Below are positions 1 through 64,000 of a stretch of 64,000 bases of DNA, one piece after another. The translations under genes were made by a program, and so were the position numbers. The notes under the pieces were generated by a model, which worked only from the letters and a program-made list of their open reading frames with translations, was not told where the DNA came from and ran no database searches. Position 1 is the first letter of the stretch, and each line of letters begins with the position of its first letter. This stretch comes from Streptomyces sp. NBC_01571 (lineage in GTDB: Bacteria > Actinomycetota > Actinomycetes > Streptomycetales > Streptomycetaceae), in contig NZ_JAPEPZ010000001.1 in assembly GCF_026339875.1 (NCBI RefSeq), forward strand, positions 2,542,001 through 2,606,000, in the 5' to 3' direction.

Positions 1-113
1 GCCGACACGGCCCAGAAGCCGGTGGAGTCCAGGGCCGCGGGGTCGCCGGTGACATCGAGGAGACCGGTCGCGACGAGGTCACCGAAGCGGGCGAGAGGAG
101 GGAGGTCGAGCAC
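1..113 (-). CDS. 5' part of a leftward gene, possibly a PabB-like chorismate-binding enzyme
   Basis: Reading leftward from a GTG at 111-113 gives an open frame of 37 codons starting VLDLPPLARFGDLVATGLLD and running off the window edge. Codon use is that of a real high-GC gene. From memory it resembles the N-terminus of Streptomyces chorismate-binding (aminodeoxychorismate synthase component I) proteins, but no catalytic motif lies inside the window, so the function is a guess. No strong ribosome binding site precedes the GTG. It is transcribed away from the tRNA cluster. Confidence 0.45.
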   Translation of the reverse strand, partial: MLDLPPLARFGDLVATGLLDVTGDPAALDSTGFWAVS

Positions 114-269
114 GCAGTCGAGTCTAGGACGGGTGACCTGCGGGTGCCCTGGCCGTGTCCTCGGGCGGACAGACCGCAGCACGCTGCGCAAACGCGTTTT
201 TGTACTGGCCCGGGAATCCGCTAGAGTTCAACACGTCGCCGGGACGCGCAAGCCGACCGGAAACGACAA

Positions 270-342
270 GCGGACGTAGCTCAGTTGGTAGAGCGCAACC
301 TTGCCAAGGTTGAGGTCGCCAGTTCGAACCTGGTCGTCCGCT
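270..342 (+). tRNA. tRNA-Gly (anticodon GCC)
   Basis: A 73-nt cloverleaf. The acceptor arms GCGGACG and CGTCCGC pair, the D arm contains GCTCAGTTGGTAGAGC, the anticodon loop is TTGCCAA with anticodon GCC, and the T arm contains GTTCGAA. CCA is not encoded. It is the first of five tRNA genes on this strand. Confidence 0.97.
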
Positions 343-382
343 CGCAGGACAGTGGGGGATCCACCCGAACCCCCGCGCTCCT

Positions 383-453
383 GGTGGAGTGGCCGAGAGG
401 CGAGGCAACGGCCTGCAAAGCCGTCTACACGGGTTCAAATCCCGTCTCCACCT
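383..453 (+). tRNA. tRNA-Cys (anticodon GCA)
   Basis: A 71-nt cloverleaf with acceptor arms GGTGGAG and CTCCACC, anticodon loop CTGCAAA (GCA) and T loop TTCAAAT. CCA is encoded directly after the discriminator base at 454-456. The next tRNA gene starts one base after that CCA, so the two are almost certainly processed from one transcript. Confidence 0.97.
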
Positions 454-457
454 CCAA

Positions 458-529
458 GGACGATTAGCTCAGCGGGAGAGCGCTTCCCTGACACGGAAGA
501 GGTCACTGGTTCAATCCCAGTATCGTCCA
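458..529 (+). tRNA. tRNA-Val (anticodon GAC), copy 1
   Basis: A 72-nt cloverleaf with anticodon loop CTGACAC (GAC). The body is identical to the next two copies, but the acceptor stem is GGACGAT/ATCGTCC instead of GCGCGAT/ATCGCGC. Both strands of the stem change together, so pairing is kept and this is a functional variant. Confidence 0.97.
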
Positions 530-566
530 CTGGATCGCCCCGCACTGGTGTGCGAGATCCGAACCC

Positions 567-638
567 GCGCGATTAGCTCAGCGGGAGAGCGCTTCCCTGA
601 CACGGAAGAGGTCACTGGTTCAATCCCAGTATCGCGCA
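567..638 (+). tRNA. tRNA-Val (anticodon GAC), copy 2
   Basis: A 72-nt cloverleaf with acceptor GCGCGAT/ATCGCGC and anticodon GAC. It is identical in sequence to copy 3. CCA is not encoded. The 37-nt spacer before it is unrelated to the spacer before copy 3. Confidence 0.97.
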
Positions 639-677
639 CGCAGTACGCCCCGGATCCTGTACGTTGAGGTCCGTCCC

Positions 678-749
678 GCGCGATTAGCTCAGCGGGAGAG
701 CGCTTCCCTGACACGGAAGAGGTCACTGGTTCAATCCCAGTATCGCGCA
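678..749 (+). tRNA. tRNA-Val (anticodon GAC), copy 3
   Basis: A 72-nt cloverleaf identical to copy 2. CCA follows the discriminator base at 750-752. It is the last gene of the cluster and is followed within 10 nt by a strong hairpin. Confidence 0.97.
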
Positions 750-758
750 CCAGCCAGA

Positions 759-790
759 AGCCCCCGGCCGTCTCGTACGGTCGGGGGCTT
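759..790 (+). terminator. terminator of the tRNA cluster
   Basis: A 13-bp stem (arm AAGCCCCCGGCCG, one G-T wobble) with a 6-7 nt loop lies just after the last tRNA. The tail is T-rich but has no long T run, as is usual for Streptomyces terminators. It sits between the rightward tRNAs and the leftward zinc-ribbon gene and could serve both. Confidence 0.75.
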
Positions 791-835
791 CGTCGTGTTC
801 GCCACGCCCGGCCGGGGACACCCCGGCCGGCACGA

Positions 836-1141
836 TCACGACGAGAAGAGCATGTGCCCGAAGCTCTTGTGACGGTGGTGTCCGCCGTGGCCGCCACCGT
901 AGTGACCGCCGCCGTGGCCACCGCCGTGCGGGGCGCCCCAGGCGGGCGCGGGAGCACCCGGGTACGCCTGCGGGGCGGCCGGGGGCGGCGGCGCGGGCTG
1001 CGACCACTGCGACTCCACGCGGGTCAGCGCCTCCAGCTCGCCGTAGTCGAGAAAGATCCCGCGGCAGCCGCTGCACTGCTCGATCTGGACACCGTTGCGG
1101 TTGTACGTGTGCATCGGCGCATGGCACTTCGGACACTGCAT
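836..1141 (-). CDS. small TFIIB-type zinc-ribbon protein
   Basis: A 101-residue protein of unknown role. Residues 3-30 form a zinc ribbon with two CxxC pairs (CPKC at 3-6 and CSGC at about 24-27) followed by RGIFLDYGELEAL, the pattern of the zf-TFIIB family. Residues 50-101 are low complexity: Pro/Ala-rich, then Gly/His-rich with repeated GGGH units that could bind metal. The ATG at 1139-1141 is chosen because GAGGAG lies 6 nt upstream; the frame stays open much further but covers the neighbouring gene. The family is common in actinobacteria, with no assigned reaction. Confidence 0.85.
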   Translation of the reverse strand: MQCPKCHAPMHTYNRNGVQIEQCSGCRGIFLDYGELEALTRVESQWSQPAPPPPAAPQAYPGAPAPAWGAPHGGGHGGGHYGGGHGGHHRHKSFGHMLFSS

Positions 1142-1215
1142 GCTCGGCTCAACTCCTCGCCGGTCGGTACTGCTTCCGCCAGGACAGACACTGCCCGGCC
1201 TCGATCGGTTGCACC

Positions 1216-2154
1216 CTACGTCGTCGGACCGGGTCCCAACTGCGGCGGGACGGCTCCCATTCGGCCGCAGGCGTCGATCACGGCCTGCTGCACCTCGTCC
1301 AACGGGCGGTCCGCCGCGACGGACTTGGCGATCGCCAGGGCCGCGGTCTGCACCGTGAGGGCGCGGGCGGCCGTGTCCAGGGCGGGCCAGGGGTCGCCGT
1401 CGGCGGGGACCGCCGGGCCGGCCGCGCCCCGGTAGGCGGTCAGGAAGCGGGTCCAGTCGTCGGGCGGGAGCAGGCCGCAGGCGTACCAGGCGGCCGGTCG
1501 GGCCAGGTCCCAGGCCGGGACGCCCACCCCGAGGTCGTCCACGTCGATGAGGAGCCAGCGGCCGGCCGGAGCGGGGTGCCGGACGAGCTGGCCGAGATGC
1601 AGGTCTCCGTGGCACAGGGTGTCCGGCCCGGGCATGGCCGCCTCGGCGCGGGCCCAGGCCGGGAGGACCGCCCAGGCGCGCAGGACCGGGGCGGAGGCCG
1701 GATGCGGACCCGCCGCCCGGAGCCGGGCGATCGCCCGGGCCGCCTTGACGGGTCCCCGCATGGGCGGCACGCCGGCCGGAGCGGGAGTGCGGTGGAGGCG
1801 GGCCAGCAGGGTCGCGGCCGCCTCCCAGGGGGCCGCCTCGGGGACCTCGGGGTCGACAGGGGTGCCGTACGGCCAGAAGGTGACCGGCCGCCCGTGGAGG
1901 TCGGCGGGCTCCGGGCGCAGCGGGGTGAGGAGGATGCCGGACAGGGCGGGGTGCGCGGCGACCGCGAGGCGGCGGGCGAGGTCGGCGGGATCCGTGCCGG
2001 GCGCGTGGGCCTTGGCCACGGTGTCGCCGTGGCGTACGACGGTGCCGTCGGCCCGGTCGGCGAGCACACTGTCCCGGTGCGCGCAGGCGCCGGCCGCGGG
2101 GTGGGCCGCGCTCCGCGCCCCGGCGGTCAGCGCGGGCAGCACGTCTGCGGTCAC
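1216..2154 (-). CDS. APH-family phosphotransferase
   Basis: A 312-residue protein of the aminoglycoside/choline-kinase-like phosphotransferase fold. The catalytic loop is LCHGDLHLGQLV (HGDLH, Brenner motif) and the metal-binding segment is LLIDVDDLGVGVPAWDLARP. These act in ATP-dependent phosphoryl transfer to a small-molecule hydroxyl; the substrate cannot be told from sequence and resistance should not be assumed. The GTG at 2152-2154 is chosen because AGGGGGA lies just upstream; an ATG further out adds a low-quality extension that would run through the hairpin at 2265-2304. Confidence 0.82.
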   Translation of the reverse strand: MTADVLPALTAGARSAAHPAAGACAHRDSVLADRADGTVVRHGDTVAKAHAPGTDPADLARRLAVAAHPALSGILLTPLRPEPADLHGRPVTFWPYGTPVDPEVPEAAPWEAAATLLARLHRTPAPAGVPPMRGPVKAARAIARLRAAGPHPASAPVLRAWAVLPAWARAEAAMPGPDTLCHGDLHLGQLVRHPAPAGRWLLIDVDDLGVGVPAWDLARPAAWYACGLLPPDDWTRFLTAYRGAAGPAVPADGDPWPALDTAARALTVQTAALAIAKSVAADRPLDEVQQAVIDACGRMGAVPPQLGPGPTT

Positions 2155-2264
2155 GGGTCCCCCTGGGTGCGTTCGGTACCGGGCGAGCGTACGCAGCGGG
2201 ACGCACCGCGACGAATCCGCCGTCCCCGGCGCCCGCTGTCGTGCCTCCCCGGGCGGCCGCAAAA

Positions 2265-2304
2265 CAATGCCCGCGCAGCTCCCCAGCTGCGCGGGCATTT
2301 TTTG
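2265..2304 (-). terminator. strong intrinsic terminator
   Basis: A perfect stem with arm AATGCCCGCGCAGCT and loop CCCC, with T-rich tails on both strands (TTTTTG rightward, GTTTTG leftward). It lies downstream of the small membrane protein gene at 2387-2596 and upstream of the APH gene, so it separates two leftward units. Confidence 0.88.
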
Positions 2305-2386
2305 CCGTCCGCCGCACCCCCGTCCCCACGGGGTTTCATGGCCGGATGTCCCCGCCCGGACCGCTCTTCCGGGCCTGGGGCGCCGC

Positions 2387-2596
2387 TCAGCGCCCCAGCA
2401 TCACGCCCACGGACGACGCTTGTGTGACCACTGACTCCCAGCCGCCGAAGACGACTACGAGCAGGGCCGCCAGAGGAAGGACCATCGCTGTCGCCACCAA
2501 GGGGTGGCGCTGACCCTGGCGACGCGGGCGGAACGCGGCGCTGTATGCCCTGCGTCCCTGCGTGCGGATCGCCGTCCGCGGTGCCGTGTGGGCCAT
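2387..2596 (-). CDS. small single-pass membrane protein, unknown function
   Basis: A 69-residue protein. Residues 1-33 are very basic (many Arg, few acids), residues 36-52 form one hydrophobic helix (LVATAMVLPLAALLVVVFGG), and a short tail follows. The charge pattern predicts a cytoplasmic N-terminus. The ATG at 2594-2596 has GGAGAGGG upstream. I do not recognise a named family. Confidence 0.7.
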   Translation of the reverse strand: MAHTAPRTAIRTQGRRAYSAAFRPRRQGQRHPLVATAMVLPLAALLVVVFGGWESVVTQASSVGVMLGR

Positions 2597-2836
2597 GGTC
2601 CCTCTCCTGACCGAGCATCTGTGTGGTTGGCAGCGGCGGGTGTCTGACCTCGGGGGACGAGTGCTGCACCCGCCGCTTGACCTCAAATCTATGGGCGCGA
2701 CGGCACCGGGTCGTCATGCCCTCGTACCGATTGCCGGGCCTCCCGGAGGATGAGCGATGACCTGCGGTGTACTCCCCTGGGTGGAGACGAGGACCTAGGT
2801 CTCAGGGTCTTCCCGGAGGGGGCGGCCGGTGCGCCC

Positions 2837-3070
2837 CTACTGCTCCGAGCTGTCCTCCCTGGGCACCGGCTGCTCGACCAGCGCCAGCACCCGCGTCGCC
2901 ATGAAGCGCGCGGTGCGCACGACTGATCCACTTCGGGTGACTTCGCTCACTTCCACGACACCTCGGCGTACCGCTGTCTCCACCCTGCGGCCCGCCCTGC
3001 TCGCCACCACCTCGTACGTACGCGTCGTGTCCCCGGCGTCCACGACTATCTCCACGCGATCACCCTTCAC
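2837..3070 (-). CDS. small conserved hypothetical protein
   Basis: A 77-residue soluble protein starting VKGDRVEIVVDAGDTTRTYE. It reads as alternating beta strands (EIVV, TYEVVAS, RVETAV, GVVEVSEV) and ends in an acidic tail (PREDSSEQ). The GTG at 3068-3070 is preferred over an upstream ATG because GGGGGA lies about 10 nt before it and the extra N-terminus has no gene-like composition. It is divergent from the protein kinase gene, with about 200 bp between starts. Function unknown. Confidence 0.7.
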   Translation of the reverse strand: MKGDRVEIVVDAGDTTRTYEVVASRAGRRVETAVRRGVVEVSEVTRSGSVVRTARFMATRVLALVEQPVPREDSSEQ

Positions 3071-3272
3071 GGGCTCAATCCCCCTTCTGCGACGGGTGGT
3101 TGGGATCACTGCCGGCCCAAGGCCGTGCTGTTCGCGCACTCCCTGACCACCTCTCAAGTTTCCCACCCGGCACTGACAATCGATCGGGCCGCGAGGGCGC
3201 GGCCTCTGCGCGCTCCCGGCCGCGGAAACGTAAGCTGTGGCTCGTCAAACGGACCGGGCAGCGGGGATGGAC

Positions 3273-4607
3273 ATGGCGATGATGCGCCTGAGGCGCGAGG
3301 ACCCGCGTGTCGTCGGCTCGTTCAGGCTTCACAGGCGGCTCGGCGCGGGTGGGATGGGCGTGGTCTACCTGGGCTCCGACCGCCGCGGTCAGCGGGTCGC
3401 GCTCAAGGTGATCCGGCCGGATCTGGCGGAGGATCAGGAGTTCCGGTCACGGTTCGCGCGCGAGGTCTCGGCGGCCCGGCGGATCAGGGGCGGCTGCACG
3501 GCCCGGCTCGTGGCCGCCGATCTCGACGCGGAGCGGCCCTGGTTCGCCACGCAGTACGTGCCCGGGCCCTCGCTGCACGACAAGGTCGCCGAGGAGGGCC
3601 CGATGGCGGCCGCCGACGTGGCGGCCGTGGGCGCCGCGCTCTCCGAGGGACTCGTGGCGGTGCACGAGGCGGGGGTCGTGCACCGTGACCTGAAGCCGTC
3701 CAACATCCTGCTGTCCCCGAAGGGGCCGCGGATCATCGACTTCGGCATCGCCTGGGCGACGGGGGCCTCCACCCTCACCCATGTCGGCACGGCCGTCGGC
3801 TCGCCCGGCTTCCTGGCGCCCGAGCAGGTGCGCGGCGCTGCCGTCACCCCGGCCACGGACGTCTTCGCGCTGGGGGCCACCCTGGCGTACGCGGCGACCT
3901 CCGACTCGCCCTTCGGGCACGGCAGTTCCGAAGTGATGCTCTATCGGGTGGTGCACGAGGAACCGCAGCTGCACGGCGTTCCCGACGCACTGGCTCCGCT
4001 CGTCCGGGCCTGCCTCGCCAAGGACCCCGAGGAGCGCCCCAGCACGCTCCAACTGTCCTTGCGGCTCAAGGAGATCGCCGCTCGCGAGGCACAGGGCATG
4101 ACGGACGTCCGGCCGCCCACGCAGCGCAACGACCCCGACCGGCCGACGGGGCGCCTCGCCGAGCAGTACGCCGAACAGCCCACCCAGCGCCGCCCGCAGG
4201 GCACTCCCCCGCCGCGCACCGGCGGGACGAACGGCGGCGGCTCCCGGCCGGCCCCGTCGGGTTCGCGTCCCACGCCCTCCCGGAGCACCGGGCGCTCCGG
4301 CAGCCGCCCCGCTCCCCGCAGCGGGGCCGGGCGGCAGGGGCCTCGGACCACCGGGACCGGGCGCCGGGGGCCCGCCAATCCGCGGCTGCTGCGGCAGCGG
4401 CTCTTCGTGTTCGTCGTGGTGACGCTGCTCGTCGCCCTGGGCATCGCGGTGGCGCAGGGCTGCCAGGGTCCGGCGCGCGGGCTCGGCGACGGGGGCGGGC
4501 ACCAGGTCGTACGGGTCCTCGGACAGGAGCGGCCGTCGCCCTGGCCGGGGCCCACCGGGGACGTGGGGGGCGAGCGGCACCTGGGCGTCGAGGGGACGGC
4601 CGGCTAA
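3273..4607 (+). CDS. membrane-anchored Ser/Thr protein kinase (PknB type)
   Basis: A 444-residue Hanks-type kinase. It shows the glycine loop GAGGMGVV (24-31), catalytic Lys45 in VALKVI, HRDLKPSN with Asp139, and DFG at Asp156. After the kinase domain (to about 280) comes a Pro/Gly/Ser/Arg-rich linker, one transmembrane helix (about 376-396, FVFVVVTLLVALGIAVAQG) and a 47-residue outside tail without PASTA repeats. A -10-like TAAGCT at 3231-3236 would place the transcript start near 3243, after the GTG at 3237. I therefore use the ATG at 3273, preceded by GCGGGG; ATG 3267 is possible. The stop codon TAA overlaps the end of a MITE-like repeat, so the C-terminus may have been trimmed or replaced. 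Confidence 0.9.
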   Translation: MAMMRLRREDPRVVGSFRLHRRLGAGGMGVVYLGSDRRGQRVALKVIRPDLAEDQEFRSRFAREVSAARRIRGGCTARLVAADLDAERPWFATQYVPGPSLHDKVAEEGPMAAADVAAVGAALSEGLVAVHEAGVVHRDLKPSNILLSPKGPRIIDFGIAWATGASTLTHVGTAVGSPGFLAPEQVRGAAVTPATDVFALGATLAYAATSDSPFGHGSSEVMLYRVVHEEPQLHGVPDALAPLVRACLAKDPEERPSTLQLSLRLKEIAAREAQGMTDVRPPTQRNDPDRPTGRLAEQYAEQPTQRRPQGTPPPRTGGTNGGGSRPAPSGSRPTPSRSTGRSGSRPAPRSGAGRQGPRTTGTGRRGPANPRLLRQRLFVFVVVTLLVALGIAVAQGCQGPARGLGDGGGHQVVRVLGQERPSPWPGPTGDVGGERHLGVEGTAG

Positions 4608-4769
4608 GGGCTGTCCCGTAATCCCCGGTGGATCGGCGCGCGGCGTCAGATTCGGTGCATCGCAAGGCGGAGGGTCGACCTCATACTGGGCGTATTCGGG
4701 CGATCCGACAACGCGGCGAGGTGCCGTGGCTGTCGTCGTGCGCCCGCCGGTGATCACGGGACAGCCCTT
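4606..4769. mobile_element. MITE-like element with 26-bp inverted repeats
   Basis: A 164-bp non-coding segment bounded by inverted repeats. The left arm 4606-4631 begins AAGGGCTGTCCCGTAATC; the right arm 4744-4769, read in reverse, begins AAGGGCTGTCCCGTGATC. By eye 23 of 26 positions match. No transposase is encoded. I recall similar segments scattered through Streptomyces genomes, which would fit a non-autonomous transposon derivative, but cannot confirm it here. No target-site duplication is evident. The left end supplies two bases of the kinase stop codon. Confidence 0.75.
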
Positions 4770-4792
4770 GGGCCGACGCGCCCGGCCGCACG

Positions 4793-4816
4793 GGACGCCC
4801 GGAGATCCGGGCGTCC
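4793..4816. terminator. hairpin between convergent genes
   Basis: A perfect 10-bp stem (GGACGCCCGG, loop AGAT). It lies between the rightward kinase and the leftward methyltransferase and probably terminates both. The MITE-like element sits between the kinase stop and this hairpin. Confidence 0.7.
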
Positions 4817-4885
4817 GGGTGACGTCCGTGCATCCGGGACGAAGACCGGGACAGCTCACGTGCCCCGCGACCGGGCAACGGCCGG

Positions 4886-5704
4886 TCAGACGCCGGGGCG
4901 CCCCGTCGCCACCGCGTAGAACGCGACCGCGGCCGCCGCACCCACGTTGAGCGAGTCGACGCCGCGCGCCATCGGGATGCGGACCCATTCGTCCGCCGCC
5001 ATCAGGGCCTTCGTGGAAAGGCCGTCGCCCTCCGCGCCGAGCATCAGCGCGACCCGGTCCATCCGGTACGGGGCCGCCTCGTCGAGGGATCGCGCCTTCT
5101 CGTCCGGGGTGAGGGCGAGCAGCGTGAAGCCGGCCTCGCGGACCGACTCCAGGCCCCTGGGCCAGCTGTCGAGACGCGCGTACGGGACGGAGAAGACCGC
5201 GCCCATGGAGACCTTCACGGAGCGGCGGTAGAGCGGGTCGGCGCAGTCCGGGGAGAGCAGCACCGCGTCCATGCCGAGGGCGGCGGCGGAGCGGAAGATC
5301 GCGCCGATGTTGGTGTGGTCGTTGACCGACTCCATGACGACCACCCGGCGGGCGGATCCCAGGAGTTCGTCCGCGGTCGGCAACGGTTTGCGCTGCATGG
5401 AGGCGAGCGCGCCGCGGTGCACGTGATAGCCGGTGACCTGTTCGGCGAGCTCCGGGCTGACCGCGTAGACCGGGGCCGGCAGCTCGTCGATGACATCGCG
5501 CATGACGTCGACCCACTTGGCGGACAGGAGCATGGAGCGCATCTCGTATCCGGCGTCCTTGGCCCGTCTGATGACCTTCTCGCCCTCGGCGATGAACAGG
5601 CCTTCGGCGGGTTCGCGCTTGCGGCGCAGCTCCACGTCGGTCAGGCCCGTGTAGTCGCGCAGACGCGGGTCGTCCGGGTTCTCGACGGTGATGAGATCGG
5701 CCAC
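4886..5704 (-). CDS. TrmH/SpoU-family RNA 2'-O-methyltransferase
   Basis: A 272-residue SAM-dependent RNA methyltransferase of the SPOUT class, expected to methylate a ribose in rRNA or tRNA. The N-terminal substrate-binding part is followed by the three family motifs: NDHTNIGAIFRSAAALG (motif 1), LMLGAEGDGLS (motif 2, about 225) and IPMARGVDSLNVGAAAAVAFY (motif 3, near the C-terminus), which form the knot that binds SAM. The start is a GTG (5702-5704) with only a weak upstream purine run. Exact target unknown. A second member of the family lies at 60502-61362. Confidence 0.9.
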   Translation of the reverse strand: MADLITVENPDDPRLRDYTGLTDVELRRKREPAEGLFIAEGEKVIRRAKDAGYEMRSMLLSAKWVDVMRDVIDELPAPVYAVSPELAEQVTGYHVHRGALASMQRKPLPTADELLGSARRVVVMESVNDHTNIGAIFRSAAALGMDAVLLSPDCADPLYRRSVKVSMGAVFSVPYARLDSWPRGLESVREAGFTLLALTPDEKARSLDEAAPYRMDRVALMLGAEGDGLSTKALMAADEWVRIPMARGVDSLNVGAAAAVAFYAVATGRPGV

Positions 5705-5768
5705 AGGGTGATACTGCCTTGTCCTGAGTGCGGTGCCAACGGCTGGGAAAGGGTTGGGTTACCCCGGG

Positions 5769-7025
5769 TTACTCGGATACTTCCGGAGCCGGCCCTACCG
5801 GTTGTCCGGGGCCGACGTTCACGACCTCGCCGACGACGATCACCGCGGGCGGCCTCACGTCCTGTGCGACGACGGTCTCGGCGACCGTCGCCAGGGTCGC
5901 GTCGACCCGGCGCTGCGCGGCGGTCGTGCCCTCCTGGACCAGGGCGACGGGGGTGTCGGCCGGCTTGCCGTGGGCCATCAGGGTCTCGGCGATCCGGCCG
6001 ATCTTGTCGACGCCCATGAGGATGACGAGTGTGCCGCGCAGTTCGGCGAGGGCCGGCCAGTCGACGAGGGAGCGTTCGTCGTCGGGGGCGACATGACCGC
6101 TCACCACGGTGAACTCATGTGCGACACCCCGGTGGGTGACCGGGATGCCGGCCGCCCCGGGCACCGAGATGGAGCTGGAGATGCCGGGGACCACGGTGCA
6201 GGCGATGCCCGCCTCCGCGAGTGCCTGGGCCTCCTCCATGCCACGGCCGAAGACGAAGGGGTCGCCACCCTTGAGACGGACGACGGACTTGCCCTGTTTC
6301 GCGTGCTCGATCAGCGCGTGGTTGATCGCTTCCTGGGCCATGTACCGGCCGTACGGGATCTTCGCCGCGTCGATGACCTCGACATGCGGCGGAAGTTCGG
6401 CCAGCAGGTCGCGCGGGCCGAGGCGGTCGGCGATGACCACGTCGGCCTCGGCGAGCAGACGGCGGCCGCGGACCGTGATCAGGTCCGGGTCGCCGGGACC
6501 GCCGCCGACCAGGGCGACACCCGGGGCGCGGGTGCGGTGGTGCGGCGCCACCAGGGTCCCGTCGCGGAGCCCCTCGACCACCGCGTCACGGATCGCCGCC
6601 GTGTGCCGGGGGTCGCGGCCCCGCGCGTCCGTCGTGAGGACCGCGACCGTCACGCCCTCGCTGTGTCCCGTCGCCGGCGTCCAGGCCGTCGCCGCGTCGG
6701 CGTCGTCGGAGCGGACGCACCAGACGCGGTGCCGCTCGGCCTCGGCGGAGGCCGCCGCGCTCGCCTCGGGATCACTGGTGGCGATCAGGGCGTACCAGGC
6801 ACCGGCGAGGTCGCCGTCCTCGTAGGGACGCCTGGTCCAGGTGATCTCGCCCGCGTCCGCCATCGCCTCGACGGAGGGGGTCGCCTCCGGTGACACGAGG
6901 TGGATGTCCGCGCCCGCGGCGATGAGTGCGGGGAGACGGCGCTGGGCCACCTGGCCGCCGCCGAGGACGACCACGCGGCGGCCGGTCAGGCGGAGACCTA
7001 CGGGGTAGGCGGGGTGTTCGGCCAT
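5769..7025 (-). CDS. cobA: siroheme synthase-like uroporphyrinogen-III C-methyltransferase
   Basis: A 418-residue two-domain protein. Residues 1-150 resemble the NAD-dependent precorrin-2 dehydrogenase part of CysG (VVVLGGGQVAQRRLPALIAAGADIHLVSP). Residues about 165-405 are the SAM-dependent methyltransferase that converts uroporphyrinogen III to precorrin-2 (VGGGPGDPDLITVRG; RLKGGDPFVFGRG). It therefore feeds cobalamin and possibly siroheme synthesis, and lies next to bluB-cobT and cobL. The ferrochelatase/dimer domain of classical CysG seems shortened. The ATG at 7023-7025 begins MAEHPAYPVGLRL; longer starts add only low-complexity sequence. The names cobA and cysG are both used for such proteins. 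Confidence 0.9.
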   Translation of the reverse strand: MAEHPAYPVGLRLTGRRVVVLGGGQVAQRRLPALIAAGADIHLVSPEATPSVEAMADAGEITWTRRPYEDGDLAGAWYALIATSDPEASAAASAEAERHRVWCVRSDDADAATAWTPATGHSEGVTVAVLTTDARGRDPRHTAAIRDAVVEGLRDGTLVAPHHRTRAPGVALVGGGPGDPDLITVRGRRLLAEADVVIADRLGPRDLLAELPPHVEVIDAAKIPYGRYMAQEAINHALIEHAKQGKSVVRLKGGDPFVFGRGMEEAQALAEAGIACTVVPGISSSISVPGAAGIPVTHRGVAHEFTVVSGHVAPDDERSLVDWPALAELRGTLVILMGVDKIGRIAETLMAHGKPADTPVALVQEGTTAAQRRVDATLATVAETVVAQDVRPPAVIVVGEVVNVGPGQPVGPAPEVSE

Positions 7026-7253
7026 GGCGGTGCGGCTCCTCGTACGGACGGTGCGGTGGGGCGCGCCGCGGCTGTGGAGCGGCCCTGACGTGCGGATTTT
7101 AGGCGCCGGCCCGGTGAACGGGCCGGGTGGGGGTTGCTTCCCGGGCCCGCCTCCCCCCGAAACCGGGGCTGTGCCGCGGGCGGGCGCGCGGGCGGGGCGC
7201 GGTGGTGGGCAGGTCCTCCGCACCGCGGAACGCCTGCCCACCACGTCGGCCGG

Positions 7254-10200
7254 CTACTTCTCGGTGACGCCCGCGGAATCGAACGTCGCCACCTCGTGCA
7301 TGGCGCGCGCCGCGCTCTGCACCACGGGCAGGGCCAGCAGCGCGCCGGTGCCCTCGCCGAGGCGCAGGTCGAGGTCGATCAGCGGGCGCAGGCCCAGCTT
7401 GTTCAGGGCCGCCACATGGCCCGGCTCCGCGCTGCGGTGGCCCGCGATGCAGGCGGCGAGCACCTCGGGGGCGATGGCGCGGGCCACCAGGGCCGCCGCG
7501 CCTGCGCTGACACCGTCCAGGATCACCGGCGTACGGAGGGAGGCACCGCCCAGCAGCAGGCCGACCATCGCCGCGTGTTCGAGGCCGCCGATGGCCGCGA
7601 GGACGCCGATGGGGTCGGCCGGATCCGGCTGGTGGAGTTCGACGGCGCGGCGCACGACCTCGGTCTTGCGGGCCAGGGTCTCGTCGTTGATGCCGGTGCC
7701 CCGGCCCGTCACCTCGGACGGGTCGGCGCCGGTGAAGACCGAGATCAGCGCGGCGGACGCGGTGGTGTTGGCGATGCCCATCTCACCGGTCAGCAGTGCC
7801 TTGTTGCCGGCCGCCACCAGGTCGCGGGCCGTCTCGATGCCCACCTCGATCGCCGCGGTGACCTCCTCGCGGGTCATCGCGGGGCCGGTGGTCATGTCGG
7901 CGGTGCCCGCGCGGACCTTGCGCGGCAGCAGCCCCGGCGTCGCGGGGAGGTCGGAGGCGACGCCCACGTCGACGACGCAGACCTCCGCGCCGACCTGGTT
8001 GGCGAACGCGTTGCAGACCGCGCCGCCCCCCAGGAAGTTGGCCACCATCTGGGCGGTGACCTCCTGCGGCCACGGGGTGACGCCCTGGGCGTGCACGCCG
8101 TGGTCGCCCGCGAAGATCGCGACGGCGGCGGGCTCCGGGATCGGCGGCGGGCACATCCGGGACAGGCCCGACAGCTGCGCCGAGATGATCTCCAGCATGC
8201 CCAGCGCGCCCGCGGGCTTGGTCATCCGCTTCTGCCGCTCCCAGGCCTCGCCGAGCGCCTTGGCGTCCAGCGGGCGGATGTTGGAGACGGTCTCGGCGAG
8301 CAGGTCGTGCGGCTCCTCGCCGGGCAGCGCGCGTCGGCCGTACGTCTCCTCGTGCACGACCCAGGACAGCGGACGGCGCTTGGACCAGCCCGCCTGCATG
8401 AGCTCGGGCTCCTCCGGGAACTCGTCGACGTAGCCGACGCAGAGATACGCCACGACGTCCAGGTGTTCGGGCAGGCCGAGGGCGCGGACCATCTCGCGCT
8501 CGTCGAAGAAGCTGACCCAGCCGACGCCGAGGCCCTCGGCGCGCGCCGCGAGCCACAGGTTCTGGACGGCGAGCGCGGACGAGTACGGGGCCATCTGCGG
8601 CTGGGTGTGCCGGCCCAGGGTGTGGCGGCCGCCGCGGGTCGGGTCGGCGGTGACGACGATGTTCACCGGGGTGTCGAGGATCGCCTCGATCTTCAGTTCC
8701 TTGAACTGCTTGGCACGGCCCTTGGGCAGCGACTTGGCGTACGCCTCGCGCTGGCGTGCCGCCAGTTCGTGCATCGTGCGGCGGGTCTCGGCGGAACGGA
8801 TGACGACGAAGTCCCAGGGCTGGGAGTGGCCCACGGACGGCGCGGTGTGCGCGGCTTCCAGGACCCGCAGCAGGACGTCGTGCGGGATCGGGTCGTTGCG
8901 GAAGCCGTTGCGGATGTCGCGGCGCTCGCGCATCACGCGCAGGACCGCCTCGCGCTCGGCGTCGTCGTAGCCGGGGGCCGCCGGGCCGGTGGACTCTCGT
9001 ACGTCTTCCACTGCGGCCGTGCTCTCTTCCTGGTCGGCGACCTGGGTGTCCAGGTCCTCCGCTTGCTGTGCGACTACGGGTTCCGGGTCCGCGTCGAGCG
9101 GTTCCGGTACGGGGAGTGCCTCGGCCTCGCGGGGTGCGGGCACCGGGGCGACGGGCTCCTCCTCGTGGGCGGGAGCCTCCGGGGTCTGTCCGGGTGCGGC
9201 CTCCGGCAGGTCGGCGAGGACCGGGGCCTGCTCCTGGGCGGAGTCCCCGGCCGGGAGCCACTCCTGCGTGGGCAGCGGCGGCACGGTCATGGCGTGCGGC
9301 GGGGTCGGGGCCAGGTGCGGGGTCGTCGGCACCTGGCCGTCGACGGGTACGAACCGGCCGAGCGAGTCGTCCGCCGAGGGCTCCGCGGAAACGCTCCGGA
9401 AGCCGGCCTCGCCCCGCGCCTCGCCGGAGAGGTCCTCGTCGTGCGGCTGGTTCGCCGCGTGGGACGCATCGCCCTGCGACTGGTTGCCGGCCGCGTGGGA
9501 CGCCTCGGCGGGCGCGGCGACGCCGGCAGGAACGCCGGCGGCGGCCTCGGCGAACGCGGCGTGCGCCTCGGCGGAGGGCGCGAACTGGGCAGCCTGGAGC
9601 GGGAAGGCCCCGACGCCGGGAACCGCCTGGCCGTACGAGTCGTCCGCGGTGTCCGCGGCCGGTGTCCGCGCCTCGGCGGGCTCGTGCGTCAGGGAGGGCA
9701 TGTGGGGGTGCGGGGCGGGCGCGGGCTGCGCGGCCCCGGCGAATCCGACCTCCGCCCCGCCCGCTCGGCCACCTGCCGCGACGTCCGCGAACTGGACGGC
9801 CGACTCCGGGATGTGGACACCGGCGTCGACGAACCGGACCGCGCGGTCCGGGAACCGCGCCGCCTGCTCGGCCGCGTGGGCGGCCTGCTCGACGAAGGGG
9901 ACGGCTTGGTCCGTGAAGTGTGCGGCCTGGTCGGTGACGTGGCCCGCCGGGTCGGCGAGGTGGACGGACGGGTCCGCGACCTCCGGGGCGGTCTGGTGAG
10001 CCGCCTGGTCCTGGGCCGCGGCCCCGTCCTGGACGGGCTGGTCCTGCGCGGCCTGGAACGCCTGGTCGGGGGTCAGGTTCCCTTCGTCCACGGCAATCCC
10101 CGCCGGGGTGACGGCGTGCCCGGCCGCGTGGGCGTCGGACACCTGCTCGGCGGCGTCGTCCGCGGTCGGCTCCGTGTGCGGAACGTCCCCGGCCGCCGTG

Positions 10201-11111
10201 AAGGAGGCGGCGTCGGGGGTCTCCGGGGTCCGAAAGTCCGGCGAGCCCTCCGGCGCGTGGGTGGCCTCCGGTCCCTGCTCCGCACCCGCGTGGGCGAGGT
10301 GGTCCTGTGCCGCCTCGGCCGTGCGGTCGCCGTCCGGTGCCGCGAGAGCCGCGTCCGCGGCCGCAGCATCGACGGCGGCGGGGGACGCGAGTCCCACGTG
10401 CCCGGCCTCTTCCATGGTCGGGTGCGCCAGGGGGGACGCCGCGGACTCCGAGGCTTCGCCAGGCGTCGGCGCCGCCCCGAACGCCGTTTCCGTTCCGGCG
10501 GCGAAGCCGGCCTCGGAGCCCTGTCCCGCGGCCGGGACGACCGTTTCTTCAGCCGTCGGCCCGGGACCGGCGGGCGGAGCCCCCCAGGGCACCGCGCCCT
10601 GCGGCGGGATCTCGGAGAGCTGCGGCACGTCGAGGTACTCGGGCCCCGCCGTCGGCGGACCGGCGTGCCGGACCGCGGCCGCGGGGTTCATCGCGTGGGC
10701 GGGGGTGGCGAGCGGTGCGGAGGCGGGGCCGCGGTCGGCGAGCGAGCGCACCGGGCCCGCGGAGACGTCCGGGGTCGGAGGGCCGAGGTGCAGCGGGCGG
10801 CGCGGCGTGACCGGCTGCGCGGCGGGCGCGGGGCTGGCCCCGCGGACGGCGCTGAGGTCGACCGAGCCGCTGTCCCGGCCCGCCGTCTCGTGCGGCCCGG
10901 GTTCGTGGACGAGGGGCTGGGGGGCCGGTGGGCCCACCTCGTTGCCCCAGGCGCCCTGGGCACCCGGCATGAGGAGCAGGTCGTCGTCCTCGGCGTGATT
11001 CTCGGAGGGGTCGAGGAAGGTGTACGCGTCCGGGGCGGGGGCGCCCGGCTGCTCCACCATGCCTGCGTTCTCCGGCAGTCCCTCGCCCGGGACCTGGCCG
11101 GTGTCGGTCAT
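7254..11111 (-). CDS. cobT: BluB-CobT fusion with long disordered N-terminus
   Basis: A 1285-residue protein. Residues 1-714 are low complexity (Ala, Pro, Glu, His, Gln, Asp) and look disordered. Residues 715 to about 930 resemble BluB, the flavin-destructase of the nitroreductase fold that turns reduced FMN into 5,6-dimethylbenzimidazole (MRERRDIRNGFRNDPIPHDV; APSVGHSQPWDFVVI). Residues about 938-1285 are nicotinate-nucleotide:dimethylbenzimidazole phosphoribosyltransferase (FAGDHGVHAQGVTPWP; catalytic Glu in LRLGEGTGALLALP). The fusion could make the lower ligand of B12 and activate it in one polypeptide. The ATG at 11109-11111 has GAGGGG upstream. Residues 384-446 are nine heptads, listed separately. 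Ordinary CobT is about 350 residues. Confidence 0.9.
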   Translation of the reverse strand: MTDTGQVPGEGLPENAGMVEQPGAPAPDAYTFLDPSENHAEDDDLLLMPGAQGAWGNEVGPPAPQPLVHEPGPHETAGRDSGSVDLSAVRGASPAPAAQPVTPRRPLHLGPPTPDVSAGPVRSLADRGPASAPLATPAHAMNPAAAVRHAGPPTAGPEYLDVPQLSEIPPQGAVPWGAPPAGPGPTAEETVVPAAGQGSEAGFAAGTETAFGAAPTPGEASESAASPLAHPTMEEAGHVGLASPAAVDAAAADAALAAPDGDRTAEAAQDHLAHAGAEQGPEATHAPEGSPDFRTPETPDAASFTAAGDVPHTEPTADDAAEQVSDAHAAGHAVTPAGIAVDEGNLTPDQAFQAAQDQPVQDGAAAQDQAAHQTAPEVADPSVHLADPAGHVTDQAAHFTDQAVPFVEQAAHAAEQAARFPDRAVRFVDAGVHIPESAVQFADVAAGGRAGGAEVGFAGAAQPAPAPHPHMPSLTHEPAEARTPAADTADDSYGQAVPGVGAFPLQAAQFAPSAEAHAAFAEAAAGVPAGVAAPAEASHAAGNQSQGDASHAANQPHDEDLSGEARGEAGFRSVSAEPSADDSLGRFVPVDGQVPTTPHLAPTPPHAMTVPPLPTQEWLPAGDSAQEQAPVLADLPEAAPGQTPEAPAHEEEPVAPVPAPREAEALPVPEPLDADPEPVVAQQAEDLDTQVADQEESTAAVEDVRESTGPAAPGYDDAEREAVLRVMRERRDIRNGFRNDPIPHDVLLRVLEAAHTAPSVGHSQPWDFVVIRSAETRRTMHELAARQREAYAKSLPKGRAKQFKELKIEAILDTPVNIVVTADPTRGGRHTLGRHTQPQMAPYSSALAVQNLWLAARAEGLGVGWVSFFDEREMVRALGLPEHLDVVAYLCVGYVDEFPEEPELMQAGWSKRRPLSWVVHEETYGRRALPGEEPHDLLAETVSNIRPLDAKALGEAWERQKRMTKPAGALGMLEIISAQLSGLSRMCPPPIPEPAAVAIFAGDHGVHAQGVTPWPQEVTAQMVANFLGGGAVCNAFANQVGAEVCVVDVGVASDLPATPGLLPRKVRAGTADMTTGPAMTREEVTAAIEVGIETARDLVAAGNKALLTGEMGIANTTASAALISVFTGADPSEVTGRGTGINDETLARKTEVVRRAVELHQPDPADPIGVLAAIGGLEHAAMVGLLLGGASLRTPVILDGVSAGAAALVARAIAPEVLAACIAGHRSAEPGHVAALNKLGLRPLIDLDLRLGEGTGALLALPVVQSAARAMHEVATFDSAGVTEK
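9774..9962 (-). repeat. nine 21-bp (7-residue) tandem repeats within the BluB-CobT gene
   Basis: These 189 bases encode nine uninterrupted heptads: HLADPAG, HVTDQAA, HFTDQAV, PFVEQAA, HAAEQAA, RFPDRAV, RFVDAGV, HIPESAV, QFADVAA. The pattern is aromatic/hydrophobic at position 2, acidic at 4 and Ala at 6. The DNA copies have diverged while the amino-acid pattern is kept. Confidence 0.85.
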
Positions 11112-11455
11112 GCGTACCCCTCGCCCATCGGTTAGTGCTTCCAAGTCCTGCTCGCCCGGAACGGCGCACCGACCGCCCCACAGTGAAGAACGAGCGGGCG
11201 TGCCCAGCGGCACGAACGACCGGCCAACAAAGACGACAAAGCCATTAACTGGCATTGTCCCGGTCGTCCGACCCTCGCGACAGCTTGATCCGCGACGGCC
11301 CGCTGTGGACTGCGCCACGTTGCGCGTCCTCCGGTTCTGCCGTACCACACTCGCCTCAAAACGGGCGCGTTTTCCGGACATTGGCCTACGAAAGGCCGAG
11401 CGTCCGGAGCGGTACAACGATCGGCCAGCCTACCGCGCGCGGTACGACAACAGGA
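11112..11455 (-). other. 344-bp spacer between cobL and bluB-cobT, with hairpins
   Basis: No gene is visible. Two adjacent inverted repeats lie at 11358-11408: AAAACG/CGTTTT, and a branched hairpin with outer arms TCCGGAC/GTCCGGA around GGCCT/AGGCC. On the leftward strand they follow the cobL stop by about 50 nt and could terminate cobL. The rest should contain the promoter of the fusion gene. I looked for a cobalamin riboswitch B12 box and did not find one. Confidence 0.5.
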
Positions 11456-12667
11456 TCACGGGTTGCGATCGGGAAGCCGGCCCGTGAGCAGGAACGCGAC
11501 GCTGCGCTCCGTCTCCGTCCAGGCCCTCGTGTCGAGTTCGACGGACTGGATGAGGGCGCACTCGACCTGGTAGCCGTGCTCGGTGAGGTTGCGGCCGATG
11601 AGTTCGGCCGCGTCGCGGGTCGCCGCGTGCGTCACGATGCGCTGCGGACGGCGGTCGGCGACCGCGGAGACGACGTCCGCTCCCCCGCCACCCACCCGCA
11701 CGACGTCCGGTTCGGGGAGGTTCTCCAGGACGTGCGGGGCGTCGCCGTGCACGATCTGCATCTGCACGCCGTAGCGGCGGGCGGAGTCCTCGGTGCGCGT
11801 GCAGGCCACCAGGTCGCGGTCGACCGCGAGGACCGCGGCGCCGGTGCGCGCGGCCTCGGTTGCGAAGGCACCGCTGCCGGAGCCGATGTCCCACACCAGG
11901 TCCCCCAGGCGCGGACCCAGGCGGGCGAGTTGCGCGGCGCGCAGCAGATCCGTTTCGCCTTCTCCGAGCGCGCCGCCGTACGCCTCGGCGGGCAGCGCCC
12001 AGCCGCGCGGTTCGGTGGCCGGGTCGCGTCCGGCGATCCAGCCGCCGTCCTCGGCCGCGGCCACGAAGCCGCCGATGACGATGACGACGTTGGGGTCGCG
12101 CCAGGTGTGGTCGGCGGCCTTGTCGGAGGTGAGGATCGTGACCCGCTCGCGCGCGGTGCCGAGTTCCTCGCAGATGACGAAGGTGCGGTGGACACCTTCG
12201 AGGAGCAGGCCGAGCTCGGCGGGACCCGCACCGGGTGAGGTGAGGACGGCCACCTTGGTATGCGCTCGGCATACGTTCACCGCGCGTCGCAGGGAGCGGC
12301 CGTGTGCCACGACCACATGTGCGTCGTCCCAGGGCATTCCGGCGCGGGCGAAGGCGGCGGCGACCGAGGAAACGGCGGGCACGACCTCGACCTCGAGGCC
12401 GAACTCGGGAGCGCGCAGGGTGCGTACGACGCCGAAGAAGCCGGGGTCCCCGTCGGCGAGGACGACGGCGCTGCCCCGGTGGCCCGCGATGCGGCGGGCG
12501 GCGAGGGCGACGCTGCCGAGCCGGATGCGCTCGGCGGCCCCGGGCACCTCGGGGAGCGTCAGATGGTGTGCCGCTCCGGCCACCAGGGTGGCCGCGCCGA
12601 GGGCGGAGCGTGCCGCCGCGGTCAGGGGGGAGCCGTCCCAGCCGATCACCGTGACCCGGTCGGCCAT
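11456..12667 (-). CDS. cobL: precorrin-6Y C5,15-methyltransferase (decarboxylating)
   Basis: A 403-residue fusion of the CbiE and CbiT activities. The N-terminal half is a tetrapyrrole methylase (VTVIGWDGSPLT; ADGDPGFFG; VPAVSSVAAAFARAGMPWDDA). The C-terminal half, from about 230, is a SAM-binding Rossmann domain (LVWDIGSGSGAFATEAAR; AVDRD). Together they methylate C5 and C15 and remove the acetate side-chain carboxyl in the corrin pathway. Length matches known CobL. ATG at 12665-12667. It lies upstream of bluB-cobT and cobA on the same strand but is separated by hundreds of bases, so a single transcript is not certain. Confidence 0.92.
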   Translation of the reverse strand: MADRVTVIGWDGSPLTAAARSALGAATLVAGAAHHLTLPEVPGAAERIRLGSVALAARRIAGHRGSAVVLADGDPGFFGVVRTLRAPEFGLEVEVVPAVSSVAAAFARAGMPWDDAHVVVAHGRSLRRAVNVCRAHTKVAVLTSPGAGPAELGLLLEGVHRTFVICEELGTARERVTILTSDKAADHTWRDPNVVIVIGGFVAAAEDGGWIAGRDPATEPRGWALPAEAYGGALGEGETDLLRAAQLARLGPRLGDLVWDIGSGSGAFATEAARTGAAVLAVDRDLVACTRTEDSARRYGVQMQIVHGDAPHVLENLPEPDVVRVGGGGADVVSAVADRRPQRIVTHAATRDAAELIGRNLTEHGYQVECALIQSVELDTRAWTETERSVAFLLTGRLPDRNP

Positions 12668-12958
12668 CGTCGTCAGTCTCCAGGGGGTCTTCGCAGGTCG
12701 TCAAGGGGCAGCCCGTGGGTGGGCTCCGTGAGGGTACCTGGCGTTGCCCGACGGGGCCGCGCGCGGGTCCCACCGGGTGTGAACGGTGCCGTCGGGGGGA
12801 GCGGTGGGTCGGGGCGGGAGGGGTTCCGAAGGGCGCGCGCGGTTGCCCGGCTCCGGCAGCGGGAGCCCCCGGGGTTCGGGTCCGGGTCGCCTTCGTGTTC
12901 AGTCATCTGTTCAGTTGTGCGATCCGTCCCGTGTTCCGTTATGTGTTCCGTTGCGTCT

Positions 12959-13597
12959 TCAGTTCCAGTCGGAGAACGACGTGAAACCGCTGGAGTCGGC
13001 GAGTTGTTCGCCGACGCCGTCGAGATCCTCCGGGAGGAGGCTCCAGACGATGAAGTCGGTGCGGTGGTCGACCCAGCGGCCGTCCTCGGTGCGGCTGTGC
13101 GCTATGCACGCGTTGCGCAGCACACCCTCGCTGATGCAGCCGATCTTCTGGGCGACCTGCTGGGAGGCGGTGTTGTCGGCCGCCGTGCGCACCTCGATGC
13201 GCTCGAACTTCTGCTCCCTGAACAGCCATTGGGCGGTGGCGAGCGACGCCTCGGAGGCGTAGCCCTCGCCGCGGGCCCAGGGGGCGATGACGTAGGAGAG
13301 TTCGGTGGAGCGGATGTGCCAGTTCGTCCTGCCGAGCTGAATGATGCCGACCAGCCGCTGGGTGAGGAACTCGGTGACGGCGAGGTCGAGGCCGCGGCCC
13401 GCGGTGCGTTCCGCGGGCGCGTACTCGCTGATCCAGGTGCGGGCGCCGTCCTCGGTGAAGGGCTGGGGCACGTCGGTCCAGGCCGCGACCTGCTCGTCGT
13501 TCATCATTTCGGCCAGGGCGGGGACGTCGTCCTCGTCGAGCGCGCGCAGGACCAACCGCTCCGTGCTGATGGAGATGTCGGGGAAGGTGCTAGTCAT
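12959..13597 (-). CDS. GNAT N-acetyltransferase (RimJ/RimL type)
   Basis: A 212-residue acyl-CoA-dependent acetyltransferase. The opening ISTERLVLRALDEDDVPALAEM and the acetyl-CoA site RGEGYASEASLATAQWLF, followed by VRTAADNTASQQVAQKIGC, are typical of the RimJ/RimL branch, which acetylates protein N-termini or small amines. Substrate unknown. The ATG at 13595-13597 (MTSTFPDIS) has GGAGCGG upstream. The 290 bases between it and cobL hold no recognisable gene. Confidence 0.85.
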   Translation of the reverse strand: MTSTFPDISISTERLVLRALDEDDVPALAEMMNDEQVAAWTDVPQPFTEDGARTWISEYAPAERTAGRGLDLAVTEFLTQRLVGIIQLGRTNWHIRSTELSYVIAPWARGEGYASEASLATAQWLFREQKFERIEVRTAADNTASQQVAQKIGCISEGVLRNACIAHSRTEDGRWVDHRTDFIVWSLLPEDLDGVGEQLADSSGFTSFSDWN

Positions 13598-13785
13598 GCG
13601 CCGCTCCGTAACCGTCGGGGACTTCGGGCCGTCGGAACCTGCGGGCCCGCTGAACTGCCCAGCATGCAGCATGAAAGCACCGAACCGCACCACGGGGTCC
13701 TCCCCCAACTGCCCGAAGGGGAGCAGGGAAGGACCACCGGGTGCGGTTGTGGTCGCCGCGCGGCGGCACGGTGCGCCGGGACGGA

Positions 13786-14613
13786 TCAGAACGAGGGGAT
13801 GACCGAGCCCGCGTACTTGTCCTCGATGAACTTCTTGACCTCGGGCGAGGTGAGGAGCTTGGCGAGCTTCTTCACCCGCGGGTCGTTCTCGTTGCCCTTC
13901 TTGACGGCGAGGAAGTTGCCGTACGGGTTGTTCTTCGCCGACTCCAGGACGAGGGCGTCCTTGGCGGGCTTGAGGCCGGCGGATATGGCGTAGTTGCCGT
14001 TGATGACGGCCGCGTCCACGTCGTCCAGGGAGCGCGGGGTCTGGGCCGCCTCGACCTCCTTGAACTTGAGGTTCTTCGGGTTCTTGGAGATGTCCTGCGG
14101 GGTCGCCTCGTTGCCGGCGCCGTCCTTGAGGGTGATGAGCCCCTTGGAGGCGAGCAGCTTCAGGGCGCGCGCCTCGTTGACGGCGTCGTTCGGGACCGCG
14201 ACGGTCGCACCGCTCTTCAGGGCGTCGGCGCTCTTCACCTTGTGGGAGTAGAGGCCGAGCGGCTCCAGGTGCACCGTGACGACGGGCACGATGTGGGTGC
14301 CGCGCTTCTTGTTGAAGTCGTCCAGGTACGGCTGGTTCTGGAAGTAATTGGCGTCCACCGAGCCGTCCTCGGTCGCCGTGTTCGGGACGATGTAGTCCTG
14401 GAACTCCTTGACCTCCAGGTCGAGGCCCGCCTTCTTCGCCAGGTTCTTCTTGACGAAGTTGAGGATCTCGGCGTGCGGGGTCGGGCTCGCGGCGACGATC
14501 AGCGGGCCGCTCGTGTCGGAGGCGGAGTCCTTGTCCGAGCCGCAGGCGGAGAGGCCGAGGGTGAGGGCTCCGGCGGCGAGGACGGCGGTGGTGATCTTGG
14601 CAGTGTTACGCAC
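13786..14613 (-). CDS. metQ: methionine ABC transporter substrate-binding lipoprotein
   Basis: A 275-residue NlpA/MetQ-type lipoprotein. It begins with a basic n-region, a hydrophobic stretch and the lipobox LSAC (Cys24), so it is lipid-anchored outside the membrane. The mature part has family signatures PHAEILNFV, FQDYIVPNTA, DANYFQNQPYLD and VPNDAVNEARALKLL. It captures methionine for the MetI-MetN importer encoded directly upstream. The start is a GTG (14611-14613) with AGGAAAGG about 8 nt before it. It is the last gene of the metN-metI-metQ unit. Confidence 0.93.
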   Translation of the reverse strand: MRNTAKITTAVLAAGALTLGLSACGSDKDSASDTSGPLIVAASPTPHAEILNFVKKNLAKKAGLDLEVKEFQDYIVPNTATEDGSVDANYFQNQPYLDDFNKKRGTHIVPVVTVHLEPLGLYSHKVKSADALKSGATVAVPNDAVNEARALKLLASKGLITLKDGAGNEATPQDISKNPKNLKFKEVEAAQTPRSLDDVDAAVINGNYAISAGLKPAKDALVLESAKNNPYGNFLAVKKGNENDPRVKKLAKLLTSPEVKKFIEDKYAGSVIPSF

Positions 14614-14671
14614 GAAAAGTGCCTTTCCTGAGGGGTGGAGCGTCCCCGTGTTCGGGTGGGACGGGGAAGTC

Positions 14672-14709
14672 TGCGGGTGGGGGTGAGGTATGCGGGTGGG
14701 GGTGAGGAG
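14672..14709. repeat. 19-bp tandem duplication in the metI-metQ spacer
   Basis: Two adjacent 19-bp copies (TGCGGGTGGGGGTGAGGTA and TGCGGGTGGGGGTGAGGAG) lie between the metI stop and the metQ start. The strand with these G runs is opposite to transcription, so the mRNA is C-rich here. Confidence 0.7.
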
Positions 14710-14724
14710 TTCGGGCGGCCCGGC

Positions 14725-15495
14725 TCAGACGGCCTTGCCGGCGTCGGCGGTGGCGGCCTCCGCGGTGGCGCCGGCCTCCGCGGTCGTCGGCGTCCCGGCC
14801 TTCAGCAGCCGGAGCTTCGGCGCGGCGCCGGAGTGGCCGCCTCGTCGGTGCAGACGGCGGGCGGCGTAGTCGCCGGCGAACTGGATGACGGAGATGACCA
14901 CGGCGAGGATCGCCACGGTGATCCACATCAGTCCGGTCTCGAAACGCTGGTAGCCATAGCGGATGGCGATGTCGCCGAGGCCTCCGGCGCCGACGGTGCC
15001 CGCCATGGCCGAGTAGCCGATGAGCGCGACGACGGTGGTGGTCGCCGAGGAGATCAGCGAGGGCAGCGACTCCGGTACGAGCACCCTGCGCACGACGGTC
15101 CAGGTGTTGCCGCCCATGGACTGCACGGCCTCGACGAGGCCGCCGTCCACCTCGCGGACGGCCGTCTCGACGAGCCGCGCGAAGAACGGGATCGCACCGA
15201 TGGCGAGCGGCACGATCGCCGCCTCGCGACCGATCGTCGTTCCCGTGATCGTGCGCGTGAAGTTCATCAGCGCGACCATCAGGATGATGAACGGGAGCGA
15301 GCGGGCGATGTTCACGACCTGCCCGATGACCTTGTTCGCGGCGATGTTCTGCAGGAGTCCGCCGCGGTCGGTGAGGACGAGCAGGAGGCCGAGGGGCAGC
15401 CCCCCGACGACCGCGATCAGCGTGGACCAGCCGACCATGTAGAGCGTGTCCCAACACGCCTGGGACAGCAGCGGCTGCATCTCCGACCAGGTCAC
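14725..15495 (-). CDS. metI: methionine ABC transporter permease
   Basis: A 256-residue MetI-type permease with about five transmembrane helices (for example WSTLIAVVGGLPLGLLLVL and MWITVAILAVVISVIQFAG). The EAA loop that contacts the ATPase reads EAVQSMGGNTWTVVRRVLVPES. The C-terminal 35 residues are Ala/Thr-rich and unusual for the family. The GTG start overlaps the metN stop by 4 bp, so the two are translationally coupled. Confidence 0.93.
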   Translation of the reverse strand: MTWSEMQPLLSQACWDTLYMVGWSTLIAVVGGLPLGLLLVLTDRGGLLQNIAANKVIGQVVNIARSLPFIILMVALMNFTRTITGTTIGREAAIVPLAIGAIPFFARLVETAVREVDGGLVEAVQSMGGNTWTVVRRVLVPESLPSLISSATTTVVALIGYSAMAGTVGAGGLGDIAIRYGYQRFETGLMWITVAILAVVISVIQFAGDYAARRLHRRGGHSGAAPKLRLLKAGTPTTAEAGATAEAATADAGKAV

Positions 15496-16526
15496 TTGGC
15501 ACCGTCCTTCACGAGTGCGGGCTCCTGGCCCTGGATGTCGATCTGCAGGCCCTGCTCGCGCAGGAACCCGATCGGCACGACGTTCTCGTCGTAGCGGCCG
15601 GGCAGTTCGATGCGCATCCGGCCGACCTGCTTGCCGCCGACGGTGTCCATCGCGGCACCGAGGATCGAGATGTCGATGTTGTAGGTGCGGGAGAGCTGCG
15701 AGATGACGGGCTGTGTCGCGGCCTCTCCGTGGAAGGTGACGTCGATGACCGTGCGGTCGTCGCCGGAGGCGTCGCCGCTGACCGGGAAGAGCGCGGAGGC
15801 CAGCTCGGATCCGGGCGTCGCGAGCAGTTCACCGACCGTGCCCGACTCGACGATGCGGCCGTTCTCCATCAGCGCGGCCGAGTCGCAGACCGTCTTGACG
15901 ACGTCCATCTCGTGGGTGATGAGCAGGACGGTCAGACCCAGCTGCCGGTTCAGGTCGCGGATCAGCTGGAGGATGGAGCGGGTGGTCTCGGGGTCGAGGG
16001 CGCTGGTGGCCTCGTCGGAGAGCAGCACCTTGGGGTCGCCGGCCAGGGCACGGGCGATGCCGACGCGCTGCTTCTGGCCGCCGGAGAGCTGTGCGGGGTA
16101 GACCTTCGCCTTGTCGGACAGACCGACCAGGTCGAGCAGACCGAGCGCCTTGGCGGAACGCTCCTTCCCGGAGATGCCGAGGATCTCGAGGGGCAGCTCG
16201 ACGTTCTCCTGGACGGTCCGCGAGGACAGCAGGTTGAAGTGCTGGAAGACCATGCCGATACGGCTGCGCGCCTGGCGGAGCTCCTTGCCGGCGCGCGGAC
16301 CGCGTCCGACGAGCGCGGTGAGGTCCTGTCCGGCGACGGTGACCGTGCCGGCGGTGGGGCGTTCCAAGAGGTTGACGCAGCGGATGAGCGAGGACTTGCC
16401 GGCGCCGGACTGGCCGATGACGCCGTACACCTCGCCTTCGCGGACATGCAGATCGACGCCGTCGAGGGCGGTCACTTCTCGGCCGCGCGAGCGGTAGACC
16501 TTGGTGAGGCCCGTTGTCGTGATCAC
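15492..16526 (-). CDS. metN: methionine ABC transporter ATPase
   Basis: A 344-residue ABC ATPase that powers methionine import. Walker A is GQSGAGKSS, the signature LSGGQKQR, Walker B VLLSDEATSAL, and the switch His is in LLITHEMD. The last 90 residues (VIDVTFHGEAATQPVISQLS onward) form the NIL domain that senses methionine and inhibits transport. The GTG at 16524-16526 (VITTTGLTKVYRS) is preferred because GGAAA lies just upstream; a GTG at 16541 adds five residues and has no binding site. The gene follows a long leader with a Cys/Met-rich small ORF. Confidence 0.93.
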   Translation of the reverse strand: MITTTGLTKVYRSRGREVTALDGVDLHVREGEVYGVIGQSGAGKSSLIRCVNLLERPTAGTVTVAGQDLTALVGRGPRAGKELRQARSRIGMVFQHFNLLSSRTVQENVELPLEILGISGKERSAKALGLLDLVGLSDKAKVYPAQLSGGQKQRVGIARALAGDPKVLLSDEATSALDPETTRSILQLIRDLNRQLGLTVLLITHEMDVVKTVCDSAALMENGRIVESGTVGELLATPGSELASALFPVSGDASGDDRTVIDVTFHGEAATQPVISQLSRTYNIDISILGAAMDTVGGKQVGRMRIELPGRYDENVVPIGFLREQGLQIDIQGQEPALVKDGAK

Positions 16527-16749
16527 TGGGGTTTCCGTCACTGTCGAGTGCAGGGCGTGGGTGTGCTCCGGCACGGGTGCATTCGGTCTTGAACGCGGCA
16601 CGGTTCTCGCGCTGGCGATGGCGATGGAACCGGAGGGAACCGGGAGGAGAACGTGTGCGCGGGGCAGCCCCTGTCGCGTACGCGGTACGGACTCAGGGCG
16701 CGGCGGTCCCGCTTCGGGGCGCGGGATCAGGCGGTGGTGCGGGGGCCCT
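16527..16749 (-). promoter_or_regulatory. metN: metN 5' leader, possible attenuator
   Basis: About 220 nt lie between the stop of the small leader ORF and the metN start. The segment holds no gene. It contains a stem TCCCGC/GCGGGA at 16707-16726 and other GC-rich complementarity just after the leader stop. This is the arrangement expected for ribosome-mediated attenuation, but I cannot fold it reliably by eye. Confidence 0.45.
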
Positions 16750-16836
16750 CTAGAAGGCGCACATTCGACACATACAGCGAGCACCGGGCGTCATGGTCGC
16801 CTCGGTCGCAAGGGTGCGGCTGCTCGTCGTGGTCAT
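16750..16836 (-). CDS. Cys/Met-rich leader peptide upstream of metN
   Basis: A 28-codon ORF from the ATG at 16834-16836, or a 14-codon version from the ATG at 16792-16794, both ending in the same TAG. The shared C-terminus is MTPGARCMCRMCAF: three Cys and two internal Met in seven residues. The short start has GAGGCG a few bases upstream; the long one has no binding site and might be leaderless. Small Cys-rich leader ORFs are known upstream of sulfur genes in actinobacteria, where ribosome stalling on Cys codons controls the downstream operon. Here the placement suggests sensing of cysteine and/or methionine for the MetNIQ importer. The function is inferred. Confidence 0.6.
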   Translation of the reverse strand: MTTTSSRTLATEATMTPGARCMCRMCAF

Positions 16837-16909
16837 GGAGTGAAGTAAAGCAGACGCGGTGGCTCGGCCCGGAACCGCTGTCCGCATCGTGGACAGCGGT
16901 GGACACTTC

Positions 16910-17557
16910 TCAGCCGCGGACGGAGATCTCCACTCCCCCGTGTGTGACCAGTGCGGACAGGGCCGAGAGGTCCTTCACCACCAGGTCCGCGACCAGCTCG
17001 GACGCCGCGTGGGTTGTGGCCAACGCCACGGTGGTCATACCGGCGGCGCGGCCCGCCTGGAGGCCGGCCGGAGCGTCCTCGAAGACGACACAGCGGGCCG
17101 GGTCGACACCCAGCTCACGGGCGGCGAGAAGGTAGGGCTCCGGGTCGGGCTTGCCGCGGGTGACGTCGTCGGCGGAGATCAGGGTCTTGGGCCGGATGCC
17201 GGCCTCGTCGAGCCGGGCCTCGGCCAGCCGCCGGGTGGCGGAGGTGACGACGGCCCAGCGCTCGGCGGGCAGCGAGCCGAGGAACGCGGCGGTTCCGGGC
17301 AGCAGCAGGACGCCGCCCGGCACGTCCTCGACCTCCAACTGCTCGATGCGCGCGAGGGCCTCGGGGACGACGTCGGCGGGCAGCAGGTCGGCGGCTATCT
17401 CGACCGCGGGGCGGCCGTGCAGTTCGATCCGGGCGAAGTCCTCGGCGGTGATGCCGTACTCCCGCGCCCAGCGGGTCCAGCAGCGGTTCACCGACTCCAG
17501 GGACGAGACGAGGGTTCCGTCGTTGTCGAACAGCAGGGCGTCAGCGTGGATCTTCAT
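16910..17557 (-). CDS. HAD-superfamily sugar phosphatase-like hydrolase
   Basis: A 215-residue subfamily IA HAD hydrolase. The nucleophile motif is LLFDNDGTLVSS (Asp11 and Asp13), motif II is VVTSATR, and motif III/IV is GKPDPEPYLLAARELG...CVVFEDAPAGLQAGRAAGM. The cap between motifs I and II resembles beta-phosphoglucomutase or glycerol/sugar phosphatases. It removes phosphate from a small phosphorylated metabolite, not identified. ATG at 17555-17557, divergent from the membrane protein pair that follows. Confidence 0.88.
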   Translation of the reverse strand: MKIHADALLFDNDGTLVSSLESVNRCWTRWAREYGITAEDFARIELHGRPAVEIAADLLPADVVPEALARIEQLEVEDVPGGVLLLPGTAAFLGSLPAERWAVVTSATRRLAEARLDEAGIRPKTLISADDVTRGKPDPEPYLLAARELGVDPARCVVFEDAPAGLQAGRAAGMTTVALATTHAASELVADLVVKDLSALSALVTHGGVEISVRG

Positions 17558-17625
17558 GCCCCCGACCCTACGGCGCGGCCGGGGGCAAGGGCATCGGGCC
17601 TTTTGGCCCGTAATAGGGTCACGGC

Positions 17626-17985
17626 ATGCTTGATGCCCTGACGGTCGCGACCGCCGTCGCCGCGCTCGCGCTCGCCGCCTGGTGCGGCTGGGCCGCCTAC
17701 CGTGATCAGCCCACCAAGGACTGGCACTTCATCGGCATGGCCGTGGTGTCGCTGCTGGCCGCGGTCCAGCTGGTGATCGGCATCGTCCAGCTGGTACGCG
17801 GCGAGAAGGCGGAGCAGGGCACGACGATCTTCGTCGCCTATCTGCTCGGAGCCTTCGCGTGCGTACCGGCCGTGGCCTTCATGTCGCTGGCGGAGCGCAC
17901 CCGCTGGGGTTCGGTCACGGTGGCGGCCGGCGGCGTGGTGCTCGCCGTCCTCGAAGTGCGCCTGTACGACATCTGGGGAGGCTGA
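17626..17985 (+). CDS. small four-helix membrane protein
   Basis: A 119-residue protein with four likely transmembrane helices (about 4-22, 36-57, 67-90 and 97-114). A loop DQPTKDW follows helix 1 and a charged stretch RGEKAEQG follows helix 2. I do not recognise a family. Its stop is one base from the start of the next gene, so the two are almost surely co-translated and may act as a complex. Confidence 0.75.
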   Translation: MLDALTVATAVAALALAAWCGWAAYRDQPTKDWHFIGMAVVSLLAAVQLVIGIVQLVRGEKAEQGTTIFVAYLLGAFACVPAVAFMSLAERTRWGSVTVAAGGVVLAVLEVRLYDIWGG

Positions 17986-17986
17986 C

Positions 17987-18433
17987 GTGACGAAGGCCGA
18001 GGTCACCGTGACCGGGGAAGAAGCGACCGGGCAGAAGCGGACGCGGCTCATCAGCGGTCCGGGCATGCTGCTGGTCTGGCTGTACGGCGTGATGGTCGTC
18101 GGCGCCGTGTCGCGCTCCGCCGTGCAGATCTCGACGGAGTTCGACAAGGCCCCGCTCGCCTACTCGCTGTCGGCGGTCGCGGGCCTCGTCTACGGCTTCA
18201 TCACGTACTCGCTCGTCCGGGGCGGCGAGAAGGCCCGCAGGGCGGCGCTGGTGTGCTGCGCCGCCGAGCTCGCGGGTGTCCTGATCGTGGGTACCTGGAC
18301 GCTGGTCGAGCCGTCCGCCTTCCCCGACGCCACCGTGTGGTCGGACTACGGCATGGGGTACCTGTTCATTCCGGTGCTGCTGCCGCTGTCGGCCATGTAC
18401 TGGCTGCGCGGGCGCTCCGCGGGGAGCCGGTAG
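17987..18433 (+). CDS. membrane protein, partner of the preceding gene
   Basis: A 148-residue protein with a polar N-terminus of about 22 residues (MTKAEVTVTGEEATGQKRTR) and four likely transmembrane helices (about 27-44, 55-76, 83-101 and 122-141). The start is a GTG. No family recognised; the tight spacing to the gene before it is the main clue. Confidence 0.75.
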   Translation: MTKAEVTVTGEEATGQKRTRLISGPGMLLVWLYGVMVVGAVSRSAVQISTEFDKAPLAYSLSAVAGLVYGFITYSLVRGGEKARRAALVCCAAELAGVLIVGTWTLVEPSAFPDATVWSDYGMGYLFIPVLLPLSAMYWLRGRSAGSR

Positions 18434-18526
18434 TCCGGCCGCGGGCCGGCGGGAGGTGCGGGCCACCGGCCGCCGGTCACGCGTCCCCCGGCGGCCTGTC
18501 GTGCCGCGTCCGCCGGGCGGGGGTGG

Positions 18527-19024
18527 TCACGCCGTCGTCGCGTAGGTCTCCGCGGGCTTCTCCAGAACGATCACGGTGACGCCGTCGTCGCCCTGCGACG
18601 TGCCGACCGTCTCGTAGCCCACGCTTCGGTACAGCCGCAGGTTGCCACCGCCGCGCTGGCCGGTGTGGAGCTGGATCCTCTTGGCGCCGTGCTCTCCCAC
18701 GAGGGCCGCTTCGGCGGCGCGCAGGAGCCGGGCGCCGATCCCGTGGCGCTGCATGCGCGGGTGGACGATGAGCTTGTTGATCCGGGCCGTGCCGTCGGGG
18801 TCCACGGTTCCGCGGACCGAGGCCACCACCTCCTGACCCAGCCGGGCCACCAGGACCGTACCGTCCGCCAGCTCCGCCCTGAGGGAGTCGAGCGGCTGCG
18901 TGAGCGGCTCGATGCCGTAGTCGCCGGAGAGCTCCGCCTCGCTCTGGTAGCAGAGGTACTGCAGCTTGAGGATCTGCTCTGCGTCCTGCTCGGTCGCCCC
19001 CGAGATGGTCACACTCATGCCCAT
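18527..19024 (-). CDS. GNAT N-acetyltransferase
   Basis: A 165-residue acetyltransferase with the acetyl-CoA motif VHPRMQRHGIGARLLRAAEAAL (about 95-116) and a C-terminal strand ending LRLYRSVGYETVG, typical of single-domain GNATs that act on small molecules. The ATG at 19022-19024 has GGGAGG 10 nt upstream; MSVT two codons later is also possible. It is downstream of the sigma-like gene, 58 bp away, and may share its transcript. Confidence 0.85.
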   Translation of the reverse strand: MGMSVTISGATEQDAEQILKLQYLCYQSEAELSGDYGIEPLTQPLDSLRAELADGTVLVARLGQEVVASVRGTVDPDGTARINKLIVHPRMQRHGIGARLLRAAEAALVGEHGAKRIQLHTGQRGGGNLRLYRSVGYETVGTSQGDDGVTVIVLEKPAETYATTA

Positions 19025-19082
19025 GTGTGCATGCCTCCCGCTCACTTGTTCCACCGGTTGTCCCCCACTCCTATCCCCGCGG

Positions 19083-19577
19083 TCAGCGGGCCGCAACCAC
19101 CGGTGCCAGCAATCTCCGCAGACATCCCAGGCATCTGGAACGTTCCGGACCGAGGCTGCCCTGTGAGATACCCAACTCACCTGCGATCTCGCGGTAGGTG
19201 AGGTCCTGTGGGGAGAGCAGCGCCGCCATGAGGCGCGGGCAGCGGCCGGGCAGCCTGCGAACGGCGTCGTGCAGGGCGCGGCGGGAGTCGGCGGTCATCG
19301 CGCGCTGCTCGGGACCGGCCCCGCCCGGGTCGGCGGGTTCGGAGCCGTACGGCTGTTCCCGGCGGGCCGTGCGGCGGGCGCGGCGGGCCTCGGAGCGCAC
19401 CGCGCGGCGCAGCCATCCGTGCGGGTCGGTGGGTGGGCCGGCCGAGTCGAGGCGCTCCAGGAGGCGCAGCCAGACGGCCTGTTCGAGGTCGCTCTGCTCG
19501 GTCCCGGTCGCGTGCGCCTCCGCCGAGGCCTCGGCGGCGAGCAGGGGACGCAGCGCGGAAACCATCTCGTGGGTCAT
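19083..19577 (-). CDS. sigma-70-like (ECF-related) regulator
   Basis: A 164-residue protein. The N-terminal part (SDLEQAVWLRLLERLD...DPHGWLRRAVRSEARRA) matches sigma region 2 and the C-terminal part (RLPGRCPRLMAALLSPQDLTYREIAGELGISQGSLG) is a region 4 helix-turn-helix. It probably directs RNA polymerase to a small gene set. No anti-sigma gene is adjacent. The linker between the domains is Arg- and Ala-rich. Targets unknown. Confidence 0.78.
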   Translation of the reverse strand: MTHEMVSALRPLLAAEASAEAHATGTEQSDLEQAVWLRLLERLDSAGPPTDPHGWLRRAVRSEARRARRTARREQPYGSEPADPGGAGPEQRAMTADSRRALHDAVRRLPGRCPRLMAALLSPQDLTYREIAGELGISQGSLGPERSRCLGCLRRLLAPVVAAR

Positions 19578-19650
19578 GTGCGGCGGGACGCGGCCGCCCC
19601 GGCGGAAGGTTGCCGGGGCGGCCGGGTCTCACCCCATCGGGGCGACGGGG

Positions 19651-20832
19651 TCATCCGTTGACGAAGTCCTCGCGGGCGAGCAGCGCGGTGTCCGCGTTGT
19701 CGGAGAAGACGCCGTCGATGCCGGTGGCGAAGTAGGTCCGGAAGGCGCCGAACGCGTCGCCGTAGGCGTTCGGGTCGGTGCCGCGGCGGAAGTCGGCGGG
19801 CAGGAAGACGTTCTCGTTGCGCATGGTGTACGGGTGAAGGATCAGGCCGGCGCGGTGCGCGTCGGCGACCAGGGTGGTCGGCGTGGCGAGGGCGCCGTTC
19901 GCGTCCTTGGGGATGACCAGGTCGAGCGTGGGGCCGATGCCCTGGGCGTACGAGGCCATCCACTTCAGGCCCGCGGGCTTGACGAGGTCCGCGACCGTGC
20001 GCGGGTCCCCGGTCGCGACGAAGTCCCAGGGACGGGTGTTCGCGGCGGAGAGCAGGACGACGAGCGGGTTGTCGACGAGCTTGTCGAGACGCTGGATGCT
20101 GGTCGGTTCGAAGGACTGGATGATGACGGGCGCGTTCTTCCCGTCCTTGCCGTGCTTGCGCAGCACCTTGGCGAGGCGCTCCTCGAGGCCCAGACCGAGC
20201 GCCCGGAAGTAGGTGGGGTGCTTGGTCTCGGGGTAGATCCAGACCTGCTTGCCGCGCTTGCGGGTCTGCTCGTCCTGCCAGTGGAGCACCTCTTCGAAGG
20301 TGGGTATCTCCCAGCGGCCGTTGTACAGGGTGTTGTTCGGCCGGTTGCCGGGGATGCGCTCGACGGCCCGCAGGGTCTTCAGCTCGGCGAGCGTGAAGTC
20401 CTCCGTGAACCAGCCGGTGGTGGGGACGCCGTCGAGGGTCTTGGTGGTCTTGCGGCCGGCGAACTCCGGGTGCGCCGACACATCGGTCGTTCCGCCGATT
20501 TCGGGCTCGTGCCGGCAGACGCGGTGACCGTCCTTGGTGGGGACCAGGTCGCCGGCCTCGACGACGTCGGCCCCCATGTCGAGGGCCAGCTGATAGGAGC
20601 CGAAGGTGTGTTCGGGCCGGTAGCCGCTGACCCCGCGGTGTCCGATCACGGTCGGCTTCGGCAGACTCCGGTACCCGCCGCCGTGACCGCCCCCGTGACG
20701 CTCGTCGGCTCGCGCCGCGCCGGACAGTCCGAGGACCGCTCCGCCCGCACCGAGCACGGCGGCTCCGAGCAGTGCCCGCCGCCCCGTGCCGCGGTCCTGC
20801 CCGTTCGACTCCTGCGACTCCTGCGTCCCCAT
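19651..20832 (-). CDS. glpQ: secreted glycerophosphodiester phosphodiesterase
   Basis: A 393-residue GDPD enzyme. It starts with a Tat signal (TGRRALLGAAVLGAGGAVLG, cleavage near AARA-DE). The catalytic signature is TVIGHRGVSGYRPEHTFGSYQLALDMGAD with the paired His residues and the acidic EAGDLVPTKDGHRV. It releases glycerol-3-phosphate from deacylated phospholipids or teichoic-acid diesters outside the cell. The ATG at 20830-20832 has GGAG 5 nt upstream. The likely S. coelicolor counterpart, glpQ1, is reported to be under phosphate (PhoP) control. Confidence 0.92.
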   Translation of the reverse strand: MGTQESQESNGQDRGTGRRALLGAAVLGAGGAVLGLSGAARADERHGGGHGGGYRSLPKPTVIGHRGVSGYRPEHTFGSYQLALDMGADVVEAGDLVPTKDGHRVCRHEPEIGGTTDVSAHPEFAGRKTTKTLDGVPTTGWFTEDFTLAELKTLRAVERIPGNRPNNTLYNGRWEIPTFEEVLHWQDEQTRKRGKQVWIYPETKHPTYFRALGLGLEERLAKVLRKHGKDGKNAPVIIQSFEPTSIQRLDKLVDNPLVVLLSAANTRPWDFVATGDPRTVADLVKPAGLKWMASYAQGIGPTLDLVIPKDANGALATPTTLVADAHRAGLILHPYTMRNENVFLPADFRRGTDPNAYGDAFGAFRTYFATGIDGVFSDNADTALLAREDFVNG

Positions 20833-21193
20833 GTGCACTCCTCTGCGTACCCGCCCTGCACCTGTCAAAGCGGGTCGATCGTAGGGGCCCCTGTGTGACG
20901 GGAGGGAGACCCGCGGCGGAACACCTGGGCTCCGCCCGATGTCGTCCGGGAGGCGGGTGGTGACGGATCGTCGGACGAGGGTGGCGAACGGGGGAGCCTT
21001 GCGCCGTCCGGGGGCGACTTCCGTCACATCGTGTCGAACGGGTGACACGTGCTCGTCCGCAGGCCACGGCAGGTAAACATTGGTCAACACTGCGTATCCG
21101 GACGGTGAACCCGATGTGCAATCACCCGGGACCCGCGAGTATCGTCCTCACCTGCACAGACTCATACCGAATCCCTTGACACCGGAGGGCCCG
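20833..21193. promoter_or_regulatory. glpQ-plsC divergent promoter region
   Basis: These 361 bases separate two divergent lipid-phosphate genes. No further gene is convincing; the frame upstream of plsC stays open but lacks a binding site. A TGTCACCCGTTCGACAC stretch read leftward (about 21033-21049) is loosely similar to one PHO-box unit, but I cannot identify the two-unit repeat that would make it a PhoP site. Confidence 0.4.
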
Positions 21194-21865
21194 TTGTCCC
21201 GCTTCGTGCTCATCAAGGCAGTGCTCGGACCGATCATGCGCCTGATGTTCCGCCCACGGGTGGAGGGCGTGGAGCACATCCCGGGCGACGGTCCTGTCAT
21301 CCTGGCCGGCAACCACCTCACGTTCATCGACTCGATGATCCTGCCCCTGGTCTGCGACCGGCAGGTGCTCTTCATCGGCAAGGACGAGTACGTCACCGGC
21401 AAGGGGTTCAAGGGCCGGCTCATGGCCTGGTTCTTCACCGGCGTCGGCATGATCCCGGTCGACCGCGACGGCGCCAACGGCGGTGTCGCGGCGCTGATGA
21501 CCGGCCGTCGCATCCTGGAGGAGGGCAAGGTCTTCGGCATCTACCCGGAGGGCACCCGCTCCCCCGACGGCCGTCTGTACCGGGGCCGTACCGGCATCGC
21601 CCGCCTCACCCTGATGACCGGCGCGCCGGTCGTCCCGTTCGCGATGATCGGCACCGACAAGCTGCAGCCCGGCGGTGCCGGGATGCCGCGTCCCGGCCGG
21701 GTCACGGTCCGCTTCGGCGAGGCCATGGAGTTCTCCCGGTACGAGGGCATGGACCGTGACCGCTATGTCCTGCGCGCGGTGACCGACTCGGTGATGACCG
21801 AGGTCATGCGGCTGTCGGGCCAGGAGTACGTGGACATGTACGCCACGAAGGCGAAGGCCGCGTAG
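21194..21865 (+). CDS. plsC: 1-acyl-sn-glycerol-3-phosphate acyltransferase
   Basis: A 223-residue acyltransferase that adds the second acyl chain to lysophosphatidate on the inner membrane face. Block I is NHLTFID (the HX4D catalytic pair), block III IYPEGTRSPDGRLY, and block IV VVPFAMIGTDK. The TTG at 21194-21196 (LSRFVLIKAVLGPIM) is used because GGAGGG lies 4 nt upstream; the open frame continues to 21080 but without support. The next gene converges on it after a terminator hairpin. Confidence 0.92.
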   Translation: MSRFVLIKAVLGPIMRLMFRPRVEGVEHIPGDGPVILAGNHLTFIDSMILPLVCDRQVLFIGKDEYVTGKGFKGRLMAWFFTGVGMIPVDRDGANGGVAALMTGRRILEEGKVFGIYPEGTRSPDGRLYRGRTGIARLTLMTGAPVVPFAMIGTDKLQPGGAGMPRPGRVTVRFGEAMEFSRYEGMDRDRYVLRAVTDSVMTEVMRLSGQEYVDMYATKAKAA

Positions 21866-21911
21866 GCGCTCGGGCAACCGGCCGGCGAAGGATCCTCCGC
21901 CGGCGCCGCGA

Positions 21912-21943
21912 CAGGCGACGTTCACCCGGGTGAGCGTCGCCTG
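21912..21943. terminator. terminator between plsC and the MFS gene
   Basis: A perfect 9-bp stem (CAGGCGACG/CGTCGCCTG) encloses the self-complementary TCACCCGGGTGA. It lies between convergent genes and likely works in both directions. Confidence 0.78.
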
Positions 21944-21945
21944 CT

Positions 21946-21990
21946 GTCGTTGTGGACCGCGTCGTTGTGGATCGCGTCGTTTCTGGACCC
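21946..21990. repeat. three 15-bp tandem copies after the terminator
   Basis: The units are GTCGTTGTGGACCGC, GTCGTTGTGGATCGC and GTCGTTTCTGGACCC, directly after the terminator hairpin and before the MFS stop codon. They are non-coding as far as I can see. Confidence 0.75.
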
Positions 21991-22012
21991 GGCCGTTCCG
22001 GCCCCCGTCGTC

Positions 22013-23575
22013 CTAGACCCCGGTCTCCAACTTCTGTCCCTTCAGCAGGAACCATGCCGCTGCCGCCGTGGCGAGCAGTACCACCGCTCCGAGGCCCGAG
22101 GCGAAGGCCAGGCCCTCGACGAAGGACGTACGGGCCGCGTCCAGCAGGGCCTGTGAGGTGTGGGCGGGAAGCGTCGCGGCCGCCTCCACCGCGCCGCCGA
22201 GGGACTCGTGAGCCCCGGCCGGGGTGCCCGCCGGCCCGGTGAATCCCGCGTACACACCCGTGACGACGGAGCCCAGCAGGGCGATGCCGAGGGCGGCACC
22301 GAGTTCGTACGCCGTCTCGGAGACCGCGGAGGCCGCGCCGGCCTGCTCCTTGGGCACGCTGGAGAGGATCACGTCGGCGGTGACCGTGAACGAGAAGCCC
22401 GCGCCGACGCCGACCGCCAGCAGCGCGGTACCGAGCAACGAGTAGCCGGTGGACTGGCTCAGCACGGTGAGCGCGGCGAGCGCGAGACCGACCGCGGCGA
22501 GTCCGCCGGAGACCACGGCACGCACCGAGTACCGCCGGGCGGCCGAGCCCGCGACCAGGCCCGCCCCCACCGCGCCGACGGCGGCGGGCAGCTCGGCCAG
22601 ACCCGCCTCGAACGGCCCCCTGCCCTGCACCAGTTGCAGATACTGCGAGAGGAAGAAGACGAGCCCGGACATCCCGAAGACGGTCAGCAGGTCGGCTGCC
22701 ACGGCCGCCGAGAAGCCCCGGTTGCGGAACAGCCGCATGTCCAGCAGCGGTATCGGCATGCCGAGCTGGCGCCGTACGAACCCGTACAGGGCCCCGGCGC
22801 CCAGCAGGCCCACGGCCACCGGCTGCCAGGCGAACCCGTGCATGGCCAGTTCCTTCACCGCGTACACGATGCCGATCATGCCGACGAGCGAGAGCGCGAC
22901 GCTGGCCAGGTCCCAGGGGCCGGGGTGCGGGTTGCGCGACTCGGGCAACAGCTTGATGCCGACGGGCACGAGGACGAGCATCACGGGCACGTTGATCAGG
23001 AAGACCGAGCCCCACCAGAAGTGTTCGAGCAGGAAGCCGCCGACCACGGGACCGACGGCCGTACCGGCGGACGCCGTGGCGCCCCAGATGCCGATGGCGA
23101 GGCTGCGCTCGCGCGGGTCGTGGAAGAGGTTGCGGATCAGGGCGAGCGTGGCGGGCATCAGGGTCGCGCCCGCGACACCGAGCAGCGCCCGCGCCAGGAT
23201 CATCAACTCCGGTGTCGTGGCGTAGGCGTTGAGCACGGATATCGCGCCGAACGCGGTGGCGCCGATCAGCAGCAGCCGCTTGCGTCCGATGCGGTCGCCG
23301 AGGCTGCCCATGGAGACGAGCAGACCGGCGATGACGAAGGAGTAGACGTCGCCGATCCACAGGAGCTGGGTGCCGGACGGCTCCAGGTCCTCGCTGATGT
23401 AAGGGGTCGCGAGACCGAGCACGGTCGCGTCGACGGCCACCAGCAGCACGGCGAGAACGAGGACCGAGAGCGCGAGCCAGCGGCCCGGTCGCTTCTCCGC
23501 CTCCGCCGTGTACTCCCCCGCCTTCCCGGCTTCCTCCGAGCCGGGGACACCCCCGTGCCGCAGGGTGCTGGTCAT
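22013..23575 (-). CDS. MFS drug transporter (DHA2, 14-helix type)
   Basis: A 520-residue proton-driven exporter with about 14 transmembrane helices. The conserved loop is GDRIGRKRLLLIG, motif C-like WGATASAGTAVGPVVGGFLLEHFWWGSVFLINVP, and the first helix carries LLVAVDATVLGLATPYI as in Smva/QacA-type pumps. Expected substrates are lipophilic or cationic drugs. It lies 2 bp downstream of a TetR gene on the same strand, the usual regulator-pump operon. ATG at 23573-23575. Confidence 0.9.
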   Translation of the reverse strand: MTSTLRHGGVPGSEEAGKAGEYTAEAEKRPGRWLALSVLVLAVLLVAVDATVLGLATPYISEDLEPSGTQLLWIGDVYSFVIAGLLVSMGSLGDRIGRKRLLLIGATAFGAISVLNAYATTPELMILARALLGVAGATLMPATLALIRNLFHDPRERSLAIGIWGATASAGTAVGPVVGGFLLEHFWWGSVFLINVPVMLVLVPVGIKLLPESRNPHPGPWDLASVALSLVGMIGIVYAVKELAMHGFAWQPVAVGLLGAGALYGFVRRQLGMPIPLLDMRLFRNRGFSAAVAADLLTVFGMSGLVFFLSQYLQLVQGRGPFEAGLAELPAAVGAVGAGLVAGSAARRYSVRAVVSGGLAAVGLALAALTVLSQSTGYSLLGTALLAVGVGAGFSFTVTADVILSSVPKEQAGAASAVSETAYELGAALGIALLGSVVTGVYAGFTGPAGTPAGAHESLGGAVEAAATLPAHTSQALLDAARTSFVEGLAFASGLGAVVLLATAAAAWFLLKGQKLETGV

Positions 23576-23577
23576 GA

Positions 23578-24123
23578 TCACTCTCTCCGTAGCGCGCCGC
23601 CGAGCAGCAGCTCGACGATCATGAAGGTGAAGTCCTTGGTGGCGACCCGCCCCTCCAGCACCGCCCAGGCGCCCGAGGCGATCAGCCCGTAGAGCGCCTC
23701 GGTGAGCCAGGCGGGGGTGAGGTCGATGCGGAATTCGCCGCTGTCCTGGCCGCGCCGGAACAGCGCGGCGATACGGGCGTCGAGCCGGGCCCAGCCCTCG
23801 TTCTGCCCCTCGCCCTCGAACAGCTGGTTCTCGGTGTAGAGGAAGGCGAGGAGTCCGGCGGCCTTCTCCAGCTCGTTCACCAGCCGGCGCAGCGCCTCCT
23901 GCGCGGTGCCGTCGTCGAGGCGGGCGGCGTCCAGGGCCGCCTCGCACTCGTCGATGCCGAGCGCCTCCAGCGCCCGCACGAGCGCGTCGCGTCCGGCGAA
24001 CTGGCGGTGCAGCGTGGCCCTGCTGATCCCGGCCGCCCTGGCCACCTCGTCCATGGTTGCGGTGGATCTGCGGGTGAGGAGGGCGGCTGCGCTGCGCAGC
24101 ACGTGGTCACGGTCGACAGCCAT
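23578..24123 (-). CDS. TetR-family repressor of the adjacent efflux pump
   Basis: A 181-residue TetR regulator. The helix-turn-helix is ATMDEVARAAGISRATLHRQFAGRDALVRALEAL (about 24-57); the rest is the ligand-binding dimer domain. The ATG at 24121-24123 (MAVDRDHV) is chosen over one at 24172-24174 because the operator palindrome and a -10-like TTATCC lie between the two. The chosen start has no binding site, so the transcript is probably leaderless. It presumably represses itself and the pump until a pump substrate binds. Confidence 0.88.
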   Translation of the reverse strand: MAVDRDHVLRSAAALLTRRSTATMDEVARAAGISRATLHRQFAGRDALVRALEALGIDECEAALDAARLDDGTAQEALRRLVNELEKAAGLLAFLYTENQLFEGEGQNEGWARLDARIAALFRRGQDSGEFRIDLTPAWLTEALYGLIASGAWAVLEGRVATKDFTFMIVELLLGGALRRE

Positions 24124-24142
24124 GAGACAAGGATAACCCATG

Positions 24143-24160
24143 TGAGACATCTGTGTCTCA
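24143..24160. promoter_or_regulatory. TetR operator palindrome
   Basis: TGAGACATCTGTGTCTCA is a perfect inverted repeat with 7-bp arms and a 4-bp centre, 20 bp upstream of the tetR start. A further TGAGACA half-site overlaps the start codon at 24123-24129. Confidence 0.75.
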
Positions 24161-24203
24161 TTAGGGGCGTGCACGTCTCACGCGCGCCGTGCTCGCCGGG
24201 TGG

Positions 24204-25175
24204 TCAGTGCCAGGGCAGCTGAGCGCGACCGTCCCAGTAGGCCCGCGGCTCCTCGGCGAGGGCGTCGAGGCGGGCCAACTGGTCCTCGTCGAGATCGACG
24301 ACCGCGGCGTGCAGGTTCGAGGCGAGCTGGTTGGCGGTGGCCGCGCCGGAGAGGACGACTCCGGCCCAGGGCCGGCACAGGACGAAGGCGAGGGAGACGG
24401 CGTCCGCGCCCAGCCCCGTCTGCGCGGCCACGGCGGCGACCGCGTCCGGCGCGTGCCCGGTGGCGAGGCGGCCGTTGGCCATGGCCTCCTTGACGATCAC
24501 CGTGAGTCCGGCGTCGTGCGCCTCGGCGAGCGCGGGCGCGGCCGAGGTCTCCAGGACGTTGTACGTGGACTGGACGGTACGGAACAGGGGCGCGCCGTCG
24601 ACCGACACGGCGAGCGCGGCGCGGATCGCGTCGGCCTGCGCCGGCCCGCTCGTGGAGAAACCGATGGAGAGGCCCCCGGCCGCGGCTTCGGCGAGCTCGG
24701 CGTGCAGCTTCCGGTCGGTGAGGGCGGGGCTGTCCGGGGTCACCGAGTGGATCTGGTAGAGGTCGAGCCGGTCACCGAGCAGCTCCGCGGTCTCGGCGCG
24801 CTGCCGCTCGTAGGTGGCGAGGCCGTGGTCCTTGACCTCGTGCGCCTCGGCGTCGGTGCGCCAGTCCGCCGTGTACGTGTAGCCCCACTTGCTGCCGATC
24901 ACGACGTCGTCGGCGTCGGGACGGGAGCGGAGCCAGTCGGCGAGGAACTCCTCGGAGCGGCCGTACGAGCGGGCCACGTCGTAGTAGCGCACGCCCTGGG
25001 CGTAGGCGGCGTCGAGGAGTTCGCGGGTGCGCTCGCGCAGGGCGTCGACACTGCGTACGGCCGGGAGGTCGTCCTCACGGCCGAGGTTGATGTAGCCGGG
25101 GCGGCCCACTGCGGCCAGGCCGAGCCCGATGTGCGCGGTGGGAGTCGTGGCTGAGGCGAGGCGGGCGAAGGGCAT
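24204..25175 (-). CDS. aldo/keto reductase
   Basis: A 323-residue NADPH-dependent oxidoreductase of the aldo/keto reductase barrel fold. The catalytic Tyr lies in VRYYDVARSYGRSEEFLADWL, Lys in VVIGSKWGYTYTADW, and the His equivalent in DLYQIHSVTPDS; the cofactor-binding end is VVLSGAATANQLASNLHA. It reduces carbonyls; the substrate is unknown. The ATG at 25173-25175 (MPFARLAS) has GGAG 7 nt upstream. It is downstream of argH with 213 bp between, in which I see nothing specific. Confidence 0.88.
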   Translation of the reverse strand: MPFARLASATTPTAHIGLGLAAVGRPGYINLGREDDLPAVRSVDALRERTRELLDAAYAQGVRYYDVARSYGRSEEFLADWLRSRPDADDVVIGSKWGYTYTADWRTDAEAHEVKDHGLATYERQRAETAELLGDRLDLYQIHSVTPDSPALTDRKLHAELAEAAAGGLSIGFSTSGPAQADAIRAALAVSVDGAPLFRTVQSTYNVLETSAAPALAEAHDAGLTVIVKEAMANGRLATGHAPDAVAAVAAQTGLGADAVSLAFVLCRPWAGVVLSGAATANQLASNLHAAVVDLDEDQLARLDALAEEPRAYWDGRAQLPWH

Positions 25176-25388
25176 CGCGGGCTCCGTTTCGATCGGCTCC
25201 GTACGGCTTCCGACCAACGTAACCCGCGACGCCCCTGTCCCACCGGACCCGCTGCCTCTTCAGCCCGGCGCGGCCACTTCCTGTCCGAAACCGCCCGGGC
25301 CCGCCCGGTGTCGCTCGCACTTGCCCGGCGTTGTCTGTTCTCGACCGGGGGTCGCCTCGCGTCCGGCGCCGACCGCTCCCGGCCGGCG

Positions 25389-26834
<1,446 letters not shown>

Positions 26835-26921
26835 TCAAAGATGGCGGTGTGCGGACGCCTCCGCACCCAGGAACGTGAGGAGGCGGCCGTCAGGCTGGTG
26901 CGTGCGGGGTGGTCCTCGGTG

Positions 26922-28115
<1,194 letters not shown>

Positions 28116-28144
28116 GGGATTCTCCTTCGCAGTGCATCCGCTGG

Positions 28145-28160
28145 TATGCATGAGTATGCA
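28145..28160 (-). promoter_or_regulatory. ARG box upstream of argG
   Basis: TATGCATGAGTATGCA contains inverted arms TGCAT/ATGCA and sits where an operator should be. It agrees with the AT-rich TGCAT-type operators bound by ArgR in streptomycetes and stands out in a GC-rich background. Confidence 0.72.
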
Positions 28161-28277
28161 GTAGTCCGCATGATTCGTCAATCAGGACCCACCCATCGGG
28201 GGCCGGAGCGCCCCGGACCGGACACGCCGGAGGAATTCCTTAGACAGGCGAAGGATCTTGCTCAATAATCGTTAGAC

Positions 28278-28865
28278 ATGGGAAAGACCTACGAACGCAT
28301 CGACGGCCGGCTGCGCACGTTCATCGAGGCCCAGCCCCTCTTCTTCACCGCGACCGCACCGCTGTCCACGGACGGCACGATCAACCTCTCCCCCAAGGGC
28401 ATCACCGGTTCGTTCGCCGTGCTCGACGAACGGACCGTGGCCTACCTCGACTTCGCCGGCAGCAACGCGGAGACCATCGCGCATCTGCGGGAGAACGGCA
28501 GGATCACCCTCATGTGGTGCGCCTTCCAGGGGCCGCCCAACATCGTCCGGGTGCACGGTCACGGCGAGCCCGTCTTCCGTGACGACCCCCGCTTCAAGGA
28601 ACTGCTCACGCACTTCCCCGGCGTCGACCCCACCCCGCACGGCCTGCGCGCGATCATCGTCGTGACGGCCGAACTCGTCCGTGACACCTGCGGCTACGCG
28701 GTGCCCTTCATGTCGTACGACGAGGACCGCGACCTGCACGCCCAACGCTTCGCCCGCGAGGACGACACCTCGCTGAACACCTACTTCACCAAGAAGGAGC
28801 ACATCGCGACCAGCCTGGACGGCCTACCCGGGCTGCCGCTCCCGCTGCCGCCCACTACCGTCTGA
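28278..28865 (+). CDS. pyridoxamine 5'-phosphate oxidase-family flavoprotein
   Basis: A 195-residue split-barrel protein. PLFFTATAPLSTDGTINLSPKGITGSF, VAYLDFAGSNAETIAHLRENGRITLMWCAF and VRVHGHGEPVF match the large family of flavin- or F420-binding oxidoreductases related to PdxH; the PdxH substrate residues are not evident, so vitamin B6 oxidation should not be assumed. No binding site is seen before the ATG; the transcript may be leaderless. The next gene starts 3 bp after its stop. Confidence 0.82.
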   Translation: MGKTYERIDGRLRTFIEAQPLFFTATAPLSTDGTINLSPKGITGSFAVLDERTVAYLDFAGSNAETIAHLRENGRITLMWCAFQGPPNIVRVHGHGEPVFRDDPRFKELLTHFPGVDPTPHGLRAIIVVTAELVRDTCGYAVPFMSYDEDRDLHAQRFAREDDTSLNTYFTKKEHIATSLDGLPGLPLPLPPTTV

Positions 28866-28868
28866 GCC

Positions 28869-29558
28869 ATGCGCCTCGGAGCCGTCGCCCTCGCGTCCGC
28901 GTCCCTTCTCGCCCTCGCCCCGAACGGGCCGCCACCGCTCCCCGGGCAGCTCGCGGACACCGGCGGCGGCAGCCAGCTGATCACGGCGCGGGCGCCGCGC
29001 GCCGACGCGACGTCGGGCACGCTCACCTGGTGGGACCGGCGCGACGGGCACTGGGTGAAGGCCGGATCCGCGGTGGCGCGTTTCGGGGCCAGGGGGCTGG
29101 TCGAGGGCGGCTCACGCAGACAGAGCACGAACACGACACCCACGGGGCTGTACGCCCTCCCGTACGCGTTCGGCATCCGCAAGGCGCCGGACGGCACCCG
29201 GGCCCCCTACCGCCGGGTGCGCCAGGAGTCCTGGTGGTGCGAGGACATCGGGTCCCGCTCCTACAACCGCTGGACCGAGCCCCGCCCCGCCGACTGCCGC
29301 GCCACCGAGTCCGAGCAGCTGATCACGTACGACCCCCAGTACGCGTACGCCCTCGTCGTCGGCTTCAACTACGACAAGCCGGTACGGGGTCGCGGCGCCG
29401 GCATCTTCCTCCATGTCGACGGGCGCGGGGCGACCGCCGGCTGTGTGTCGGTGCCGGTGGACGCCATGCGGCGGATCCTCTCCTGGGTCGATCCCTCGCG
29501 AGCGCCCCACATCGCGATCGGAACGGACGGCGGAGCGACCGCGATCACGAGGTACTGA
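28869..29558 (+). CDS. secreted L,D-transpeptidase-like (YkuD) protein
   Basis: A 229-residue protein with a short signal peptide (MRLGAVALASASLLALAPNG). The C-terminal half carries HVDGRGATAGCVSVP, which fits the YkuD catalytic pattern of His followed by S/T-x-G-C with Cys as nucleophile. Such enzymes cross-link peptidoglycan through a Cys acyl-enzyme. The 3-bp gap to the flavoprotein gene implies co-translation, although no functional link is obvious. It converges on the sensor kinase gene. Confidence 0.8.
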   Translation: MRLGAVALASASLLALAPNGPPPLPGQLADTGGGSQLITARAPRADATSGTLTWWDRRDGHWVKAGSAVARFGARGLVEGGSRRQSTNTTPTGLYALPYAFGIRKAPDGTRAPYRRVRQESWWCEDIGSRSYNRWTEPRPADCRATESEQLITYDPQYAYALVVGFNYDKPVRGRGAGIFLHVDGRGATAGCVSVPVDAMRRILSWVDPSRAPHIAIGTDGGATAITRY

Positions 29559-29600
29559 CCGCCGGGGAGACAGCGGGTACCGCATTCCCCTCGGCGCACC

Positions 29601-31136
29601 TCAGCGGGCGCCGAGCCGGACCGTGAACGTCGTCGCCCCTGGCCGGCTCTCCAGCGCGACCGTGCCACCGTGCGACTCCACCACCGCGGCCACGATCGAC
29701 AGGCCCAGCCCCGCGCCGCCGCCCCCGCCCCCGCCCCCCGCACGACGGCGGTCGGCCCGGGTGAACCGCTCGAAGACGCGGGGCCGGACGTCCTCCGTGA
29801 CTCCCGGCCCGTTGTCATGGACCGTCAGCACGGGCCCGGTGCCGTCGGTCTCCAGACGCACCCTGACCTCGGTGCCGACGGGCGTATGCAGACGCGCGTT
29901 GGCCAACAGGTTGGCCAACACCTGTTGGAGTCGGTGGGCGTCCCCCGTCACCGTCACCGGTTCCTCCGGGAGTTCCAGCGTCCAGCGGTGGCCGGGACCG
30001 GCCGCCCGCGCGTCCGTGACCGAGTCCAGGACGAGGTGGGTGAGGTCGACGGGGAGGCGTTCCAGGGGGCGCCCCGCGTCGAGGCGGGCGAGCAGGAGCA
30101 GGTCGTCGACCATCTCGCCCATCCGCGCCGACTCCGCGGCGATGCGTTCCAGGGCGCGGGTGACCTCCGGCGGCACCGGACCCGGGTGCAGCAGGGCCAG
30201 CTCGGCGTGACCCCGCACCGACGCGACCGGCGTGCGCAGCTCGTGGCTGGCGTCGGCGGCGAAGCTGCGCAGCCTTTCCTCGCTCGCATGCCGCTTGGTC
30301 AGCGCGTCCTCGACATGACCGAGCATCCGGTTCACCGCACCGGCGACCCGGCCCACCTCGCTGCGCGGATCGGGTTCGGGCACCCGCGCCGGCAACGCGA
30401 CCTCGCCGCTGGCGAGCGGGAGCTCGCTGACCCGGGTCGCGGTCGCGGCCACCCGGTTCAGCGGGCGCAGCGACCAGCGCACCCACAGGGCGCCGGCGAC
30501 TCCGGCGACGACGAGGGCCACGCCGAAGACGCAGCCCGCGACCAGTTCCAGGCGGTGGACGGCGGCCCGGACCGGCTCCATCGGCAGCCCGGTGATCAGG
30601 ACGTCGCCGTCCCGGCCCCGGACCGCCATCACGCGGTAGTCGCCGAGCGCGGACAGACAGACGGTGTGGCCGAGGCCGTTCTCCGGGACGGCCGCCAGGG
30701 TCCGGCGGTCGGCGGGGGTCACCTTCACATAGAGATTGGTCGTGTCGTCGCCGGGGCGGACGACCGCCGCGTTGCTGACGTCCGTGCCGACCAGCCGGGC
30801 GCCGAAGGTGCCGGTGCTCTGCCGACGGGTGTCGCCGTTCTCGTCCCCGTCATGGTCCGACTCCACCACCTTCCCCCCGTGCTCCAGGCTCGCCGGGAAG
30901 CGCGGCCCCACGTCCCGCAGCTGCTGGTCGACACGGCCGGTGAGGAAGCCGTTCAGCTCGTACACGGCGGCCACGCCGACGGCCGCGCAGCCGACGGCGA
31001 GCAGCACCAGCAGCCCCGCCGTCAGCCGCGCCCGTATCGTCCGGGGGAACGGGACCCCACGGACGAGGGCCCGCGCTCCCGACCGCCCCCGTCGCACCGC
31101 GCTCCCCCACCGCGCGCTTCCCCACCGCACGCTCAT
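29601..31136 (-). CDS. sensor histidine kinase
   Basis: A 511-residue membrane kinase. Helices at about 38-58 and 198-219 enclose an outside sensor domain of about 140 residues. A HAMP segment follows (RWSLRPLNRVAATATRVSEL), then the dimerisation helix with phospho-acceptor His298 (ADASHELRTPVASVRGHAEL), N box (LANLLANARLHTP), G1 box (HDNGPGV) and G2 box (GAGLGLSIVAAVVESHGG). A run of eight or nine Gly residues interrupts the ATP lid just before G2. Its start overlaps the regulator's stop by 4 bp. The pair is divergent from the redox gene cluster it probably controls. Confidence 0.92.
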   Translation of the reverse strand: MSVRWGSARWGSAVRRGRSGARALVRGVPFPRTIRARLTAGLLVLLAVGCAAVGVAAVYELNGFLTGRVDQQLRDVGPRFPASLEHGGKVVESDHDGDENGDTRRQSTGTFGARLVGTDVSNAAVVRPGDDTTNLYVKVTPADRRTLAAVPENGLGHTVCLSALGDYRVMAVRGRDGDVLITGLPMEPVRAAVHRLELVAGCVFGVALVVAGVAGALWVRWSLRPLNRVAATATRVSELPLASGEVALPARVPEPDPRSEVGRVAGAVNRMLGHVEDALTKRHASEERLRSFAADASHELRTPVASVRGHAELALLHPGPVPPEVTRALERIAAESARMGEMVDDLLLLARLDAGRPLERLPVDLTHLVLDSVTDARAAGPGHRWTLELPEEPVTVTGDAHRLQQVLANLLANARLHTPVGTEVRVRLETDGTGPVLTVHDNGPGVTEDVRPRVFERFTRADRRRAGGGGGGGGAGLGLSIVAAVVESHGGTVALESRPGATTFTVRLGAR

Positions 31137-31888
31137 CCGCCCGCCGCCGGTTTGAGCACGTATCCGGCGCCCCGCACGGTGTGGATCATCGGTTCACGGC
31201 CCGCGTCCACCTTCTTGCGCAGATAGGAGATGTACAGCTCCACCACATGGGCCTGGCCGCCGAAGTCGTACGACCAGACGCGGTCGAGGATCTGCGGCTT
31301 GCTGAGCACCCGGCGCGGATTGCGCATCAGGAAGCGCAGCAGCTCGAACTCGGTCGGTGACAGCTCGATCAGCCCGCCGCCACGCGTCACCTCACGGGCC
31401 TCCTCGTCCATGACGAGGTCGCCGACGATCAGGCGCGGGCCCTCGTCGAGCTGCCGGGCCATGCCCGCGCGGCGCAGCAGTCCGCGCAGCCGGGCGACGA
31501 CCTCTTCCAGGCTGAACGGCTTGGTCACGTAGTCGTCGCCGCCCGCCGTGATGCCCGCGACACGGTCCTCGACGGCGTCCCGCGCGGTGAGGAAGAGCAC
31601 ACAGACCTCGGGCCGCACGGTGTGCAGGGTGCGCAGTACGGCGAAGCCGTCGGTGTCCGGGAGCATCACGTCGAGGACGACGGCGTCGGGCATCAGCTCG
31701 CGCGCCTCGGTGAGGGCCGAGGCGCCGTCGGCCGCCGTCCGTACCTCCCAGCCCTCGTAGCGCAGGGCACCGGAGAGGACCTCGGCCAGGTCCGGGTCGT
31801 CGTCGACGACCAGGACCCGGACCGGGGTGCCGTCGGGCCGGGTGAGCGCGGGCAGGCCGGTGCCTCGTGAGCGGGGAGTGTTCATCAT
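31133..31888 (-). CDS. OmpR/PhoB-family response regulator
   Basis: A 251-residue two-domain regulator. The receiver has the acidic pocket VVDDDPD, phospho-acceptor Asp73 (VVLDVMLPDTDGF), the conserved Thr (LFLTARD) and Lys (DDYVTKPFS). The DNA-binding winged helix is ELSPTEFELLRFLMRNPRRVLSKPQIL...VVELYISYLRKKVD. Such regulators bind pairs of direct repeats spaced by 11 bp, which are present just upstream at 31937-32031. First gene of the two-gene operon. Confidence 0.94.
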   Translation of the reverse strand: MMNTPRSRGTGLPALTRPDGTPVRVLVVDDDPDLAEVLSGALRYEGWEVRTAADGASALTEARELMPDAVVLDVMLPDTDGFAVLRTLHTVRPEVCVLFLTARDAVEDRVAGITAGGDDYVTKPFSLEEVVARLRGLLRRAGMARQLDEGPRLIVGDLVMDEEAREVTRGGGLIELSPTEFELLRFLMRNPRRVLSKPQILDRVWSYDFGGQAHVVELYISYLRKKVDAGREPMIHTVRGAGYVLKPAAGG

Positions 31889-31936
31889 GTCGTCTTCCAG
31901 GATCGCCCCTCACCGGAGGTGGCAGCACCCCTCCCG

Positions 31937-32031
31937 CCTCTGAGTTTCCTCTGAGTGAGCCGCCTGGGCCGCTCTCCGTTACCTGTGAATCCGCGTCGGG
32001 GGCGCCCATTCAGAGGCTACTCAGAAGTTAC
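31937..32031. promoter_or_regulatory. two pairs of 11-bp direct repeats, likely regulator operators
   Basis: Pair A is CCTCTGAGTTT/CCTCTGAGTGA at 31937-31958. Pair B is TCAGAGGCTAC/TCAGAAGTTAC at 32010-32031, in the opposite orientation (the core on one strand is CTCAGAGG). Each pair has exactly one helical turn between repeats, the layout used by OmpR-family dimers. Pair A is near the regulator gene start, pair B about 40 bp before the first reductase gene. Confidence 0.75.
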
Positions 32032-32072
32032 CGAAGCACAGTTTCCTCCCGGACAGCCGGAAGGACGGACAT

Positions 32073-33443
32073 ATGACCACGGTGTACGAGCGGACAGCGG
32101 TTCCTCGCCCGTCACGCGGACGCAGACGACCGCGCCGCTCGCCCGCCGGGCCCCTGCTGGCCCTGCTGTGGGGCGGTGCCGGGGCGGTCGTCGCCTTGTG
32201 GTGGTACGACACGCAGTCGGTGGTGGGCCTTGCCGGGTGGCTGACCGACGCCGGCCGGATCGCGGGGCTGCTCTGCGGCTACACCTGCGCGGTCCTCGTC
32301 GCGCTGATGGCCCGGGTACCGCTCCTCGAGCGGCGGGTCGGCTCGGACCGGGTGGCCCGCTGGCACGCCATGGCCGGCCGGTACACGGTCAGCCTGCTGG
32401 TGGCGCATGTCACGCTGATCCTCTTCGGGTACGCCGCCCAGGACGGGGCGAGCATCGTGCACGAGACGCTGAGCATGGTGTTCGACTACCCGGACATGCT
32501 CAAGGCCACGACCGGCACCGTCATCCTCTTCGCCGTCGGGATCACCTCGGCGCGCACGGCCCGCCGCCGGATCAGCCACGAGTTCTGGTACTACCTGCAC
32601 CTGCTGACGTACGTGGCCGTGTTCCTCACCTTCTTCCACCAGCTCGCGCTGGGCTCGGACTTCGTCGGCAACACCGCCGCCCAGGCCGCCTGGTACGTGC
32701 TCTACCTGGGCACGGCCGCCCTGGTCGTCCGGTTCCGGCTGCTCACCCCGGTACGGCTCAACCTGCGCCACAAGCTGCGCGTGGAGGACGTGCACCGCGA
32801 GGCGCCCGGCGTCTTCTCCATCGTCGTACGCGGGGAACGGCTGGACGAGCTGAACGCTCAGGCAGGGCAGTTCTTCCGCTGGCGGTTCCTCTCCGCCGGG
32901 ATGAGGTGGACCTCGACGCCGTACTCGCTCTCGGCCCCGCCGCGCCCCGACCTGATGCGGATCACCGTGAAGGCGCTCGGCGACCACAGTGCCGCCGTGG
33001 GGCTGCTGCGGCCCGGCACCCGGGTGTGGGCGGAAGGCCCCTACGGCGCGCTGACCGCCGATCGGCACACCGGACGCAAGGCGCTGCTGATCGCCGGCGG
33101 CGTCGGCATCACGCCGCTGCGCGCCCTGTTCGAGACGCTGCCCGGCGGGCCCGGCGATGTAACGCTGCTCTACCGGGCGAGCACGGCCGAGGACCTCGCG
33201 CTCGGCGCCGAGCTGGAGGCGATAGCGCAGTGGCGTGGGGCGCGCGTCCTGTACGCGGTCAACGGCGCAGACGGGACACGTCCGAGATTCACCGCCGATT
33301 CCCTGCGGGAGGCCGTGCCCGACCTCACCGGGCATGACGTCTATCTGTGCGGTCCGCCCGCCATGGCCAGGGCCCTGTACGGCGCGCTGCGCGCGGCCGG
33401 GGTCCCCGACCGCCGTATCCACCACGAGTCGTTCGAGCTGTGA
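32073..33443 (+). CDS. ferric reductase-like transmembrane flavocytochrome (first copy)
   Basis: A 456-residue protein. Residues 25-240 form about six transmembrane helices with four well-placed His: 98 and 112 in one helix, 176 and 189 in another. These can bind two b-type hemes stacked across the membrane, as in NOX/FRE enzymes. Residues 240-456 are a flavodoxin-reductase module: FAD site TPYSLS, NAD(P) site LIAGGVGITPLRALFETL, and CGPP near the end. It should carry electrons from cytoplasmic NAD(P)H to the outer face. An FMN-binding protein gene follows 7 bp later, probably its electron acceptor. Start ATG 32073, AGGACGG region upstream. Confidence 0.88.
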   Translation: MTTVYERTAVPRPSRGRRRPRRSPAGPLLALLWGGAGAVVALWWYDTQSVVGLAGWLTDAGRIAGLLCGYTCAVLVALMARVPLLERRVGSDRVARWHAMAGRYTVSLLVAHVTLILFGYAAQDGASIVHETLSMVFDYPDMLKATTGTVILFAVGITSARTARRRISHEFWYYLHLLTYVAVFLTFFHQLALGSDFVGNTAAQAAWYVLYLGTAALVVRFRLLTPVRLNLRHKLRVEDVHREAPGVFSIVVRGERLDELNAQAGQFFRWRFLSAGMRWTSTPYSLSAPPRPDLMRITVKALGDHSAAVGLLRPGTRVWAEGPYGALTADRHTGRKALLIAGGVGITPLRALFETLPGGPGDVTLLYRASTAEDLALGAELEAIAQWRGARVLYAVNGADGTRPRFTADSLREAVPDLTGHDVYLCGPPAMARALYGALRAAGVPDRRIHHESFEL

Positions 33444-33450
33444 GGCCGTC

Positions 33451-33954
33451 ATGCACGCCCTGAAGAAGCACCGTCCGCTGCGCCGCGTGACGCTGGCGGC
33501 CGCGACCACCGTCACGGGTGTCGTCCTGCTGCTGTCGCTCAAGCCGCACACGCCGCCGACCGTGGCACAGGCGTCGTCCTCCGCCGGACAGTCACAGTCG
33601 ACGTCCCGGTCACCTTCGCCCGGAGGCTCTTCCGGAGGCTCCTCGGGAGGCTCGTCCGGGAGTGCGAAGAGCACGGGCACCAAGACCATCACCGGTGACA
33701 CGGTCCAGACCCGCTGGGGCCCCGTCCAGGTGCGCGTCACGCTGAAGAACGGCAAGATCACCGATGTGACCGCGGTCTCCTATCCCTCGGACAACTCACG
33801 GGACCAGGAGATCAGCAGTTACGCAATTCCCCAGCTCAGGAGGGAGGCGCTGGCCGCGCAGAGCGCCCAGATCGACTCCGTCTCGGGGGCCTCGTACACC
33901 AGCGACGGATACAAGCAGTCCCTCCAATCGGCACTGGACTCGGCAGGCCTCTGA
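33451..33954 (+). CDS. membrane-anchored FMN-binding protein (one domain)
   Basis: A 167-residue protein. A signal anchor (about 12-30) is followed by a Ser/Gly-rich flexible linker (about 40-75) and one FMN-binding domain like those of NqrC, RnfG and NosR. The attachment motif is DSVSGASYTS with Thr150 as the likely site where ApbE couples FMN through a phosphoester. It should sit outside the membrane and accept electrons from the reductase encoded just upstream. The ATG at 33451 is used; longer frames overlap the reductase gene. Confidence 0.87.
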   Translation: MHALKKHRPLRRVTLAAATTVTGVVLLLSLKPHTPPTVAQASSSAGQSQSTSRSPSPGGSSGGSSGGSSGSAKSTGTKTITGDTVQTRWGPVQVRVTLKNGKITDVTAVSYPSDNSRDQEISSYAIPQLRREALAAQSAQIDSVSGASYTSDGYKQSLQSALDSAGL

Positions 33955-34038
33955 ACGCACGGCCGCCGGGCCCCGTATCTCTGGGCCAGGGGACCCCTCC
34001 CCTCACCCCGTCCCCAACGGACGCCCACGGAGGAACCG

Positions 34039-35418
34039 TTGTCCACGATCGCCGGTGGCCGCGCCGCGCGGCGCCAGACCCTGCGCCGAATCCGCCCACT
34101 ACGCTCCCCCGCCGTCCCCCTGCTGCTCGCCGTCTGGGCGGGCGCGGCCGGGGTCATCTGGCTGTGGTGGAGCAACACCCCGTCCATCGCGGACGACAAC
34201 AGCAAGATCCTCAACGCGGGCCGCATCACGGGGCTGCTCGCCGGGTACCTGATGGCACTGGTCGTGCTGCAGATGGCCCGGGTGCCCGCCCTGGAGCGCC
34301 GGGTGGGATCGGACCGCGTCGCGCGCTGGCACGCGATGAGCGGCCGGTACACGATCTGTCTGGTCCTCGCCCACCTCGTCCTGATCATGTGGGGCTACGC
34401 GCTGCAGGCGGGCAAGAGCTTCGGCGACATCGTCCAGCAGACCATCGACTCGATCAACCAGCTGCCCGACATGGGCAAGGCGGCGATCGGCACCGGTCTG
34501 CTGCTCGTCATCGGTCTGCTCTCGATGGGTCCGGTGCGCCGCAGGATGGGATACGACACCTGGTACCACATCCACCTGCTCACCTACGCCGCCGTCTTCC
34601 TGACGTTCTGGCACCAGCTGTCCACGGGGAACGAGTTCGCCGTCGACCCGACCGCGAAGACCGTCTGGTACGGGCTGTACGGATCGGTGACGGCGCTGGT
34701 GCTCTGGTACCGGATCCTCGCCCCGATCCGGCTGAACCTGAAGCACCGGATGCGGGTCGAGGCGGTCGTCGAGGAGACGCCCGGCATCGTCTCGGTGCTG
34801 ATCAGCGGCCGGAAACTGCATCGCATGGGTGCGGAGGCCGGGCAGTTCTTCCGCTGGCGCTTCCTGGCACCGGGCATGCGGCTCAGCTCGCACCCGTACT
34901 CGCTGTCGGCGGCGCCGCGCCCCACCATGCTGCGCATCACGGTGAAGGCGATCGGCGACCACAGCTCCGCGCTGCGCGACCTGCGGCCCGGCACCCGGGT
35001 CTGGGCCGAGGGCCCCTACGGGGCGCTGACGGCGGCCAAGCGCAGCCGCGGCAAGGTGCTGCTGGTGGCCGGCGGTGTCGGCATCACGCCGATGCGGGCG
35101 CTGTTCGAGACACTGCCCGGCTCGGCGGGCGATCTGACGCTGCTCTACCGGGCCAACACCACCCAGGACCTGGCCCTGTGGGACGAGCTGGCCTCGATCG
35201 CCGAGGAGCGCGGGGCCCGGCTGATGTACGCGGTGAACAGTCCCGAGGGGGAGCGTCCGGACATCTCGGCGGAGACCCTGAGCCGGAAGCTCCCGGACAT
35301 CGACCGCCACGACGTCTTCATGTGCGGGCCGCCCGGCTTCGCGCAGCAGGTCTACCAGGCACTGCGCGGCGCGGGGGTTCCCGCCCGCCGCATCCATCAC
35401 GAGTCGTTCGAGATGTGA
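34039..35418 (+). CDS. ferric reductase-like transmembrane flavocytochrome (second copy)
   Basis: A 459-residue paralogue of the gene at 32073, alike along its whole length. Heme ligand candidates are His98, His112, His179 and His192; the FAD site is HPYSLS, the NAD(P) site LVAGGVGITPMRALFETL, and CGPPGF is near the end. Both proteins end in RRIHHESFE plus one residue. The start is a TTG with GGAGGAA upstream. The pair evidently arose by duplication of a reductase plus FMN-protein unit. Confidence 0.88.
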   Translation: MSTIAGGRAARRQTLRRIRPLRSPAVPLLLAVWAGAAGVIWLWWSNTPSIADDNSKILNAGRITGLLAGYLMALVVLQMARVPALERRVGSDRVARWHAMSGRYTICLVLAHLVLIMWGYALQAGKSFGDIVQQTIDSINQLPDMGKAAIGTGLLLVIGLLSMGPVRRRMGYDTWYHIHLLTYAAVFLTFWHQLSTGNEFAVDPTAKTVWYGLYGSVTALVLWYRILAPIRLNLKHRMRVEAVVEETPGIVSVLISGRKLHRMGAEAGQFFRWRFLAPGMRLSSHPYSLSAAPRPTMLRITVKAIGDHSSALRDLRPGTRVWAEGPYGALTAAKRSRGKVLLVAGGVGITPMRALFETLPGSAGDLTLLYRANTTQDLALWDELASIAEERGARLMYAVNSPEGERPDISAETLSRKLPDIDRHDVFMCGPPGFAQQVYQALRGAGVPARRIHHESFEM

Positions 35419-35437
35419 GCGACGGGAGTCAGGAGCG

Positions 35438-36265
35438 ATGAAGAAGAGCCACCCCATTCGACGTGCCGTGCTGGCCGGTGCCGCCACCGTGTCCGGGATC
35501 GTCCTGCTGCTGTCGCTGAAGCCCGCCTCCGACCCGGCGTCGGCGCAGGGCGCGGCCGCACCGCGGCAGTCGGCGGCGCAGGAGTCGCCCCAGGGCGGCA
35601 GCGCGCAGCAGTCGTCCTCGGGGGCAGGGACCGTCACCGGCGACGTCGCCCAGACCCAGTACGGTCCTGTCCAGGTCCGTATCACCGTCAGGGGCGGCAA
35701 GGTCACCAGGTCCGAGGTCGTCCAGATCCCGAGCGGTGGCCGCAGTACCGAGGTGAGCAACAGCTCGGTGCCCAGGCTCAACCAGGAGGCCGTCGCCGCG
35801 GGCAGCGCCGACATCGACGCCGTGTCCGGTGCCACCTACACCAGCGCCGGGTACAAGAAGTCGCTGCAGTCGGCGCTCGACAAGGCGAAGGCCCAGGGCA
35901 GCGGGGCGTCAGGGTCGGCGGGGTCCACCGGTGCCGCGGGCTCGACGGGCTCGTCCGGTGCCTCCGCGGCGCCCCAGGCCCCCGCCACGCAGGCCCGCAC
36001 CGTCACCGGAAGCGTGGCCCAGACCCAGTACGGCGCCGTCCAGGTCCGTGTCAGCGTCAGCGGCGGCAAGATCACCAAGGCCGAGGCCGTCCAGGCGCCC
36101 AAGGGCGGTCTGAGCGACCAGAAGACCGCGATGGCCGTTCCCAAGCTCAACCAGGAGGCCGTCGCGGCCGGAAGTGCCGACATCGACGCCGTGTCCGGTG
36201 CGACCTACACCAGCACGGGATACAAGCAGTCCCTGCAGTCGGCCCTGGACAAGGCCGGTGGCTGA
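35438..36265 (+). CDS. membrane-anchored protein with two FMN-binding domains
   Basis: A 275-residue protein with a signal anchor (about 8-27), a Gln/Ser/Ala-rich linker, FMN-binding domain 1 (about 65-150), a Gly/Ser/Ala linker (153-185), and FMN-binding domain 2 (about 187-275). Both domains carry DAVSGATYTS, with Thr135 and Thr258 as likely flavin sites. The two domains are very similar (AQTQYGxVQVR; LNQEAVAAGSADIDAVSGATYTS), pointing to a recent internal duplication. Two bound FMNs could pass electrons outward in series. Confidence 0.88.
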   Translation: MKKSHPIRRAVLAGAATVSGIVLLLSLKPASDPASAQGAAAPRQSAAQESPQGGSAQQSSSGAGTVTGDVAQTQYGPVQVRITVRGGKVTRSEVVQIPSGGRSTEVSNSSVPRLNQEAVAAGSADIDAVSGATYTSAGYKKSLQSALDKAKAQGSGASGSAGSTGAAGSTGSSGASAAPQAPATQARTVTGSVAQTQYGAVQVRVSVSGGKITKAEAVQAPKGGLSDQKTAMAVPKLNQEAVAAGSADIDAVSGATYTSTGYKQSLQSALDKAGG

Positions 36266-37046
36266 CCCCTCCCAGGAGCCGCACGCGCTGCGGCACGCCG
36301 AAGAAGTCATGGGCACCGTCTTCTCGTTCGACGTGCGCGGCGGCGAACCAGACCTCGTCCGGGCCGCGTTGGACGAGGCGGTCGCCGAACTCCACAAGGT
36401 GGACGAGGTGTTCAGCACCTATCGCGAGGACAGCCAGCTCTCCCGCCTGGCACGCGGTGAGTCGAGCGTCGAGGAGTGCGATCCGGAGGTCGGCGAGGTG
36501 CTCGACCTGTGCGCCGAGGCGGAGCGGCTGAGCGCGGGCTGGTTCAGCACGAGGTACGGGGGGCGGCTCGACCCGACCGGTCTCGTGAAGGGCTGGGCGA
36601 CCGAGCGTGCGGCCCGTCGCATGGCGGCGGCCGGCGCGAGCGGGGTGAGCGTGAACGGGGGCGGTGACGTCCAGCTGTTCGGGGCTCCCGGCACCCACCG
36701 TCCCTGGCGGGTCGGCGTCTCGGATCCGCTGCGTCCCGGTGGGCTCGCGGCCGTGGTCTCCGCCGCCGGTGTGGAGGAGCTGGCGGTGGCCACCTCCGGC
36801 ACCGCCGAGCGCGGCGCCCACATCGTCGACCCGAGCACCGGCCGCTCCGCGGTCACCGACCTGGTCGCCGTGACCGTGGTGGGTCCCCGCCTGACCTGGG
36901 TGGACGCCTGGGCGACGGCCGCCTTCGCGATGGGTTCCCGGGAGGCCCTGAGCTGGCTGGAGTCCCTTCCGGACATCGAGGCCCTGCTCATCACGGCGGG
37001 CGACGAGGTGAGATGCACCGGGGGCCTCGCCCAACGGCTGGGGTGA
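36258..37046 (+). CDS. apbE: FAD:protein FMN transferase
   Basis: A 262-residue ApbE-type enzyme. It uses FAD and Mg to attach FMN to Thr in extracytoplasmic proteins. Landmarks are EEVMGTVFSFDVR at the start, LDPTGLVKGWATERAARRM, VNGGGDVQLFG and the metal/FAD site VATSGTAERGAHIVDPSTGR. The GTG at 36258 overlaps the stop of the two-domain FMN protein by 8 bp, which couples modifier and substrate. No signal peptide or lipobox is seen, so whether it acts outside the cell is uncertain; some actinobacterial ApbE lack a recognisable one. Confidence 0.9.
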   Translation: MADPSQEPHALRHAEEVMGTVFSFDVRGGEPDLVRAALDEAVAELHKVDEVFSTYREDSQLSRLARGESSVEECDPEVGEVLDLCAEAERLSAGWFSTRYGGRLDPTGLVKGWATERAARRMAAAGASGVSVNGGGDVQLFGAPGTHRPWRVGVSDPLRPGGLAAVVSAAGVEELAVATSGTAERGAHIVDPSTGRSAVTDLVAVTVVGPRLTWVDAWATAAFAMGSREALSWLESLPDIEALLITAGDEVRCTGGLAQRLG

Positions 37047-37144
37047 CCTGAGCGCCCCCGTCGGGGCACCGTGGCCCTGGCAGGGGCGCGGGCCACTGCG
37101 CGGCCGGCCCCGGGGGCCCCGCGGTCGAAGGCGGACGGACGCGA

Positions 37145-37181
37145 GTGGAGGGGCACCCCCGGGTCGGGGGTGCCCCTCCAC
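37145..37181. terminator. terminator between apbE and argR
   Basis: A perfect 16-bp stem (arm GTGGAGGGGCACCCCC, loop GGGTC) lies between two convergent genes and probably serves both. Confidence 0.88.
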
Positions 37182-37182
37182 T

Positions 37183-37236
37183 TCCGTACCCTCCAGTGGT
37201 TGTTCTGGGTCCGTACCCGTCAGTGGTTGTTCTGGG
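37183..37236. repeat. 27-bp tandem duplication at the 3' end of argR
   Basis: Units 37183-37209 and 37210-37236 match at 25 of 27 positions. The copy nearer argR contains its last codons and stop; the distal copy repeats the codons for QNNH-like sequence with TGG in place of the TGA stop. Confidence 0.85.
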
Positions 37237-37756
37237 CCAGCCGCAGCAGATGGTCGGCGAGCGCCTGTCCACCCGTCGCGTCCCGGCTGATCAGCAGCAG
37301 TGTGTCGTCGCCGGCGATCGTCCCGAGGATGTCCTGCAGTTCCGCCTGGTCGATCGCCGAGGCGAGGAACTGCGCGGCCCCCGGAGGGGTGCGCAGGACC
37401 ACGAGGTTCGCGGACGCCTCCGCGGAGATCAGCAGTTCGGAGGAGAGCCGGCGCATCCGCTCCTCCTTCGCCGACTCCCCCAGGGGCACGCGCGGGGTGC
37501 GGAAGCCGCCCTCGCTCGGTACCGCGTAGATGAGGTCGCCGTCGTTGTTGCGGATCTTCACCGCGTTCAGCTCGTCCAGGTCCCGGGAGAGCGTCGCCTG
37601 GGTGACGTTCAGCCCATCGTCGGCGAGGAGCTTCGCCAACTGGCTCTGTGAGCGCACCGGTTGCCGGTTGAGGATGTCCACGATCCGGCGGTGGCGTGCG
37701 GTCCGGGTCTGCGGCACGGCAGGCCCGGCATGCTCGTGGTCCTGCGCCTGGCTCAT
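37220..37756 (-). CDS. argR: arginine repressor
   Basis: A 178-residue ArgR. The winged-helix DNA-binding domain is [45 protein letters not shown] (about 19-63). The C-terminal hexamerisation and arginine-binding domain contains [15 protein letters not shown]. With arginine it binds ARG boxes and represses the arg genes; candidate boxes lie before argC and argG. It is the last gene of the leftward arg cluster, 17 bp after argD. Ends in AQNNH. Confidence 0.95.
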
Positions 37757-37773
37757 CGTCGTCGTCCCATTTC

Positions 37774-38964
37774 TCAGGATCCATCCCCGTTGACTGCGTC
37801 GAGGACGCCGGGAAGGGCTCCGAGCAGGACGTCCACCTCGTCGTCGCTCAGGTTCAGCGGGGGCATCAGCCGTACGACATCGGGGGCGGGCGCGTTCACC
37901 AGGAGACCGGCGTCCTGAGCCGCCTGCTGCGCCTGAGGCGCGAGCGGCTCGGTGAGCACGATACCCAGGAGCAGGCCGGCGCCCCGGACGTGGTCGACCA
38001 GCGGGTGCCCGAGTGACTCGATCCCGTCCCGCAGCCTGGCGCTCGTACGCTTCACGTTCTCGAGGAGTCCCTCGGACTCGATGGTGTCGAGTACGGCGAG
38101 TCCGGCCGCGCAGACGACCGGGTTGCCGCCGAAGGTCGTGCCGTGCTGGCCGGGCCGCAGCAGCTCGGCGGCCCGGCCGAACGCGACGGTCGCACCCAGC
38201 GGCAGTCCGCCGCCGAGGCCCTTGGCGAGCGTGACGACGTCCGGCAGGACGCCCTCGTGTGCCTGGTACTCGAACCAGTGGCCGGTCCGGCCGATTCCGG
38301 TCTGCACCTCGTCGAGGACCAGCAGCGAACCGCTGGCGGCGGTGATCGCGCGGGCCGCCTTGAGGTAGCCGGCCGGGGGCACGACCACACCGTTCTCGCC
38401 CTGGATCGGCTCGATGACGACGAGCGCCGTCTCGTCGGTGACGGCCGCGGCCAGCGCCTGCGCGTCGCCGTACGGAACGTGTGTGACGTCACCGGGCAGC
38501 GGCCGGAAGGGCTCCTGCTTGCCGGGCTGGCCGGTGAGCGCGAGGGCGCCCATGGTCCGGCCGTGGAAACCGCCCCGGGTCGCCACCATGTGCCCGCGGC
38601 CGGTCAGCCGGCCGATCTTGATGGCGCCCTCGTTGGCCTCGGCACCCGAGTTGCAGAAGTAGACCCTGCCGTCGCGGCCGAAGAGCTGGAGCAGCCGTTC
38701 GGCGAGCGCGACGGGCGGCTCGGCGACGAAGAGGTTGGAGACATGGCCGAGCGAGGCGATCTGGTTGCTGACCGCCTCGACGATCGCCGGGTGGGCGTGG
38801 CCGAGGGCGTTGACCGCGATGCCGCCGACGAAGTCGAGGTACTCCTTGCCGTCGGCGTCCCACAGCCGGGTGCCCGCGCCGCGGACGAGGGGCAGCCGCG
38901 GGGTGCCGTAGTTGTCCATGAGGGAGCCCTGCCACCGCTCGGTCAGTTCCTGGTTGGCGGTCAT
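37774..38964 (-). CDS. argD: acetylornithine aminotransferase
   Basis: A 396-residue class-III PLP aminotransferase converting N-acetylglutamate semialdehyde to N-acetylornithine. Landmarks are [49 protein letters not shown] and the PLP lysine in [16 protein letters not shown]. Its ATG overlaps the argB stop by 4 bp. Confidence 0.95.
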
Positions 38965-39868
38965 ACGGCGTCCCCCTGGTGCGCGTCCGGCACGACCATC
39001 GTGCCGATCCCCTCGTCGGTGAAGATCTCCAGCAGGATCGAGTGCTGGACCCGGCCGTCGATGACGCGGGCCGTGGTGACGCCGTTGCGCACGGCGTGCA
39101 GACAGCCCCGCATCTTCGGCACCATGCCGCTGGCCAGCTCGGGCAGCAGCTTCTCCAGCTCGGAGGCGGTCAGGCGGCTGATCACCTCGTCGCTGTGGGG
39201 CCAGTCCTCGTAGAGGCCCTCGACGTCCGTGAGGACCATGAGGGTTTCGGCGCCAAGTGCCGCAGCGAGTGCCGCAGCCGCCGTATCAGCATTGACGTTG
39301 TAGACATGTCCGTCGTCCTGGGAGCGGGCGATCGAGGAGACGACCGGGATCCGGCCGTCGACGAGCAGCGCCTCGATGGCACCCGTGTCGATGTCGGTGA
39401 TCTCGCCGACCCGGCCGATGTCGACCAGTTCGCCGTCGATCTCGGGCAGGTGCTTGGTGGCGGTGATGGTGTGCGCGTCCTCGCCGGTCATGCCGACGGC
39501 GAGCGGTCCGTGCTGGTTGAGCAGTCCGACCAGCTCGCGCTGCACCTGTCCGGCAAGCACCATCCGTACGACGTCCATGGCGTCCTCGGTGGTCACCCTG
39601 AGGCCGGCCTTGAACTCGCTGACGATGCCGTGCCGGTCGAGCTGTGCGCTGATCTGCGGCCCGCCGCCGTGCACGACGACGGGCTTGAGCCCGGCGTGGT
39701 GCAGGAAGACGACGTCCTGTGCGAAGGCGGCCTTCAGCTCCTCGTCGATCATGGCGTTGCCGCCGAACTTGATGACGACGGTCTTGCCGCGGTGGCGGGT
39801 CAGCCAGGGCAGCGCCTCGATGAGGATCTGGGCCTTGGGGAGTGCGGTGTGCTTCCGCGTCATGTGGC

Positions 39869-39872
<4 letters not shown>
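38961..39872 (-). CDS. argB: acetylglutamate kinase
   Basis: A 303-residue amino-acid kinase that phosphorylates N-acetylglutamate. Landmarks are [30 protein letters not shown], the acetylglutamate site [19 protein letters not shown] and the C-terminal GGC-like [16 protein letters not shown]. The first ATG (39870-39872) overlaps the argJ stop by 4 bp; MTRK three codons later is an alternative. Usually the arginine-inhibited step. Confidence 0.95.
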
Positions 39873-42057
<2,185 letters not shown>

Positions 42058-42064
42058 CTAGATG

Positions 42065-42097
42065 GCATGACTATACGTATCGATGCACGTTTATGCA
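42065..42097 (-). promoter_or_regulatory. ARG-box region upstream of argC
   Basis: An unusually AT-rich 33-bp stretch with repeated TGCA/GCAT elements: GCAT at 42065-42068, ATGC at 42083-42086 and TGCACGTTTATGCA at 42084-42097. It is placed as an operator over the argC promoter and fits two adjacent ArgR half-operators. Confidence 0.72.
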
Positions 42098-42382
42098 ACG
42101 AGGTCATGGGGAGACCCATGACACGGGTCACGGGTCACGGGTCGGCGAGGTGTGCGCGAGGTGCGCGGAGTCGGCAGGACCGGCGGAGCCCGGACCGGCG
42201 GTCATCGGAAACGCGCGCGGGGCTCGGTCCGGTCACTCACCACGTGGTCCCACCCATGCGCACAGCGTAGGCCGCGGCACGGGTGGCCCGGTCCTCCCTG
42301 CCCCGGGAAGGAAACCAGCGAACGAAACCAGCGAAGGAAAAAGGGAGGCGGGGAAGCGGAGCCCGGGAGGTGGTGGCGGAGG

Positions 42383-42787
42383 TCAGGAGCGTGCGTCGCG
42401 GGGCTGGGCGGCGCGCTGCGCGTTCCGCTCCTTGATGCGCTCCTCTTCCTTGCGGACCTCGGCCTGGGTGGCGCGCTCCCGGCGCAGCCACCCGGGGTCG
42501 TCCTGCTTCAGCGCGTCGATCTGCTCCGTGGTGAGCGGCTCGGTGACCCCGCCGCGCGCGAGCCCGGCGATGGAGATGCCCAGCCGCGCGGCGACCACGG
42601 GCCGGGGGTGCGGGCCGTTGCGTCGCAGTTCCTGCAGCCACGCGGGCGGGTCGGTCTGCAGCGCGTTCAGCTCGGCGCGCGAGACGACGCCCTCCTGGAA
42701 CTCGGCGGGGGTGGCTTCGAGGTACACACCCAGCTTCTTCGCCGCGGTGGCGGGCTTCATGGTCTGGGTGGTCTGGTGCGACGTCAT
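42383..42787 (-). CDS. DUF5997-family protein
   Basis: A 134-residue protein beginning MTSHQTTQTMKPATAAKKLGVYLEATPAEFQ, the hallmark of DUF5997. The centre contains a possible helix-turn-helix (RPVVAARLGISIAGLARGG), suggesting DNA binding. The C-terminal 35 residues are a charged helix (RRERATQAEVRKEEERIKER). It is divergent from the LysR-like gene 58 bp away. Role unknown. Confidence 0.82.
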   Translation of the reverse strand: MTSHQTTQTMKPATAAKKLGVYLEATPAEFQEGVVSRAELNALQTDPPAWLQELRRNGPHPRPVVAARLGISIAGLARGGVTEPLTTEQIDALKQDDPGWLRRERATQAEVRKEEERIKERNAQRAAQPRDARS

Positions 42788-42845
42788 GGTGTCAAGGGTA
42801 TCGAGCGTGTGCGCGACCTCCGACCACGACCGATAGCCTGGCGAG

Positions 42846-43655
42846 GTGACAGGCTCGGAAGTACCTCCTTCGTTCCGGCTCGCCTATGTCCCGGGAGTGA
42901 CGCCCACGAAGTGGGTGCGGATCTGGAACGAGCGGCTGCCCGACGTCCCCCTGACCCTCGTCGCGGTGTCCGCCGCCGAGGCGTTCGACGTGCTGCGGGA
43001 CCGCGGCGCCGACGCCGGATTCGTACGGTTGCCGGTCGACCGGGAGGACCTCAGCGCGATCCCGCTCTACACCGAGACCACGGTCGTCGTGGTCCCCAGG
43101 GATCACGTCGTGGCGGCGGTCGACGAGGTGACCGCCGAGGATCTGGCCGACGACATCGTGCTGCACCCGCTCGACGACACCCTCGGCTGGGAGCGGCCGC
43201 CGGGCCGGCCCGCGTTCGAGCGTCCCGCCACCACCGAGGACGCCGTCGAGCTCGTCGCGGCGGGCGTCGGGCTGCTCGTCGTGCCCCAGTCGCTCGCGCG
43301 CCTGCACCACCGCAAGGACCTCACCTACCGGCCGCTCACGGACGCCCCCGAGTCGCGCGTCGCGCTGTCCTGGCCGGAGGAGGCGACCACCGATCTGGTG
43401 GAGGACTTCATCGGGATCGTCCGGGGCCGGACCGTCAACAGCTCACGCGGACGCTCGCAGACGTCGGCGTCCGCATCGGACGCGGCTTCTGGCGCGACAT
43501 CGGCTTCGGGCAAGGGCAAGCGTCCCGAGGCGGGCGGCGGGCGGAAGAAGCCCGCGGGCGGCAGGGCGGGCGGCACGGCGGGCGGCAAGAGCTCCCGCGG
43601 CGGCTCCGGTGGCGCCAAGAGCGGTCGGCGGGGCAAGCCCCGCCGGCGGTCGTGA
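42846..43655 (+). CDS. LysR-type substrate-binding domain protein without DNA-binding domain
   Basis: A 269-residue protein. Residues 10-200 match the inducer-binding domain of LysR regulators (FRLAYVPGVTPTKWVRIWNERLPDVPL; VVVVPRDHVVAA; VAAGVGLLVVPQSLARLHHRKDL). The usual 60-residue winged helix-turn-helix is missing: the protein starts directly with the effector domain. Residues 200-269 are a flexible tail rich in Gly, Lys, Arg and Ser (GGRKKPAGGRAGG), which might bind nucleic acid non-specifically. Its divergent DUF5997 partner has a putative helix-turn-helix, so the two could act as a split regulator. GTG start. Confidence 0.82.
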   Translation: MTGSEVPPSFRLAYVPGVTPTKWVRIWNERLPDVPLTLVAVSAAEAFDVLRDRGADAGFVRLPVDREDLSAIPLYTETTVVVVPRDHVVAAVDEVTAEDLADDIVLHPLDDTLGWERPPGRPAFERPATTEDAVELVAAGVGLLVVPQSLARLHHRKDLTYRPLTDAPESRVALSWPEEATTDLVEDFIGIVRGRTVNSSRGRSQTSASASDAASGATSASGKGKRPEAGGGRKKPAGGRAGGTAGGKSSRGGSGGAKSGRRGKPRRRS

Positions 43656-43662
43656 GCAGCCC

Positions 43663-44112
43663 GTGGGTGAGTTCTGGCCGGTGCCCGACGTACTGGCGTA
43701 CCTGACCGGGAACTGGCGGGTCGAGCGCTCGGTGCGGGATCGCGCGAGCGGCGCGGACGGGCGCTTCACCGGGACGACCGCTTTCTCGCCGCTCGACGAC
43801 GGGGGCGACGGCCTGCTCCATCACGAGTCCGGCGTCTTCAGCTGGCAGGGCACGTCCAGACCGGCGGAGCGCACGCTGTGGTTCCTGCCCGGACAGCGCG
43901 CGGGCACCGCGGCCGTCCGGTTCTCCGACGGCCGTCCCTTCCACGACCTGGACCTGACCACCGGCCGGCACGTCGCCGACCACCCCTGCGCGGCGGACCT
44001 CTACCGGGGCGAGTTCACGGTGTTCGACGCGGACCGCTGGCGCACGGTGTGGCGGGTGGGCGGCCCCGCCAAGGACCTGATCCTCACCACCGAGTACACG
44101 CGGCCGCACTGA
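43663..44112 (+). CDS. DUF6314-like protein
   Basis: A 149-residue soluble protein, PVPDVLAYLTGNWRVERSVRDRASG at the start and AADLYRGEFTVFDADRWRTVWRVGGPAKDLILTTEY at the end. The pattern of beta strands suggests a lipocalin/calycin-like barrel, as proposed for DUF6314. It begins 7 bp after the LysR-like gene and is probably co-expressed. A GTG at 43681 (VPDVLAY), preceded by GGTGAG, is an equally good start. Function unknown. Confidence 0.75.
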   Translation: MGEFWPVPDVLAYLTGNWRVERSVRDRASGADGRFTGTTAFSPLDDGGDGLLHHESGVFSWQGTSRPAERTLWFLPGQRAGTAAVRFSDGRPFHDLDLTTGRHVADHPCAADLYRGEFTVFDADRWRTVWRVGGPAKDLILTTEYTRPH

Positions 44113-44168
44113 GAACGGCCCGGAGATCAGCGCCCGGAACGACGTAGAGGCGCGCTGGTGCCGCGGCA

Positions 44169-44753
44169 CTAGACACCTTGCGTCGACGCCTCCAGGCGCA
44201 GGTTCCAGCGGCCGTTGTGCCCGGTGAGGGTCATCGTCGACAGGGGGCGGACGTCGATGTTCCAGTACGTCGTCGGCTGGGCCCGCAGCGCGTAGACGAG
44301 CGCGGCCCGCACCACGGACGGCTCCGCGACCGCGACGATCCGGCCGCCGTCGTCCGCCGGGCGGGTGTCGAGCCAGCTGCCGACACGGGAGATGAAGGAC
44401 ATCAGGGACTCGCCGCCGTGCGGGGCGGAGCGCGGGTCGGCCAGCCAGGCGTCCACGGCCGACGGCTCGCGGGCCATCGCCTCGCCCAGGGTGAACCCGC
44501 GCCAGCGGCCCATGTCGCAGTCGCGCAGCGCGGGTTGGACCAGCGGCGCGTAGCCGAGCGCGTCGCCGGTGGCGCGGCTGCGCGGGGTCGGTGAGCAGTA
44601 GCGCAGCTCGGCCGCCGCCAGCGGCACCAGTTCGGGGGCGGCGCGCTGCACCTCGTCCCAGCCGGCCTGGTCCAGCGGCCGGTCGTCCTCGAAACGCTCG
44701 GCGAGCAACGACGAACTGCGCGCGGCAGCGACGAACGTGACCCGAAGATGCAT
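44169..44753 (-). CDS. histidine-phosphatase-fold protein lacking catalytic residues
   Basis: A 194-residue protein with the layout of the phosphoglycerate-mutase-like family: YCSPTPRSRATGDALGY, CDMGRWRGFTLGEAM and PHGGESLMSF are conserved. The catalytic RHG near the N-terminus is replaced (VTFVAAARSSSLL) and the second catalytic His is replaced by Glu-Pro (VAVAEPSVVRAAL where VxHGxxIRA is usual). It is therefore probably a pseudoenzyme that binds rather than hydrolyses a phosphate ligand. ATG at 44751-44753. Confidence 0.78.
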   Translation of the reverse strand: MHLRVTFVAAARSSSLLAERFEDDRPLDQAGWDEVQRAAPELVPLAAAELRYCSPTPRSRATGDALGYAPLVQPALRDCDMGRWRGFTLGEAMAREPSAVDAWLADPRSAPHGGESLMSFISRVGSWLDTRPADDGGRIVAVAEPSVVRAALVYALRAQPTTYWNIDVRPLSTMTLTGHNGRWNLRLEASTQGV

Positions 44754-44815
44754 GCGCAGATCGTGGAGCGCGGGACTCCGCAGGTCAAGGGGTGCTACGC
44801 ACGGTATTCGCGGGC

Positions 44816-45253
44816 TTACCGCGGTACGAGGGCCATCCACCGGTCGGGGCGGTCCAGCGGCCTGAAGCCGATCTTCTCGTAGACGCCGTGCGCATCGTGC
44901 GTGGCGAGCAGGACCCGGGGCACGCCGAAGGGTTCGAGGTGGTCGCGGACCGCTGCCACCAGGGCTGAGCCCAGCCCCTTGCCGCGGACGGACGGGACGA
45001 CGTAGACGTCGCACAGCCAGGCGAAGGTCGCCTCGTCGGTGACCACTCGGGCGTACGCCACCTGCTCGCCCGACGAGCCGTCGTACACCCCGAAGTTGAG
45101 CGAGCCCGCGATCGCGCGCTCCTGCCTATCGCGGGGCCGGCCGAGGGCCCAGTACGCGTCCGTGGAGAGCCAGTGGTGCACGCGGGCGACGTCGATGCGG
45201 GCCGGATCGGCGGAGATCTCGTAGCCGCCGGGGAGCTGCTGTGGGTCGGTCAT
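44816..45253 (-). CDS. GNAT N-acetyltransferase
   Basis: A 145-residue acetyltransferase. The acetyl-CoA motif is VYVVPSVRGKGLGSALVAAVRDHL (about 87-110) and the C-terminus reads HGVYEKIGFRPLDRPDRWM, as in many small YjdJ/ElaA-like GNATs. WLSTDAYWALGRPRDRQ is a conserved subfamily N-terminal signature. No binding site is evident upstream of the ATG. Substrate unknown. Confidence 0.85.
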   Translation of the reverse strand: MTDPQQLPGGYEISADPARIDVARVHHWLSTDAYWALGRPRDRQERAIAGSLNFGVYDGSSGEQVAYARVVTDEATFAWLCDVYVVPSVRGKGLGSALVAAVRDHLEPFGVPRVLLATHDAHGVYEKIGFRPLDRPDRWMALVPR

Positions 45254-45398
45254 GCGGGGAGGGTCGCAGGCCGGGGCGGTGAGGTCGAGCGATTTTCGTC
45301 CCGCGCGAGAAGCAGGGGGCTGCGTGGCACGCCGTCGGGGGGAGGCGCGGATTCGCCGCGGCGACTCGTCCCGGACGGCGCGACGCCTCGCCGCAGGT

Positions 45399-45905
45399 GG
45401 CACCGGCTCAGCGCAGCGACACGTCACGGACAGCGAGGGTCGGTACGGCATCCCGTCACGGACGGCACAAGTCAGCACGGCAACTCGTCACAGGCGGCAC
45501 CGGCTCAGCGCAGCGACACGTCACGGACAGCGAGGGTCGGTACGGCATCCCGTCACGACGGCACAAGTCAGCACGGCAACTCGTCACAGGCGGCACCGGC
45601 TCAGCGCAGCGACACGTCACGAACGGCGAGGGTCCGTACGGCATCCCGTCACGACGGCACAAGTCAGCACGGCAACTCGTCACAGGCGGCACCGGCTCAG
45701 CGCAGCGACACGTCACGAACGGCGAGGGTCCGTACGGCATCCCGTCACGACGGCACAAGTCAGCACGGCAACTCGCCGCAGGCGGCACCGGCTCAGCGCA
45801 GCGACACGTCACGAACGGCGAGGGTCCGTACGGCATCCCGTCACGACGGCACAAGTCAGCACGGCAACTCGTCACAGGCGGCACCGGCTCAGCGCAGCGA
45901 CTCGT
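45399..45905. repeat. 96-bp hierarchical tandem repeat array
   Basis: Five consecutive units begin at 45399, 45496, 45592, 45688 and 45784, with a partial sixth from 45880 that runs into the 3' end of the MocR gene. The period is 97, 96, 96, 96, 96. Each unit is built of three diverged monomers of about 32 bp that share CGTCAC followed by a GGC-containing tract; within one unit CGTCAC occurs at 45615, 45647 and 45678 and again at 45711. Because 96 is a multiple of 3, frames stay open through the array, which creates long spurious ORFs. Confidence 0.92.
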
Positions 45906-47325
45906 CGCAGGCGGCGCGCAACCGTCGTACGCCCTCCGTGATCTCCTCCGTGCCGGCGACCGCCGCGAAGCTCAGGCGGAGGTGGGCGGCCGGGGGTTCG
46001 GCGCTGAAGTAGGGGCGGCCGGGGGTGACGGCCACGCCCGCCCGCAGGGCCGCGGCGGCCAGCGCGGACTCGTCGGTGCCGTCGGGCAGCCGGAGCCACA
46101 GGTGGTAGCCGCCGGACGGGATGTACGGCAGGGCGAGTTCGGGCAGCCGTAGCCGCAGCGCGGCGGTCATGGTGTCCCGCCGGTTTCTCAACTCGGCGGA
46201 GACGGACCGCAGATGACGCGGCCAGGCCGGCGATCCGACGAGTTCGAGCGCGGCCTCCTGAAGCGGACGCGGCACGAAGAAGGTCTCGACGACCTGGATG
46301 GCGCGCAGCCGCTCCAGGACCGGTCCGCGCGCGGCCAGCACGCCGACCCGGAAGCTCGGCGAGGTCGCCTTGGTCAGGGAACCGACGTGCACCACGACAC
46401 CGTCGGCGTCCTCGGCGGCCAGGGGCCGCGGCAGCGGTCCCGCGTCCTCGTGCACGAGCCGGCGCACGAAGTCGTCCTCGACCACGAACGCGCCGGCCTC
46501 GCGCGCGATCCGCAGCACCGCGCCCCGCCGCTCGGGGGCGAGCACGGCCCCGGTGGGGTTCTGGAACAGTGGCTGGCAGACGAAGACCCGGGCGCCGGAG
46601 GCTCTGAAGGCGTCGGCGAGGAGGTCCGGCTTCACCCCGTCGGCGTCCACCGGGACCGGCACGGGGCGCAGTCCGGCCGCGCGGGCGATGGCCAGCATGC
46701 CCGGGTAGGTGGGGGACTCGACGAGGACCGGTGCGCCGGGCGGGGCGAGCGCGCGCAGGGTGGTGGTGAGCGCCGACTGACCGCCCGCCGTGACGAGCAC
46801 CTCCGCGGCCGTGACCGCACCGCCGATCCCGCGCGCGAACCACTCGCGCAGCTCCGCGAGCCCCTCCACCGGCGGCCGGGACCAGGCGCCGGGGCGGCGG
46901 CCCGCCCGGGACAGGGCCGCTCCCATGGCCCGCTCGGGCTGGAGCGAGGGGTGCAGATAGCCACCGTTGAACTCGACGACACCGGCCGGCGGGGCGGCCA
47001 GCGTGGCCAGGACTCCGGAGGCGTCCACCGTGCGCGGGACGAGTTCGGCCGCGGCGTCCGCGCTCAGCGTGACCTCCTGCCAGGAGGTGTCCCCCGCCGG
47101 CGGGGCGGGGGGCCGGGGGCTTGCCCGGAAGGCGCCGGCCCCCGGTCTGGTGACCACCAGCCCCTCCGCGACGAGCTGCGCAAGCGCTCGCGACACGGTC
47201 ACCGGGCTCACCCTGAACCGCTCCACGAGAGCTCTGCTCGACGGCAGCTTTCCACCAGGCGAGTAGCGGTCGACTTCCCGTCGCAGCTGCTTCGCCAATT
47301 CCGCCACGCTGCTACTCTGCTGCAT
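45889..47325 (-). CDS. MocR-type regulator (GntR DNA-binding plus aminotransferase domain)
   Basis: A 478-residue fusion. Residues 1-70 are a GntR winged helix (KLPSSRALVERFRVSPVTVSRALAQLVAEGLVV). From about 110 a fold-type I aminotransferase follows, with VTAGGQSALTTTLRAL, CQPLFQNPTGAVL and PLP Lys in VGSLTKATSPSFRVGVL. Such proteins sense PLP or an amine/amino acid and regulate a divergent gene, here the EamA exporter. The ATG (47323-47325) overlaps the ATG of that exporter head to head. The 3' end of this gene is the seed of the 96-bp array. Confidence 0.9.
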   Translation of the reverse strand: MQQSSSVAELAKQLRREVDRYSPGGKLPSSRALVERFRVSPVTVSRALAQLVAEGLVVTRPGAGAFRASPRPPAPPAGDTSWQEVTLSADAAAELVPRTVDASGVLATLAAPPAGVVEFNGGYLHPSLQPERAMGAALSRAGRRPGAWSRPPVEGLAELREWFARGIGGAVTAAEVLVTAGGQSALTTTLRALAPPGAPVLVESPTYPGMLAIARAAGLRPVPVPVDADGVKPDLLADAFRASGARVFVCQPLFQNPTGAVLAPERRGAVLRIAREAGAFVVEDDFVRRLVHEDAGPLPRPLAAEDADGVVVHVGSLTKATSPSFRVGVLAARGPVLERLRAIQVVETFFVPRPLQEAALELVGSPAWPRHLRSVSAELRNRRDTMTAALRLRLPELALPYIPSGGYHLWLRLPDGTDESALAAAALRAGVAVTPGRPYFSAEPPAAHLRLSFAAVAGTEEITEGVRRLRAACDESLR

Positions 47326-47341
47326 GAGAGCACAGAGTAGC
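47311..47341. promoter_or_regulatory. symmetrical divergent promoter/operator
   Basis: Inverted arms GCTACTCTG and CAGAGTAGC flank the overlapping start codons. Each arm contains TACTCT, a -10-like hexamer (TANNNT) 5-8 nt from its own start codon, so both mRNAs are probably leaderless. The palindrome would also serve as a MocR dimer site. Confidence 0.65.
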
Positions 47342-48253
47342 GCTATCCAGGGGTCGGAGATAGCGGTCACCACCCCCGAGGTGGACACCCGGGCCGACCG
47401 CCGCTCCGGCACCCTCCAGGCCGCCCTCGGCGTCACCGCCTTCTCCCTCACCTTCCCCGCGACCGCCTGGGGCCTGGAGGGCTTCGGTCCCTGGTCGCTG
47501 GTCGCCGTGCGCAGCGCCCTCGCCGCCGTCGTCGCGGGCGGCTGCCTGCTGGCGCTGCGCGTGCCCGTACCGGCACGGGAGTACCGGGCGGGGCTCGCCG
47601 TGGTCGCCGCGGGCGTGGTGCTGGGCTTCCCGTTGCTGACGACGCTCGCGCTGCGGACGTCCACCACCGCCCACGCGGCCGTGGTCGTCGGCCTGCTGCC
47701 CCTGACGACGGCGCTGTTCTCGGCGCTGCGCACCGGCGCGCGGCCCTCCCGGCTGTTCTGGGGCGCCGCTCTCGCGGGCGCGGCCGCCGTGATCGCGTTC
47801 ACCGTGCAGCAGAGCGGCGGAGCGCTGACCAGGGCGGACGCCTACCTCTTCGGCGCGCTGCTGATCTGCGCGGCGGGCTACACCGAGGGTGGCAGGCTGG
47901 CCCGGGCGATGCCGGGGTGGCAGGTGATCGGCTGGGCACTGGTCCTGTGCCTGCCGCTCTCGCTGCCGGGCGCGCTGATGGCGCTGTCGTACGAGCCCGC
48001 GCGGCTGTCGGCGCACAGTGTGACGGGGCTGCTGTGGGTGGCGGTCGGCTCGCAGTTCCTGGGGCTGGTCGTCTGGTACCGCGGCATGGCGGCGATCGGG
48101 ATCCCGAAGGCCAGCCAGTTGCAGCTCGCGCAGCCGCTGCTCACACTGGTGTGGTCGGTACTGCTCCTCGGCGAGCGGCTCACACCGGCCGCGCCCCTGA
48201 CGGCGGCGGCCGTGCTGGTCTGCATCGCCCTCACCCAGCGAGCGCGGGGCTGA
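47324..48253 (+). CDS. EamA/DMT-family exporter
   Basis: A 309-residue membrane protein with ten likely helices in two EamA repeats (LTFPATAWGLEGFGPWSLVAVRSALAA in the first; FLGLVVWYRGMAAIGIPKASQLQLAQPLLTLVWSVLLLGE in the second). The family exports amino acids, amines and other metabolites. Divergent from and probably controlled by the MocR protein. The ATG at 47324 shares two bases with the regulator's start codon. Confidence 0.88.
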   Translation: MRAQSSAIQGSEIAVTTPEVDTRADRRSGTLQAALGVTAFSLTFPATAWGLEGFGPWSLVAVRSALAAVVAGGCLLALRVPVPAREYRAGLAVVAAGVVLGFPLLTTLALRTSTTAHAAVVVGLLPLTTALFSALRTGARPSRLFWGAALAGAAAVIAFTVQQSGGALTRADAYLFGALLICAAGYTEGGRLARAMPGWQVIGWALVLCLPLSLPGALMALSYEPARLSAHSVTGLLWVAVGSQFLGLVVWYRGMAAIGIPKASQLQLAQPLLTLVWSVLLLGERLTPAAPLTAAAVLVCIALTQRARG

Positions 48254-48345
48254 GCAGCACGCGGGTGCCGGTTCGACCGGCACCACCAGCCGTGGGCTTC
48301 ACGGCCACGGTCCACCACTCCCGCAACTGGCGAGGGAGACCTCAG

Positions 48346-48540
48346 ATGCGCGCAACCGAGGGCGACCAGCTCGTGCAGCACGGCAGGGTTGTCGGACAGC
48401 ACGACAAGGTCGCGGAGATCACCCAGGTCATGGGCAAGGAGGGGACTCCCCCGTACCGCGTCCGTTTCCCGGACGGGCACGAGGCAGTCTGCTCTCCCGG
48501 CCCCGACTCCGAGATCCGGCACAAGGACCCCATGCGGTAG
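48346..48540 (+). CDS. DUF1918 small protein
   Basis: A 64-residue protein, MRATEGDQLVQHGRVVGQHDKVAEI, with the GxPPYxVRFxDGHEAxxxPGPD pattern of DUF1918, a small SH3-like beta barrel common in actinobacteria. The ATG at 48346 has GGGAGA upstream. Function unknown. Confidence 0.88.
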   Translation: MRATEGDQLVQHGRVVGQHDKVAEITQVMGKEGTPPYRVRFPDGHEAVCSPGPDSEIRHKDPMR

Positions 48541-48617
48541 TCCCGCCACCAGGGCGTGCCCGCACGGTCACTGCGTCCGGGGCGCTCCCCATTGGGCCGG
48601 TGACCCCGTGCGGGGAT

Positions 48618-49877
48618 TCAGCGCACGGGTGTCGCCGGCTGCCCGTAGTGGTCGGCGACGACCCGTGTCATCGCGCCGAGGGGATCGGAACCGACCCCCC
48701 TGGCGGAGAAGAAGACGTGCCCGCGCACCTCCGCGTACTTCCGTGCGAAGGTGAGGTGCCGGGAGAGCTCGGCCGGGTCCTGCCAGGCCGCGGGCTGCGC
48801 CGGGTCCCCGGCCTTGTAGACCGCCTCGCCGACGTACAGCCGCACGCCGGTGCCCTGGGTGACGGCCGCCCACCAGGGCACGAGCTTCGCGTAGTCGGCG
48901 GCGGCGAAGCCGAGATTCCAGTAGACCTGCGGGCAGATGTAGTCGACCCAGTGTTCACGGACCCACTTCCTGGTGTCGGCGTACAGATCGTCGTACGTCT
49001 GCACGCCGGCCCGGGTGTCCGAGCCGTGCGGGTCGCGCGCGGCGTTGCGCCACACTCCGAACGGGCTGATGCCGAAACGCGTGCCGGGGCGGATCTGCCG
49101 GACGCGGTCGCCCATCTCCCGCACCAGTCTGTCGATGTTGTCGCGCCGCCAGGCGGCCCGGTCCGGGAAGCCCGCGCCGTACGCCGCGTACGCCGCGTCG
49201 TCGTCGAAGGCCTGTCCGGCGACCGGGTACGGATAGAAGTAGTCGTCCCAGTGCACCGCGTCGACCGGGTACTTGCGCACCGCGTCGAGCATCGCGTCCT
49301 GCACGAACGTCCGCACGGCCGGCAGTCCGGGGTTGTAGTACATCTTCCCGCCGTACCGGACGACCCAGCCGGGGTGCGTGCGCGCCGGATGGTTCGGCGC
49401 CAGCCTGCCCGGGTCGGTGTGCGGGGCGATCCGGTACGGGTTGAACCAGGCGTGCAGTTCCAGACCCCGCGCGTGGGCCTCGGTGACCGCGGTACCGAGC
49501 GGGTCCCAGCCGGGGTCCCGGCCCTGGACGCCGGTGAGGTACTGCGACCACGGCTCGTACGCCGAGGGCCACAGGGCGTCGGCGGCGGGGCGCACCTGGA
49601 ACATCACGGCGTTGAGACGGCAGCGGACCGCGGTGTCGAGGTGGCCGACGAGTTCGGCACGCTGTCGGTCCGGGGAGAGCCCGGTCCGCGAGGGCCAGTC
49701 GCGATTCAGGACGGTCGCCAGCCACATGCCGCGCAGCTCCGCGGGTGCGGCCCTCCTCCGGCCGGGCGGCCCGGGGGTGCCCGCGATCCCGGTTCCCGCC
49801 ACCGAGTCGCCCGTGGTGGCCGAACCCGCGAACGCCGCCGCGGCCACCGTGAACGTCCGCCGTGACACCCGCCCCAT
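48618..49877 (-). CDS. secreted glycoside-hydrolase-like protein (UPF0748/GHL10)
   Basis: A 419-residue protein exported by Tat (VSRRTFTVAAAAFAGSA). The mature part is a TIM-barrel related to GH10: ELRGMWLATVLNRDWPS at the start, VMFQVRPAADALWPSAYEPWSQYLTG, ELHAWFNPYRI, VDAVHWDDYFYPYPV and VDYICPQVYWN. Acidic residues in the HWDDYFYP segment are likely catalytic. Relatives (YngK/YddW type) are thought to act on cell-wall glycans. The ATG at 49875-49877 has GAGGAG 7 nt upstream. Confidence 0.88.
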   Translation of the reverse strand: MGRVSRRTFTVAAAAFAGSATTGDSVAGTGIAGTPGPPGRRRAAPAELRGMWLATVLNRDWPSRTGLSPDRQRAELVGHLDTAVRCRLNAVMFQVRPAADALWPSAYEPWSQYLTGVQGRDPGWDPLGTAVTEAHARGLELHAWFNPYRIAPHTDPGRLAPNHPARTHPGWVVRYGGKMYYNPGLPAVRTFVQDAMLDAVRKYPVDAVHWDDYFYPYPVAGQAFDDDAAYAAYGAGFPDRAAWRRDNIDRLVREMGDRVRQIRPGTRFGISPFGVWRNAARDPHGSDTRAGVQTYDDLYADTRKWVREHWVDYICPQVYWNLGFAAADYAKLVPWWAAVTQGTGVRLYVGEAVYKAGDPAQPAAWQDPAELSRHLTFARKYAEVRGHVFFSARGVGSDPLGAMTRVVADHYGQPATPVR

Positions 49878-50049
49878 CCGCGCACTCCTCTTACCCTGTG
49901 GACCCGCCCGGTCACGGATCGTTCCGCCGTCGCCCAGCATGCCCGCCCCGGGCGATCGATCATCGATACTTCGGAGTAACGTGCACGATCGGAGCAGGCA
50001 CCGAACAACGGGGGACCTGCCAGGCCCGTAGATCAGCGAAGGGGACGAT

Positions 50050-50910
50050 GTGACCGACATCGAACGCGTCGGAGTGGTGGGCTGCGGCCAGATGGGAGCG
50101 GGCATCGCCGAGGTGTGCGCCCGTGCGGGTCTTGACGTCAAGGTCGCCGAGACCACGGGCGAGGCCCTGGAGATCGGCCGTACCCGGCTGTTCAACTCCC
50201 TCTCCAAGGCGGCCGAGCGCGGGAAGATCTCCGCCGACGAGCTCGCGGCCACCCAGGACCGGCTGAGCTTCACCACCGACCTCGGCGAGTTCGCCGACCG
50301 CGACCTGGTGATCGAGGCCGTCGTCGAGAACGAGCAGGTGAAGACCGAGATCTTCCAGGTCCTCGACCAGGTGGTGACCCGGCAGGACGCGATCCTCGCT
50401 TCGAACACCTCCTCGATTCCGCTGGTCCGGCTCGCCGTCGCCACCTCGCGCCCCGACCAGGTCGTCGGCATCCACTTCTTCAACCCGGCGCCGGTGCAGC
50501 AGCTCGTCGAGCTGATCCCGGCACTGACCACCTCCGAGGGCACCCTCGGCCGGGCGCAGCTGTTCGCCGAGAAGGCCCTCGGCAAGCACGCGATCCGCGC
50601 CCAGGACCGCTCCGGCTTCGTGGTCAACGCGCTGCTGATCCCGTATCTGCTCTCCGCGATCCGGATGTTCGAGTCGGGCATCGCCAGCCGCGAGGACATC
50701 GACAACGGCATGGAGCTGGGCTGCGCCCACCCGATGGGCCCGCTCAAGCTCTCCGACCTGATCGGCCTGGACACCGTGGCCTCGGTCGCGTACTCGATGT
50801 ACGAGGAGTACAAGGAGCCGCTGTACGCCGCGCCCCCGCTGCTCCAGCGCATGGTGGACGCCGGACGGCTCGGCCGGAAGTCGGGTTCGGGGTTCTACAC
50901 CTACGCCTGA
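50050..50910 (+). CDS. 3-hydroxybutyryl-CoA dehydrogenase
   Basis: A 286-residue NAD(P)-dependent dehydrogenase that interconverts acetoacetyl-CoA and 3-hydroxybutyryl-CoA. The Rossmann motif is VGVVGCGQMGAGIAEVCARAG; catalytic His lies in VVGIHFFNPAPVQQLVEL, with SNTSSIPL and DRSGFVVNALLIPYL also conserved. It feeds C4 units to polyhydroxybutyrate, butyryl-CoA or the ethylmalonyl-CoA pathway. Start is GTG, with AAGGGGA upstream. Followed by a strong terminator. Confidence 0.93.
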   Translation: MTDIERVGVVGCGQMGAGIAEVCARAGLDVKVAETTGEALEIGRTRLFNSLSKAAERGKISADELAATQDRLSFTTDLGEFADRDLVIEAVVENEQVKTEIFQVLDQVVTRQDAILASNTSSIPLVRLAVATSRPDQVVGIHFFNPAPVQQLVELIPALTTSEGTLGRAQLFAEKALGKHAIRAQDRSGFVVNALLIPYLLSAIRMFESGIASREDIDNGMELGCAHPMGPLKLSDLIGLDTVASVAYSMYEEYKEPLYAAPPLLQRMVDAGRLGRKSGSGFYTYA

Positions 50911-50950
50911 CCTCCCCCTCCCGCCGTCCGACCACGTGGGTCGATGCTCA

Positions 50951-50986
50951 CGCGGGCCCGGCACCGGTCGCGGTGCCGGGCCCGCG
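50951..50986. terminator. terminator after the dehydrogenase gene
   Basis: A perfect 16-bp stem (arm CGCGGGCCCGGCACCG, loop GTCG), 40 bp after the stop codon. Confidence 0.88.
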
Positions 50987-51114
50987 CCATTCACACGCCG
51001 TGTGCGCGCCGGGCCCGCATATGCCGCTCGCACACGCTCCCCACGTACCCACCAGGCGAGTTGACTTTCCGTGCACATGTAAGGGATGTGACGACTACGG
51101 AAAGGAGCGGACAC

Positions 51115-51372
51115 GTGACCGCCGACCCGGAGCATCCCGTGGTCCATGGAGAACTCGCAGAGTTACGCCGCAGACTCGACGTGGCACAGGCCCGCGTCGA
51201 GGGAGGACTGACCCTGCTCAGTCACCGCGCCGAACAGACCGCCAAGGACGTGGACGACCTGAGCACACGCGTCGTCGCGATGGAACACACCCGCTGGCCC
51301 CTGCCCGCGGTCGCGGCCATCACGGCCGTCGGCGCACTCGCCGTGGCGGTCTGGCAGGCTCTGGGCCACTAG
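51115..51372 (+). CDS. small coiled-coil membrane protein
   Basis: An 85-residue protein. Residues 10-55 form an amphipathic helix likely to be a coiled coil (ELAELRRRLDVAQARVEGGL...DVDDLSTRVVAME), and residues 61-81 are a transmembrane helix at the C-terminus (LPAVAAITAVGALAVAVWQA). The topology is tail-anchored with the coil in the cytoplasm. The GTG at 51115 has AAAGGAG 7 nt upstream. Its TAG stop lies at the edge of a MITE-like element. Function unknown. Confidence 0.8.
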   Translation: MTADPEHPVVHGELAELRRRLDVAQARVEGGLTLLSHRAEQTAKDVDDLSTRVVAMEHTRWPLPAVAAITAVGALAVAVWQALGH

Positions 51373-51451
51373 GGCCTGTCGTCCGGATCAGGTGGCACCG
51401 AGGCGCGGTGCCTTGTCGGCGTCCCGCCGCATGATCCAGACGACCGGCCCT
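51371..51451. mobile_element. short MITE-like element with 20-bp inverted repeats
   Basis: An 81-bp segment bounded by AGGGCCTGTCGTCCGGATCA on the left and its near-complement on the right (reverse reading AGGGCCGGTCGTCTGGATCA; 18 of 20 match). An inner hairpin GGCACCG/CGGTGCC sits inside. No coding capacity, no visible target duplication. The left end supplies two bases of the preceding stop codon. It may now act as the terminator of that gene. Confidence 0.65.
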
Positions 51452-51476
51452 GCGGCCCCGGACGCCGGAGGATCGA

Positions 51477-52022
51477 TCAGGGCAACGCGTCCTGCCCGAG
51501 CCTGAGGTGGTGCAGGAGGAGTAGCGCGGCAGCCATGTTGGCGGCCGGGACCTCGCCGCGGGCGACCATGTCGGGGACGAGTTTGAGGGGAACCCATTCC
51601 CGACGGTCGGACTCGAAGTCGTCCACGGGGTGTCCGATGTACGTGCCTTCGTCGGCCCAGAAGATGTGGTGCCGGGCGTCGGTGAGCCCGTTGGAGGGCT
51701 CGACGCTCATCAGATGGCGCAGGGGTCCCGGTCGCCAGCCGGTCTCCTCCTCCAGTTCGCGGGCCGCCGCGACGGCGATGTCCTCGCCGTCCTCGACGAC
51801 GCCCGCCGCGAGTTCCCACCCCCAACTGTCGGTGATGAACCGGTGCCGCCACAGGAGCAGCACCTCGTTGGCGTCGTTCACCACGGTGGCCACGGCCACG
51901 GGCCGCAGCCGTATCAGGAAGTGATCGAGATGCCGGCCGTCCGGCAACTCGACATCTGCGAGATTGACGCTGAACCAGCGGTTTTCGTACACAGTTTGTT
52001 CGTTCAGTTTCGTCCACTGCAC
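51477..52022 (-). CDS. Nudix hydrolase
   Basis: A 181-residue hydrolase. The Nudix box reads GVVEDGEDIAVAAARELEEETG, fitting Gx5Ex7REUxEExGU. FLIRLRPVAVATVVNDANEVLLLWRHRFITDSWGWELAAG is typical of the ADP-ribose/ADP-sugar pyrophosphatase branch. It hydrolyses a nucleoside diphosphate linked to another group; the substrate is unproven. The GTG at 52020-52022 (VQWTKLNEQ) has GGAAGGTGG upstream; the ATG further out adds an unlikely Cys-rich stretch. Confidence 0.9.
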   Translation of the reverse strand: MQWTKLNEQTVYENRWFSVNLADVELPDGRHLDHFLIRLRPVAVATVVNDANEVLLLWRHRFITDSWGWELAAGVVEDGEDIAVAAARELEEETGWRPGPLRHLMSVEPSNGLTDARHHIFWADEGTYIGHPVDDFESDRREWVPLKLVPDMVARGEVPAANMAAALLLLHHLRLGQDALP

Positions 52023-52121
52023 GGTTCTGCCACCTTCCGCCGAGTAGATGGCAATATCGCAGCAGAAGCGGCCTGACAGCAGGCGCACAGCGGCGCACGG
52101 TGCGGGGGCGGACCCGGTGGT

Positions 52122-53462
52122 CTAGAGCGGTACGCGCAGTGCTCCGTCGATGAGTTCGGCTGCCTCGGCCGTGCCCGCACAGCCGCTGCGCACCAGGTGT
52201 TCGCGTACCGCGCGCAGTCTGTCCCGCAGCCGTTGGGACTCCATTCCGCGCGCCTGCTCGGCCATCTGGACGGCGGTGGCCACCGCCTTGTCGGCATTGC
52301 CCTGGCGCAGCTCGATCTGGCTCAGCATGGCGAGCCGGTGCACCCTCCCCCGGTCGTGCGCCGGGGTGTCCACGGCCGCGGCGGCGTGCGCGGCCGCGGC
52401 CACCAGGTCACCGAGGCTGAGCAGCGCCTCCGCCACTTGTACGTTGACCAGACCTGGCTGGACATAGCCGGTCTCGTCGGGCTCGTAACCGCGCCGGATC
52501 CGCTCGGCGGCCTGCTCTGCGCGCCGGATGCAGGACAACGCGCTGCTGCCGTCGCCGAGGTGGGCGTACGCCTTGGCCTGCATGGCGTAGAGGTCGGAGG
52601 CGAGCGCGGGGGTGATGTGGCGTCCGGCGGCGCGCAGCGCGGCCTCCGCGAAGGCGACGGACTGCCGGTACTCCCGCATGAACAGCGACTGGTTGACCAG
52701 CAACGCTATGACGTAGGCGCCCAGCCCACGGTCCCCGCTGGCCTTGGCCAGCCGCAGCGCCTGGTGGAAGTAGCGCTGGGCGAGCCCGTGCGCGTCGGAG
52801 TCGTAGGCGCAGATACCGGCGACGGCGACGAGGCCGCCCGTCGCACGGTGCAGTTGGCGGCCGGTGGCGTCGGTGTAGCCGCCGCGCAGCAGGGGCGCGG
52901 TCTCGGCGTTGAGGAAGCCGACGATCCGGGTGCGGGTCGCGACGCCGCCGGCCTTGCGGTACATCTGCTCGTAGTGCGCGCGGGCCGAGCGCAGCATCTC
53001 GATGTCGGCCATGCTCACGTGATGGCGCCCGCCGCGCGAGACGTCCACGTCCTCGGGCGGGTTCTCCCACTCCCACACCGGCATCACGGCGGGCGTACCG
53101 GTGACGGCCGGTGCGCCGAGGATGTGCGGGCGCTGCTGTTCGTCGGAGCGCCACAGGGCGGTGGCCCGCTCGACGAAGCCGGAGAGGGAGGTGGCGTGCG
53201 GAGCGGACGGCTCGCCCGGTACGCCGAGTCCGATGTCGTCGAGCGTGACGGGCCGGTGCAGGCGCGCCGCGAGCACTTCACAGATCAGGTCGGGCACCTG
53301 GCCGCGCGGGCGCTGGCCCTTCAACCACCGCGCCACGGCCGTGTGTTCGTACCTGAGGGCGAGGCCGCGTGCCCTCCCCGCCTGGTTGACATGGGCCGCC
53401 AGTCCCGCGTGCGAGATGCCGGCCTCGTCGAGAATCGCGTCGAGGAGAGTGTTGGGCTGCAT
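52122..53462 (-). CDS. NsdA-like TPR regulator
   Basis: A 446-residue protein. The N-terminus MQPNTLLDAILDEAGISHAGLAAHVNQAGRARG...HTAVARWLKGQRPRG resembles a helix-turn-helix of the XRE type and is the signature of NsdA-type regulators; residues 200-430 are TPR-like helices (Ala/Leu-rich pairs such as AQRYFHQALRLAKASGD). NsdA-type proteins repress antibiotic production and sporulation in streptomycetes. I infer a similar developmental role without proof. ATG 53460-53462. Confidence 0.82.
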   Translation of the reverse strand: MQPNTLLDAILDEAGISHAGLAAHVNQAGRARGLALRYEHTAVARWLKGQRPRGQVPDLICEVLAARLHRPVTLDDIGLGVPGEPSAPHATSLSGFVERATALWRSDEQQRPHILGAPAVTGTPAVMPVWEWENPPEDVDVSRGGRHHVSMADIEMLRSARAHYEQMYRKAGGVATRTRIVGFLNAETAPLLRGGYTDATGRQLHRATGGLVAVAGICAYDSDAHGLAQRYFHQALRLAKASGDRGLGAYVIALLVNQSLFMREYRQSVAFAEAALRAAGRHITPALASDLYAMQAKAYAHLGDGSSALSCIRRAEQAAERIRRGYEPDETGYVQPGLVNVQVAEALLSLGDLVAAAAHAAAAVDTPAHDRGRVHRLAMLSQIELRQGNADKAVATAVQMAEQARGMESQRLRDRLRAVREHLVRSGCAGTAEAAELIDGALRVPL

Positions 53463-53820
53463 GAGGGCCCCCCGGGTGGCTCGGTGCCGTCGGTGCCGTG
53501 CCGTCGCTGCGGTCGGCGTCGTCAGGGTAGTGCGTCCCGCTTCACACGGGGTGTGAACGGAATGCCCGTATCCGTGCCGTGCGCGCGCTGTCGCGGTGTG
53601 TGCCGGGCCGGTTGACTGAAATGCCTCGCAAGAGGCCGGCCGGGCCGCCGGCTCCCCCTCGTACAGTGCGGCGGCCCGCTACCGCGCCGTCCGCCCAGCC
53701 GCCTGCCCGACACTCCGTGGCGGGGCGGACGGCTCCGCCGGCTGTACGGCGTCATGGTGACGGTCCGTCAACTGCGAGCGTCTCGTGGCTCGTCACTCGG
53801 TCCCGGCGTCCGCGACACCG
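53463..53820. other. 358-bp intergenic region, no gene recognised
   Basis: The region lies upstream of the NsdA-like gene and downstream of the phosphatase. It contains short CGGTGCCGT direct repeats near the regulator start and a GTTGACT that might be a -35 box. The open frames across it show no protein-like character. Confidence 0.5.
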
Positions 53821-54993
53821 CTAGCGGGGCATCTGATGAGCGACCGGGCGGTCCTGCCGCACGGGGGTGCGCGGGCGGTCGTTGCGCAGAACCAGGACGG
53901 CCACGTCGTCGGCGGGTCTGCCGCGCGTGTGGCGCAGCAGCCCCTTGAGAACACTGTGCAGGACGAACTGGGGTGCGGCGGGCTGGATCCGGACGGCTTC
54001 GGTCAGCGCGCTCGACAGCGGGAAGAACCGGCCGTGGCCGTCGCGTGCGTCCTCCACGCCGTCGGTGTGCAGGAACAGCCCCTCGCCCGGCAGCAGTCGA
54101 CCGCAGTGCACGAGGGTCAGCTCCGCCGGGAGCGGGAACGGCCCGAGCGGCGGCAGGGGTTCGGCGGCCGACAGCCGCTCGACGCGGCGGTGGCCGCCCG
54201 CCGGTGCGGCGTGGCCGGGCAGCAGATACGGCCAGGGGTGACCGCAGTTCAGCGCATAGATCTCGCCGTCCCGGCGGATCTCCAGCAGCAGTACGGTGAC
54301 GAACTCCTCGGCGACCGGGCTCTCGGGGTCCGGGCCCGCCGCGGGGTGCTCGGCCTTCGCCCGCTCGCTCAGATGCCGGGCCAGGGCACGCTCCAGACGC
54401 CCGAGCACACACCCGAGTGAGGGCTCGTCGTGCACCGCCTCGCGGAAACTGCCGAGGACGGCGGCGACGGTCCCGAGCGCGCCGAGGCCGTGCCCGCGGA
54501 CGTCACCCATGACGACCCGCACCCCGTGCTCGGTGGCGATCACCTCGTAGAGATCACCGCCGATGTTCGCGCCGCGGTCCGCGGAGAGCTGGGCCGCGGC
54601 GACGTTCAGCCCGTCGACGCGCGGGGGCGGCGGGCGCAGCAGCACGCTCTGGGCGACGCCCGCGACCTCGCGGACCTGTCTGAGTTCGCGCAGGAGCGTC
54701 CACCTGACGTGGAGTATCAGTCCCGTTCCCACCACCAAGAAGACGGCGCTGGACGCCATCCGGGGCCCCAGCGCGTCCTGCTGGCCCAGCGGACAGGTCA
54801 TCCTGTACGTGATCGCGATCGCGCCCCAGACGGTGGGCAACCCCAGACTCAGCGCCCGCCGCAGGGGCGGTCGGTCGGCCCGCCGGACCGACCGGTCGAG
54901 ATCGCCGCGCAGGCCGACGCCCGTCCGGGCGGGCCCTCGCGCATGCGTCCGGAACCGCGCCCTGCCGGGGGCCCCAGCCTTGATACGGATCAT
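53821..54993 (-). CDS. membrane PP2C/SpoIIE-family phosphatase
   Basis: A 390-residue protein. The N-terminus is basic with two likely transmembrane helices (about 45-65 and 80-100). From about 125 it is a SpoIIE-type PP2C domain with metal-binding motifs SADRGANIGGDLYEV, MGDVRGHGLGALGTVAAVLGSFRE, LNCGHPWPYLL, LHTDGVEDARD and a final ADDVAVLVLR. It should dephosphorylate Ser/Thr on a protein such as an anti-anti-sigma factor; no such partner is adjacent. ATG at 54991-54993. Confidence 0.9.
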   Translation of the reverse strand: MIRIKAGAPGRARFRTHARGPARTGVGLRGDLDRSVRRADRPPLRRALSLGLPTVWGAIAITYRMTCPLGQQDALGPRMASSAVFLVVGTGLILHVRWTLLRELRQVREVAGVAQSVLLRPPPPRVDGLNVAAAQLSADRGANIGGDLYEVIATEHGVRVVMGDVRGHGLGALGTVAAVLGSFREAVHDEPSLGCVLGRLERALARHLSERAKAEHPAAGPDPESPVAEEFVTVLLLEIRRDGEIYALNCGHPWPYLLPGHAAPAGGHRRVERLSAAEPLPPLGPFPLPAELTLVHCGRLLPGEGLFLHTDGVEDARDGHGRFFPLSSALTEAVRIQPAAPQFVLHSVLKGLLRHTRGRPADDVAVLVLRNDRPRTPVRQDRPVAHQMPR

Positions 54994-55127
54994 GCCGATG
55001 GCCCCCTAATAGGCCCGACAGCGCAGACGGCCTCCGTGAGACCGGTCCGATTCTGTCGACCGCATACCCCGATCGGGCCACAAGGCCCGAACTTCCCACC
55101 CGAACGAGTGAGGCACTTCCCCTCGCG

Positions 55128-55139
55128 TGCATTTATGCA
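55128..55139 (-). promoter_or_regulatory. ARG-box-like sequence upstream of the phosphatase gene
   Basis: TGCATTTATGCA (arms TGCAT/ATGCA, spacer TT) lies about 135 bp before the phosphatase start and resembles the half-operators before argG and argC. It may be chance; only one box is seen. Confidence 0.35.
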
Positions 55140-55203
55140 GGTGACCGCCCTCGCGGTGGCCCTGCGCGGGGGGGGCGAGGGCAGGGGGGCGCAGCCTGTC
55201 GGG

Positions 55204-55365
55204 TGCGGGTGGTTCGTGGCTGGTCGCGCAGTTCCTCGCGCCCCTGAGGGGCGGGTCCAGCACCCCGGGTGGATCAATGGGCGTACATCGGGCTGCCCAC
55301 CCAGCTGGGCAACACGCCCCGAAAGGCGGGCGGGGAACTGCGCGACCGGCCACGAACCACCCGCA
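55204..55365. repeat. 36-bp inverted repeat of a dispersed Streptomyces element
   Basis: Left arm 55204-55239 (TGCGGGTGGTTCGTGGCTGG onward) and right arm 55330-55365 are near-complements (34 of 36). The spacer holds a small hairpin CGCCCC-TGA-GGGGCG at 55239-55253. I recall this sequence family as very common between Streptomyces genes. It lies 41 bp after the pheT stop and may act as its terminator. Confidence 0.75.
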
Positions 55366-55406
55366 GCCGATCAAGGACCCGCAGTTCCCCGGCGCACCCC
55401 GCGGAG

Positions 55407-57917
55407 CTAGGCCCGCAACACCGCCCCGACCCGCTCGCCCGCGAGGGCCACCGCCGCGTCCCGGGCCGCCGACGCCTCGTCGACGGTCAGGGTGCGGTCG
55501 GCGGCGCGGAAGCGCATCGCGTAGGCGAGGGACTTCTTGTCCTCGCCCAGCTGCTCGCTCTCGTAGACGTCGAACAGCCGGATGGACTCCAGGAGGCCGC
55601 CCGCGCCTTCACGCAGCGCCGCCTCCACCTCCGCGTGCGGAACGCCTCGGTCGACGACCAGGGCCACGTCCTGCGTGGCGACCGGGAACCCGGAGATCCG
55701 CGGCGCCTGCAGGACCCCGGCGCCCGCCTCCTCCAGCCGGTCGAGGTCGAGTTCCATCGCACAGGTGCGCCCGGGCAGGTTCAGCGCCTTCAGCACGCGC
55801 GGGTGCAGCTCACCCGCGTGACCGATGACCCGCTCCTCGCCGTCGAGCACGACGGCCAGCTCGGCGCAGCGGCCCGGGTGCCACGGCCCGTAACGGCCCG
55901 CGCGGACGACGAGCTCGGCGCCCGCCTCACGGGCGACGGTCCGTGCCGCCTCCACCGCGTCGGCCCAGTCGGCCGGACGGCCCTTGCCCCACCAGCCGGC
56001 CTGCTCACGGGCGCCCGTGAGGACGACCGCGACGTGCCGGGGCTGGACGGGGAGGGTGGCGGTGAGCGCCGCGATCTCCTCGTCCGTGGGACGCCGGTCC
56101 ACCGGGAGCCGGGAGGCGACGCGCTGTTCCCCGCGGGGGTGGAAGACCAGTCCGGTCTCGAACAGCGCCAGGTCGTGCGACCCGCGGCCGTCGTTGCGGC
56201 GCAGCGCGCCGAGCAGGCCCGGCAGCAGCGTCGTACGGAGGGCCGGCTCCTCGTCGGACAGCGGGTTGACGAGCGTGACCACCCGGCGGTTCGGGTCGTC
56301 CGCTTCCAGACCGAGCTGGTCGAAGACGTCCTCGCTGAGGAACGGGTAGTTCAGGGTCTCGACGAGTCCGGCTCCGGCCAGCGCGCGCCCGACCCGGCGG
56401 TGCAGCCGCTGGCGCTCGGTCAGACCGCGGCCGGCGGGCGGCCGCGGCAGCGTGGAGGGCAGGTTCTCGTAACCCTCCAGGCGGATGACCTCTTCGGCCA
56501 GATCGTTCGGCGCCATCAGGTCGGGTCGCCAGGACGGCACGGTGACGATCAGTTCGTCCTGCCCGTAGACGTCGCAGCCGACCTGCTGGAGACGGCGTAC
56601 GACGGTCTCGCGGCCGTAGGCGACACCGGCCACCTTGTCCGGGTGGTTCGCCGGGGCGGTGATGGTGTGCGGCGCGGACGGCGTGATGACCTCGGTGACC
56701 CCGGCCTCGGCGCTGCCGCCCGCGAGGAGGACCAGCAGGTCCACGGTGCGCTGCGCGGCGGCGGAGGAGGCCTGCGGGTCGACGCCCCGCTCGAAGCGCT
56801 TGGACGCCTCGGAGGCCAGCTTGTGACGGCGTGCGGTGCGGGCGATGGAGACCGGGTCGAAGTGCGCGGCCTCGATCACGACGTCACTGGTGGCACGCGT
56901 GGTGTCCTCGTGGTCGGCGATCTCCGTGTCGGCACCGCCCATGACGCCCGCCAGGCCGATGGGCCCGCGGTCGTCGGTGATCACCAGGTCCTCGGCGTCG
57001 AGGACCCGCTTGGTGCCGTCCAGCGTGGTGAGGCGCTCGCCCCGCTCCGCCCTGCGCACGCCGATCGTCCCCTGGATGAGCGAGCGGTCGTACGCGTGCA
57101 GGGGCTGGCCGAGCTCCAGCATCACGTAGTTCGTGACGTCGACGGCGAGCGAGACGGGACGCATCCCGGCCTTCTGCAGCCGGCGCCGCAGCCAGATCGG
57201 GGAGCGTGCCTCGGAGGACAGGCCGGTGACGGTGCGGGCGGTGAAGCGGTCGCAGCCGAGCGGCTCGGAGACCTGCACCGGGTAGCCGAAGGCGTTCGGG
57301 GCCGGTACGTCGAGCAGCGCCGGGTCGCGCAGGGGCAGCCCGTACGCGATGGCGGTCTCGCGGGCGACACCGCGCATCGACAGGCAGTCGCCGCGGTTGG
57401 CGGTGACGGCGATGTCCAGGACCTCGTCGACGAGTTCCAGGAGCTCGATGGCGTCGGTGCCGACCTCGTGCTCGGGCGGCAGGACGATGATGCCGCCGCT
57501 GCCGTCGTCGCCCATGCCCAGCTCGTCGCCGGAGCAGATCATGCCGTGCGACGTCCTGCCGTACGTCTTGCGTGCGGCGATCGCGAAGTCGCCGGGCAGG
57601 ACGGCGCCCGGCAGGACCACGACGACCTTGTCGCCGACGGCGAAGTTGCGGGCGCCGCAGACGATCTCCTGGGGCTCACCGGTGCCGTTGGCGGTGCCGA
57701 CGTCGACGGTGCAGAAGCGGATGGGCTTCTTGAAGCCCTCCAGCTCCTCGATGGTCAGCACCTCGCCGACGACGAGGGGGCCCTTGAGGCCCGCGCCGAG
57801 CTGCTCGACGGTCTCGACCTCGAGGCCGGACGAGATGAGCTTGGCCTGGACGTCGCGCCCGGTCTCCGTCGCCGGCAGGTCGACGTACTCCCGCAGCCAA
57901 GAAAGCGGGACCCGCAT
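55407..57917 (-). CDS. pheT: phenylalanyl-tRNA synthetase beta subunit
   Basis: An 836-residue subunit. It has the N-terminal [15 protein letters not shown], a tRNA-binding OB fold (about 40-150; [30 protein letters not shown]), B3/B4 editing region, B5 domain, a catalytic-like core ([16 protein letters not shown]) and the C-terminal FDX-ACB domain. With PheS it charges tRNA-Phe. Its ATG overlaps the pheS stop by 1 bp. Confidence 0.96.
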
Positions 57918-59041
57918 CAGATCTCCATCCCGAACGGCCGGGTGAACCGGACGTCACCCTCGACCATGTCTCGCATGTCTTCGACGTTGTGGCGGAACAT
58001 CAGCATCCGTTCGATGCCGAACCCGAAGGCGAATCCGCTGTACTTCTCGGGGTCGACGCCCGCGGCGACCAGCACGCGGGGGTTGACCATGCCGCAGCCG
58101 CCGAGTTCGATCCAGCCCTCGGAGGAGCAGGTGCGGCAGGGCCGGTCGGGGTTGCCGACGGAGTCGCCGCGGCAGACGTAGCACACCATGTCCATCTCGG
58201 CGGACGGCTCGGTGAACGGGAAGAAGTTCGGGCGCAGCCGGGTCTTCATGTCGGAGCCGAAGAGCGACTGGACCATGTGGTCGAGGGTGCCCTTGAGGTC
58301 GGCCATGGTCAGGCCCTCGTCGATGGCCAGGAGCTCGACCTGGGTGAAGACGGGCGTGTGCGTGGCGTCCAGCTCGTCGGAGCGGTACACGCGGCCCGGG
58401 CAGATCACGTAGACCGGGGGCTCGCGGTCGAGCATCGAGCGGATCTGCACCGGCGAGGTGTGGGTGCGCAGCACGATGTTCGACTCCTCTTCGCGGCCCT
58501 TGGGGCCCTTCACGAAGAAGGTGTCCTGCATACCGCGCGCCGGGTGGTCCGGGCCGATGTTCAGGGCGTCGAAGTTGAACCACTCGGCCTCGACCTCGGG
58601 GCCCTCGGCGACCTCGTAGCCCATGGCAACGAAGACGTCCTCGATGCGCTCCGACAGCGTGGTCAGGGGGTGGCGCGCTCCGGCCGGTACCCGGTCGTAC
58701 GGCAGCGTGACGTCCACCGCCTCCTCGACCAGTACCCGGGCGTCACGCTCGGCCTCCAGCTCGGTCTGGCGGGCGGTGAGGGCCTTGTTCACGGCGCCGC
58801 GGGCCTGGCCGACGAGTTTGCCGGCGGCGGCCTTGGCGTGCGGGGGCAGGGCGCCGATCTCGCGGTTGGCGAGGGCCAGCGGTGAGGTGCCGCCGGTGTG
58901 GGCGACCTTGGCCTCCTGGAGCGCGTCGAGGTCACCGGCGGCGGCGAAGGCGGCGAGCGCCTCGTCCCGCATGCGCTCGATCTCTTCCGGTTTCAAGGCC
59001 TCGACCTCTACAGGGTCGTACGACTTATTCGGTGCCGACAT
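57917..59041 (-). CDS. pheS: phenylalanyl-tRNA synthetase alpha subunit
   Basis: A 374-residue class II synthetase subunit. After an N-terminal coiled coil, the catalytic core shows motif 2 ([26 protein letters not shown]), and motif 3 ([21 protein letters not shown]). Also [15 protein letters not shown]; the CYVCRG...CRTCSSEG cysteines may form a small metal site. The ATG at 59039-59041 (MSAPNKSYD) has GGAAGAG directly upstream. The 188 bp before it contain a GTCCCC/GGGGAC complementarity but no clear leader peptide. Confidence 0.96.
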
Positions 59042-59229
59042 CTCTTCCCGTGCTTCCGGTTGGCTGGCGGATGGTCCCCGTCCCGACTCGGGGGACGCGC
59101 ATCGTCCCTGAAACATGAAACGGGGACGCAAAGGTGCCAAAGGCCGAGTCTAACGGGGTGGGAGGCCGTGCCGGACTGCGTGTCCCGGCCGGGCTCCCCT
59201 GCGCGTGCGCCCGTGGGGCCTCGTCGGCG

Positions 59230-60408
59230 TTACAGCAGATACGCCGGGGTGCTCACGGGCAACGTAAATCGGAACTCGGCGCCGCCGCCGGGGGCGCGGC
59301 CGACCGTGATCGTACCGCCGTGGGCTTCGACGATTCCCTTGACGATGTACAGCCCGAGGCCCGTGCCGCCGCGCTTGCTGCCCCGCCAGAAGCGGGTGAA
59401 GACGCGGTTCATGGATTCCTCCGGGATGCCGGTGCCCTCGTCGCTCACGGTCACCGAGGTGGCGGCGTGCGCGGCGGTTGCGGCGGTTGCTTCGTCCTCC
59501 CGCTCCCGCGGGGACGCCGAGGGCGTGATGTCAATGGTGACGGTTCCCTCGCCGTGGCGCACCGCATTTTCGAGCAGGTTGCTGAGCACCTGGTCGATCT
59601 TGTCCGGGTCGGCCCACAGCGGGGGCAGCGGCTGTTCGATGCGCAGCAGGAAACGGTCGGCGGGCTGGCCGGAGGTGACGTAGGCCTGGATGTGGCGGCC
59701 GACGGCCGCGCCGATGTCGACGGGCTGGCGGCGCACCTCGAGCCGCCCGGAGTCGATGCGGGAGATGTCGAGCAGCTCGGCGATGAGGCGGGTGACCCGG
59801 TCCGCGTCGGCGTCCACCGTCTCCAGCATCAGCTTCTTCTGGTCGTCGGTGAAGCGTTCCCACTTGGCGAGCAGCGTGGCGGTGAAACCCTTGACGGAGG
59901 TGAGCGGGGAGCGCAGTTCGTGGGCGACCGTGGCGATCAGTTCGGCGTGGCTGCGCTCGGTGCGGCGGCGGGCCTCGGTGTCGCGCAGCGAGACGACGAC
60001 GCGGCGGACGGGCCCGGTGGGCCGGCCGCGGACGTACCGCGCGGAGACCAGGACCTCGCGTCCGCCGGGCAGCAGCAGGTTGCGTTCGGGCTGGCCGACG
60101 CGGATCGCGAGCCCGCCGTAGGGGTCGGTCAGCTGCCACCACCGGCGGCCTTCGAGATCCTCGAGCGGGAGGGCCGCTTCCAGCTGCCGGCCGAGGGCCT
60201 CGGACGCGGGGACCGCGGTGATGCGGGCGGCGGCGGCGTTGAAGGAGATCACCCGGCCGTGCTCGTCGGCGACGACGAGTCCGTCGGGCAGGTCGTCGGG
60301 GTCGACACCGAGGCCGGCTCCGAGTTGCTCCTCGCCCCGGGGCGCGGGCGCGTCGCGCACGTCCCGTGCGCGCGGTGCGCCGTTCGCACCGCTCGTGCCG
60401 ACACCCAT
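59230..60408 (-). CDS. orphan sensor histidine kinase with PAS domain
   Basis: A 392-residue soluble kinase with no transmembrane segment. Residues about 38-140 are a PAS domain (PDGLVVADEHGRVISFNAAAARITAVPASEALG). The HisKA acceptor is His163 (ATVAHELRSPLTSVKGF); N box NLLENAVRHGEG, G1 SDEGTGIPEE, G2 GGTGLGLYIVKGIVEAHGG. No response regulator lies nearby. The ATG at 60406-60408 is one of two possible starts. The gene sits between pheS and an RNA methyltransferase, an arrangement I recall as kept in streptomycetes. Confidence 0.88.
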   Translation of the reverse strand: MGVGTSGANGAPRARDVRDAPAPRGEEQLGAGLGVDPDDLPDGLVVADEHGRVISFNAAAARITAVPASEALGRQLEAALPLEDLEGRRWWQLTDPYGGLAIRVGQPERNLLLPGGREVLVSARYVRGRPTGPVRRVVVSLRDTEARRRTERSHAELIATVAHELRSPLTSVKGFTATLLAKWERFTDDQKKLMLETVDADADRVTRLIAELLDISRIDSGRLEVRRQPVDIGAAVGRHIQAYVTSGQPADRFLLRIEQPLPPLWADPDKIDQVLSNLLENAVRHGEGTVTIDITPSASPREREDEATAATAAHAATSVTVSDEGTGIPEESMNRVFTRFWRGSKRGGTGLGLYIVKGIVEAHGGTITVGRAPGGGAEFRFTLPVSTPAYLL

Positions 60409-60436
60409 CCCCGTATCCCACCTCTCGTCTGGCGGT

Positions 60437-60486
60437 GGGGGCACCTCCCTGCTCGAGCGAAGCCGAGAGCTTGGGGGAGGTCCCCC
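60437..60486. repeat. dispersed hairpin repeat upstream of the orphan kinase
   Basis: Arms GGGGGCACCTCCC (60437-60449) and GGGGGAGGTCCCCC (60473-60486) enclose GCTCGAGCGAAGCCGAGAG. I recall this as one of the commonest intergenic repeats of Streptomyces chromosomes. It lies between the methyltransferase stop and the kinase start, and may terminate the former. Confidence 0.75.
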
Positions 60487-60501
60487 GAGCCCGTCACCCT
60501 A

Positions 60502-61362
60502 CTAGCCGTCAGTGACGGAGCGGCACCCTCCGGAGGCACGCTGTGCACGGGCGGACGCGTAGAGACATACGGCGGCGGCGGTCGCCAGGTTCAGACTCTC
60601 GGCCTTTCCGTGGATCGGGACGCGCACGACGGCGTCGGCCAGCGCGCGCGTCTCCTCCGGGAGCCCCCAGGCCTCGTTCCCGAACACCCACGCGGTGGGG
60701 CCGCCCATGGTCCCCCCGTCGAGCTCGTCGTCGAGGTCGTCCTGCCCGGCGCCGTCCGCGGCGAGGATCCGTACACCGGCGGCCTTCAGCCCCCGTACGG
60801 CGTCCTCGACCGGGATCCCGACCGCGACGGGCAGGTGGAACAGGGATCCCACGGAGGCCCGTACGGCCTTGGGGTTGTACAGGTCGACGGAGGCGTCGGT
60901 GAGGACGACGGCCTCGGCACCCGCGGCGTCCGCGCACCGCAGCACGGTGCCGGCGTTCCCGGGGTCGCGGACGTGCGCGAGGACCGCGACGAGCCTGGGC
61001 CGTGCCGCGAGGATCTCCTCGAAGGGGGTGTCGAGGAACCGGCAGACGCCGACGAGGCCCTGCGGGGTGACGGTGGTCGAGATGTCGGCGATCACCTCCT
61101 CGTCGGCGAGGTGCACACGGGCGCCGGCCTCGCGGGCGTCCCCGACGATGTCGGCGTAGCGCTCCGCGGCTTCGGGGGTGGCGAACAGTTCGACGAGCGT
61201 GGGGGTCGCGTCGACACGGTGGGCCGCCGCCTCGCGCACCGCCTGCGGGCCCTCGGCGAGGAACAGCCGCTCCTTGCCCCGGAAGTTCCGCCGGGCCAGC
61301 CGCCGCGCGGCGGAGACGCGGGGCGACCGCGGGGAGATCAGCTCGACGGGGGCGGCGGGCAT
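60502..61362 (-). CDS. TrmH/SpoU-family RNA 2'-O-methyltransferase
   Basis: A 286-residue SPOUT methyltransferase. The N-terminal RNA-binding part is RRLARRNFRGKERLFLAEGPQAVREA; motifs 1-3 are HVRDPGNAGTVLRCADAAGAEAV, WVFGNEAWGLPEE and VRVPIHGKAESLNLATAAAVCLY. Between L20 and pheS it is a common neighbour in actinobacteria and is expected to modify 23S rRNA. Target unproven. The frame ends in SGGCRSVTDG. Confidence 0.92.
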   Translation of the reverse strand: MPAAPVELISPRSPRVSAARRLARRNFRGKERLFLAEGPQAVREAAAHRVDATPTLVELFATPEAAERYADIVGDAREAGARVHLADEEVIADISTTVTPQGLVGVCRFLDTPFEEILAARPRLVAVLAHVRDPGNAGTVLRCADAAGAEAVVLTDASVDLYNPKAVRASVGSLFHLPVAVGIPVEDAVRGLKAAGVRILAADGAGQDDLDDELDGGTMGGPTAWVFGNEAWGLPEETRALADAVVRVPIHGKAESLNLATAAAVCLYASARAQRASGGCRSVTDG

Positions 61363-61669
61363 GGGGTCACCTCAGGGGGTCTACGAAGGGTGGAACGACG
61401 GTCCGTGCTGCGGGCCCGCGGGCCGCGGGGTGTACGAGCGGTGTACGAGCCGCGGGCTGCACCTTTGCGGGAGGGCGGGTGGCCGGGCGGCCCGGCGGCG
61501 GGGTGACCGGACGACCGGCGACCCGACGTCACAGAGCCACGGAGCCACGGAGCAGAGAGCCACGCACCGAAGAACCGCGCACCGAACACGGCCCACCGAA
61601 GAACCGAGGGCACCCCGCGGGGAGGACGGCACGTCTCCCCCGCCGAACCCGCGGAGCGCGAACGCACAG
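61363..61669. other. intergenic region with short direct repeats
   Basis: No gene is recognised. The DNA contains doublets: GAGCCACG twice in a row near 61539, and CACCGAAGAACCG twice (about 61566 and 61593) separated by a similar CACCGAACACGGCC. These look like slippage repeats. Confidence 0.5.
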
Positions 61670-61699
61670 GGACCCGCAAGCCGTGAGGCAAGCGGGTCC
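61670..61699 (-). terminator. possible rplT terminator
   Basis: Stem GGACCCGC/GCGGGTCC with inner GCC/GGC pairing, about 33 bp after the rplT stop codon. No T run follows. Confidence 0.6.
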
Positions 61700-61731
61700 A
61701 CAGATACGTCCGGCTCAGGCCAGTACGAGCG

Positions 61732-62115
61732 TCACGCGGCCTTCGGCGCGTTGACGTCCGCCGGCAGCGCCTTCTGCGCGACCTCGACGAGCGCGGCGAA
61801 CGCACCGGCGTCGTTCACGGCCAGCTCCGCCAGGATCTTGCGGTCGACCTCGATGTTCGCGGCCTTCAGACCCTGGATGAAGCGGTTGTAGGTGATGCCG
61901 TTGGCGCGGGCAGCGGCGTTGATGCGCTGGATCCACAGCTGACGGAAGTCGCCCTTGCGCTTCTTGCGGTCGTTGTAGTTGTAGACCAGGGAGTGGGTGA
62001 CCTGCTCCTTGGCCTTGCGGTACAGGCGCGAACGCTGACCGCGGTAGCCGCTGGCGGCTTCGAGGATTGCCCGGCGCTTCTTGTGGGCGTTGACTGCCCG
62101 CTTGACGCGTGCCAC
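61732..62115 (-). CDS. rplT: 50S ribosomal protein L20
   Basis: A 127-residue ribosomal protein, [38 protein letters not shown], with the signature [28 protein letters not shown]. It binds 23S rRNA early in assembly. Third gene of the infC-rpmI-rplT operon. Confidence 0.98.
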
Positions 62116-62210
62116 TTGTTAACTCCTTGTAGCGGGGCCGCGGTGATGGTCACACGGCCCGAATTCGATTGGGTCCCGGTCCTGACGTACGGCGGCGAGG
62201 CGCCCGTACG

Positions 62211-62405
62211 TCACTTGCCGAGAAGCTTCTTGATCTTCTTGGCGTCGCCCGGGGCCATCTCGGCGTTGCCGGTCAGGCGCCGCGTCAGACGGGACGACTT
62301 GTGCTCGAGCAGGTGGCGCTTGCCGGCGCGCTCACGGAGCACCTTGCCGGAGCCGGTGATCTTGAAGCGCTTGCTGGCACCGCTGTGCGACTTGTTCTTC
62401 GGCAT
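62211..62405 (-). CDS. rpmI: 50S ribosomal protein L35
   Basis: A 64-residue protein, [38 protein letters not shown], the standard L35 sequence. Between infC and rplT on the same strand. Confidence 0.98.
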
Positions 62406-62559
62406 AGCGCCGTTCTCTCCTCGTCAGTGGCGTTCCGGTGCCCGGTCGCGAAACCGGGCACGGTGGAACGTCATGTCTGTATCGGTTGGCATCCCCTGAC
62501 TCGTCTCCCGGGAGGTCCAGGACTCTCGTCCCGGGCTCCCCGGAGCCTTCGCCCTGGGA

Positions 62560-63273
62560 TCAGGCCTCGGCGGAAGCCTCGGCCGGGGCCTCGGCGGTCT
62601 CGGCCTCGGTGATCCCACCCTCGGTGGTCTCGCCCTCGGTGGTCTCGCCCTCGGTGTCGGAAATCTCACCGTCGGCGGCGTTCTGCGAGCGACCGGGGTT
62701 GGCCTTCGCTTCGGCCTTGCGAGCCGCCTGGGCCTCACGGGCCTCGGCCATCGCCTCGGTCTTCTTCTTGTGCGGACCGAGAACCATGATCATGTTTCGG
62801 CCGTCCTGCTTCGGGTTCGACTCGACGAACCCGAGGTCCTCGACGTCCGAAGCCAGACGCTGCAGCAGTCGGTAGCCGAGCTCCGGCCTGGACTGCTCGC
62901 GACCGCGGAACATGATCGTGATCTTGACCTTGTCGCCCTGCTTGAGGAACCGGACGACGTGACCCTTTTTGGTGTCGTAGTCGTGCGGGTCGATCTTCGG
63001 CCGGAGCTTCATTTCCTTGATGACCGTGTGCGCCTGGTTCTTGCGCGCCTCACGGGCCTTCATGGCCGACTCGTACTTGAACTTCCCGTAGTCCATGAGC
63101 TTGCAGACCGGCGGGCGTGCGCTCGCCGCCACCTCGACCAGGTCGAGGTCGTACTCCTGCGCAAGCTCCAGGGCCTTGGCAAGCGGAACAATCCCGACCT
63201 GCTCGCCGCTGGGACCGACAAGTCGCACTTCGGGAACGCGAATCCGGTCGTTGATGCGGGGCTCGGTGCTGAT
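62560..63273 (-). CDS. infC: translation initiation factor IF-3
   Basis: A 237-residue IF-3. The N-domain starts [35 protein letters not shown]; the C-domain contains [41 protein letters not shown]. The start is placed at ATC 63271-63273 because GAGGAGG lies 4-5 nt upstream and IF-3 genes classically use ATT/ATC starts for self-control. Annotation programs would pick the GTG at 63295-63297, giving eight extra residues that read through the binding site. The last 50 residues are an acidic tail with TEGETTEG repeats. It keeps 30S subunits free and proofreads initiation. Confidence 0.94.
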
Positions 63274-63297
63274 GGATCCTCCTCGGTAGCACCACAC

Positions 63298-63590
63298 GGC
63301 GGTCTGGCGGACAGCCGCGTATGTCTCTGATGACAATGGACCAACCGCCGCGGCACATGAAAAATGCCCCGGACGGGACACAGGCGGGGCTCCATGGACT
63401 ACCGGAGCACCGCCGCGGTCAACCGCGGGGCGCACTTTCGGGCGACTCCACCGTCCGTACGGAACGGTGGTGGCCGCCTGACCGGGTGACCTGCCGTCCC
63501 GGAGGACAGTCAGGTGGGAGATCGGAGCCTCCACTTGTGGGCCGAGCACATACATGTCCGGCCGGTCGTTACACAAGGTTAGCAGCTCGG
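63298..63590 (-). promoter_or_regulatory. infC: structured infC leader with attenuator
   Basis: About 290 nt upstream of infC. A -10-like TAACCT lies at 63576-63581 (leftward). Downstream of it are strong hairpins: CCACCG/CGGTGG at 63448-63470, CCGCGG-TCAA-CCGCGG at 63413-63428, and the terminator at 63360-63390. Such a leader suggests autoregulation by IF-3, L20 or L35. No leader peptide is clear. Confidence 0.6.
63360..63390 (-). terminator. intrinsic terminator inside the infC leader
   Basis: Stem GCCCCG/CGGGGC (63366-63371 and 63385-63390) followed on the leftward strand by ATTTTTC. The five-T run is rare in this genome. It lies about 90 bp before the infC start and so would act as an attenuator. 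Confidence 0.7.
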
Positions 63591-63602
63591 GCCGATATCG
63601 GC
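63591..63602. promoter_or_regulatory. 12-bp palindrome between infC and DUF1844 gene
   Basis: GCCGATATCGGC is a perfect palindrome just upstream of the putative infC -10 and 52 bp before the divergent DUF1844 gene. It may be an operator serving both. Confidence 0.4.
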
Positions 63603-63653
63603 TAACCGAGGCCAACTGGGGCGGGCGACCGCCCGGGACCTATCGTGTGGGGC

Positions 63654-64000
63654 ATGAGTGACACCCCTCCCCAGAACCCCGACTTCGACAGCATGACCCG
63701 CGACATCGCCGAGGTCCCCGCGGTCGAGGTCCTCGTGACGGTCGCGGTCAACCTGATGAGCGCCGCCGCCGTGAAGCTCGGTCTGACCGAGGAGGGCGAC
63801 AAGTACAAGGACCTCGACGAGGCCCGGAAGCTGATCCACGCGCTGGCCGGACTGCTCGACGCGAGTGCCACCGAGATCAGCTCCTTCCACGCGTCCCCGC
63901 TGCGCGACGGCCTGAAGTCGCTCCAGCTGGCGTTCCGCGAGGCGTCCCTGGTCCCGGACGAGCCCGGCCAGGGCCCCGGCGAGAAGTACACGGGCCCCGT
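63654..64000 (+). CDS. DUF1844 protein (3' end beyond window)
   Basis: At least 115 codons, MSDTPPQNPDFDSMTRDIAEVPAVEVLVTVAVNLMSAAAVKLGL, cut by the window end. The repeated helical pattern and ARKLIHALAGLLD match DUF1844, a small helical protein found next to infC in actinobacteria. A -10-like TATCGT at 63641-63646 ends 7 nt before the ATG, so the mRNA may be leaderless. Function unknown. Confidence 0.88.
   Translation, partial: MSDTPPQNPDFDSMTRDIAEVPAVEVLVTVAVNLMSAAAVKLGLTEEGDKYKDLDEARKLIHALAGLLDASATEISSFHASPLRDGLKSLQLAFREASLVPDEPGQGPGEKYTGP

Follow-up and report, generated by a model that had tools for sequence, protein, structure and literature searches.

All seven open reading frames at 29601-37046 of the window, the 64,000-nucleotide stretch of Streptomyces sp. 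NBC_01571 DNA that was analysed, were confirmed, as were their order, their domains, the threonines for flavinylation and the histidines for heme. The preliminary description had read them as a seven-gene chain with a divergent sensor kinase/regulator pair, and the ORFs, their order and their Pfam domains bear this out; the pair of four-histidine FRT proteins, the FMN proteins with SGA(S/T)YT sites and the terminal ApbE are all present as claimed. The locus comprises the following features.

29601..31136, minus strand: HK, a sensor histidine kinase in which two hydrophobic segments flank a loop predicted to lie outside, with an acidic/His stretch in the loop.
31133..31888, minus strand: RR, an OmpR/PhoB-type response regulator; overlaps the HK start.
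31939..31954, minus strand: candidate RR box TCAGAG-N5-TCAGA on the side of the RR-HK operon, ~50 nt before the RR start.
32010..32025, plus strand: candidate RR box TCAGAG-N5-TCAGA on the FRT1 side, ~50 nt before the FRT1 start.
32073..33443, plus strand: FRT1, a NOX/ferric-reductase-like flavocytochrome of 456 aa with H98, H112, H176 and H189.
33451..33954, plus strand: FMN1, with an N-terminal anchor and twin Arg, a linker, and one FMN_bind domain with T150.
34039..35418, plus strand: FRT2, a paralog of FRT1, of 459 aa with H98, H112, H179 and H192; TTG start after GGAGG.
35438..36265, plus strand: FMN2, with an N-terminal anchor and twin Arg and two FMN_bind domains with T135 and T258; a close SaFMN3 homolog.
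36258..37046, plus strand: ApbE, a compact FAD:protein FMN transferase without a signal segment; its start overlaps the FMN2 stop.

One ApbE frame, three FMN_bind and two Ferric_reduct matches are all that were found in the genome, and every one lies at this locus; the gene set is closed in this genome. Sigma-70 promoters and terminators were looked for at the locus and none was found. The gene names argG, argH, argR and argD were assigned by eye.

Both FRT1 and FRT2 carry Ferric_reduct (PF01794; 61.3 and 71.2 bits, cut-off 28) and a C-terminal NAD_binding_1 domain (PF00175; 44.3 and 41.9 bits, cut-off 22), and FRT2 also matches FAD_binding_8 (23.1 bits, cut-off 22). The four heme-type histidines, which we take to form two bis-His heme pairs, are invariant (220/220 aligned FRT rows at each position). 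With two His pairs and a FAD/NAD(P)H domain, the FRTs have the predicted hallmarks of a NOX fold. The best structure match of FRT2 is the flavohemoprotein 4eh1 (3e-13); residues 160-443 match 8qt6 (E 1e-12), and 8qq5 is also among the matches. We take 8qt6 and 8qq5 to be entries of a bacterial NADPH oxidase (NOX), presumably SpNOX. The MsrQ model NF003831 gave 19.6 bits with FRT1 (cut-off 130), and FRT2 was not among the matches listed. FRT1 and FRT2 are 57% identical. A tree of 123 of the 220 FRT rows, built by a quick method with no bootstrap, places the rows of the genus in two separate clades joined at SH-aLRT 99, with the fork that adds locus L154 to the FRT1 side at 92. A fresh tandem duplication is not supported and was rejected; on this tree FRT1 and FRT2 are older paralogs.

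Pfam finds one FMN_bind domain in FMN1 and two in FMN2. The final threonine of SGA(S/T)YT falls at T150 in FMN1 and at T135 and T258 in FMN2, so that the flavinylation positions predicted earlier coincide with the motif ends. FMN2 residues 63-150 match domain 2 of SaFMN3 (8p2a, E 1.5e-39, 88 residues aligned). The cut-off of NF041941, the model of PplA-type EET flavoproteins, was not reached (28.2 bits against 325), and FMN2 stayed below the NqrC/RnfG cut-offs of 144-455 bits, scoring no more than 33.3. Hydropathy indicates that the FMN proteins are anchored by an N-terminal hydrophobic stretch. Basic residues, which by the positive-inside rule mark the cytosolic side, lie ahead of the single anchor, and the linkers are rich in Ser/Gly/Ala. 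A twin Arg is present in 115 of the 117 FMN-protein rows of the 80-locus Streptomyces set, and no anchor was found in the other 2; among 22 further rows from the genus, 16 have RR and 6 have KR, the latter belonging to a second, divergent system. This suggests Tat export for these Streptomyces FMN proteins. As a general route Tat is not supported: outside the genus, a twin Arg occurs in 34 of the 70 rows (the rest being 18 KR/RK, 16 with none, 1 KK and 1 without an anchor). TatC occurs in all 34 hand-chosen genomes, and its presence is thus not discriminating.

ApbE matches PF02424 at 150.6 bits (cut-off 25.6). Its start is most likely the GTG at 36258, overlapping the FMN2 stop, and the relatives are mostly 262-267 aa long among the 120 listed. 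By hydropathy, an N-terminal hydrophobic segment is present in 0 of 158 ApbE ORFs from such modules, 150 of them complete with a visible 5' end, versus 20 of 31 control ApbEs; the signal or lipobox of secreted-type ApbE was found in none of the 158. The core residues K111, H188, D216 and T220 are kept in 24/24 module rows, the window included, and in 26-27 of 27 control rows. We rest the core comparison on these rows because a short motif tried as a marker of compact ApbE proved unusable as a control (9/27). Since ApbE has no hydrophobic N-terminal segment, flavin attachment probably takes place in the cytosol before export. The missing export signal therefore calls into question the usual order, in which export precedes flavin attachment outside.

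Of 80 Streptomyces loci, FRT1-FMN1-FRT2-FMN2-ApbE occurs in 35, HK-RR accompanying it in 34 of these, and the other 45 carry just FRT2-FMN2-ApbE; FRT is paired with FMN_bind in 67 loci from 20 other family codes. Because it recurs in both sets, the module is not a chance arrangement. Short loci were excluded from the counts (L088-L117, no matches; L118-L147, mostly repeats), L056 and L149 represent a single contig, and further loci may stem from one genome twice. Three genomes have an FRT1-type cassette (L148, L150 and L154) with no ApbE in 14 kb, and their ApbE lies at FRT2 loci (L119/L166, L125 and L122, respectively). A conserved acceptor gene was sought by comparing 2285 ORFs from 65 hand-picked loci all against all, and no widespread one emerged; once ORFs overlapping module genes were dropped, the widest neighbour family occurred in 7/65 loci. 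No S. coelicolor counterpart was found in the parts of one review consulted (PMC9739842).

HK has HAMP, HisKA and HATPase domains, and RR has Response_reg and Trans_reg_C (Pfam). The preliminary description had assigned this two-component system to the module, and linkage, regulator phylogeny and a repeat box agree. HK-RR is present in 34/35 double loci and lies beside FRT2 in 0/45 single loci; HK-RR and FRT1-FMN1 travel as one cassette. Outside the genus, RR and HK were missing within 4.5 kb in 42/67 loci. In a tree of 51 module-adjacent RRs (7 Streptomyces loci, the window and 43 others) and 26 of the 48 regulator-type matches of this genome, 47/51 module RRs fell in one clade, together with 3/26 background RRs. 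The pattern TCAGAG-N5-TCAGA, picked after inspecting the window, precedes each of the two divergent promoters; its 2 exact sites in the genome are both here, and the reversed pattern occurs once. Streptomyces loci with the divergent pair have the box in 39/47 cases and lack it in 8/47, and it is missing in 7/10 other loci with the pair. Across loci, 53 sites lie in 52.8 kb of TCS/FRT intergenic DNA versus 3 in ~2.4 Mb elsewhere. The box is confined to this locus in the genome and recurs in 39/47 loci; the HK-RR switch is therefore probably local to the module.

Heavy-metal kinase and regulator models were among the better NCBIfam matches, all below cut-off (HK 180 bits against 293, RR 179 against 279). 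The loop residues D94, H95, D96, D98, E99 and D102 of HK are kept in 38-41 of 41 Streptomyces rows, and another 28 rows show the acidic stretch only in part (D96 in 18, D98 in 15); some of these are perhaps unrelated kinases. CutRS depends on two loop cysteines (PMC12802291), whereas the HK loop of the window has one, and CutRS was rejected as a relative.

We favour, with a probability of roughly 0.7, a self-contained electron export module in which the FRTs would pass electrons to covalent FMN on FMN1 and FMN2, served by one ApbE and a local HK-RR switch. Export of electrons across the membrane to surface proteins flavinylated by ApbE, as first proposed for these genes and earlier for the class (PMC8238504), still appears to be the best reading of the sequence. 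From their family and invariant residues, FRT1 and FRT2 would move electrons from cytosolic NAD(P)H through FAD and then, by two hemes in the membrane, to its outer face. There they would reduce the FMN bound covalently at one site of anchored FMN1 and at two of anchored FMN2, and the linkers may let these flavins carry electrons to a diffusible or shared acceptor, such as O2, quinones or complexes of Fe(III) or Cu(II). The one ApbE found in the genome would attach FMN before export, probably acting in the cytosol on the FAD present there, as its missing signal implies; Tat is a fair candidate exporter for this type of Streptomyces protein. HK-RR would read an outside signal and use one box to control its own promoter and the other to control the FRT1 operon. 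FRT2-FMN2-ApbE would be the basal unit at the arg locus and HK-RR-FRT1-FMN1 a regulated add-on that shares ApbE. More tentatively, and at somewhat under even odds, actinomycetes may load covalent FMN inside with a compact, signal-less ApbE and cytosolic FAD and then export the finished flavoproteins, by Tat in Streptomyces and by another route where the twin Arg is lacking; this would be a second maturation route, alongside the established one that relies on a secreted ApbE and on exported FAD, and would hold for actinomycete MsrQ-like systems at large.

An assimilatory or detoxifying ferric or cupric reductase, with a kinase that senses metal through its acidic/His loop, is possible but doubtful. 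The Ferric_reduct domains, the below-cut-off heavy-metal matches of HK and RR and the near-constant loop residues in Streptomyces are consistent with it, as is the VIT1 iron transporter found in 153 MsrQ-like clusters (PMC8238504). However, no metal transporter stood out as a widely conserved neighbour when the ORFs of the 65 loci were compared, and outside Streptomyces the acidic stretch is kept only in part. Nor did a peroxidase stand out as such a neighbour in that comparison, and a NOX does not need a flavin partner; it is thus unlikely that the genes encode an NADPH-oxidase-like system with O2 as acceptor, releasing superoxide or peroxide outside the cell for signalling, wall chemistry or competition. 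O2 reactivity is common among reduced flavoproteins, which also counts against this explanation. FRT2 does however match 8qt6 and 8qq5, with two His pairs present, and SaFMN3 of Streptomyces azureus, which has covalent FMN at -184 mV (8P2A), reacts with O2 when reduced (PMC10339131).

An MsrPQ-like electron feeder that would serve to repair methionine sulfoxide or disulfides in surface proteins after oxidation is improbable: the FRT1 match to MsrQ that points to it is weak and far below cut-off, and no widely conserved partner adjoins the module in the 65 loci. Cytosolic FMN domains, with the proteins acting as membrane-bound internal shuttles, would account for a cytosolic ApbE and agree with its lack of an export signal. 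The basic residues ahead of the single anchor and the Ser/Gly/Ala-rich linkers make this highly improbable; furthermore, SaFMN3 is predicted to lie outside (PMC10339131) and the FMN domain of PceC was placed outside by peptide shaving (PMC5928378).

The core of the proposed electron export module is not new, and fits the actinobacterial MsrQ-like flavinylation systems, widespread in that phylum and called uncharacterised in 2021 (PMC8238504). Meheust 2021 counted 1797 such clusters, spread over 1468 genomes and broadly distributed in Actinobacteria, each with a PF01794 gene at most 5 genes from an ApbE or FMN_bind gene and with PF00175 common and optional (PMC8238504). At our locus the PF01794 genes directly adjoin FMN_bind genes. 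A PF01794 membrane protein, usually with an NAD-binding domain, beside FMN_bind and apbE is common to both, whereas here there are two FRT-FMN pairs, an own two-component cassette with its box, and a signal-less compact ApbE. The terms 'histidine kinase' and 'response regulator' are absent from the main text of that paper. What appears new is that the module has its own switch and an enzyme that apparently attaches flavin inside the cell. Having a kinase of its own, a defined box and a gene set that is closed, the module is tractable, and whatever signal induces it would indicate the acceptor. Should flavin attachment take place inside, it would be a large exception to the need of surface flavoproteins for a secreted ApbE and exported FAD.

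SaFMN3 resembles FMN2 in its N-terminal anchor and repeated FMN domains, of which domain 2 aligns over the 88 residues given above, but has three such domains where FMN2 has two. By sequence, oxidases of the 8qt6/8qq5 type share with FRT2 the FAD/NAD module and the last membrane part (residues 160-443); here, by contrast, there is a dedicated covalent-FMN partner with its ApbE. In Listeria EET (PplA/FmnB) electrons likewise reach a surface protein with ApbE-attached FMN, but FmnB lies outside the cytosol and an ECF transporter exports FAD (PMC9973259), whereas our ApbE lacks a signal and a flavocytochrome forms the membrane part. The cytosolic ApbE of Klebsiella also lacks a signal peptide and serves a soluble fumarate reductase (PMC12052999), whereas the targets in this module are membrane-anchored and predicted to lie outside.

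The module (29601..37046) is a real, conserved member of a flavinylation class that is already known. Its domains, invariant His residues, flavinylation motifs, missing ApbE signal, cassette linkage and box are all seen in the sequence, and the motif positions given for its proteins in the preliminary description proved exact on re-check. The arrangement is as follows (arg gene names by eye):

HK-RR (sensor kinase and response regulator), minus strand, divergent from the rest of the module, between argG/PNPOx/YkuD and argR.
FRT1-FMN1-FRT2-FMN2-ApbE (two flavocytochromes, two FMN_bind proteins and the FMN transferase), plus strand, same interval.
31939-31954, minus strand, box (sequence pattern).
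32010-32025, plus strand, box (sequence pattern).

The plus-strand genes are separated by gaps of 7, 84 and 19 bases and FMN2 and ApbE overlap, a spacing that fits one operon. The host genome is 11.5 Mb, and the closest relatives are from Streptomyces (S. mirabilis FRT2 is 97% identical). The adjoining PNPOx-type flavoprotein and YkuD-type genes (28278-29558) are kept in many Streptomyces loci, single and double. Elsewhere in the window, 63359-63570 on the minus strand matches Rfam RF02830 (Streptomyces RNA Scr1601; 189 bits).

Every FMN_bind domain (three), ApbE frame (one, in two pieces) and Ferric_reduct gene (two) recovered by whole-genome searches belongs to the module. Thus, at the thresholds used, the assembly offers the module ApbE no further FMN_bind substrate. 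In the proposed electron export, electrons would pass from NAD(P)H to FAD, across two hemes and on to FMN. The FMN domains are predicted to lie outside, and their flavin is probably loaded inside the cell. FMN2 aligns with 8p2a, a domain of SaFMN3, at E 1.5e-39; SaFMN3 has been shown to hold FMN covalently, with a potential of -184 mV, and to react with O2 (PMC10339131). The main check proposed earlier has therefore already been done on a close homolog, though with ApbE supplied in E. coli. In a hand-picked subset of loci searched 5.5 kb to each side, no neighbour family beyond the module was conserved in more than 7 of 65 loci, and this lack of a common neighbour favours a diffusible or shared acceptor.

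No hydrophobic segment within 75 residues ahead of the ApbE domain was found in any of 158 ORFs from 153 module loci (top score 0.66, threshold 1.5), of which 150 contain the complete domain and show their 5' end. Applied to 31 control ApbE ORFs (25 genomes chosen from other classes in the same phylum), the same test found a segment in 20; the remaining 11 were two fragments and nine ORFs from two families (f26 and f40). About 46 columns around a GPxxxLWxF segment are also missing from the module ApbEs (24 module and 27 control rows; at least 60% of controls have residues there and at least 60% of module rows have none), and the Pfam and PDB alignments of the module ApbE are interrupted at this gap. 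Despite the loss the core K, H, D and T are retained. Domain lengths are 249-317 in the module versus 297-368 in the controls, with overlapping ranges.

FMN_bind occurs in 172 of 295 genomes sampled within the genus, and a sample of the class has an FRT2 relative (E <= 1e-30, FMN_bind beside it or not) in 166 of its 394 genomes, covering 71 of its 137 genera. The best 80 of 204 Streptomyces loci comprise 35 double and 45 single loci. Of these 35 double loci, 34 carry the HK-RR pair, the exception (L056) ending at a contig edge; the pair adjoins FRT2 in 0 of the 45 single loci, two of which have a weak kinase match past argD. Three genomes (G897, G107, G223) carry an FRT1-type HK-RR-FRT-FMN cassette at a separate site (L148, L150, L154), with no ApbE beside it in the 14 kb read. 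In the tree, the FRT1 and FRT2 rows of the genus separate into two adjacent clades. SGA(S/T)YT sites in FMN2 number two in 34 double loci and three in one; among the single loci there are two sites in 23, three in 19, and four, five and one in one locus each, these being related rows for which no statistical test is claimed.

Several other arrangements were seen. Seven loci of the same genus (L163-L165, L167-L170) hold a second, divergent FRT-FMN system with its own HK-RR, mostly with KR, not RR, ahead of the anchor and with no box in its six intergenic stretches listed. In family f90, L230 (genome G770) shows a separate duplication: two FRT-FMN-ApbE sets near each other, flanking a single HK-RR pair. 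Nine loci of family f97 (L196, L199, L201, L202, L207, L210, L215, L216, L227) keep the FRT-FMN-ApbE set in small genomes of ~1.3-2.2 Mb, beside epimerase-like and other genes limited to the family; RR and HK lie within 4.5 kb in 0 of the 9. At L158-L162, L176, L198, L203 and L241, neither FMN_bind nor ApbE accompanies the FRT relative within the sequence read.

A twin Arg precedes the anchor in 115 of 117 FMN-protein rows of the best 80 of 204 Streptomyces loci, no anchor being found in the other two. Six residues ahead of the first Arg there is a basic position, occupied by R in 56 and by K in 18 of 74 rows, mainly FMN2. Since the whole stretch is highly conserved in these proteins, this conservation alone is weak evidence. 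Further loci of the genus gave RR in 16 rows and KR in 6, all six from the divergent second system, and outside the genus RR was found in 34 of 70 rows. On these counts Tat export is a reasonable candidate route for FMN1 and FMN2, unproven elsewhere.

The box, TCAGAG-N5-TCAGA, is a direct repeat of 11-base period with one copy ahead of each divergent promoter. The pattern was derived from the window and counted in other sequences afterwards. With one mismatch allowed, 13 of 100 shuffled windows had at least two matches. The whole genome holds two exact matches, both at the module, and one of the reversed pattern; when the pattern was lengthened and up to two mismatches were allowed, there were 41 matches versus 32 for its reverse, the sole perfect match and one of four one-mismatch matches being at the module. 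Over the fetched loci, 53 sites fell in 52.8 kb of TCS/FRT intergenic sequence versus 3 in the ~2.4 Mb remainder; two of these 3 are one contig read twice, directly 5' of FRT1, and the third (L080) is probably also upstream of FRT1. At least one box was found in 39 of 47 Streptomyces loci with the divergent pair and in 3 of 10 other such loci. These counts support a switch that is local and dedicated to the module, at least within Streptomyces, in which the box is the putative site that the RR would bind.

Most module-adjacent RRs (47 of 51) fall in one clade (99/99), which also takes in 3 of 26 non-module RRs from the window's genome, and the remaining 4 are placed elsewhere; the regulator has thus largely travelled with the module. 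Outside the genus RR and HK both lie within 4.5 kb in 25 of 67 loci and 8 of 20 family codes. A D/H/D/D/E/D stretch in the HK loop is conserved in Streptomyces; that the signal might be a metal or cation is only a guess. Among non-module relatives in the tree, the RR closest to that of the window belongs to a TCS (L308, G000:C1:5226500-5234500) adjoining a glycosyltransferase-like gene (names by eye). Equal-score regulator-type matches are repeated on three contigs of this genome (C1:22572, C2:6469, C3:267554 and neighbours), as would be expected of terminal repeats or a shared element.

The class itself was defined by Meheust et al. 2021 as MsrQ-like flavinylation systems with PF01794 beside apbE and FMN_bind, numbering 1797 clusters in 1468 genomes and broadly conserved in Actinobacteria (PMC8238504). 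To this we add three features not found in the literature searched: a compact ApbE without a signal, as a rule in actinomycete modules; a two-component cassette; and the box that goes with it. Cytosolic ApbEs are named for Klebsiella and two protists in a 2025 review (PMC12052999). The extracytosolic ApbE of Listeria depends on exported FAD (PMC9973259); a cytosolic ApbE, unlike that of Listeria, would need none.
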